A stretch of DNA of 38,818 nucleotides from Acidobacteriota bacterium. GTDB taxonomy: Bacteria; Acidobacteriota; Blastocatellia; Pyrinomonadales; Pyrinomonadaceae. This document shows positions 1 through 38,818 of this stretch, piece after piece. How positions within the stretch are numbered: position 1 is the stretch's first letter; each line of letters opens with the position of its first letter. A program made the position numbers and the translations under genes. Under the pieces are notes generated by a model that did no database searches, had not been told where the DNA came from, and saw only the letters and a program-made list of their open reading frames with translations. The stretch spans positions 1-38,818 of the forward strand of contig QHXM01000061.1 of the NCBI GenBank assembly GCA_003222945.1. The letters run 5' to 3'.

Positions 1-1142
1 TAAAAGCACAGATGGCCTCGCGCGTGGCCCGGCGTGTGAAGCGCACGCAGGGAGAGGCGCGGCTCGCCCTTGAGTTCTATCAACTCTTCATCTTCGATGA
101 AGCGATCAATGCGAATGGAATCGTCGAGCGCTTCGGCGGTCAAACGGTGCGCGGCAACTGTTACGCTTCCGCCTAAATGTTCTCTGAGAGCATTGACGCC
201 TCCGACGTGGTCCGGGTGCAGGTGCGTCAGAATAATCTCACGAATCTTTCGCCCTTCATTCAAAAGGTCATCAATGCAAGCGGCGAGCGCGGCCTGTTCC
301 TCTTCATAAGGCGAGCCTGGATCAATGATGACCAGTTCGCTTGAGCCTACGATATAACAGTTCGTGTGCGTGGCGGGCGGCTTCGTTGGCGTGCGAACAG
401 GAAAGCAGATGAAGCCGGGAAGAAACTCAATGCGGCGAACGGGCTGCTGGTGCGCCTGCGGGATGGATAAGAATCTTTCGATTAGATCGTCCGTGATTCC
501 GCCCGCCAGAGTTTTCAAAGCATGAAGAACGGGCGGCACAAGTAGAACTTCGGACCGCTCCCAACGCGCAACTGCATCGCTCGCGCGAATCCACTCGCCT
601 GACGCAAGCTCCGCATCGCCCGCAACGTGCGGCTCTTGTTTGGCGGGGCAGTTGACTAGAAAGAACCAAGTGTCGAAGCGTCGCGGGCTAAAGGGCGGCG
701 TGACCCAGCGTCCTGCAAATGTGAAATCGTTTGCGTCCAGATGAAGGCCGTAGTGGTTCAGGAGTTCCGGGAAAGTCATGCGCCCTGATTCAAGATCATC
801 AAGGAGCGATGCGCGTTGACCTTTCGTTAAAGTCTCGCTCCCGCGCGCAATGAGCACGCCGAGTTCTTCAAACAACTCGCGCGCAGCGCAAGCGATCATC
901 GCGGCAGTCTCAGCATCAACGAAATTCTCCACGCGCGTCAACGCATCCGTCGCGTCGCGCTGCCCGCCCGGAAAAGCATGAAAGCCGCCGAGGAAAGCCA
1001 GCCGCTCGCTTCGTCGCACCCAGAAGGTTTCTGGATTAGCGCGGTATGTTCCAGCGCGAAGCAGGATGAGGGCAGCCGCATCTTTCGGCATCGCTGCTTG
1101 CGCAGCAGGCGCTTTCGCTTCAGTTGCAGGGTTAGTGCTCAT
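1..1142 (-). CDS. NUDIX hydrolase-like domain fused to MBL-fold (metallo-beta-lactamase) hydrolase, partial at window edge
   Basis: Manual reverse-strand translation from ATG at 1142 stays open to position 1: MSTNPATEAKAPAAQAAMPKDAAALILLRAGTYRANPETFWVRRSERLAFLGGFHAFPGGQ...AARELFEELGVLIARG (Nudix-like box) ... IILTHLHPDHVGGVNALREHLGG ... LRALHTPGHARGHLCF (MBL HxHxDH and HTPGH motifs). Missing from the ORF track, probably because it runs off the window. Confidence 0.85.
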   Translation of the reverse strand, partial: MSTNPATEAKAPAAQAAMPKDAAALILLRAGTYRANPETFWVRRSERLAFLGGFHAFPGGQRDATDALTRVENFVDAETAAMIACAARELFEELGVLIARGSETLTKGQRASLLDDLESGRMTFPELLNHYGLHLDANDFTFAGRWVTPPFSPRRFDTWFFLVNCPAKQEPHVAGDAELASGEWIRASDAVARWERSEVLLVPPVLHALKTLAGGITDDLIERFLSIPQAHQQPVRRIEFLPGFICFPVRTPTKPPATHTNCYIVGSSELVIIDPGSPYEEEQAALAACIDDLLNEGRKIREIILTHLHPDHVGGVNALREHLGGSVTVAAHRLTAEALDDSIRIDRFIEDEELIELKGEPRLSLRALHTPGHARGHLCF

Positions 1143-1504
1143 TAGATATTCGGACAGAAGAAGCGAATGCTGTTGCCGTCCGAGTCCTTCAGGTACATCT
1201 CGCGGTTGCCCCACTCTTGATTAATCGGGCCGGTGTCAATGCTCACATTTTTCTGAAGCAGTTCCTCGTGCAGACCGTCAATGTCGTCCACGCGCAGGTA
1301 AACGACGCCGCCGGAAACCGCATCTCCCGAAAAGGAAGAAACGTGCAGACGCACGTCGTCGCGCACCAAGCTCATGTGACATGGGTCAATATCGCCGGAA
1401 GGACGGTAAGCAGACTCCCGGCGAAAGCCCAGATGATCGCAATAGAACTCCTCCGCCACGACGGAGCTACTGACATGAAGGACGGGAATCGCTAACTTGA
1501 ACAT
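1142..1504 (-). CDS. VOC family protein (glyoxalase/bleomycin resistance-like)
   Basis: 120 aa; MFKLAIPVLHVSSSVVAEEFYCDHLGF...REMYLKDSDGNSIRFF typical VOC pattern; stop overlaps next start (TAATG). Confidence 0.85.
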   Translation of the reverse strand: MFKLAIPVLHVSSSVVAEEFYCDHLGFRRESAYRPSGDIDPCHMSLVRDDVRLHVSSFSGDAVSGGVVYLRVDDIDGLHEELLQKNVSIDTGPINQEWGNREMYLKDSDGNSIRFFCPNI

Positions 1505-1553
1505 GTGATGCCTCGTTATAGTGGATGGTAGCTTTACTGATTACTGACTCATT

Positions 1554-2240
1554 CTATTCCTGCCATCTGAATCTCTCGCCGTCTCTTCCATTCCAAGGTA
1601 GCCCGCGCATGTGGTAGCCGCCGTTCTCCCAGAAACCTGCCTGATCGTGTTCAAGAAATCGAACGCCCTTGACCCACTTGGCGGATTTCCATGCGTAGAG
1701 TTGTGGGACAATAAGACGAACCGGACCACCGTGCTCAGGTGGAATCGGTTGGCCGTCGTGCGACCATGCGAAGAGTGAGTCTTCCGCCAGGAAATATTCT
1801 ATCGGGAGATTCGTCGTCCAGCCGTAATCGTAGCCGAACGCCACGACAAACTTTGCCTCCGGCTTGACGCCAACGGAGCGCGCAAACACGCGCGTGGAGA
1901 CTCCGCCCCAGACGTTATCGAGCCGCGACCATCGCGTCACGCAATGAAAGTCAGCATAGACTTTGACAGCGGGAAGTTGCATGAACTCATCCAACGACCA
2001 ACTCTGCGCGCGTTCTACAAGGCCATCAACTTCAAACCGCCACGTTGCGAGATCAATCTCCGGCGTTCCGTGAGCATCGAGCACAGGCCACTTGCGCGTT
2101 CTGGTCTGTCCGGGCGGGATTCTGTCCGCGCGCTTTGTGTCCGGGCTGATAATCACATCAGACTCCTGAACCTCTTCGGCACGGCGCGGCTCGCCTTTTT
2201 GATAATCTGGATCGTTGAATAGATTTCCAAGAAAGCTCAT
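1554..2240 (-). CDS. Sulfite oxidase-like (YedY/MsrP-type) molybdopterin-dependent oxidoreductase
   Basis: From MSFLGNLFNDPDYQKGEP...; motifs ADFHCVTRWSRLDNVWGGV, PPEHGGPVRLIVPQLYAWKSAKWVKGVRFLEHDQAGFWENGGYHMRG. Upstream ORF extension (to 2402) is repeat-derived and probably not translated. Confidence 0.9.
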   Translation of the reverse strand: MSFLGNLFNDPDYQKGEPRRAEEVQESDVIISPDTKRADRIPPGQTRTRKWPVLDAHGTPEIDLATWRFEVDGLVERAQSWSLDEFMQLPAVKVYADFHCVTRWSRLDNVWGGVSTRVFARSVGVKPEAKFVVAFGYDYGWTTNLPIEYFLAEDSLFAWSHDGQPIPPEHGGPVRLIVPQLYAWKSAKWVKGVRFLEHDQAGFWENGGYHMRGLPWNGRDGERFRWQE

Positions 2241-2250
2241 AAAACCCTCA

Positions 2251-2360
2251 GAGGGGAAAGGGCGAAAAGTGGAAGAGGGTAAGTGGAAAAGCAAACCAGT
2301 AGAGTTTTCACGCCGCGCTTCACCGTTTGCCCTTTTAACCCTTAACCTTTTCCCCCTTTC
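2251..2360. repeat. Purine/pyrimidine word hairpin (degenerate)
   Basis: gaggggaaagggcgaaaagtggaagagggtaagtggaaaagc vs gcccttttaacccttaaccttttccccctttc; imperfect. Confidence 0.5.
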
Positions 2361-2776
2361 GTTTTTCTCTCTGCCAGCCGCATCAACTCTTCCGGCATCC
2401 ATTTGCTGACGCCTTTCTTGAGCGGCTCTTCGATTCCGACCGTTCGGTCGTGCCAGGTGTCAACGGATTGTGTACTGCGTTGCTGTTCGTAATTTTCCGT
2501 CTGCTCAAGGCTGAGCACTATGCCGTTGATTATCTCTTTCCAGTCCTGAAGCTGAATGCCGCGCATGACCAGGGGAAGCCCTGCGGTCCAATCCTCTTCG
2601 GGCGCGCGCGCATCCTGCTCTGGAATCGTCAGGCTGTCTGTGGGCGGGAAGGGTGCGCCCTGATACTCTTTCAGAAGTTGAGCCTTAAGGTCTTTGTAAG
2701 AGAGTTGCGGATTCTCTCTGTGAAACGCTTGCGCGCGGCGGAAAATGTCCGCGACCGTTTGCTGCTCTCGAGCCAT
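2342..2776 (-). CDS. Conserved hypothetical protein
   Basis: MAREQQTVADIFRRAQAFHRENPQLSYKDLKAQLL...; ORF track start (2929) extends into a repeat hairpin and is unlikely. Confidence 0.65.
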   Translation of the reverse strand: MAREQQTVADIFRRAQAFHRENPQLSYKDLKAQLLKEYQGAPFPPTDSLTIPEQDARAPEEDWTAGLPLVMRGIQLQDWKEIINGIVLSLEQTENYEQQRSTQSVDTWHDRTVGIEEPLKKGVSKWMPEELMRLAERKTKGGKG

Positions 2777-2838
2777 AGAAGTCCCTTCTTGTGACCTCCT
2801 TCGGAATTTTTCTGCGTGTGATAGAAATACCTTATGCC

Positions 2839-2991
2839 GGAGCAGAAGAGCAAGGGAGGAACGAAGGGATGAAGGATGAGGGATGAGGGATGAATAAGAA
2901 AGGACTGATTTTATGTTTTTTCGATTCATCCCTCATCCCTTCGTCCTCTGCCCTTATTCTCATCCCTGCCTTCCCTCCCTTGCTTTCGTTC
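2839..2991. repeat. gaaggatgaggg/catccctcatccc word hairpin
   Basis: Perfect 16-bp core gggatgagggatgaat (2880-2895) / attcatccctcatccc (2924-2939), flanked by further partially complementary reiterations. Confidence 0.85.
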
Positions 2992-3058
2992 TTCTTTCTG
3001 TTCATCATAGCCGTCAAAGTTTTTCGTCACAGAAACAGGTTGAGAGCGAGCGAGTTGA

Positions 3059-4423
3059 ATGTCTGACGCAACTATTTCCGGTGAAGCAATAACTCTTCAT
3101 TCAGACCAAGCGGCGGGGCAGATGGTTTGTCCCGTATGCGGGCGTGAAGCCGCCCACGGGCTGGTCTCTTTCGAGGCTCTGCCAGACAACCTGAAAGTGA
3201 TGGTTGCGGCGAATGCTCCTCAGGATGTGGACGCTGTTTGTAAGCGCTGCGTTGAGATGTTTGAGCGAGCGCGCGTTCAACTCGAAGAGGATTCGGTCAT
3301 CTTCGAGCAGGGCGGCCATGTTCTCTCCACACCTCTACGGATGGACGCGGACGAACGCTTCACGGGTCGCAATGTAACAATCGCTTTTCTTGATTCAGGT
3401 TTCTACGCGCATCCTGATCTGACAGAGCCAAAGAACCGCATACTCGCCTATCACAGCATAGTCGCGGCAGAGGGCGATAAGACTTCGTTGGAGACGCCAG
3501 ACACCTCTAGCTGGCACGGCATGATGACCTCTGTCGTGGCGGCTGGCAACGGCGAACTCTCCGATGGTTTCTATCGAGGTATTGCGCCGGACTCGAACGT
3601 CGTTCTGGTTAAGCTTGCAAAATCGGGGCGCATTCCAGAAGCGAACATAGAGCGCGGATTAAAATGGGTGATGGCTCATCGCAAAAAGTACGACATTCGA
3701 GTTGTCAACATCTCTGCCGGAGGCGACTACGAAGCGCCTTACTTGCACAACTCTCTCGCTCAAATGGTGGAAGAAGCTGTGCGCGAAGGCTTGACGGTCG
3801 TGTGCGCTGTTGGCAACGCGGGACTTCAGCCCGGTCATCCTGTCTTGCCGCCAGCGAGCGCGCCCTCGTGCATAGCCGTCGGAGGATTGGACGATCAGAA
3901 CTCTCTGGACCGTGCGCGACGCGGAATGTATCGCTCATCTTATGGTCCGACGATTGACGGGTTGCAGAAACCTGAAGTCATAGCGCCGGGCATCTGGGTC
4001 CCTGCGCCAATTCTTCCCGGCACGCCGACAGCAGAAGAGGCAGAGTTGTTTGCCATGCTTGATAATGCGCCGGACGAAGAGCTTCGCGCTCTGATAGAAG
4101 GGAACGCAGGCGTTGATAAGGATTTGGACGAAGCGCGCGACCTTCCTCTTTCTCTGCTCAGACAGTTGATAACGATAAAGCTGCGCGAGGGCAACGTGAT
4201 TAGCGGGCATTACAAGTACGTTGACGGGACATCGTTCGCTTCACCTATTGTGGCTTCCATAGTCACCTGTATGCTCGAAGCGAATCCCGTATTAACGCCG
4301 CAGCAGATAAAACGAATTCTGATTGCGACGGCTGAGCGATTGCCCGGAATCGAAGTTGACCGCCAGGGCTGGGGCGTCGTCTCTCCGCGCCGCGCCGTAG
4401 AAGCTGCGCTGGCCTTAACGTAA
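3059..4423 (+). CDS. S8 family (subtilisin-like) serine peptidase with N-terminal CxxC...CxxC segment
   Basis: Catalytic blocks TIAFLDSGFYAHPDL (Asp), SSWHGMMTSVVAAGNG (His), VDGTSFASPIVASI (Ser); N-term CPVCGREAAHG...CKRCVEMF; no obvious signal peptide. Confidence 0.92.
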   Translation: MSDATISGEAITLHSDQAAGQMVCPVCGREAAHGLVSFEALPDNLKVMVAANAPQDVDAVCKRCVEMFERARVQLEEDSVIFEQGGHVLSTPLRMDADERFTGRNVTIAFLDSGFYAHPDLTEPKNRILAYHSIVAAEGDKTSLETPDTSSWHGMMTSVVAAGNGELSDGFYRGIAPDSNVVLVKLAKSGRIPEANIERGLKWVMAHRKKYDIRVVNISAGGDYEAPYLHNSLAQMVEEAVREGLTVVCAVGNAGLQPGHPVLPPASAPSCIAVGGLDDQNSLDRARRGMYRSSYGPTIDGLQKPEVIAPGIWVPAPILPGTPTAEEAELFAMLDNAPDEELRALIEGNAGVDKDLDEARDLPLSLLRQLITIKLREGNVISGHYKYVDGTSFASPIVASIVTCMLEANPVLTPQQIKRILIATAERLPGIEVDRQGWGVVSPRRAVEAALALT

Positions 4424-4430
4424 ACGATGA

Positions 4431-4524
4431 GAAAAGCAGAATTCAGGAGTCAGAATTCAGAAGCCAGAATAAAGACAAAACGGGTTTCATCCTTATCCCT
4501 TCTGGCTTCTGAATTCTGCTTTTC
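4431..4524. repeat. gaattcag/gaagccag word hairpin
   Basis: Right arm ttctggcttctgaattctgcttttc (4500-4524) pairs fully with left arm 4431-4469 except for a 14-nt word duplication gagtcagaattcag. Confidence 0.88.
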
Positions 4525-4535
4525 TGCCCTTCCTT

Positions 4536-6296
4536 ATGAACGATTGCCGGTTACATGATGGCTCAGTGGTTATCATCATCGGCGGTGGGCCGGGAGGCTC
4601 AGCTTGCGCTATAAAGTTGTTGCAGGGCGCGGACGAGCGCGGGCTACGGCTTCGCGTGCTGATTTTCGAGGGCAAGGATTTTCAAGTTCACGCTAATCAG
4701 TGCGTAGGGGTGCTATCGCCGCCCGTCGAGGATGTGCTTGCAGAAGAGTTGGACCTACATCTTCCTCACTCTCTAATCAAACGACAGATTTTCGGTTACC
4801 GTCTGCACGGCGCGCGTGAGAATGTTCTGCTCACGGGGCACGGCGCGACCGCCAGCGATATAAGACGGGGGCGAGCGACTTACGCTGTAGAGCGCGCGGA
4901 GTTCGATCAGTTCATGCTCGACCATGCAAGAGAGCTTGGCGCGCGTGTCATTGAATCGCGCGTGACTGGAGTTGAGTTTGTTCGAGGCGAAGGGTTAGAC
5001 GAAGTTCGCGTATATAGTGAATCCGAATACGAGAGAGCAGATGTTGTGGTCGGCGCGTTCGGCCTGGACGAAGCGATGCTTTCGGTCTTTGAAGATGTGA
5101 CGCGAAGAGACGGCCACTACGAGCGTCCGTCTAAGTGGTTGAAGAGTTATTTGACGACGATTGAAACGACGGCGCGCGTTGAAAAGGATAAACTGGGTCA
5201 CATCGTTCATGCTTTTCTTCTTCCGCCCGAATGCCCGCGCATAGAGTTCGGCGCTATAACTCCGAAAGACGATCACATTCTGGTCAACATTGCGGGCGAG
5301 CGCGTCTCTTCATGCGACCTTGATCTCTTTTTGAAGATGCCGCAAGTGCAGGCGCTTCTGCCCGGCTTTGACCCGACGATGATTAACTATTACGAAGGGC
5401 GCTTTCCTTCAAGCCCAGCGCGCGGTGCTTACGGCCATCGTTACGCGCTCGTGGGCGACGCGACGGGCTGGCTTCGTCCGTTCAAAGGCAAGGGCATCAA
5501 CACGGCAATCATTACGGGCGTGCGCGTGGCGGAGACTATGCTCGAACATGGTGTGTCGAAACGCGCGCTTGAGAATTATAGAAAAGGTTGCAGCGATCTG
5601 CTTGGAGATTACCGTTACGGCGTCGCGGTCCGTCGCCTGATGCTTTGGGGAGCGCGGCTCGTCCTCGACCCTATGATTGATGTCGGCAAGACTGATCCTT
5701 TGATGTATGATGCGCTCTTCGATTCGGTTTCGGGGCACGACTCTTATCGCAACATCATCAAGCGTTCTCTGAAGCCGCGCCTTGTCAGAAAAGTCGCCGC
5801 GCGAGTCTTTCAAGGTCTTCGCCATCACCGCGCGCGTAGAGCCAAACGTATGCCGGACATTGTCATTAGAAACATGACCGTGCGCGACATAGACGAAGTC
5901 CTGCGCATAGACGAGAAGATTACGGGTCGCCCGCACGCGGCTTACTACGAGACAAAGGCCGCATCTTACATCAGTCGCGGACCTGATTATTGTCTCATAG
6001 CGGAGCACCGTGATCGCGTCGTCGGTTTCGTTCTAGGCGACGTGCGCGGCTGGGAGTTTGCGGCTGAGTTGTCCGGCTGGCTTGAGATCATTGGCGTTGA
6101 CCCGGACTATCACGGTCAGGGCGTGAGCCGCGCGTTGATGAATGAACTGTTCGCGCGTTTCAAACGGGCAGGCGTAAAGTTGGTCAACACGATGGTCAAC
6201 TGGAACGACGGCGATCTGATTGATTATTTCAGCGCGAACGGCTTTGCACGCGGCGAGTACGTTAATCTGGTTAAGAATCTGGCGGAAGAAAAATAG
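4536..6296 (+). CDS. NAD(P)/FAD-dependent oxidoreductase (geranylgeranyl-reductase-like) fused to GNAT N-acetyltransferase domain
   Basis: N-term VVIIIGGGPGGSACAIKLL, YALVGDATGWLRPFKGKGINTAI; C-term MPDIVIRNMTVRDIDEVLRID...GWLEIIGVDPDYHGQGVSRALMNELF (GNAT acetyl-CoA loop). One uninterrupted 586-aa frame. Confidence 0.88.
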   Translation: MNDCRLHDGSVVIIIGGGPGGSACAIKLLQGADERGLRLRVLIFEGKDFQVHANQCVGVLSPPVEDVLAEELDLHLPHSLIKRQIFGYRLHGARENVLLTGHGATASDIRRGRATYAVERAEFDQFMLDHARELGARVIESRVTGVEFVRGEGLDEVRVYSESEYERADVVVGAFGLDEAMLSVFEDVTRRDGHYERPSKWLKSYLTTIETTARVEKDKLGHIVHAFLLPPECPRIEFGAITPKDDHILVNIAGERVSSCDLDLFLKMPQVQALLPGFDPTMINYYEGRFPSSPARGAYGHRYALVGDATGWLRPFKGKGINTAIITGVRVAETMLEHGVSKRALENYRKGCSDLLGDYRYGVAVRRLMLWGARLVLDPMIDVGKTDPLMYDALFDSVSGHDSYRNIIKRSLKPRLVRKVAARVFQGLRHHRARRAKRMPDIVIRNMTVRDIDEVLRIDEKITGRPHAAYYETKAASYISRGPDYCLIAEHRDRVVGFVLGDVRGWEFAAELSGWLEIIGVDPDYHGQGVSRALMNELFARFKRAGVKLVNTMVNWNDGDLIDYFSANGFARGEYVNLVKNLAEEK

Positions 6297-6297
6297 A

Positions 6298-6342
6298 AAA
6301 GAGCGCGCCGGATATTTTGATGAATGTCTAGGCGCGCTCTTT
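6298..6342. terminator. Putative bidirectional intrinsic terminator between convergent genes
   Basis: Perfect 12-bp stem aaagagcgcgcc (6298-6309)/ggcgcgctcttt (6331-6342), followed by ctttt; lies between convergent stops at 6296 and 6364. Confidence 0.75.
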
Positions 6343-6363
6343 CTTTTGTCTCAATATCAGATT

Positions 6364-6933
6364 CTACGGCATCGTCATTTTGAACTTATACCAGCCCGAT
6401 TTTCCAAAGAATCTCTCTCCTTCCTGGTCATAGAGCGCCAGGTAGAATTTCAAATCGTACTCGCCGCTCTCTTCCAGATTCAGTGCCGAATAAGGGACGA
6501 AAACTTGGAGGTCGTTATACTGCGCCGGGTCGTACTGTGGCGTGAAATCCGTGTGAGCGCTCACGCCGCCCTCTTTGTCTCTATATTTCGCATCGTTGGC
6601 TTCAATCGGTGAGCCATCATCATTAAAGAAGTAGGCGATCAACCAGCAATTGACATCATATCCATGTCTCACAAGAAACTTGGCGTGGATGCGCATTCCC
6701 TTTTGCCCACCCACGGTCACGTTGTGCACGACACGCGCGCCCTGATACTCAGCCTCCGGGTCATCCAGAGCCGCTGCATTATTCAATGGCGTAATCTCGA
6801 TGCGCGGAGTGTTGCCGGAGGCAAACATCTTCTGCGCCCGGACAGCAGAATTGGGGGCAGCGATTAGAAGCGCAATCAACGCCAGCGCGACGGCGCTCAA
6901 TACTGAGACTCTCAACACTAAATGATTCTTCAT
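6364..6933 (-). CDS. Secreted hypothetical protein
   Basis: MKNHLVLRVSVLSAVALALIALLIAAPNSAVRAQ signal peptide; purine-rich RBS upstream. Confidence 0.7.
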   Translation of the reverse strand: MKNHLVLRVSVLSAVALALIALLIAAPNSAVRAQKMFASGNTPRIEITPLNNAAALDDPEAEYQGARVVHNVTVGGQKGMRIHAKFLVRHGYDVNCWLIAYFFNDDGSPIEANDAKYRDKEGGVSAHTDFTPQYDPAQYNDLQVFVPYSALNLEESGEYDLKFYLALYDQEGERFFGKSGWYKFKMTMP

Positions 6934-6987
6934 CGGTAACTTTCCTTTCAAGCTGATACTTCGTTAAGATTTATCTTTAGTCGTCTC

Positions 6988-7707
6988 TCATGCGCCAAGA
7001 CGCTTCGAGACATCTTCCTCGAACTTGTCGTTGTCAACGTCCTCCATGTATAGCTTCTGCTTTGGAACAACTTTACGGGATTTCAAATCTCTCTTACCTT
7101 TGCCGCGAAAAGTTTCGCGCACGCCGGTCAGATAATTTGTGCTTTCCGTCATCACATCTGTGGTAAGGCGATCAACCGTCCGGTAGTCGAAACCTATGAG
7201 CGCGAACCTCTGCGTCTCAGGTTCGTAGCGGAAGCGATAGGTCAGATCGGATAACTCGCGCGAGCCGTGATCCTGCTCAACGATGAGCACACCTTTCTCT
7301 ATCTTGACGTTGGCGGGCGATTCCACTACGCCGTAAAAAGCTCCGCCGCAACGAGTGCATTGCAGAAGGCTATCGGTGACGGCGGCGCGCCAGAGCTTCC
7401 CCTCTTTGTTCCGCAAGACGATGACGAGCGCACGCTGGCGCTCCGTAGCCGTATCGTCTTTATCTTTGGCGGGCTTGTCCTCCACAAGTTTAAGCGCGTA
7501 GTCGGGCACAGTATCGCCGTTCAAATCTCCCGCGACCTGCTCTTCGATTTTCCATCCCGCCGGAACAAAATTATTAACAGCGCCTGCAACAGCAGGAATG
7601 CTTGCTTTATCTATCCTCGCCCTATCTTCCTGCGCGAGCGACCGGGCAGGAAAAATTAGACAAGCCAAAAAGAGAGCCAGCAAAGAAAGAGCAAAGTATC
7701 GTTTCAT
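6988..7707 (-). CDS. Secreted hypothetical protein
   Basis: 239 aa, MKRYFALSLLALFLACLIFPARSLAQ signal peptide. Confidence 0.75.
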   Translation of the reverse strand: MKRYFALSLLALFLACLIFPARSLAQEDRARIDKASIPAVAGAVNNFVPAGWKIEEQVAGDLNGDTVPDYALKLVEDKPAKDKDDTATERQRALVIVLRNKEGKLWRAAVTDSLLQCTRCGGAFYGVVESPANVKIEKGVLIVEQDHGSRELSDLTYRFRYEPETQRFALIGFDYRTVDRLTTDVMTESTNYLTGVRETFRGKGKRDLKSRKVVPKQKLYMEDVDNDKFEEDVSKRLGA

Positions 7708-7966
7708 CTCTTCTCCTTACAAAAGTGTCGAATAGAATTTAGTATGAGAGACAAAAGCTAAAAAGATTGGTGCGCGCTTGCCTTTAGAACGCGCGAGGAG
7801 AGGCATAATGTCCATCAATGTCTAATCAAACGGCCTTCAACAAGATCGTTCGGAGAATACACTTGAACAAGATTTGCGGTCAAGACATTATTGGCCCAAA
7901 CGCAGAACGCTTAAAACATTCTGTCTCTTCCACGCACGCTCGACTCACTAGACATGCGCGACGAGC

Positions 7967-8290
7967 GTGTGCCACAATCTCGCGCGTCAACCAGTAATGA
8001 AAATAGAATCAGGAGTTATAGACATGCAAGAGAATGAGAATGCGGCAGACGCGTCTCCGGCGAGCGAACAGGGCACAGAGCAGTCGCCGCCAGCAGCGAC
8101 CGAAGAGATTACTTATCATGCCGTCGAAAAGGACGGACAGGTGACGGCCATCTGGGAGATGCGCGGGCGCAAACATGTCAGAACGATTGACCCGCGCTCG
8201 CGTCAGGGGCTAGAGATTCTACGCCTCTACACTGCGGACCAGCAGGACGAGACACCTGCACAGGAAGCAGGCGAAGCTTCTTCCACATAA
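7967..8290 (+). CDS. Small hypothetical protein (start may be downstream, e.g. MQENENAADASPA)
   Basis: Acidic Ala/Gln/Glu-rich ends around a compact core EITYHAVEKDGQVTAIWEMRGRKHVRTIDPRSRQGLEILRLYTA. Confidence 0.55.
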   Translation: MCHNLARQPVMKIESGVIDMQENENAADASPASEQGTEQSPPAATEEITYHAVEKDGQVTAIWEMRGRKHVRTIDPRSRQGLEILRLYTADQQDETPAQEAGEASST

Positions 8291-8328
8291 AAAGGTTTCC
8301 GGTACGAAATCTCACCTGAAAGATTACT

Positions 8329-9285
8329 TCAAGTAACTAAATTGCGCGGCTTGCCCGACGCGAATGCTTCGAGGTTTTCGATCAATTGATCTGCAAGTGT
8401 CTGCATAGCCTCGCGGCTCGCCCAGGCGATGTGCGGCGTGAGAATGAAATTGGGCAGGTTAAGATTAAGAAGCAGATTCCCTTCACGCGGCGGTTCTTTC
8501 GTCAGAACGTCGAAGCCCGCGCCGGCAATTGAGCCAGAGCGCAAAGCTTCTACCAGAGATATTTCATCAACCAGCCCGCCACGCGCAGTGTTAATTAGAA
8601 TCGCATCGCGCCGCATCATCCGAAACTCTTCACGACCGATAAGCCCGCGCGTCTCATCACTGAGCGGGCAATGAAGAGTGATGATGTCGCTTGTGCGCAA
8701 GACATCTTCAAAGCTTGTTCTTCCCTCACGACGCGCACGCGCCTCCTTATGTTCCGAGATGAGAACGCGCATTCCAAAAGCGAGCGCAAGTTTCTCAACA
8801 GCCCGCCCAAGCGTTCCGTAACCTATAATGCCGAGCGTGCTCGCGTCTAGGTCGCGTATCGTGTGCGTGAGCAGGCAGAAACCGCTCGCTTGCTGCCACA
8901 GCCCGCGCTCTAAGTCCTCACAATAGCTTAGGAGATTGCGCCTGAGCGCAAGAATCAACATGAAAACATGTTCAGGTACGGAGTTGCGCGCGTAGTTGCG
9001 AACATTCGAGACGGGGAGATTTCGGCGTCGGCAATAGTCCAGGTCCACTATATCAATGCCCGTCGCTGCGACGGCTATGAATTTAAGGCCGGGCAACTCA
9101 GATAGTGAATCGGCGCGCAAGGGAACTTTGTTGGTGATGGCGATGGTCGCTTCCTTCAATCTTTCTATAACCTCAGAAGGCGCAGTCGTCTCATGCTCAA
9201 CCCATTCGTGCTCGAAGTCGGGGCGGCGCAAGTTAGCAATCAACGTGCTGCGGTCCAGAAAGACTATGCGCTGCATGATTGCCAA
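8329..9285 (-). CDS. D-2-hydroxyacid dehydrogenase family protein
   Basis: Rossmann TLGIIGYGTLGRAVEKLALAFGMRVL; HCPLSDETRGLIGREEFRMMRRDAILINTARGGLVDE; LTPHIAWASREA. Confidence 0.93.
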   Translation of the reverse strand: MAIMQRIVFLDRSTLIANLRRPDFEHEWVEHETTAPSEVIERLKEATIAITNKVPLRADSLSELPGLKFIAVAATGIDIVDLDYCRRRNLPVSNVRNYARNSVPEHVFMLILALRRNLLSYCEDLERGLWQQASGFCLLTHTIRDLDASTLGIIGYGTLGRAVEKLALAFGMRVLISEHKEARARREGRTSFEDVLRTSDIITLHCPLSDETRGLIGREEFRMMRRDAILINTARGGLVDEISLVEALRSGSIAGAGFDVLTKEPPREGNLLLNLNLPNFILTPHIAWASREAMQTLADQLIENLEAFASGKPRNLVT

Positions 9286-9344
9286 GTATGAAGGATTGAG
9301 GCTCTGTGAGGGAAGCCTGATTGAAACCAGACCACCGCGAAAAT

Positions 9345-9836
9345 TTATCTTGCGCCCTTCTTACGAGGTCTTCTCTTGCTCGCAAGATTTTTCACGCGGT
9401 AAGTGACAAGCACGCAGCCGTTCTTGAAAGGTCTTGATTCAATCAACTCGAGATCAATCTGATGATTCATTTCGAGAAAGAGAGGAATGCCGCGCCCCAG
9501 CAAGATGGGATGAATGTTTAAGACTATCTCGTCAACCAGATTTTCTTCAAGAAGCGTTTTCGCAAACTCGCCTCCGCCCATCAAAAAGATGTCCTTGCCC
9601 TCTTCACTCTTCAGCGCCCGGACGAACCCGGCGGCATCCGTCGAAACTATCTCGACCGACTGGTCTTCGCTCGCCTTCAACGTGCGCGAGAAGACATAAG
9701 TTTTCATGCCTGCGGAAGGATTGCTCTTGCCTTTGCTCATTTGAAGCGTGACCTCGAAGGTTTTCCGCCCCATCAGGATCGTGTCAATCGTCTTCCAGTA
9801 ATCTCTCAGGTATTCAGCCGCTTCCTTGCCCGACAT
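9345..9836 (-). pseudogene. DHFR/RibD-C family protein, apparently lacking its native start codon (homology-like frame extends to about 9908)
   Basis: MSGKEAAEYLRDYWKTIDTILMGRKTFEV...IFLMGGGEFAKTLLEENLVDEIVLNIHPILLGRGIPLF. In-frame upstream codons read KITYGCANSLDNYIARPDHTFDWI, then TGA at 9909-9911 with no canonical start. It may still be expressed from the internal ATG at 9836. Confidence 0.6.
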
Positions 9837-9922
9837 AATCCAGTCAAATGTGTGGTCCGGGCGCGCGATGTAATTGTCCAGGCTGTTAGCGCAACCGTAA
9901 GTTATCTTTCACGGCGCGAGAG

Positions 9923-10825
9923 TTGGCGCGGCGGCTTGAAGTTTCTGAGCGGACCATTCACAGGGACATGGAGGCGCTAGGCATGGCTGGCGTTCCCATA
10001 GCGTCAGAGCGCGGCTCGCACGGTGGCTGGATATTGATAGAGGGCTACGAGACTCGTCTGACCGGACTGAATGAAGCGGAGATTCAGGCGCTCTTTCTAA
10101 CAAGACCTCAGCGACTGCTTGCAGATTTAAGTTTAGATAAGGCATCGGACGCGGCGCTCATAAAATTGTCCGCCGCGCTCCCTGCGATTTTCCGGCACGA
10201 CGCAGACTATGCGCGCCAAAGAATCTACGTGGACGTGACGGGCTGGAATCCGCGCGAAGAGAAAGCGACCTCTCTTCACACGTTGCAGGAGGCCATCTGG
10301 CAGGAGCGCAAAGTCTCTTTCATTTATGGGCATGATGAATGCAGGGGTGAACGCATCGTTGATCCGCTCGGCCTGGTTGCGAAGGGAAGCGTCTGGTATC
10401 TGGTCGCGGCTGTTCAAGGCGTTGTCAGAAGTTATCGTGTCTCACGCATAGAGGACGCGCAAATGTTAGAGGAGACTGCCGTGCGCCCGAAAGGTTTCGA
10501 CCTCGCAGCGTTCTGGGAAGAGTCTTCTGCGAAGTTTAAGACGAACCTTCCGAAATACTCAGCCACGCTTCGCGTAAGTCCTGCTGCCATCCATCGCTTG
10601 CCTTACGGCGGAAGGTTCGCGCGCGTAGAGAAGGTTCACGCGAGCGGCGAGGACGGTTGGGCGAAAGTTTCTATGCGGTTTCAATTTGAAGAAGAGGCGT
10701 GTGAGTATGTCTTGAGCTTTGGAACGCAGGTAGAAGTGATTGAACCATCGGAACTGCGCGAGAAGGTTGTTGAGATGGCGAAGAGTGTGATTGACTTTTA
10801 CTCAACCAAACCTGAATTACTCTAA
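9923..10825 (+). CDS. YafY-type HTH + WYL domain transcriptional regulator, N-terminally truncated (TTG start or pseudogene)
   Basis: In-frame upstream codons give TARELARRLEVSERTIHRDMEALGMAGVPIASERGSHGGWILIEGY; WYL region WYLVAAVQGVVRSYRVSRIEDA. No ATG or helix-1 region upstream before a stop. Confidence 0.75.
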   Translation: MARRLEVSERTIHRDMEALGMAGVPIASERGSHGGWILIEGYETRLTGLNEAEIQALFLTRPQRLLADLSLDKASDAALIKLSAALPAIFRHDADYARQRIYVDVTGWNPREEKATSLHTLQEAIWQERKVSFIYGHDECRGERIVDPLGLVAKGSVWYLVAAVQGVVRSYRVSRIEDAQMLEETAVRPKGFDLAAFWEESSAKFKTNLPKYSATLRVSPAAIHRLPYGGRFARVEKVHASGEDGWAKVSMRFQFEEEACEYVLSFGTQVEVIEPSELREKVVEMAKSVIDFYSTKPELL

Positions 10826-10831
10826 CAAATT

Positions 10832-12886
10832 TCATTTGATGCTAACCACAACATCGCTCCGGCTCGTAGCGCCGCTCGCGGTTGTGACGACGACTGAAGC
10901 TGTGCCTGTTACGCCGTCCGGGATGCGGACGTTGATTTGGTCAAGGCCGCCAAAGTCGCCTGATGGTCCTGCGTATTCGACCGTTGCAGCCTGTCCTCCT
11001 ATGCGAACAGTGAGGGGCAGAGAGTTGCGCCAGCCCGTGCCGAAGAGCGCGACGACCGTAGCTTGCCCCGAAGTCTTAGCATTGAACGGAGAGCGCGTGT
11101 ACTGCATTCCAGATGTCATAAGCGCAACGCCCTCGCCTGCTCCGTTCTGTGAAATTGTAAAGAGTCCGGGATTGTCGTTTGAGACCGTGACATCGTCTGC
11201 CGCTATCACGTTGCCGTTCACGTAAACGACCACAGAGCCAACGCCTGCGCCCGCCGCGTCCGCAACATAAATATTGATCTGCGAATCGTTGAAGGAGAGC
11301 ACGGGAACTGTTCGCCCTTCTATGCGGACTTGAACGCCGCGCGCAGAAGCATCCGCGCTACTGTTGCCGCTTCTGCCTAGCGTCAAGCCTGTGCCGAAGA
11401 TTGTTGCGAGGCCGCCTTTCGCAGCGTTCCCGCGAAGGCTCGCGCTATTGGTCATCGTAAGACGTGCGATGGCGGGAAGCGCAGTCTCAACACCGAAGCT
11501 TAGACCTGAGAGCGCCTGCGTGCTTCCATTATCTGCGCTAGCGAAGATAGAGCCGTCGCGCAACACGCCGTTTAGCGCAGGGTCTGGGAAAGCATCAATC
11601 TGCGGAGTGCCCAAATTGCCTCCGTCTTTCGTAAGATCGGCTGCGCCCGAAGCATCCTCTATGACATAAACAGTTCCCTCGCGGTCCGTCGTGAGTCCAT
11701 GAAAGATTAAATTGTTATCAATCGAGAGACCTTCGACCACGACCACATCTCGATCAGCGCGCCCGTCCGAGTTATCGTCATAGAGCGCAAGCATCACAGT
11801 GTCGTTGCCGACCGAATGCGAGAAGACGACGCCGCGCGAGTTCGTTGCTATGTCGAGGGGAGCGTCGTTCGAGAAGCGATAACGATAGTAAGGTGTGGCG
11901 TCGAGCGTGTCCGGGATGCCGTCCGCGTTCGTATCGCGCACGATGCGCAACTCGTCGGAATCAAAATCTGCAATCAACAGATCGTTGTTCGGAAGCAGAG
12001 CGAGAGCGTTCGCGTTGTTGAGTTGATTGCTTCCCACATGGACGAGGATGCGCGAGAGTGAACTATCAAAGCCGCCAGTCGAAGGATCGCGCACAAGAAG
12101 CACGACGCCAGCCGAAGGCTCGTTGTTAGGATCATTCGGATTGCTGAAATTGTAGTAGCCGCTAGAAGAGACTATGACGAACTCACGCCCAGAGCGTGAC
12201 GTGCCGGAGACGACCGCAGCGGCTGAAGGAAGGCCGAAGTCGCGCTCCAGATCGAATGTGCTTGACGAATCGCGCACGTAATCGCCATTCGTATCGAGCG
12301 CCGTCACGAGCACACCAACGCGGCGATTGTTGAGCGTCGCGGAATAGACTTCATAGCGAGCGCCTGAGCGTGCAATCGCAACGTCAAACGCGCCGCCGCT
12401 CGCATCAAACGTAGTCCTTTCATCAGCCGCAAGATCGCCCGTCGCATCAACGTACTGCTCAACTGTTCCGGCTGAAGACTGGATATTCAACTCAGATGTG
12501 TGCAGAATCCAACTCAAGGGCGTGCCCGCCAGAATGCGCGGGAGTGAGACTGAATCCTGCTGCATAATGCTCGAAGCTAATTTGCTTCTGACAAGCCGCG
12601 CAGGAGGTTTCAGTTTATCAGTGCCCCCGCCTTCCGCTCTCATCTCATCGCCGGAAACAGAAGTGCGCTCAGGAAGCGTTGCTTTGATCTGCATGGGCGC
12701 GTATCCGCCTTTGCGCTTCCCAAGCGTGGATTCATTCGTGCGAGCATTGAGAGCGCGCTCAACATCCGGCTTGAGTCTTTCATCAACGCGGTTCTGAGCG
12801 CGTACTAAAGGAGCGAAGGGAGAGAGCGCGAGCAGACAAACGACGAGACTTGCGCTTGCTTTGTGATGTAAACTTTCGGTTCGCAT
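10832..12886 (-). CDS. Large secreted protein with C-terminal TIGR03437-type (Solibacter/Acidobacteria) domain
   Basis: Signal peptide MRTESLHHKASASLVVCLLALSPFAPLVRAQ; C-term GGLATIFGTGLTLG...VQVRIEGRTVPVLSFNDSQINIYV...DQINVRIPDGVTGTASVVV. Confidence 0.8.
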   Translation of the reverse strand: MRTESLHHKASASLVVCLLALSPFAPLVRAQNRVDERLKPDVERALNARTNESTLGKRKGGYAPMQIKATLPERTSVSGDEMRAEGGGTDKLKPPARLVRSKLASSIMQQDSVSLPRILAGTPLSWILHTSELNIQSSAGTVEQYVDATGDLAADERTTFDASGGAFDVAIARSGARYEVYSATLNNRRVGVLVTALDTNGDYVRDSSSTFDLERDFGLPSAAAVVSGTSRSGREFVIVSSSGYYNFSNPNDPNNEPSAGVVLLVRDPSTGGFDSSLSRILVHVGSNQLNNANALALLPNNDLLIADFDSDELRIVRDTNADGIPDTLDATPYYRYRFSNDAPLDIATNSRGVVFSHSVGNDTVMLALYDDNSDGRADRDVVVVEGLSIDNNLIFHGLTTDREGTVYVIEDASGAADLTKDGGNLGTPQIDAFPDPALNGVLRDGSIFASADNGSTQALSGLSFGVETALPAIARLTMTNSASLRGNAAKGGLATIFGTGLTLGRSGNSSADASARGVQVRIEGRTVPVLSFNDSQINIYVADAAGAGVGSVVVYVNGNVIAADDVTVSNDNPGLFTISQNGAGEGVALMTSGMQYTRSPFNAKTSGQATVVALFGTGWRNSLPLTVRIGGQAATVEYAGPSGDFGGLDQINVRIPDGVTGTASVVVTTASGATSRSDVVVSIK

Positions 12887-12919
12887 GATGAATCGCCACT
12901 TATGAGTTACCACTTATGA

Positions 12920-13043
12920 GTTGCCACTAGCACGAGCCTAGTGGGACAAGATTGGTAACGGAATTGATAGGCTTTAGCCGAAATCTTTCGGCTAAAGCCT
13001 GCCTCTCTCTTCATTGCCATCCTACAGCTAAAGCTGTAGGCAA
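12920..13043. repeat. Compound palindromic intergenic element, copy A
   Basis: gttgccactagcacgagcctagtgg; aggctttagccgaaa/tttcggctaaagcct (12969-12983 / 12986-13000); ttgccatcctacagct-aa-agctgtaggcaa (to about 13043). Confidence 0.75.
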
Positions 13044-13120
13044 TTTATCTAACAACTTAAATTCCAATATCATGTCCTTACAGTTCAAACTTTCTTAAAC
13101 CCCGGCGGACTCGGCGCATC

Positions 13121-15232
13121 TCAACGATTGTCCGGCTTTGACACTCGCGCTGGTCCGTCTTCGTTACGTTCACGCCGTTGCTCCGCTGGTTTCGACTCTT
13201 CCCGGCGCGGCGGAGCTTCCTGTTTAGGTTCTGGACGCGGCTCTTGCTTAGGCTCTGGCTTTGGCTCTGGACGAGACTCAGGCGGAGCAGGTCTCGGTTC
13301 TGGCCTCGACTCAGGTTTAGGCTCAGGGCGCGACTCCGGTATGCGTTCGGGTCTGGGCGAATACCTAGGCTCCGGGCGGCGTTCAGGCTCAGGCTTGGCT
13401 TCAGGTCTCTCTTCTCTTCGCTGTGGACGCTGCGTAGTCTCGCCGCCTTCGTTGTTGCGCGCGGGCGAGACGGGTCTTCGACGCGGCTCTGGTTCGCTTT
13501 CACGAATGGAGGGCTGCTCTTCGCTCGGCGACACGGTGCGACCTTCGCCCGGATTCACGCGCGCAGGTCGAGCGGGACGCTCATTCAAAGGTGTCGAAGA
13601 GTTTCCGTCGCCGCCGCGCTCAACCGCCGGGCGCTCCTGTGAACGATTGCGCGGAGGCCGAGCGACCGCGCCCGTGTTTACAGAATCAACGCCGACTCCG
13701 CCGTTCACATCAGCGCCAGAAACGGAGCGCGGCTCGCGCCCGTTGTAGAGCCGCGTGCGGCGAAGTTCAGTGTCGAGCGCCACACCCGGCAAACGCGTCG
13801 CCGCTCCCGTCGGACGCTCCGGCAACGCTCGTGTGAAACCTGTAGAAGAGGGTGAGCGCGCGGGCGCTGTAGTGGTCCGAGCCGTGCGGCGATCACTCTC
13901 CGCTCTGTTTGTAGCATCATCGCTTGGTGTAATCGGCAAGCGACCGCGCACGGGTTCAGTTGTGACTGCTCGACGCGCGATCTCATCCGCCGCTCGCTCA
14001 GGTCGCGCAGCGTGTCGCCCGAAGTCGCGCGCAGGCACACTTGTGATTGCTCGAAGGTAAGCGGGGTTCGTGCGCTGCAACCTTGCAAGATCGTTTGAGC
14101 GCAGAGCTTCAAGACGTTGATAGTAGCGGCTGCGCGGATCGCGTTGGCCGTAAGCTAACGGATACCAGCAGACGCGCTCGCCGTAAGATGTCGGGACATA
14201 GACGAAGACTACTAGCGCCGGACGCCACCAGTTTCTATGCTGAGTGTGCGTGCGCGGAACCCAGCACCAGTTGTTCTGGTAATAGACCCAGCGACCGTAG
14301 TGATAAGGCGCCCAGCCCCAGGGTTCATCCGCAACCCATGTCCAACCGTAAGGCGGACACCAGACCCAGTTGCCGTAACGATAGGGCGCCCAGTCCGTGT
14401 AACTGCTAACGCTCGCTCTGAACGGACTCCATACCCAACCGTAATCGTTTGAATAGACCCACTCGCCGTAAGCGTCCAACTCTTCAGCGCCCCAAACGTC
14501 TGTGTCGTAGTAAACGTCGCGCCCGTCGAAGTGAAGATTAGTGGCGAGGAATCGTTCGCGCTCGTCAACCCAGGTGTCCCAGTTGTCGCGCGCCTCCGCA
14601 TAATTCAAATTCCAGTCGCCCGCATCACTCCCGTTTGAGACGAGTTCGGCTGTGTGGCCCTCGCGCAAAGTAAAGCCGGATGTCTCCGAGTAGATTCGCG
14701 CCTGCCCGCCATCGCGCACGGTGAGCCGCACGCTTCCCGTATCAGAAACGTCAACGCGATAGAGGCCGCGATTTTCAGCAGCCAGAGTCGTTCCGGGAGC
14801 GTCAACCTCGAAATACTCTTTGCTGTGGTCAAGGCGCGCGAGCCGAAAGGTTGCAACACCTTCAGAGAGACTGAGCGCAACGCCTTCATCGCGCAGCGTA
14901 ACGAGGCGAAGGACGGAATCCGGTCCGATGCGAATGAAGTTGCGCGCGTCAATCTGTATTTCGAGGCGCGCATCCATCCCTGCCGTTGCGAGCGTGTCGC
15001 CTTCCACGAGCGGGACGTTGACGTGCGCCGTCTCCCAAGTGCGGCTGCCGCTTCGCTTCAATTGAACGTTGCCGCGAATCAGAGTCACACGAGCGACGCG
15101 CGCAGTCTCATCGTATTCATCCGCATCCTTTTCATCGTCTGCGCGGACCGGAACTGTGAAAGTTGCGAGCAAAAGAAAGAGCAGAAAGAGAGATGTAGAA
15201 AAGATAGGCCGCAAGTTGCGCATGGGCTTCAC
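13121..15232 (-). CDS. FecR domain-containing secreted protein with WP/YG-rich DUF6600-like region and Pro/Glu/Arg-rich C-terminal tail
   Basis: Signal peptide MKPMRNLRPIFSTSLFLLFLLLATFTVPVRA; FecR-like LIRGNVQLKRSGSRTWETAHVNVPLVEGDTLATA; YGEWVYSNDYGWVWSPF...WAPYRYGNWVWCPPYGWTWVADEPWGWAPYHYGRW; low-complexity PEPRPEPKPE tail. Confidence 0.88.
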   Translation of the reverse strand: MKPMRNLRPIFSTSLFLLFLLLATFTVPVRADDEKDADEYDETARVARVTLIRGNVQLKRSGSRTWETAHVNVPLVEGDTLATAGMDARLEIQIDARNFIRIGPDSVLRLVTLRDEGVALSLSEGVATFRLARLDHSKEYFEVDAPGTTLAAENRGLYRVDVSDTGSVRLTVRDGGQARIYSETSGFTLREGHTAELVSNGSDAGDWNLNYAEARDNWDTWVDERERFLATNLHFDGRDVYYDTDVWGAEELDAYGEWVYSNDYGWVWSPFRASVSSYTDWAPYRYGNWVWCPPYGWTWVADEPWGWAPYHYGRWVYYQNNWCWVPRTHTQHRNWWRPALVVFVYVPTSYGERVCWYPLAYGQRDPRSRYYQRLEALRSNDLARLQRTNPAYLRAITSVPARDFGRHAARPERAADEIARRAVTTEPVRGRLPITPSDDATNRAESDRRTARTTTAPARSPSSTGFTRALPERPTGAATRLPGVALDTELRRTRLYNGREPRSVSGADVNGGVGVDSVNTGAVARPPRNRSQERPAVERGGDGNSSTPLNERPARPARVNPGEGRTVSPSEEQPSIRESEPEPRRRPVSPARNNEGGETTQRPQRREERPEAKPEPERRPEPRYSPRPERIPESRPEPKPESRPEPRPAPPESRPEPKPEPKQEPRPEPKQEAPPRREESKPAEQRRERNEDGPARVSKPDNR

Positions 15233-15547
15233 GCTCCTTTAGTTTTGAAACGTCAAGAAGGGAGTCGCTCGCTTTCAGGCTTAAGGTTCAGGCGCAGGGC
15301 AAAAGCTTTTAAGAAAAGCTGCGCGCAGTCTGGAGAGAGAAAAGCTTCGTGCGAGTGCTTCGTATCTGCTATTGAGCGCCGAGAGCAAGACTCATGCCTG
15401 CGCTTTTATCAGAGTAAGTGTTTACTTCTTTTCTTAAAATTTTCTTGCGAGCGTAAGGCAGCCCGGCATTTGTTTATGCCAGATGGTGTGCGCTCCGGCA
15501 CTATATGGGATGAGAGAAGGAGAAGATCAGTGCAGCCTGCGGGTCGC

Positions 15548-15863
15548 GGTGTGGGATCAATGAACGCAGCCTTGAGGATAACGTACTCAAGCGTAGGATC
15601 AACGAGCGCAAGCCTGCGGAGAACGAGCGCAGACGTCGGATTAACGAACTCAGGCTTGAGATCAACGAGCGCAACGTTGAGGATGATGAGCGCAGGCTTG
15701 GGATTAACGAGCGCAAGGCTGCGGAGAATGAGCGCAAGCGTTCGTTCGTTATCCGCACGGCTGCGTTCGTCATAATCAGGCGTGATTTCGCTATAATCTG
15801 CCGTGATTTCGTTATCGTCACGGCAGATTTCGCTATAATCACGCCTGATTATGACGAACGCAG
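15548..15863. repeat. 21-bp tandem minisatellite with strand switch and terminal long palindrome
   Basis: About 14 consecutive 21-nt units (a 7-residue repeat in the reverse frame: LRSFSAA LRSLIPS LRSSSST LRSLISS LSSLIRR LRSFSAG LRSLILR LSTLSSR LRSLIPH). Perfect 26-bp arms 15761-15786/15838-15863 plus inner 12-bp arms 15795-15806/15818-15829. Confidence 0.88.
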
Positions 15864-15936
15864 GGCTGCGGGAAACATCCTCAAGCGTGCGCTAAGCCTA
15901 TGTTATGGCAAGTTTTATGGTCGCCCGGCATTGCAA

Positions 15937-17307
15937 TCAGCTATAGTTCCTCACCAGAATCGGGTGCGCTTCGGTGTTGAAGATTACTCTATCGAACTTC
16001 AGAGTTCGTGGCGGAGCGAATAGAAGATAGAAATATTTTAGCGTCTCAGCGAAAAGAAAGCTCTGCATTGAATCCGACTTCTCTTTCGTGACGACGCTTT
16101 TCAGGCTCGCGTAAGCTTCATCCGTCTTACAGTATTTGACGAAATCGTCGAACAGTCTCTTTCCCGCGCGCAGGTATTCGGGGTCTCTTGTGTAGTGATA
16201 AAGATAGTAGGTTGACTCGACTATCTCGGGGCGCAAAGGGTACGCGGCCTCCGTAACTTCCAGCGTTTTGTAGTTTATCTCTTCCGGCTCGATTCCGTAT
16301 TGCGCCCACATCTTGAAAGATGATGTCTGCAACTCGCGCGCTCTTGTGATGTTGCCTGAGAGAGCAAGCACGGCAGGGAAGAAGGCGTCGAGCGCGCCGT
16401 AGGTCGTAGAGGTGCGGCGGCCTGTGAGCATATCCGCGTGTCCGTACCAGAGTTCTGTCCCGACTTCATCCGCCAAATATTTGTTGATAGAAGCCACGCT
16501 CTCTCGCCACATGCGCTTGCAGTCTTTATCTTTGAAGAGCAGCCAGCACTTCAAAAGATATTCGTAGTAGCTATCTATCGCGCCGCTTATGTGGCTGTCC
16601 GTGCCGGTCCACTTTCCTGTATCAACATTTATCCTTGTTCCAACGAGTCCAAGCGCAGAGCGACGATTGTAAATCTCAACCAGTGCGCGCTTGGCTTTGT
16701 CGTAGAAGACGGGACGATGGGTGAGCCGACTCAAAGTGCCAAACTCTATCAGCAGAGTTCCTGCTTCGGCAGGATTGGTTTCAACGCCGCGAGTCTTTCC
16801 TGTTTTGAGATTGACGAATCTGTAGGGAAGCCCCGTTGGAGAATCGAAGACAGGCAAGAGCCTGTTTCCCAAATCTTCTGCGAGGCGCAGGAGACGTTTA
16901 TCGTTTGTGAGTTCGTAGCAGGAGAGAAGACCGCCCAGGAGACGTATTGTGACCTCGAAGTTTTGAACGTAGATGTCTTTGTCGAAAGAGAGATTTTCGA
17001 TGATGTAGTTCTTCGTGCTCGCGGCCTCGTCTTTCAAACCCATAAGGATCATCGTGTCCAGCGCGTCAACGGGCGTCATCAATAGAGACTCAGGCGCGTA
17101 CCAATCGTGATAGCTCTTGCTCAAGGGGCGCAGGTCGTCGTGCCCCCAAGCGTATTTTTTGTAACCGCGCCAAGCGTGCAGGAATTCCGAGCGCACCTGA
17201 TTGGCGAGTTCCTGTTTGTTGATAGAAGTTTGCGCGTGTGCGAAGTGAGAGTTGACAGTTGTTAGAGCGTAGAAGAGTAGAAAGGAGATTAATCGAAGAG
17301 TTCGCAT
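15937..17307 (-). CDS. Glycosyl hydrolase family 47 (class I alpha-1,2-mannosidase-like), secreted
   Basis: Signal peptide; WGHDDLRPLSKS...TPVDALDTMILMGLKDE; FEVTIRLLGGLLSCYELTND; GAIDSYYEYLLKCW; LRPEIVESTYYLYHYTRDPEYL; SDSMQSFLFAETLKYFYLLF; VIFNTEAHPI, all matching the recalled GH47 signature order. Confidence 0.9.
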   Translation of the reverse strand: MRTLRLISFLLFYALTTVNSHFAHAQTSINKQELANQVRSEFLHAWRGYKKYAWGHDDLRPLSKSYHDWYAPESLLMTPVDALDTMILMGLKDEAASTKNYIIENLSFDKDIYVQNFEVTIRLLGGLLSCYELTNDKRLLRLAEDLGNRLLPVFDSPTGLPYRFVNLKTGKTRGVETNPAEAGTLLIEFGTLSRLTHRPVFYDKAKRALVEIYNRRSALGLVGTRINVDTGKWTGTDSHISGAIDSYYEYLLKCWLLFKDKDCKRMWRESVASINKYLADEVGTELWYGHADMLTGRRTSTTYGALDAFFPAVLALSGNITRARELQTSSFKMWAQYGIEPEEINYKTLEVTEAAYPLRPEIVESTYYLYHYTRDPEYLRAGKRLFDDFVKYCKTDEAYASLKSVVTKEKSDSMQSFLFAETLKYFYLLFAPPRTLKFDRVIFNTEAHPILVRNYS

Positions 17308-17324
17308 AGATTATTTTGTCCAAG

Positions 17325-17488
17325 TTGCCACTAGCTTTAGCTAGTGGATCACGTTTAATAAAAAGTAGCGGGCTTTAGCCAAATTTAAGAAGGTTCAGGC
17401 TGAAGCCGAAACGAAATTCTTCTTTCTTAATTCGGCTAAAGCCTCTGCTTTTATCCAACTTCATCCCACTAGCTAAAGCTAGTGGCAA
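17325..17488. repeat. Compound palindromic intergenic element, copy B
   Basis: Terminal 23-nt perfect inverted repeats ttgccactagctttagctagtgg (17325-17347) / ccactagctaaagctagtggcaa (17466-17488), each nearly self-palindromic; inner arms ggctttagccaaatttaagaa / ttcttaattcggctaaagcc. Confidence 0.88.
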
Positions 17489-17645
17489 TCTATATATGTC
17501 AACAGAGATGAATCACTTCGCGCGACAGTTTATTGTGATGTCCATTGAATGTCACTAATAATCTAACAATGAGAGATAGCTTGATTTTGTGATAACCTGC
17601 GCGTGCATAGCTCCAGAATCCTTCTGATCTTAGCATGAGCCTTCG

Positions 17646-18992
17646 ATGAACTCTGCGGATAAATCCCCGAAATTAGCGCGGCAGTTGGGGCTGTTTGACG
17701 CGACGATGATTGTGATGGGCGGAATCGTCGGCTCTGGAATTTTTATGAACCCTTACGTGGTCGCGCGTCAGGTTCACACTCCATTCTTGATTTTAAGCGC
17801 GTGGCTCTTGGGAGGATTGATAGCAATTGTAGGAGCTTTCATCTACGCCGAACTCGCAGCACGTTACCCGGAGGTAGGCGGACAGTACGCATACCTTCGC
17901 AAGGCATATCATCCTTCAATCGCCTTCATATACGGCTGGGGCTTGCTGCTCGTCACGCAGACCGGAGGGATGGCTGCCGTGGCCGTCACATTCTCAAAAT
18001 ATTTTTTGGAGGTAACGCACGCGCCCCTAAGCGCCCCTGTTGTGACTATTCTCGCGCTTGCGCTGTTGACTGTAATTAACTGTCTGGGAGTTCGCGCCGG
18101 AAGCAGTACGCAGAATCTTCTGATGGTGCTGAAGATTCTAGCCATCGTCGCGCTGGTTTTCTGCGGCCTCTTCTTCGTCAGAGAGCCACAAGGGATGACA
18201 GGTCCGGCGCTGGACCGTCCGGTTTCATTTAGCCTGCTCGTCGCAATGGGAGCGGCGATGACGCCCGTGATGTTCGCTTATGGCGGGTGGCAGACTGCGA
18301 GTTTCGTCTCAGGAGAGATGAAAGATGCACGCCGCGACTTGGCGCGCGGCCTTCTGATTGGCGTGAGCGGTGTTGTGCTGCTTTACATGGTGGTCAACTT
18401 CGTCTGCGTCTATGCTCTAGGACCGGACGGGTTGGCTCAGACTGAGACTCCTGCTTCGTCCGTGATGCGATTAGCTTTTGGCGAGCGCGGGGCGACGCTG
18501 ATTGCAGTAGGTATATCTATCTCGACTCTAGGTTTCTTGAGTCAAGGGATGCTGACAGCGCCGCGCGTCTATTTCGCTATGGCTGAAGACAGACTCTTTT
18601 TCAAGAGCGTCGCGTGGGTGAATCCGCGAACGCGTGTGCCCGTCGTGGCGATTGCGCTGCAAGGCTTGTTCGCCATTGTGATTGCGCTATCGGGCGAGTA
18701 CGAAAAGATATTGAGCTACGTTGTCTCTGTTGATTTCATCTGGTTCGGTTTAACCGCAGCATCGCTCTTTGTCTTCCGGCGTCGAAGTGAATCAGAAGAT
18801 TCAAGCGACGCAATAGGCAATCGCTTTCGAGTACCCGGTCATCCCATAACTACCGCACTGTTCGTCATCGCCTGCGCGTTGATTGTTCTGAGCACCATCT
18901 ATAAGAATCCGGGCAACAGCGCAATCGGTCTCCTGATCGTCGTGGCAGGAATACCTGTCTATCTATTCTGGCGTTGGTGGAGGCGAGAATGA
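17646..18992 (+). CDS. APC superfamily amino acid permease
   Basis: LGLFDATMIVMGGIVGSGIFMNPYVVARQVHTP; multiple TM segments. Confidence 0.92.
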   Translation: MNSADKSPKLARQLGLFDATMIVMGGIVGSGIFMNPYVVARQVHTPFLILSAWLLGGLIAIVGAFIYAELAARYPEVGGQYAYLRKAYHPSIAFIYGWGLLLVTQTGGMAAVAVTFSKYFLEVTHAPLSAPVVTILALALLTVINCLGVRAGSSTQNLLMVLKILAIVALVFCGLFFVREPQGMTGPALDRPVSFSLLVAMGAAMTPVMFAYGGWQTASFVSGEMKDARRDLARGLLIGVSGVVLLYMVVNFVCVYALGPDGLAQTETPASSVMRLAFGERGATLIAVGISISTLGFLSQGMLTAPRVYFAMAEDRLFFKSVAWVNPRTRVPVVAIALQGLFAIVIALSGEYEKILSYVVSVDFIWFGLTAASLFVFRRRSESEDSSDAIGNRFRVPGHPITTALFVIACALIVLSTIYKNPGNSAIGLLIVVAGIPVYLFWRWWRRE

Positions 18993-20083
18993 TTGAGCAC
19001 ACGCAGCGCGTGATGAGTTCTGAGTACATGCAGTGGGCAAAGACTCATCTGCAATCGCGTTTCAATTTAGCATCAAGTGGGTTGATGAATTACCCTCTGT
19101 CTAAACTTCCAGTAAAGATTAATGATTTGGAATTGAGTGGTCCGAGCTTTTACGGCTACGAGCCGCTACAGCTTGCTCTGGCCGAGAAGTGCAATGTCGC
19201 GCCTGAGTGCGTCGTCGCAGCAACAGGCACTTCTATGGCTAATCATCTGGTGATGGCAGCCATCATAAAACCCGGCGATGAAGTTCTGATAGAGCAGCCG
19301 ACTTACGAGTTGCTTATTTCGGCGGCGCAGTACCTCGGCGCAGAGGTCAAGAGATTCGAGCGTGCTGCTGAGAAAGATTTTCAGATTGATACGGAAAAGG
19401 TCGCGCGCATGGTGAGTCCGCGCACGCGTTTGATTGTTCTGACTAATCTGCACAACCCTACGAGCACGCTCACGAACAATGAAACCCTCAAAGAGATAGG
19501 CGAGGTTGCACGCGGCTTCGGCGCGCGCATACTCGTTGATGAAGTCTATCTTGAAGCGCTCTTCGCAAACGCGCCGCCTTCGGCCTTTCATCTTGGCGAA
19601 GAGTTTATTACGACGAACAGTCTGACGAAAGTTTACGGCCTGAGCGGTTTGCGCTGTGGCTGGATTCTGGCGAGACCAGAGTTGGCCGAAAAGCTCTGGC
19701 ATCTGAACGACCTCTTCGGCGTCATCCCCGCACATTCAGCCGAGCGACTGAGTTGTATAGCGCTTGCACATCTTGATCAGATTGCAGGCGACGCGCGAGG
19801 ACTGCTTGAGACGAACAGCGAGCTATTAAACTCCTTCTATGAAACGCGCAGCGATCTGGATTGGTCCGAGATGAAGTACGGCACGGTCTCTTTTCCTCGT
19901 TTGGAGAGCGGGAGCGTTGATGCGCTCTCTTCGCTGCTTATTGAAAAATACGAGACCTCAGTTGTGCCCGGAAGATTCTTCGAGAATCGGCAGCATTTCA
20001 GAATCGGGATAGGTTGCGAGACTGCTATGTTGAAGGAAGGGCTTGAAAGATTGGGCAAAGCGCTTGATGAGATTGCGGATTGA
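18989..20083 (+). CDS. PLP-dependent class I/II aminotransferase
   Basis: ATGA start-stop overlap with permease; EQPTYELLISAAQYLGAEV, LVDEVYLEALF, TNSLTKVYGLSGLRCGWIL (PLP lysine). Confidence 0.92.
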   Translation: MIEHTQRVMSSEYMQWAKTHLQSRFNLASSGLMNYPLSKLPVKINDLELSGPSFYGYEPLQLALAEKCNVAPECVVAATGTSMANHLVMAAIIKPGDEVLIEQPTYELLISAAQYLGAEVKRFERAAEKDFQIDTEKVARMVSPRTRLIVLTNLHNPTSTLTNNETLKEIGEVARGFGARILVDEVYLEALFANAPPSAFHLGEEFITTNSLTKVYGLSGLRCGWILARPELAEKLWHLNDLFGVIPAHSAERLSCIALAHLDQIAGDARGLLETNSELLNSFYETRSDLDWSEMKYGTVSFPRLESGSVDALSSLLIEKYETSVVPGRFFENRQHFRIGIGCETAMLKEGLERLGKALDEIAD

Positions 20084-20139
20084 AAAAGACGAGACTATGC
20101 TTTTCTAAATCAGCAATCCGAAATCCGCATTCCGCAATC
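20071..20139. repeat. gattgcggattg/atccgcaatc word hairpin between convergent stops
   Basis: gattgcgga (20071-20079) / tccgcaatc (20131-20139); right side reiterates cagcaatccgaaatccgcattccgcaatc. Confidence 0.65.
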
Positions 20140-21544
20140 ATCCGGCTCTTCTCCTTCTCAAATAATAGAGCAATACGCCGGTCAACATTAGAAAAGGCAC
20201 GAGGCGAACTTGCCATTTGTCGGCGCTCTCGTCTGTGACGCTTGCGATGGCTACAAGTATGGCGCAGCTTATCGGCGCGAGCGTTACTAGAGCGAGACCG
20301 ACGAGGCCGCCTTTAATGCGGAAGTGTCTTTGCATCTCAGGCTTTTTCAGGCGCAGTGCTATCAGGGCTACAAATTCAAGCGTGAGCGCAGCCGAGTATA
20401 GAAGAACGTCTATGATGACCAGCTTGCCGAACGAGAACGCAGTGAAGATTGCTGAGACCACACACGAAGCTATCAGAGCGACGTGCGGCACGCCCGTTCT
20501 CTTAGAGACGCGTTTGAGAGGCGAGGGCAGCCAGCCGTCCAAAGCCATCGCGTAGGGCAGCCGCGACACATAAAGCAACTGGCTGTTGAAGAGCGACCAC
20601 GCGGAGATGAGCGCTGCGACAGCGATGATGACGCCGAGCCATTGGCCTGCCATTAACTGTCCAATCACGGGCCAGCCAGCATCTTCGTTCCACACAGCAG
20701 GGTCTGTTGTGATTGCGATTCCTGCAAGCAAGGGAAGTAGATAAGCAAGTATAGTCAGAGGCAGCGAGACAATCAGAGCGCGCGGGTAGTTGCGCCGCGC
20801 GTCGTTGACCTCCGCCGCGAATGTCGAAACGTTATCCCATCCGCTATAGTTCCAGATTACTGTCGAGAGTCCTAAGAGAAGAAGCGTGCTCGACCTGTGA
20901 TTCGCAAAGTCGTTACGGATGACGTTGAAGGCCGCAGAGGTTGAGCTTTTCCAAAGAAGCCCGACGACGGTTAATAGAATGAACGGCGCGAGCACGAGCC
21001 ACATGTTCGCGGTCGCATTTCGCCCGACAGCTTTCGCCCCGCGCCAGTTGATTAAAAGCCCCACCGCAATCAACAGCACAGCAATCGCCCAGCGCGCAAA
21101 GAATACGCTCCACGTAGATGAGCCGTTTTCGTCGAGAGACAGGCGGGGAAAAAAGTATGCAAGATAGTTGACGAAGAGCACCGGATAGATAGCCATGTCA
21201 ACTGCTGTGAAGCAGATGGTCCACCAGCCCTCCTGCACGCCCCAGAAATCTCCAATCGCGCGACGCACCCAGACGTAATAGCCGCCCTCTTCCGGCATCG
21301 TGCTCGATAGCTCCGAGACCATCAGAGCAATCGGCAAACTCCACAGGACGGGCGTCGCAATCACAAGAACAACAGCCCAGCCAGCGCCTACAGCGCTCAC
21401 CAGAGGCTCAAGCCCGTATGCTCCGCCGGAGACTGTGAAGAAGATGACACCTACGAGCGCGAGGAAGTTGAGCCGCAGGCTTCGCGGTAATCTAACGGGA
21501 TGCGTGGTGACGACAGTTTTCTGGGCGGTCGTGTCAGCCTGCAA
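20138..21544 (-). CDS. APC superfamily amino acid permease
   Basis: LVGVIFFTVSGGAYGLEPLVSAVGAGWA...SSTMPEEGGYYVWVRRAIGDFWGVQEGWW. Confidence 0.92.
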   Translation of the reverse strand: MQADTTAQKTVVTTHPVRLPRSLRLNFLALVGVIFFTVSGGAYGLEPLVSAVGAGWAVVLVIATPVLWSLPIALMVSELSSTMPEEGGYYVWVRRAIGDFWGVQEGWWTICFTAVDMAIYPVLFVNYLAYFFPRLSLDENGSSTWSVFFARWAIAVLLIAVGLLINWRGAKAVGRNATANMWLVLAPFILLTVVGLLWKSSTSAAFNVIRNDFANHRSSTLLLLGLSTVIWNYSGWDNVSTFAAEVNDARRNYPRALIVSLPLTILAYLLPLLAGIAITTDPAVWNEDAGWPVIGQLMAGQWLGVIIAVAALISAWSLFNSQLLYVSRLPYAMALDGWLPSPLKRVSKRTGVPHVALIASCVVSAIFTAFSFGKLVIIDVLLYSAALTLEFVALIALRLKKPEMQRHFRIKGGLVGLALVTLAPISCAILVAIASVTDESADKWQVRLVPFLMLTGVLLYYLRRRRAG

Positions 21545-21649
21545 TTATTTTGAATGCCTTTCAGAAAGATTTAAGAAGCAGTTTAGAAATAGCGCATGTT
21601 GCGTCGCTTCGTGCGGCTAACAAAGACGAGCTTCTATCACTCAATTCTC

Positions 21650-22120
21650 TTAACTTTCAATCAACTCGACTCCAAGCTCCCGCGCCAATCCTTCTGCGCC
21701 CCATTGCATAACTACATCGTGATTCCACTTAAAGATTGGTCGCGCAATCGGCGTCAAAAGATTCATCCAACTCTTCGTCGTCTCGACCTGCCAATCATAG
21801 CGCGCAATCGTCAACTCTCCTTCGCTCGATAGCTGCCATAGACCTTTGCCGGATAATTCTCCCAGTGCTTTGCCTTCGATGATCGACAAAGGCACAACGC
21901 GCGTCAATTCCATATCGAAGGTGAGACGGTAAGGGAGCTTGCTCTTCCAGGTGTAGCGGTGGATGCTGCCGATTGAGTTTTCGTCTCCTTCACGCACGCG
22001 CTCGACGCGCTCTACACCTTTCCACCAAGAGGGCCAGCGGTCGGAATGGTAGATCATCTCCCACACGGGCGCGAGCGGAGACTTGAAACGCCAGATAGTT
22101 ACGAACTCATATTTCGCCAT
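21650..22120 (-). CDS. SRPBCC family protein
   Basis: 156 aa: MAKYEFVTIWRFKSPLAPVWEMIYHSDRWPSWWKGVERVERV..., polyketide-cyclase/START-like pattern. Confidence 0.8.
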   Translation of the reverse strand: MAKYEFVTIWRFKSPLAPVWEMIYHSDRWPSWWKGVERVERVREGDENSIGSIHRYTWKSKLPYRLTFDMELTRVVPLSIIEGKALGELSGKGLWQLSSEGELTIARYDWQVETTKSWMNLLTPIARPIFKWNHDVVMQWGAEGLARELGVELIES

Positions 22121-22165
22121 GATGCTCTTAACTTATGCCAGAAAGATAGAAAGAAGAGATTTAAC

Positions 22166-22245
22166 CGCGAAACACGCGAAACGGACGCGAATGCAGTTAT
22201 TCATTTAATGCAGGTATTCTTTTCGTGTTTTTAGCGTGTTTCGCG
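22166..22245. repeat. gcgaaacacgc word hairpin
   Basis: cgcgaaacacgc (22166-22177) / gcgtgtttcgcg (22234-22245), reiterated gcgaaac words. Confidence 0.78.
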
Positions 22246-22256
22246 CTTAGTCTCAA

Positions 22257-22703
22257 TTAAAGTAAGACAATCGAATCGTCTCGCTCACGTCGCGGCGCGG
22301 GCGTCTTGCGCTGTGGCTGCGGCTCTGTGTGATTGCGCGGGCAGGCATCGCAGTATTCGCCCAGACGCTCCTTTCTATCTTCACATTCGTTGCAGTCTAA
22401 TGACTCGCCGAGCTTTCTCAAGGCTTCAAGGAAAGGCAATAGAAGACGCCCGCGCTCTGTCAAAGCATACTCGACGTGCGGCGGGCTTCCGCCCAAATCA
22501 CGGCGCTCTATGAGCGCGTCCCGCTCCATATCGCGTAGGCGGCCCACGAGCGTGCGGCTGCTGATCGGATGAAGCGCAGCGATCAACTCGGTTGTCCGCT
22601 TTGGTCCAAGCGCCAGATCGCGCACAACAAGCATAGTCCACTTGTCGCCAATCAACTGCAAAGCGCCCGCCACAGGACATCCATCGCCTTCGCGTCTTCG
22701 CAC
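22257..22703 (-). CDS. HxlR family winged-helix transcriptional regulator
   Basis: GTG start at 22703 preceded by a strong AGGAGG; DGCPVAGALQLIGDKWTMLVVRDLALGPKRTTELIAALHPISSRTLVGRLRDME. The ORF-track start at 22760 reads through a repeat (IYDLRFTIYEF). Confidence 0.88.
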   Translation of the reverse strand: MRRREGDGCPVAGALQLIGDKWTMLVVRDLALGPKRTTELIAALHPISSRTLVGRLRDMERDALIERRDLGGSPPHVEYALTERGRLLLPFLEALRKLGESLDCNECEDRKERLGEYCDACPRNHTEPQPQRKTPAPRRERDDSIVLL

Positions 22704-22720
22704 CTTAATCCTCCTGAATT

Positions 22721-22800
22721 CGTAAATCGTGAATCGTAAATCGTAAATGGAGAAAAACAAGAATCGTTCGTCTATTTACGATTCACGATTTACGATTCAC
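22721..22800. repeat. cgtaaatcgtgaatcg word hairpin
   Basis: Perfect 21-bp arms cgtaaatcgtgaatcgtaaat (22721-22741) / atttacgattcacgatttacg (22774-22794). Confidence 0.9.
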
Positions 22801-23002
22801 GGCCTTTAGAGCTTAACATAAAGAAGCTTTCTGTTGCGGTCATTGGTGAAACTATTTTAAGATGGTGATGACTAGCAAAGCCTTTTTATAGTGCTGGCAG
22901 TTATCTTGCGCCCAGAACAGTTTTGTCTTCGCCGGGCTTGGAATTTGCGCTCGCCTCTCCTTTCCTTGCCCCGCACGACCGTTTTGAGAGCCGACTGCTC
23001 GC

Positions 23003-24730
23003 ATGATAAAGACCGTATCAGATTCTCGCATCATTCAACACGCGATTGACCGCATCGCAGAACGCATTCCCGCGAGCTTCATCCTTCTAAGATTCGTCTC
23101 GTTCGGCCACCCGGAAGCGATGATTAGCGCCTGGACGCCGAAGGATGAACGCGCGCCGCTATCAATTGATCTGCCCGTTTCAAAAGCCGAACACTCGGTT
23201 ATAATCTCGCAACGTCCCGTCTTCATCGAAGACGCTGAGCGCGAAGCAAGCGATGAACACCTTCGCACACTTGCAGAGCGGCTGGGCGCACGCTCTGTCT
23301 ATTTCTCGCCCATCATCTACGACAACCAGATTATCGCCTCCATCGGTTTAATCTCTAGGGGCGCGCCGCGCCAGTTGACCGAAGACGAACAGGAGCAGTT
23401 TGCGCGTCTTACAGAGACTCTAGCGCCGCTCATCTTCAATGCCGGATTGCAGGAGAGCTTGCGCACTTTCACGGAAGACCTCTCGCTGCTTCTAAGGTTG
23501 GCGAGAGACGTTACAAGCCAGGCGGACCTTGAGAAGACTCTCATTGCTGTTCTTGATTCGTGGTCGAAGATAGCGGGCGCAGATGCATCCGCGATCTTGC
23601 GCCTGGACGAAGAGACGAAACGCCTTCGTCTAATCGCATCGAAGAATCTGCCGACAGGAATCTTTGAGCGATACACAGAAGGCATCACGCTCGCAGATAC
23701 TTTGTGCGGGCTTGCGGCTACAAGACGCGTCGGGGTAGTAGCGGACCTTGCGAGCGAAGCGCGCTTTGCGGACCTTCACGCCGCAGCGCGTTGGGCAAGC
23801 TTGCGCGGAGCGTGGGCTACACCCGTTAAAGGTAGGCGCGGGAAACTCCTCAGTGTGATAGTTACCTTCTCTCGGACGGTCAGAGAAGTCTCTGCCGAAG
23901 AACAGCGACTTGCGGACCTTTTCACGCGCCCTGTCGCCATCGCCATAGAGAATCGAGAGCAGCAGTCGAAATCGCACACGCGCGAAGAGAAGATAAGGCA
24001 ACTGCGCGAGAGCCTGCGCCAATCGGAACAGCACAAGGCAGAGTTCATGTCCATAATTTCGCACGAGCTTCGCACGCCTTTGAACGCAATCATTGGCTAC
24101 GCGCAGATGTTGGCGGACGGTTTCTCAGGTGATTTGAACGAGCAGCAGCGCGACGATGTGCAGACGATCATCAACTCTGCGGACAAGTTGCTTCGCATGA
24201 TTGAAGACACGCTTGATCTGGCGCGCATGGACATGGAGCGGTTTCCGGTTTACATGGATCAGCTTGCTCTGGACGAAGTTGTGCGCCGGGCGGTCCACTC
24301 CGTTGAGTCAATGGCTGAAGCCAAAGGGCTTGAGATAAAGACTAGCATCTCTTCTCATGTTGCGACGATTCGCACAGACCCGGAGCGCGTCAGGCAGGTT
24401 CTGACCAGTCTCCTGTCAAACTCCGTCAAGTTCACAGACTCCGGCTCAATCCGCATCAACGTAGAGAGCGCGGATGCGGGCGGCGTCGAGTTTAGCGTCG
24501 AGGACACAGGGATTGGATTCGACACGGCTGCCTTCCCGCATCTCTTTGAAGAGTTTCGCCAAGCCGATGCCTCGACCACACGCGCACACGGCGGCACAGG
24601 TCTTGGTCTTGCAGTCTCCAAGCGTTTAGTTGAACGACTCGGCGGCAGCATAGGCGTCAACTCAACGCCGGGCGTAGGCTCGGTCTTTTGGTTTCGCTTG
24701 CCGACAGAGATTCCAGGCGCGGAGGATTAA
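23003..24730 (+). CDS. Soluble GAF-domain sensor histidine kinase
   Basis: GAF-like regions; H-box [24 protein letters not shown]; HATPase VEDTGIGFD...[23 protein letters not shown]. Confidence 0.92.
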
Positions 24731-24737
24731 GTTATTT

Positions 24738-24851
24738 GAACCACAGAGGGCACAGAGGAAGATTAGAAATTAGAGAGATAGCAGATTAGTAATTTGAAAT
24801 CTCAAATCTGTTATTTCAACTATCTATAAATCCTCTGCGTCCTCTGTGGTG
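24738..24851. repeat. ccacagagg word hairpin with nested inner stems
   Basis: accacagagggcacagagga / tcctctgcgtcctctgtggt (outer arms, two mismatches); inner agatag/ctatct and cagatt/aatctg. Confidence 0.82.
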
Positions 24852-24873
24852 AATAATTATTAGAAGAACTTTT

Positions 24874-25836
24874 ATGACTAAGAAGGAAGAGAAACAACCT
24901 ACCATTCTTGTTGCCGACGACGAGCCTGTGAATCGTGCGCTGATTGAGCGGAGGCTTCAGCGTGAAGGCTACGTTGTGTTGACGGCGCAGAACGGAAGCG
25001 AAGCTGTTGAGAAGGCGCTGGAAGCTTTGCCAGACCTTGTTATCCTGGACGTGATGATGCCCGTGATGGACGGGCTGGAAGCTTGCCGCCGCATTAAAGA
25101 ATGCGATGCGACGCGCGACATCCCCGTCATCTTTCTTTCTGCGCGCGACGAGACGGATATGAAAGTGAGCGGCCTAAGCTTAGGCGCGAACGATTACATC
25201 AGCAAACCTTTCAAAGCGGAAGAACTCTTAGCGCGCGTTAGCGTAGCCATTCGCTTGAAGCAGGAGCGGGACCGATTACGAATGAATGCGGAAGAAGCGC
25301 GAGAGAGCGCCGAACTTGCACAGGAGCGCGCTATGACTGATGCTCTGACAGGTCTTCTAAACCGCTACGGCCTGCAACACATCCTCGCACGCGAGCACGC
25401 AGAGAGTCGTCGTTACACGCGTCCGCTCTCCTGTTTGATGGTTGATCTGGACAACTTCAAAACGGTCAACGACACCTACGGCCACGCTGTCGGAGACATA
25501 GCTTTGCAGCAGATCGCTCATATCCTGCGCGAAGCCGTTCGTGGCTCAGACACAGTCTTTCGCTACGGCGGCGAAGAGTTTTTAATTCTACTCCCCGAAA
25601 CAGATTTGGAAGGCGCAACGGCGCTCGCCGAAAAGATTCGCAGCAGCACATCCTCGCGTCCCTTCGGCGATGGCGAGCGCGTCTTCAATCTAACCTTGAG
25701 CGCAGGCGCAAGCACACTCCGCGACGACGAATCCGGCAACGACATGATCGCTCGCGCGGACATGGCGCTCTATCATGCGAAAGAGGGAGGGCGAAACCGT
25801 GTTGAGAAAGCAGAGAGTCAAGAGGCGAGAATGTAA
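24874..25836 (+). CDS. Response regulator with GGDEF diguanylate cyclase domain
   Basis: REC: ILVADDEPVNRALIERRL...LVILDVMMPVMDGLEAC; GGDEF: YGGEEFLILLPE. Confidence 0.94.
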   Translation: MTKKEEKQPTILVADDEPVNRALIERRLQREGYVVLTAQNGSEAVEKALEALPDLVILDVMMPVMDGLEACRRIKECDATRDIPVIFLSARDETDMKVSGLSLGANDYISKPFKAEELLARVSVAIRLKQERDRLRMNAEEARESAELAQERAMTDALTGLLNRYGLQHILAREHAESRRYTRPLSCLMVDLDNFKTVNDTYGHAVGDIALQQIAHILREAVRGSDTVFRYGGEEFLILLPETDLEGATALAEKIRSSTSSRPFGDGERVFNLTLSAGASTLRDDESGNDMIARADMALYHAKEGGRNRVEKAESQEARM

Positions 25837-25855
25837 CTCTCTTCATTTCCTGTCC

Positions 25856-27265
25856 TTATTGTCTCGGATCAATGTTGTAAGTCTTAATCTTCGAGTTGAG
25901 CGTCGTCGCGTTCATTCCTAGGAGACGCGCGGCGCGGGATTGGTGGCCGCCTGTGCGTTCTAGCGCCTGGCGTATGAGGTCAATCTCGAAGCGGCGCACT
26001 TCGTCGTAGAAATTTATGCCGCGCCCAATGTCCAGAGATGACGTGCCGCTTGAACCTTCGCGCAGACTCGCGCGTGCAACCTGCGGGTCGCTCACCTCTG
26101 TGCGCAGGCACTCGCGCGTAATCTCTAAGCCGGGAGCTATGACTACGGCGCGCTCAATCGCGTTCTCAAGCTCGCGCACGTTGCCGGGCCAAGAGTAGGA
26201 CTCAAGAAGCGCGAGCACTTCGGGGTTGATCTGCTCCGAGACCTGACGACCGTTCTCTTCATTGTACTTTCGTATGAAATGCTGCGCGAGCAGGAGTATG
26301 TCTTCGCGGCGGTCACGCAAAGGGGGGAGTTCGATGGGTACGACCGAGAGGCGATAGTAGAGGTCTTCGCGGAACGTGCCCTGCTTGACTGCTTCCTTCA
26401 GATCAATGTTGGTCGCGGCGATGATGCGCACGTCAACGCGGCGAGGGCTGGTGTCGCCAAGAGGCGTAAACTCGCGCTCCTGTATGACGCGAAGCAGACG
26501 CGCCTGGGTTTCGGGCGGGATGTCACCAATCTCATCTAGAAAGATTGAGCCGCCGTCCGCAACTTCAAATAGACCTTTCTTTGCGGCCACAGCGCCTGTG
26601 AACGCGCCGCGCGTGTGGCCGAAGAGTTCGGATTCAAGAAGTTCAGTTGGGATGTTTGAGCTATTGACCGTGACGAAAGGCTTGGTTGCGCGCGGGCTTG
26701 CTTCATGAATGGCTTTGGCGATGAGTTCTTTGCCAGTGCCGGATTCGCCTGTGATAAGAACGGTCGAGCGCGCTGGCGCGACCTGATCGACCAGACGAAA
26801 GACCTCCTGCATCACGTCCGAATGCCCGACCATCTCGCCGCGATCAACGGCGCGGCTCATTGCGCGGCGTAGCGACTGGCGCTCTTCTTCTTTGCGGCGT
26901 CGCTTAATTCCTGCCGAGACCTGCGCGATGATCTGCTCGTTCTGAAAAGGCTTGCGAATGCAGCCGAACGCGCCCTTCTCCCAAGCGGCGATTGCTGTGT
27001 CGAAAGTCGCGTAAGCCGTAATCATAATCACTGCGGCCTCTGCATCCATCTTCAAAAACTCTTCGAGCGCGCGAAGACCTCCCATGCCAGGCATGGAGAC
27101 ATACAGAAGCACAACGTCGTAGGCTCGCCGCCCGTAAGCCTCAAGCCCCTCTTCGCCCGTCTTCGCAAGGTCAACGCGATAGCCCGCAGCAGAAAGCAGC
27201 GTCTCCAAGACATCACGCATTATCTCCTCGTCATCAACGACGAGCACAGAACCCTTCTTCGCCAT
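25856..27265 (-). CDS. NtrC-family sigma-54-dependent response regulator with non-canonical receiver
   Basis: AAA+ ITGESGTGKELIAKAIHE, GHTRGAFTGAVAAKKG, Fis-type C-term; receiver reads VVLLYVSMPGMGG (Tyr at the Asp position). Confidence 0.94.
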   Translation of the reverse strand: MAKKGSVLVVDDEEIMRDVLETLLSAAGYRVDLAKTGEEGLEAYGRRAYDVVLLYVSMPGMGGLRALEEFLKMDAEAAVIMITAYATFDTAIAAWEKGAFGCIRKPFQNEQIIAQVSAGIKRRRKEEERQSLRRAMSRAVDRGEMVGHSDVMQEVFRLVDQVAPARSTVLITGESGTGKELIAKAIHEASPRATKPFVTVNSSNIPTELLESELFGHTRGAFTGAVAAKKGLFEVADGGSIFLDEIGDIPPETQARLLRVIQEREFTPLGDTSPRRVDVRIIAATNIDLKEAVKQGTFREDLYYRLSVVPIELPPLRDRREDILLLAQHFIRKYNEENGRQVSEQINPEVLALLESYSWPGNVRELENAIERAVVIAPGLEITRECLRTEVSDPQVARASLREGSSGTSSLDIGRGINFYDEVRRFEIDLIRQALERTGGHQSRAARLLGMNATTLNSKIKTYNIDPRQ

Positions 27266-27278
27266 GCAATGATTATAG

Positions 27279-27367
27279 AAGGCAAAAGGTAAAAGGAAAA
27301 AGGCAAAAGTTAGAAAGAGCGAATCTCTTATCTTCCCTTTTGCCTTTTACCTTTTTACTTTTGCCTT
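27279..27367. repeat. aaggcaaaaggtaaaag word hairpin
   Basis: Left aaggcaaaaggtaaaaggaaaaaggcaaaag, right cttttgccttttacctttttacttttgcctt; contains ctttttacttttgcctt (27351-27367). Confidence 0.85.
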
Positions 27368-27369
27368 GT

Positions 27370-30300
27370 TTAGTCGCTCGCGGCTTGAAGATGCGCGCGT
27401 GCGTTTACGGTGGGAAGCGTGATGCGAAAAGTTGTGCCTTTGCCCGGTGTGCTCTCGACGGCGATGTGGCCTGAGTGCTCCTGCACTATGCCGTAAGAGA
27501 CGGCTAGGCCGAGTCCTGTGCCACGCCCGACACCTTTCGTTGTGTAAAAGGGATCGTAAATCTTTGCGACGTTTTCGGGCGCGATGCCTATGCCCGTGTC
27601 TGAGACTTCGACCACGAGTGTTTCGTCTTCTGTTGAAGATGTGGAGAGCTTGATGCGACCGCCTTCGGGAATTGCGTCGCGTGCGTTCAGGATAAGGTTA
27701 GTAAATATCTGTTGCAATTTGACGGCGTTGCCGTAAAGGTTCGGGATGTCCTTATAATAGTCGCGCACTATCTCAATCTGGTTGCGGCGCAGTTGAGGCT
27801 CTAAGAGTTGCAGGGTGTCGTCCAAGACTCGGTTGATTGAAAGCTCTGTGAATTCGGTTGCGCCGCCCGTGCGAGAGAAGTTCAGAAGGTTATTGACGAT
27901 GTCTGATGCACGGTCCGCCTGTCGTCGCACCTTTTGAAGAAGAGCGTGCTTAGGGTCTGTCTCAGGGAGCATTCCCATCAACATCTGCGTGTAGCTCGAA
28001 ACACCCGTGAGCGGCGTGTTGACTTCGTGCGCAACGCCCGCCGCAAGAAGGCCAATGGATGAGAGCTTCTCGCGCTGCTGCAACTGCTCTTCAAGGCGCA
28101 TTCTGCTCGTCACGTCTTCGAGAACAACCAGAGCGCCAGTGCGCCCTTGCGAATCTGCCTGCAAAGGAGCGAGCGCTATGTTGAGCACAAGCGGTCGGTC
28201 AGCGCGCGTCGCCGTGTGCAGCTTATAAATGTGGCGAAGCTCTGTAAGATTCCAGCGGTTCGCGCCCAAGACTTGATTGAGCGTCTCTGCGAAATCTTCA
28301 GCGAAGAGGTCTTCGACCCGAAGACCTATGGCCTCGTTGCGGCGAACGCCTAGAATGTTTTCGAGCGCAGAGTTGCAACGCGTGACTCTTCCGTCTAAGT
28401 CAACCGCAAGCAGTCCGACGTTGATTGATTCGACGATGGATTCGTTGAACTCTTTTAATAGCTCAAGCTCTGCGGCGCGCTCCTGCTGCTCCTGATAGAG
28501 CAGGCTGTTTTCGATTGCGACCGCAACGTAGCCCGAAACTGTCCGCAGGATTTCAACGTCTTCGGAAGAGAGAAGAGAGCCGTCCGCCGCACGTCCCAAT
28601 CCAATGACTGCGACCATGCGCCCGCGCACAACGCATGGCACGTAGTAATGCAGCGCGCGACGCACGAATGTGGCCGTCTGCGGCGCAAGGTCAAGATCGT
28701 CCGCCCGGACAACGCCCGTCTCGGCGGAGCGCGTTCTAATCATCTCGCGGAAATCCGGCGGGACGATCATCGCGGACGATAGCCCAAGAGTGCGCGCGAC
28801 ACTATAGCCTCCGGGCGAATTAGGGTCTTCTACGAAGATTGCGATGCGGTTGACGTTTAAGACCTGCTGCAAGCGGCTGGTGAGAGCGTTCAAGAGCGGG
28901 TCGAGCGCGGTCGTGGCAGAGAGCGTGCGCCCGAAATCCAGCAGGCTGTTTCGCATGTCGTAGCGCTCGCCGTAGAAGAGCCTATCGGTCCGCTCTTGCA
29001 GAAATTTCTTTATGGGCGCTGCGATCATCACGATTGCCGTCATAGCGATGACAGCGCCGACGACGCGCAAAGTTAGTTCATTGATGCTGACTTCCCCGAC
29101 CAATGCATAAAGTCCTGCTGCGTAAACAACAGCGCCTATCATCACAGCTATCGCAATCGTCGTGAGCGCATAAACGACAGCGCGGCGGACCACTATGTCA
29201 ACGTCCATCAGGCGATAGCGCACGACGGAGTTTCCGAAAGTCAAAGGAATCAGAACGAGGGGAAGCACGGCAGCGTCCGTCATCCAGTTTTCTGTGCGTA
29301 TGCCGAAGACGTAAGGGATGGCGTAGAGCAATGTGAAGGGCGTGATGGCTAAGGCCGAACCCCAGACGACCCATTTGAGTTGCTGTCGAATGACGGGCGA
29401 CTCGCTCTTTACGAACGTTCTCACAAGAAGAACGGCGCTGGTCAAAACGCCCAGCATGAAGTGTACGAAGATGGCGACGTAGTAGCCGTCTATGAATTTG
29501 GCTGAGAAGGGCAGAACTGAGGGCGGCGTGAGCCACGTTATGTTGTAGATGAGCGCCGCGAGCAGTGTCAGTATGATCGCCGGAATGTAAAGTAGCGCTG
29601 TAAGCCAGCGCCCTCTCTGCGTCGCCTGCGGCTGCACAGGGTATCGCGCGCAGAAGTGAACCAGAAGCGGCGCGAAGAAGATAAAGGCCGCAGTGTCCAG
29701 AAACGCAATGGCAAGGTCAAGGTCTTTGTATTGACCCGTCGGCTTGAAGAAATGAAAGACGAAAGCCGCCAGACAAACTGCTGCAAAGTGTGTGACGAAG
29801 GGAGCGCGCCCGCCCTGCTTTAAGAGAACGTAGAGACCTACGATCAGATAAATAAGACCGATGAAGTTAAGATAGAGATCGTGAGTCGTCCAGGTGGAGA
29901 ATTCTTCAGGGTAGATGTCCGCTTTCCAACAACAGCGCGTCTCTTCTGGATTCGACGGTCGTTCAATCAAATAAACCAGATGCCCGCCGACTCCTGCTTC
30001 GTCCAGATAGATGGGAATGTCCTGGACTCGAAGGATTTCATCAAACTGTGTCCCGTCTTCGCTGATGCCTTTGAGAATATCACCGGGACGAATGTTGAGG
30101 ATGCCCGCGCGTCCAACGTTCGAATCTGGGTCAATAGATTCTGCGACGATGTCCTTTGCAGTCTGAACCCAGCGTATGCCGTCCGTAGGCGGAGACTTGT
30201 GCTTGAGGCGCTGGCGGAAATTGAGCACACCGGCAACGGTCAGCAAACTTGCCGCAATCAGCAGCACCCACGCCCGCGTTGTCAGCACAGAGCCTTTCAT
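27370..30300 (-). CDS. Membrane sensor histidine kinase: PDZ-like N-term, multi-TM, GAF, PAS, HisKA, HATPase
   Basis: GRAGILNIRPGDILKGI (PDZ-like); TM-rich region; PAS IVESINVGLLAVDLDGRVTRCNSALENILG; H-box [65 protein letters not shown]. Confidence 0.92.
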   Translation of the reverse strand: MKGSVLTTRAWVLLIAASLLTVAGVLNFRQRLKHKSPPTDGIRWVQTAKDIVAESIDPDSNVGRAGILNIRPGDILKGISEDGTQFDEILRVQDIPIYLDEAGVGGHLVYLIERPSNPEETRCCWKADIYPEEFSTWTTHDLYLNFIGLIYLIVGLYVLLKQGGRAPFVTHFAAVCLAAFVFHFFKPTGQYKDLDLAIAFLDTAAFIFFAPLLVHFCARYPVQPQATQRGRWLTALLYIPAIILTLLAALIYNITWLTPPSVLPFSAKFIDGYYVAIFVHFMLGVLTSAVLLVRTFVKSESPVIRQQLKWVVWGSALAITPFTLLYAIPYVFGIRTENWMTDAAVLPLVLIPLTFGNSVVRYRLMDVDIVVRRAVVYALTTIAIAVMIGAVVYAAGLYALVGEVSINELTLRVVGAVIAMTAIVMIAAPIKKFLQERTDRLFYGERYDMRNSLLDFGRTLSATTALDPLLNALTSRLQQVLNVNRIAIFVEDPNSPGGYSVARTLGLSSAMIVPPDFREMIRTRSAETGVVRADDLDLAPQTATFVRRALHYYVPCVVRGRMVAVIGLGRAADGSLLSSEDVEILRTVSGYVAVAIENSLLYQEQQERAAELELLKEFNESIVESINVGLLAVDLDGRVTRCNSALENILGVRRNEAIGLRVEDLFAEDFAETLNQVLGANRWNLTELRHIYKLHTATRADRPLVLNIALAPLQADSQGRTGALVVLEDVTSRMRLEEQLQQREKLSSIGLLAAGVAHEVNTPLTGVSSYTQMLMGMLPETDPKHALLQKVRRQADRASDIVNNLLNFSRTGGATEFTELSINRVLDDTLQLLEPQLRRNQIEIVRDYYKDIPNLYGNAVKLQQIFTNLILNARDAIPEGGRIKLSTSSTEDETLVVEVSDTGIGIAPENVAKIYDPFYTTKGVGRGTGLGLAVSYGIVQEHSGHIAVESTPGKGTTFRITLPTVNARAHLQAASD

Positions 30301-30579
30301 CTTGAATTCACATCGCTCTCAGGCCACGAACCCATCAGCCCCAAATGAAAGGGCACACTTCGTCAAAGGTTTCATTCAGGCAATCAATGTTCCAATCCGA
30401 CCTGTTTCCCGCAACTCAACATACCTCAATCATCACTCTTCAAACTCAAGCTATACCCGCTCATTCAACTGCCTCCTACCTCCAACCACAACTTCAACAA
30501 GTGCGTAAACGTGAGCTATGACGGGCGAGCCATATCCAAGTTTTCGGAGTTGTACGAGAATCTGGAAAAAGATATCCGT

Positions 30580-30644
30580 TGTCAGTAGTCCGTTGTCAGT
30601 TGCAAAAGCTGAAACAACTGACAACGGACTACTAACTACTGACA
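30580..30644. repeat. gtcagttgtcagtagtc word hairpin
   Basis: Perfect 18-bp arms gtagtccgttgtcagttg (30585-30602) / caactgacaacggactac (30615-30632). Confidence 0.9.
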
Positions 30645-30650
30645 GCTTTT

Positions 30651-32429
30651 TCAGAATCTGACAGAGATTCCGCCGCGTACCGAACGACGCGTAGCGTCAA
30701 CCGACATAAACGCATCGCCGTCTTCGGCGCTTGCCTGCGTGTCTAACAGGTTGCGCGCGTCAATCACTGCTTGAGCGCGCACAGGCAGGCCGAAAGTCGG
30801 TAGCTCCTGCGTGATAAGAATGCTCAGGCTTGGGTCATAGACGGCGAGCCGTCCTGCAAAAGGATCGATGGCGAAGACGGTTGCTCTGGGAGAGAAGCGA
30901 AAGACTGTGCGGATGCGAGTGCCCGAATCAAGACTGGCGCTCATCTCAAGCGCGGCGGTCTGGAAAAATCCGTTGTCGAAAACTGCTGACGGCGTGGTCA
31001 GCCCTTTCGCGGAAAGTTGCTGGCCCTGTCCGAACGAGTATCCTGCGGACGCGCTGAAGATGTGACTCATGCGGCGCGTGTAAACTACTCGAAGGCCGCG
31101 AGCCGCGCCTTCCTGATTTGCGACCTTCATCAGAGGCTCTCCCGCCTCGCCGGAAAAGGCTGAGAGCGGCAGGCTCGTGAGTCCTACGCCGCGATTCGAT
31201 GTAGTGTCGAAGAAGGCTGTTGTCTCAATGCTCGACTCATTATCAATGACGCGCTCGACGCCGAACTCAAGGCGACGGCTGCGCTCCATCACAGCGCGCC
31301 CGTCAACGAATGCTATGGGCGTCGAGATGGGCTGCTGGAACTCGATCTGGCTGTTCTCAAATTCAGCGACCGATTGCGCTGCCTTCGCCCAATCACCTGC
31401 GGCGGGCGCATACGCAACGTGTAGTCGCGTGCGCGGGTTCGCATCAAACTGAAAACCTAAGCGCGGGCTTATGGAACTCGCGCGGCTTGCTCCGATAAAG
31501 CGCGAGTAATCAAGTCCGAGCACAATCACAACGCCGTCGCGCACAACCCATTCGTCAACGGCGCGAAGCGATAGCTGTCCAAGCTGCCTGTTATCTGAAT
31601 TCTTTGATGACGGGTTGAGGTTTCTAACAGTTCCTGCGGCGCTCAATTTGATGAGGTGATCGTTAGCGGCTCGTATGCTCGCAGTGGTCTCCAATCTTTG
31701 CGGAGCGCGCGGGCCTGTGCCCGTCTGCCCGCCGAAGACCAGGTCAACGCGCTCCGTTATGGGGCGAGCGATGGCGAAGTTTAAGCCGACGAAGCTGAAT
31801 CCGCTTGTGCCCGAAGAAGCGGCGGCATAAGTTTCTACAACGGCCTGTGTGCGCGCTGTTCGGCGCGTCCTTTCATCTTCGTTAACTGCTCGTGTGATTA
31901 GATCGTCTGAAGAGGCATTGCCCGAATCGTCTGTGGCTGCTTCGGCGGCGGCGACTGCGTTGACTGTTTCATCCTTGCCTTCGCCAGCTTGGAAGATCGA
32001 GCGGCTGCCCATGCGCGAGCGCAGCACCCACTTTGAATCGTCGCGGTCCTTGCGGCGTTCGGGCGCGGTGCGGCCAGAGCCTACGGGTTCAAGGTTGAAG
32101 CGATAGACGACTTCGTCCGAAGCGCGGACCAGTACGGAGTCGAAGAGGACGGCGCTGAAGCCGTCTGCGATTGCGCGCAGGGTGTAGCGGCCAGGAACAA
32201 TGCGCGCGACGAAACTTCCGTCGGCGATGCTTCTGACTTGTTTGATTATCTGGTCCGTGCCGTCTTTGATGAGCGAGACCAGAGCGCCCGCAATCGGATT
32301 ACCTTTGTTGTCACGGACCGAGCCGCTAACGGTCGCAACACGACCGGAAGCCACGACGCTTTGCGCTCCCACCCCGCACACAAAGGCGAGAACGACGAGC
32401 ACTAAACTCATGCGCAAACTTTTTCTCAT
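30651..32429 (-). CDS. Outer-membrane/TonB-receptor-like protein with N-terminal carboxypeptidase-regulatory-like domain
   Basis: Signal peptide; VSGSVRDNKGNPIAGALVSLIKDGTDQIIKQVRSIADGSFVARIVPGRYTLRAIADGF; beta-barrel-like C-term ending SVRGGISVRF. Confidence 0.75.
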   Translation of the reverse strand: MRKSLRMSLVLVVLAFVCGVGAQSVVASGRVATVSGSVRDNKGNPIAGALVSLIKDGTDQIIKQVRSIADGSFVARIVPGRYTLRAIADGFSAVLFDSVLVRASDEVVYRFNLEPVGSGRTAPERRKDRDDSKWVLRSRMGSRSIFQAGEGKDETVNAVAAAEAATDDSGNASSDDLITRAVNEDERTRRTARTQAVVETYAAASSGTSGFSFVGLNFAIARPITERVDLVFGGQTGTGPRAPQRLETTASIRAANDHLIKLSAAGTVRNLNPSSKNSDNRQLGQLSLRAVDEWVVRDGVVIVLGLDYSRFIGASRASSISPRLGFQFDANPRTRLHVAYAPAAGDWAKAAQSVAEFENSQIEFQQPISTPIAFVDGRAVMERSRRLEFGVERVIDNESSIETTAFFDTTSNRGVGLTSLPLSAFSGEAGEPLMKVANQEGAARGLRVVYTRRMSHIFSASAGYSFGQGQQLSAKGLTTPSAVFDNGFFQTAALEMSASLDSGTRIRTVFRFSPRATVFAIDPFAGRLAVYDPSLSILITQELPTFGLPVRAQAVIDARNLLDTQASAEDGDAFMSVDATRRSVRGGISVRF

Positions 32430-32513
32430 TGCGGCAAAACCTCCGAGCGCTCACTTACGCGAGGAACAAGCGCGCCTATCTTGCGAGTTACGCCTCTTCC
32501 GGTGCCACCGATG

Positions 32514-32593
32514 AAAGGTAAAAATAGAAAGGAAAAAGTTAAAAGGGTAATACTGTTTCTGACTTTTACCTTTTGCCTTTTTACTTTTGCCTT
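32514..32593. repeat. aaggcaaaaggtaaaag family hairpin
   Basis: Right arm cttttaccttttgcctttttacttttgcctt; exact 17-mer ctttttacttttgcctt (32577-32593) shared with two other loci. Confidence 0.8.
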
Positions 32594-32733
32594 CTGTTGG
32601 GAGACAACCCCGCTTGAGAAGAGCTTATTTTCCGCTAACCTCGCGGAGTGTGTCAAGCACATCTATCAGAAACTAGCCGGATGCTGTCTCGTCAGATGAA
32701 GGATATGGGAAAAGAGATGTCAAGGAAACAGGA

Positions 32734-32857
32734 ATGAGGGCGGCAGCGATGAAGGATGAAAGGAGCGAAGGCAGAAAGCAGAAGGCAGAAGGAAACAAAA
32801 GCAATCTTGTATTTACTGCCTACTGCTTTACTTCATCCCTCACGCTGCCGCCCTCAT
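32734..32857. repeat. Mosaic word hairpin (gatgagggcggcagcg + gcagaaggcag)
   Basis: atgagggcggcagcg (32734-32748) / cgctgccgccctcat (32843-32857) perfect 15 bp; inner aaagcagaaggcag / ctgcctactgcttt one mismatch. Confidence 0.82.
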
Positions 32858-32951
32858 CCCCGCTCTCGTTTGCCGCCCTGTTTTCGGGCGTGTTACGATT
32901 CTCTCTTAACGAATAGACTTTCCAACCGAGGTCAAATTTTTCAAGCAGTTT

Positions 32952-34235
32952 ATGATAGATCAGATTCAATCCACCCGTCTCGACAATGGTTTGACAGTTC
33001 TGACCGAACAGATGCCGGGTCTGCGCTCCGTGACCGTAGGTATCTGGGCGCGTCGCGGCTCTCGCCACGAAGAGCCGGAGCTTAACGGCATCTGCCATTT
33101 CATAGAGCACACGGTTTTCAAAGGCACAGAGCGACGAAGCGCACTTGATATAGCAATCGAAAGCGACCGTCTGGGCGGACACCTTGACGCCTTCACTACG
33201 CACGAAGTCACAGGCTTCACGATGAAGGTCACGGACAAGGGACTCACGCAAGCCTTCGACATTCTGGCAGACATGCTCGCTCACCCGCGCTTTGACAGCG
33301 AAGATTTGCAGCGCGAGCAGAAGGTCATCATAGAAGAGATGAAGATGGTCGAGGACACGCCCGACGAACTCCTGGGCGAACTCTTCAACGCGGCCTACTT
33401 CCCAAACCATTCCCTTGGCCGCCCCATCGAAGGCACTGCCGAGACAGTCTCATCTTTTGACAAAGACAGGACCACAGAGTTTCATGCGCGCGAATTCAAT
33501 GCGCGTAATCTTGTCATCGCCGCAGCCGGAAACATTAATCACACCGAACTCGTTGAGATGGCCGCGCGAGCTTTCAACGACAACCCATCATCCGACAACG
33601 GAACCCGGAATGTATTAACTCAATCACAGAAGCCTTCGGCAGCCGCGCCTATCTTGATAGAGCGCAAGAAGGAGCTTGAGCAGGCGCACCTGATAATCGC
33701 AGCGCCCTGGCCTTCCGCCACGAGCGATGACCGCTATGCCGCGAGTCTGCTGGCAAACGTTCTGGGCGGCGGAACGTCGAGCCGACTATGGCAGGCGATT
33801 CGTGAAGATCGCGGCCTCGCTTATGCAGTCGGAGCGGGCGCGAGCGCATTCTCGGACATCGGCGTCTTCAACATCTACGCCGGGACATCGCCCGAACAGT
33901 TGGACGAAGTCCTTGACCTATCGCTCGCAGAGTTGCGCCGCATAGTGCGCGAGGGCGTGACTGAAGAAGAACTTCAGCTTGTCAAAGAGCAAGCTGTCTC
34001 TTCAATCCTTCTGGGCCTGGAATCATCGAGCGTTCGCGCGGGCGCACTTGCACGCCAGGAGATAATACACGGTCGCCGCATTTCGCCAGACGAAATCATC
34101 AGTCGCCTAGAATCGGTCAGGCTTGAAGACCTGCAACGCATAGCGCGCGAATATTTCACAACAGAGGGACTCGCGCTCGCAGCCCTTGGCGACCTGAACG
34201 GCTTTCGCGTTGATCGCTCGCGGTTAGAAATTTAG
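32952..34235 (+). CDS. M16 family (insulinase-like) zinc peptidase
   Basis: HFIEHTVFKGTERRS (HxxEH), GGHLDAFTTHEVTGF, LGGGTSSRLWQAIREDRGLAY. Confidence 0.95.
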   Translation: MIDQIQSTRLDNGLTVLTEQMPGLRSVTVGIWARRGSRHEEPELNGICHFIEHTVFKGTERRSALDIAIESDRLGGHLDAFTTHEVTGFTMKVTDKGLTQAFDILADMLAHPRFDSEDLQREQKVIIEEMKMVEDTPDELLGELFNAAYFPNHSLGRPIEGTAETVSSFDKDRTTEFHAREFNARNLVIAAAGNINHTELVEMAARAFNDNPSSDNGTRNVLTQSQKPSAAAPILIERKKELEQAHLIIAAPWPSATSDDRYAASLLANVLGGGTSSRLWQAIREDRGLAYAVGAGASAFSDIGVFNIYAGTSPEQLDEVLDLSLAELRRIVREGVTEEELQLVKEQAVSSILLGLESSSVRAGALARQEIIHGRRISPDEIISRLESVRLEDLQRIAREYFTTEGLALAALGDLNGFRVDRSRLEI

Positions 34236-34282
34236 TTTCAAGTTTCAAGTTGATACTTGTCTTGGAACTTGAAACTTGAAAC
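34235..34282. repeat. gtttcaag word hairpin between stop and next start
   Basis: Perfect 17-bp arms gtttcaagtttcaagtt (34235-34251) / aacttgaaacttgaaac (34266-34282). Confidence 0.9.
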
Positions 34283-34291
34283 CTGCAACTT

Positions 34292-35116
34292 ATGAAATTT
34301 ACTGTTCTAGGCAGCGGCTCTACGGGCAACGCGCTCTTGATTGAGGCGGGCGCGACACGCGTGCTCGTTGATGCCGGGCTTAGCGCGAAAGAGGCCGTGC
34401 GACGCCTCTCGCTCATGGGCTGCGACCCTGCGCGCCTGGACGGTGTCATTATCACACATGAGCACGGCGATCACGCGGGCGGCCTTCGCGTTCTCTTGAA
34501 GAGTCTGGACTGCCCCGTCTTCATGTCCGGCATGACGCGCGAAGCTTACATCAGCGAACACAGCCATCGCTCAACGGATGAGCCGCGCAAACGCTCAGAC
34601 GCCCTGCGCGACCGGACCGAAGAGATTGAATCGAGCCGTGATTTCAAGATAGGCGCGATTGATTTTCACCCGTTCACCATTCCACACGATGCCGCAGACA
34701 ATTTCGGATTTACTGCAACGCACGCTGGAATCTGCATTGCTACCCTGATGGACTTCGGCCACATCACAACTCTTATAACTGAACGCCTGCGCCGTTGCGC
34801 GGCAATCATCATCGAATCCAATCACAGCCGCGACATGCTCAAGGCTTGCGACGTTTACCCCTGGGAGTTGAAACAAAGAATACTCTCGCGCACAGGCCAT
34901 CTATCGAACGAAGACGTGGCCGACTGGCTGCGCGAAGGTTTTGACGGCACTGCGCGCCACATAGTTCTGGCGCATCTATCGCAGCGCGCCAACAACCCTT
35001 ACGTTGCCAAAATCTCTGCCGAGATGGCACTAAGGGAGCGTTCCCCGCTCTTTCAAACCGACACGGAGATAACGCTCTCGGCAGCGAAAGAGCCGACCGC
35101 ATGGATAGAACTTTGA
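34292..35116 (+). CDS. MBL-fold metallo-hydrolase (YycJ/WalJ-like)
   Basis: MKFTVLGSGSTGNALLIEAGATRVLVDAGLSAKEAVRRL...VIITHEHGDHAGG. Confidence 0.92.
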   Translation: MKFTVLGSGSTGNALLIEAGATRVLVDAGLSAKEAVRRLSLMGCDPARLDGVIITHEHGDHAGGLRVLLKSLDCPVFMSGMTREAYISEHSHRSTDEPRKRSDALRDRTEEIESSRDFKIGAIDFHPFTIPHDAADNFGFTATHAGICIATLMDFGHITTLITERLRRCAAIIIESNHSRDMLKACDVYPWELKQRILSRTGHLSNEDVADWLREGFDGTARHIVLAHLSQRANNPYVAKISAEMALRERSPLFQTDTEITLSAAKEPTAWIEL

Positions 35117-35601
35117 AGGCAAAAGGTAAAAGGCAAAAGGTAAAAGTGTGGATAGGCTCACGCCTGACTTTCATCAACTCTCTTCGCCTTCCTTTTGCCT
35201 TCTACCTTTTTACTTTTGCCTTCTTTTCTGCTTGTGCGCTGCAAGCAAGTCGCGCAGGAATTCCGCCGCAGGCGCAGGCCGCGATTGATACCGTGAGCAA
35301 CGACATCTCGGAAGGCCGCTTTGAGAAGATTTACAACGAGGCTGCGGACGAGTGGCGTCAGGCGACGACGCTCGAACAGTCGAACGCGACCTTCAAACGA
35401 CTGAAGGATAAACTCGGCGATGTCAAAAGCCGCTCAATACAGACGGCCACAGAAGAAGACAAGCACGGAGCACATACTTTCACCATTGACTACAAGACGA
35501 CATTCGATCACGGCGACGGCATGGAAACATTCACGCTCGTCGAACGCAATGGACATTGGTTGTTGGCTAGGTACTTTGTTAATTCTGATTCGCTGAAATG
35601 A
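35101..35601 (+). CDS. Putative lipoprotein, DUF4019-like; signal peptide encoded by a repeat hairpin (start uncertain)
   Basis: Mature part SNDISEGRFEKIYNEAADEWRQATTLEQSNATFKRLKDKLGDVKSRSIQTATEEDKHGAHTFTIDYKTTFDHGDGMETFTLVERNGHWLLARYFVNSD; N-term LRLPFAFYLFTFAFFSAC. In-frame GTG about 35147 is an alternative start. Confidence 0.75.
   Translation: MDRTLKAKGKRQKVKVWIGSRLTFINSLRLPFAFYLFTFAFFSACALQASRAGIPPQAQAAIDTVSNDISEGRFEKIYNEAADEWRQATTLEQSNATFKRLKDKLGDVKSRSIQTATEEDKHGAHTFTIDYKTTFDHGDGMETFTLVERNGHWLLARYFVNSDSLK
35115..35223. repeat. aaggcaaaaggtaaaag family hairpin embedded in CDS N-terminus
   Basis: gaaggcaaaag (35115-35125) / cttttgccttc (35213-35223); exact 17-mer ctttttacttttgcctt at 35206-35222. 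Confidence 0.85.
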
Positions 35602-35605
35602 ATTT

Positions 35606-35664
35606 GTCAGTTGTCAGCGGTCAGTCGAAAAAGAAACAACTGACAACGGACAACTGACCACTGA
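35606..35664. repeat. gtcagttgtcag family hairpin abutting purB start codon
   Basis: gtcagttgtc (35606-35615) / gacaactgac (35649-35658); exact 19-mer gaaacaactgacaacggac (35633-35651) shared with 30611-30629. Confidence 0.82.
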
Positions 35665-35666
35665 CT

Positions 35667-36980
35667 ATGATTCCACGTTACACATTGCCCGAAATGGGCA
35701 CGCTCTGGTCCGAGCAGAATAAATTTCAGAAGTGGCTGGACGTGGAGATTGCCGTCTGCGAGGTTCACGCTGAGATGGGCGTGATTCCGCGCGAGGCTTT
35801 GGAAGAGATTAAGACAAAGGCAAAGTTTTTAGTCGAGCGCATCAATGAAATTGAGAAGACTACGGACCATGACGTGATAGCGTTTACGACTAACCTTGCG
35901 GAATCAATCGGCGATGCTGCGCGCTTTGTTCACTACGGCCTAACATCTTCGGATGTTGTGGACACTGCGAACGCGCTCCTGCTCAGAGACTCTTGCGACA
36001 TTCTGCTTCGGAAGATAGAAGCGTTGCTGGAAGTCTTAAAACGCCGCGCCTTCGAGTTCAAACGAACGCCGCAGATTGGGCGCACGCATGGCATTCACGC
36101 AGAGCCTACTTCGTTCGGCCTCACATTCGCGCTCTGGTACGACGAGATGCGGCGCAACCGCGCTAGACTTCAAGCGGCGCGAGAGCGAGTCGCGGTCGGC
36201 AAAATTAGCGGCGCTGTCGGCGCGTTCGCGCACCTTGACCCTGTTGTCGAAGAAAAAGTCTGCGCGCGGCTAGGGATAAAGCCTGCGCTCGTCTCAACTC
36301 AGATCATACAGCGCGACCGCTACGCTGAATATCTCTCGGTGCTCGCCATCATCGCATCATCTTTGGACAAGTTTGCGCTACAGGTTCGCCACTGGCAGCG
36401 AACGGAAGTGCGCGAGGCGCAGGAGAAATTCAAGCGCGGGCAGAAGGGATCATCTGCTATGCCGCACAAGCGCAATCCAATTCTTTCGGAGCGCATTTGC
36501 GGCATGGCGCGGACTGTTCGCGCCAACTCAATCGTCGGTCTTGAGAACGTGGCGCTGTGGCACGAGCGAGACATCTCGCACTCTTCAGCCGAGCGCATAG
36601 TCTTGCCGGATTCATCAGCCGCGCTCGATTACATGCTGCAAAAAACTGCATCGCTCCTTGATGGCCTGGTGGTCTATCCAGAACGCATGTTGGAGAACCT
36701 GAACGCTACGCGCGGCCTGGTCTTCAGCGGCCAACTCCTGCTCGCCCTGACGCAAAGCGGAGTCTCGCGCGAGACGGCCTACGAGTGGGTGCAACGCAAC
36801 GCAATGAAGGTTTGGGACGAAGGCGGCGATTTTCAAACTCTCGTCGCGGCTGACCCGGACATTCAAAAGCATCTCTCGAATGAGCAGATCAAGAAGAGTT
36901 TTTCTCTCGACACTTATCTGAGAAATGTTGACGTGGTGTTTGATAGAGTTTTTAATAACTCATTGGAGCAATCATCGTGA
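35667..36980 (+). CDS. purB: Adenylosuccinate lyase
   Basis: MIPRYTLPEMGTLWSEQNKFQKWLDVEIAVCE; signature GSSAMPHKRNPILSERICG. Confidence 0.97.
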   Translation: MIPRYTLPEMGTLWSEQNKFQKWLDVEIAVCEVHAEMGVIPREALEEIKTKAKFLVERINEIEKTTDHDVIAFTTNLAESIGDAARFVHYGLTSSDVVDTANALLLRDSCDILLRKIEALLEVLKRRAFEFKRTPQIGRTHGIHAEPTSFGLTFALWYDEMRRNRARLQAARERVAVGKISGAVGAFAHLDPVVEEKVCARLGIKPALVSTQIIQRDRYAEYLSVLAIIASSLDKFALQVRHWQRTEVREAQEKFKRGQKGSSAMPHKRNPILSERICGMARTVRANSIVGLENVALWHERDISHSSAERIVLPDSSAALDYMLQKTASLLDGLVVYPERMLENLNATRGLVFSGQLLLALTQSGVSRETAYEWVQRNAMKVWDEGGDFQTLVAADPDIQKHLSNEQIKKSFSLDTYLRNVDVVFDRVFNNSLEQSS

Positions 36981-37219
36981 AAGCCAAAGTTTACGTCACA
37001 CTGAAACCGAGCGTGCTTGACCCGCAGGGCAAGGCCATACAGCATTCCGTTGAGCTTCTGGGATTCAACGCCATAGCGGACGTGCGGCAGGGAAAATATT
37101 TCGAGATCGAGCTTGACGACAAGCTCAACGAACAGAGCGCACGCGAGTCAGCCGAGCGAATGGCGCGCGAGGTTCTGTCTAATCCTGTGATTGAAGATTA
37201 TCGCGTGGAGATTGAGTAG
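36977..37219 (+). CDS. purS: Phosphoribosylformylglycinamidine synthase subunit PurS
   Basis: 80 aa, GTG start overlapping purB stop; KAKVYVTLKPSVLDPQGKAIQHSVELLGF. Confidence 0.95.
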   Translation: MKAKVYVTLKPSVLDPQGKAIQHSVELLGFNAIADVRQGKYFEIELDDKLNEQSARESAERMAREVLSNPVIEDYRVEIE

Positions 37220-37927
37220 ATGAAATTCGGTGTCATAGTTTTTCCCGGCTCGAACTGCGACCACGATGCTTATCACGTCATCTCAAAGCACGTAGGCCAG
37301 CCCGTTGATTTCATCTGGCATCGTGACACGGACTTGAGTTCTTACGATGCTGTCATCATTCCGGGCGGCTTCTCTTACGGAGATTATCTTCGCGCAGGCG
37401 CGCTCGCTCGCTTCTCGCCCGTGATGAATTCTGTAAAAGATTTTGCGGCGCGCGGGCGTCTTGTGCTTGGCATCTGCAACGGTTTTCAGATTCTTTGCGA
37501 GGCTGGACTTCTGCCCGGCGCATTGATTCGCAACCGCGACCTGCATTTCATCTGCGAGCACATAAACATTCGGGTCGAGACGACCGAGACGGCTTTTACG
37601 AATCGGTTGAGAGCGGGGAGCGTGCTCAGTCTTCCCATTGCGCACGCTGAAGGGAATTACGTCTGCGACGACAAAACGTTAGAAGAGTTGCAGCGCGAGG
37701 ATCGTATAATCTTTCGCTACTGCGATGCGGGCGGAGAGACTACGGGCGAGGCAAACCCGAACGGCTCGCGCGACTCAATCGCCGGCATCTGCAATTCGGC
37801 GCGCAATGTGCTGGGGCTAATGCCGCATCCTGAGCGCGCGTGCGAAGACCTCTTAGGCTCTGCGGACGGCAGCGGCGTTTTCAGTTCTCTTGCGGACACG
37901 CTCGCCGCGCAGGTTTCAGTCTATTAA
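37220..37927 (+). CDS. purQ: Phosphoribosylformylglycinamidine synthase subunit PurQ
   Basis: [57 protein letters not shown]. Confidence 0.97.
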
Positions 37928-37954
37928 CAAAATTTAGCAAGGTTTGGATTCACT

Positions 37955-38254
37955 ATGGAAGAAAGAAGAGAAGAGGAACGAAAGGATGTCTCGCTGGAGG
38001 TTCGCTGGGAGGGCGGCTCAGGACATCACACTGCGCGCGTGAGCGACCTGAGTTTAGGCGGTTGCTATCTTGACACTCTGGGACAGGCAGTAGTCGGCGA
38101 GGTCATTGGGATTGAGATCAGGATGCCTGACGGAAGCTGGCTGCCACTGCGCGGCACAGTTGCATTCTACAAACCCGGCATGGGCTTCAGCGTCTGCTTC
38201 ACATTTTTGACGGACGAGGAGCAGTATCAACTCTCGCAAGTCGTCAATCAATAA
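37955..38254 (+). CDS. PilZ domain-containing protein
   Basis: ERREEERKDVSLEVRWEGG...ARVSDLSLGGCYLDT, a PilZ-like RxxxR/DxSxxG arrangement. Confidence 0.85.
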   Translation: MEERREEERKDVSLEVRWEGGSGHHTARVSDLSLGGCYLDTLGQAVVGEVIGIEIRMPDGSWLPLRGTVAFYKPGMGFSVCFTFLTDEEQYQLSQVVNQ

Positions 38255-38285
38255 TCTTTTCAGTTAGAGCAAGGCGAGTCGCTCT

Positions 38286-38818
38286 ATGCGTAGATTAGCA
38301 AGACAACTGGTTTTTACTGCAACGGCTTTATCACTCTTGTGCGCGACCTCGTTGGCGCAGGAGCCAAACTTAGAACTTAATGTAAGCATCGTCAGCGAAC
38401 GCTATTGTGTTGTGAGCGAAGACTTGAATTCTCTACAGATGACGCTGCACTTACGTTACACGAACACAGGCAGCCAAAAGATAATTCTCTACAAAGGTGT
38501 GAGACTCTTCTACCAGATTTTCGTCAGCCGTAACGAGCAGGATGCTGCGGCCAGAAGATACGAGACGCGCACGACGCATTCGCGCTACTACGATCAACTG
38601 CCTGAAAAGATAGATGCGCCGAATCCTGGCAGCGTCTTCACGATCCTTTCCCCCGGAGCTTCGTATGAGACTGAGCAGACAATTGCTCTGCCTGTGGCGC
38701 GCGGCGACAAGCGCGTTGGAAATTCTATAACGGCTGGCGACCATGTACTACAGGTCTGGGTCTCAACCTGGTACGAATCCAAAAAGCTCGCTCAAGCTCT
38801 GCGCGAAAAATGGCAGCG
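38286..38818 (+). CDS. Secreted hypothetical protein, partial at window end
   Basis: Manual translation MRRLARQLVFTATALSLLCATSLAQEPNLELNVSIVSERYCVVSEDLNSLQMTLHLRYTNTGSQ..., open to window edge. Confidence 0.7.
   Translation, partial: MRRLARQLVFTATALSLLCATSLAQEPNLELNVSIVSERYCVVSEDLNSLQMTLHLRYTNTGSQKIILYKGVRLFYQIFVSRNEQDAAARRYETRTTHSRYYDQLPEKIDAPNPGSVFTILSPGASYETEQTIALPVARGDKRVGNSITAGDHVLQVWVSTWYESKKLAQALREKWQ

Follow-up and report, generated by a model that had tools for sequence, protein, structure and literature searches.

The array of 21-bp repeats at positions 15543 to 15909 of the window (that is, the whole 38,818-nucleotide stretch of DNA analysed here) is, with a probability that we put at about 0.6, one copy of a MITE-like, non-coding dispersed repeat with a minisatellite body of near-palindromic 21-bp units. 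The results suggest that a dispersed 21-bp repeat class is present in the Pyrinomonadaceae, and no description of such a class in this family was found in the literature searched. Minisatellite unit lengths normally differ between loci. Unrelated arrays which share one length, and which are copied in both orientations, thus provide a test of what sets the unit length of bacterial tandem repeats, whilst a genome carrying such arrays makes the evolution of palindromic arrays itself testable. If searches were guided by period and dyad and not by sequence, further members of the class could come to light elsewhere.

The array and its genomic setting

The array is real, and the observation on which the initial annotation was based is confirmed, with some changes to its dimensions. 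A lag-21 identity scan, in which identity reached 0.68 over 84 nt, gave limits slightly longer than the 15548 to 15863 first proposed. The units are each exactly 21 bp with zero indels, as had been stated, but there are 16 of them (15565-15900) instead of about 14. Each consists of a 12-nt near-palindromic core (a 4-nt arm, N4 and a second 4-nt arm, with arm pairs such as CGCA/TGCG, CTCA/TGAG and ATCA/TGAT) and a 9-nt spacer; one dyad is centred in the N4 and a second lies halfway along the spacer, so that successive dyads are 10.5 bp apart. Together with the lag-21 identity, a reflection score of the unit profile of 0.47, against 0.34 in permuted columns (p=0.0005), and a predicted RNA folding energy of -153.1 kcal/mol (z=-8.4) argue that the array is not a product of chance.

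The spacer is forward (ATTAACGAG-like) in units 1-8 (15565..15732, plus strand), reversed (TTCGTTATC or TTCGCTATA) in units 9-13 (15733..15837, minus strand) and forward-like again (TATGACGAA) in unit 14, the first of the last three units (15838..15900, plus strand), of which units 15 and 16 are degenerate. The first switch falls between unit 8 (15712-15732) and unit 9 (15733-15753), the reversal of the constant half having been reported from about 15740. The nested palindrome is likewise perfect, with an inner inverted repeat of 12 bp (arms 15795..15806 and 15818..15829) as described, whilst the outer one extends to 27 bp (arms 15761..15787 and 15837..15863) and not 26. Cores 11-14 (ATCA-GGCG-TGAT, ATCT-GCCG-TGAT, GTCA-CGGC-AGAT and ATCA-CGCC-TGAT) form nested reverse-complement pairs, and the three spacers which separate them are all direct (TTCGCTATA, TTCGTTATC, TTCGCTATA), just as had been noted of the variable parts and the constant half. 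Such an arrangement would require inversion of a block followed by spacer flips, or separate flips of the cores.

The array lies between the stop of a GH47 glycosyl hydrolase gene (15937..17307, minus strand; Pfam PF01532, E 5e-124), which ends about 30 bp before it on the minus strand, and the start of a FecR/DUF6600 protein gene (13121..15232, minus strand; Pfam PF20245 and PF04773), about 310 bp beyond it on the same strand. The FecR gene had been placed downstream; the array is instead upstream (5') of FecR and just 3' of GH47, and no evidence of an effect of the array on the FecR gene was found. The nearest relatives of the GH47 gene are Pyrinomonadaceae records, on which the assignment to this family rests, and homologues were seen in genomes G092, G096, G113, G114 and G118. 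In the GH47 genes of two genera two matching pieces lie about 60-75 nt apart inside one open frame, which suggests small in-frame insertions. Neither Rfam models searched against the window nor plasmid and phage collections searched with the array gave a match, and neither an intrinsic terminator nor a sigma-70 promoter was found at the array. An iteron array of plasmid or phage origin was considered and rejected, as there was no match in the collections and the neighbours are GH47 and FecR, not a replication gene.

Related arrays within and between genomes

The search for further 21-nt arrays which the initial annotation had proposed was carried out in 846 kb of unselected sequence from the same genome (18% of a 4.74-Mb draft assembly in which the window is contig 133) by scanning for 84-nt stretches with at least 57% identity at lags of 5 to 63, the thresholds being chosen by eye. 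In the first 556 kb there were 54 stretches of period 7, nine of period 14, 18 of period 21, 18 of period 42 and 17 of period 63, and at most six of any other period; the favoured periods are therefore 7/14 and 21/42/63 only. Non-coding 21-bp arrays numbered 18 (15 in the 556 kb and three in the next 290 kb), from which around 100 would be expected genome-wide by scaling. Left out of this count were three period-21 matches which are probably coding (L110 16934, L162 18787 and L109 7159), four loci of the 7-nt class (L178, L190, L174 and L112) and one short, weak match (L176 1254).

Despite their differing sequences, 14 of the 18 arrays have dyad symmetry at p<=0.0015. Three (L107, L115 and L283) have no clear dyad symmetry and L111 is weakly symmetric; these four lie at L107 6118-6490, L115 4121-4420, L283 8184-8547 and L111 9203-9542. 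As the asymmetric arrays have an equal period and the same intergenic position, symmetry is evidently not needed for the 21-nt ruler. In the symmetric arrays the mean identity at lags 21, 42 and 63 was 0.60, 0.62 and 0.58, respectively, a persistence which shows that there is no drift in phase, and small bumps at lags 10-11, 31-32 and 52-53 reveal a faint half-unit repeat. The helical-phase constraint first suggested is thus upheld as a pattern, all 18 arrays having period 21 whatever their sequence, and is conjectural as a mechanism. By a simple gene caller, which assigned 82% of the sequence as coding, 14 of the first 15 arrays are intergenic, and most arrays lie within about 150 bp of the 3' end of some gene. 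Their neighbours are diverse, and a tie to one gene family was rejected since related small proteins precede two arrays only. Each of the genes for these proteins (L108 9202-9678 and L257 939-1559; 37% identity, function unassigned) has a 21-nt array no more than 60 bp behind it, the two arrays belonging to different families.

Whole arrays recur at unrelated loci, from which it follows that the array is the dispersing unit. The array on contig C160 (L186) has copies of 93-94% identity on C138 and C258, and the latter two match each other at 94% over 392 bp before giving way to unrelated neighbouring genes. Similarly, the C40 array (L180) has a 91% copy on C156 over 355 bp, in which one gap has precisely the length of a unit; in a further copy, on C135 (77%), the units are reordered. 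Looser families are formed by the window array with an array on C155 (75%), by L107 with L115 (73%) and by L172, L184 and L187. When the ends of the two three-copy families were aligned no inverted ends were seen by eye; the ends fade, and the left ends differ among copies. Nor was a clear target duplication seen by eye, the comparison genome being of the same genus with about 75% DNA identity. Some families could have spread by recombination or segmental copying and not by transposition. One array has the start of a Y1 (IS200-like) transposase gene (148 aa) about 145 bp away (L108 8284-8730 and 8875-9145, G000:C268), and this gene is a candidate for a linked enzyme. With three Y1_Tnp matches in the genome this proximity could be due to chance; the other two have no 21-nt array within the surrounding 1.5 kb.

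Arrays of the same class were found in four other Pyrinomonadaceae genera (genomes G108, G094, G043 and G030), with four arrays of one family in G108 and arrays L227, L230 and L231 in the three further genera, L231 being a young array with near-identical units. Among other families of the class, 205 kb of sequence gave a score in one low-complexity stretch and nowhere else. In 115 kb of the one genome of the same genus, G105, there was no clear 21-nt array, and two of its genes which are orthologous to array neighbours have no array beside them. An array with dyad symmetry (p=0.001) stands at a contig end (L064 1-203) in a MAG labelled Bacteroidetes, and the class may reach beyond the Acidobacteriota. 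A 25-bp match in G053, inside sequence that resembles by eye a DNA polymerase I gene, was taken as chance. Since many other contigs, and other genera as well, carry similar arrays, the window array is unlikely to be an artefact of assembly.

The same genome also carries, in the window (2864-2895, 4437-4470, 22717-22801, 27279-27367, 34261-34289 and others) and genome-wide, elements in which four or five direct copies of a 7-nt repeat precede a loop of about 20 nt and then the heptamers in reverse complement, in sequence families such as AATAGTG, AAAAGGC, AATTCAG and AAATCGT. In the 846 kb, an inverted 12-mer partner was found no more than 200 bp away for 99 of 119 heptamer runs, compared with 29 of 1220 controls. 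In G105 a CAGAATT-type heptamer hairpin (L262 around 1260-1390, on contig C663), with no 21-nt array, adjoins the orthologue of the gene next to array L118, so that both classes of repeat may occupy one type of site.

Origin of the strand switch and competing explanations

Copying between units was analysed in 21 symmetric arrays by means of dyad-centred 12-nt cores which are identical at 12/12 positions in one orientation and at no more than 9/12 in the other. There were 21 such pairs in inverted and 23 in direct orientation, against 1.9 and 3.1 with shuffled columns, ten of the direct pairs coming from the young array L231 alone. The flanks at offsets 7 to 15 follow the cores: identity was 0.77 inverted and 0.65 direct for inverted pairs, and 0.65 inverted and 0.80 direct for direct pairs. 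Furthermore, the C138 and C258 arrays differ by GGAA[AA]TTCC against GGAA[TT]TTCC, as an inversion at the dyad would leave. These three lines of evidence point to copying of units in register in either orientation, and the template switching which the initial annotation had raised as one possibility is supported by them. The strand switch at constant spacing, which had seemed a puzzle, largely ceases to be one, since units that are nearly self-complementary keep their register when inverted. The earlier interpretation as a whole is partly supported; it had overlooked the near-palindromic nature of single units, the large number of such arrays in the genome and the dispersal of whole arrays.

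In the reading that we prefer, a MITE-like repeat with a minisatellite body, whole units would be gained and lost within arrays via slippage or unequal exchange, and at a dyad the growing strand could realign onto the opposite strand, the units being near self-complementary. Realignment of this kind would copy units or cores in reverse with the register kept, and would leave nested palindromes like that at 15761-15863. Whole arrays would be copied into new intergenic sites by a putative enzyme, the new copies being tolerated mainly behind gene ends. In the RNA of the GH47 gene the array would fold as long hairpins, with a possible influence on decay or termination that is probably incidental. 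The weakest step concerns the period: 21 bp, or two helical turns, may be kept by a reader of one face of the repeat, which we conjecture to be either a symmetric DNA-binding protein or the enzyme that does the copying.

This last step can be taken further, to mobile DNA defined by geometry and not by sequence, in which unrelated families share units of two turns, a dyad at each turn and strand-blind copying, and are moved and phased by one protein machine, either a symmetric filament or an enzyme that copies the DNA with a 21-bp ruler. That two turns with a dyad at each turn imply a protein which reads one face of the helix is a conjecture, and we consider the whole proposal tentative and rather doubtful.

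Alternatively, each unit might be the site of a dimeric protein, with half-sites about one turn apart recurring every two turns, so that dimers bound on one face of the DNA control the neighbouring genes or chromosome structure. In many arrays a variable N4 lies between arms that are conserved at +-3 to +-7 from the even dyad, which is indeed reminiscent of helix-turn-helix operators; the 21-bp phase is exact, and the lack of arm covariation beyond the consensus suits recognition by protein better than hairpins. However, family-specific unit sequences would demand about as many different proteins, the arrays lie mostly behind genes and beside diverse ones, and two orthologous loci in the same genus have no array. 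An operator role is thus unlikely.

Less likely again is a functional RNA, in which the array is co-transcribed with the upstream gene and, folded into a series of hairpins or into a long rod, guards the 3' ends of mRNA or stops transcription. The frequent location just 3' of genes would fit, as would the folding energies of most of the symmetric arrays (z about -5 to -15) and an order of units which slightly favours folding (mean z about -1). Against it, a permutation analysis of ten positions in 21 arrays found no covariation of arms within units beyond the consensus (Stouffer z 0.14 at even and -0.36 at odd dyads), although L180, L118 and L187 taken singly were suggestive, and dyad symmetry is therefore not explained by selection of hairpins unit by unit. 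Symmetry is also undiminished far from each dyad, there is neither an Rfam nor an intrinsic-terminator match, and arrays of this class that lack symmetry show scarcely any folding. The extreme folding is that of any self-complementary array, and the slight effect of unit order is accounted for by neighbouring inverted copies.

Palindromic sequences grown in place by replication slippage, with neither mobility nor selection, would account for unit-sized indels, reordered units and the near-identical units of the young L231, and inverted copies are typical of hairpin slippage. Near-identical whole arrays at unrelated loci nevertheless make purely local growth improbable, and slippage alone does not explain one period common to unrelated sequences. 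Finally, a heptad (coiled-coil) protein repeat or its remnant, the coding alternative raised at the outset, can be set aside almost entirely: 21 nt equals seven codons, one forward frame is open across the window array and LRSLxxx heptads can be read in an ORF on the minus strand, yet both overlapping ORFs have no Pfam match, the plus-strand ORF of 373 aa is mostly antisense to the FecR gene and stops occur in most frames across the array class.

Relationship to known repeat systems

Fold-back transposons, which are eukaryotic and larger, contain inverted repeats of short tandem sub-repeats, and the 21-bp arrays resemble them in this build, with no homology claimed. Heptamer repeats such as TAACTGA and the STRR-type arrays (PMC4679880) are also short direct repeats abundant in intergenic DNA, and are plentiful in this genome too as fold-back pairs, but their period is 7 and not 21; inside the 21-nt arrays, identity at lag 7 was 0.20, at or below background, against 0.60 at lag 21.

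A closer parallel is provided by BrickBuilt, a minisatellite inside a MITE in Porphyromonas gingivalis (PMC4596501). In both cases short tandem units abut without spacers and combine a conserved with a variable half, several non-coding intergenic copies occur per genome (always intergenic in BrickBuilt), the repeats are predicted to form long stem-loops and the number of units varies by locus. As expected of a MITE, the present arrays are short, non-coding, dispersed and intergenic, with three-copy families at unrelated loci and 14 of 15 between genes, and their internal 21-nt tandem units are predicted to give long stem-loops (MFE z -5 to -15 for most of the symmetric arrays). However, BrickBuilt is a single family in one species, with 23-nt units, a leader and tail, and inverted ends of 12 bp that relate it to an IS5-type element (PMC4596501), whereas several families unrelated in sequence occur in one genome here, all with 21-nt units and a dyad every 10.5 bp, and neither inverted ends nor a relation to an IS was found.

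BIMEs, in which REPs stand at regular spacing and in alternating orientation (PMC2817692), offer the second parallel, for REPs are also palindromic intergenic units that are grouped, alternate in orientation and occur in many dispersed copies (PMC2817692, PMC3116915). Both orientations are likewise represented in our arrays, inverted and direct cores being equally frequent. Within a genome, however, REPs belong to a single sequence class, marked by a defined tag and accompanied by a RAYT gene (PMC2817692, PMC3116915), whereas the units here are joined head to tail every 21 bp, with a sequence particular to each family; in place of one class with GTAG or CGTC at the foot of the hairpin there are many unrelated unit sequences, and these tags are irregular in the window array. 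As inverted ends and target duplications like those of a MITE were not clearly discerned, and a common tagged class as in BIMEs is absent, we file the 21-bp arrays under neither system; the best-supported reading is a MITE-like class with a palindromic minisatellite body, closest to these two and working like both.
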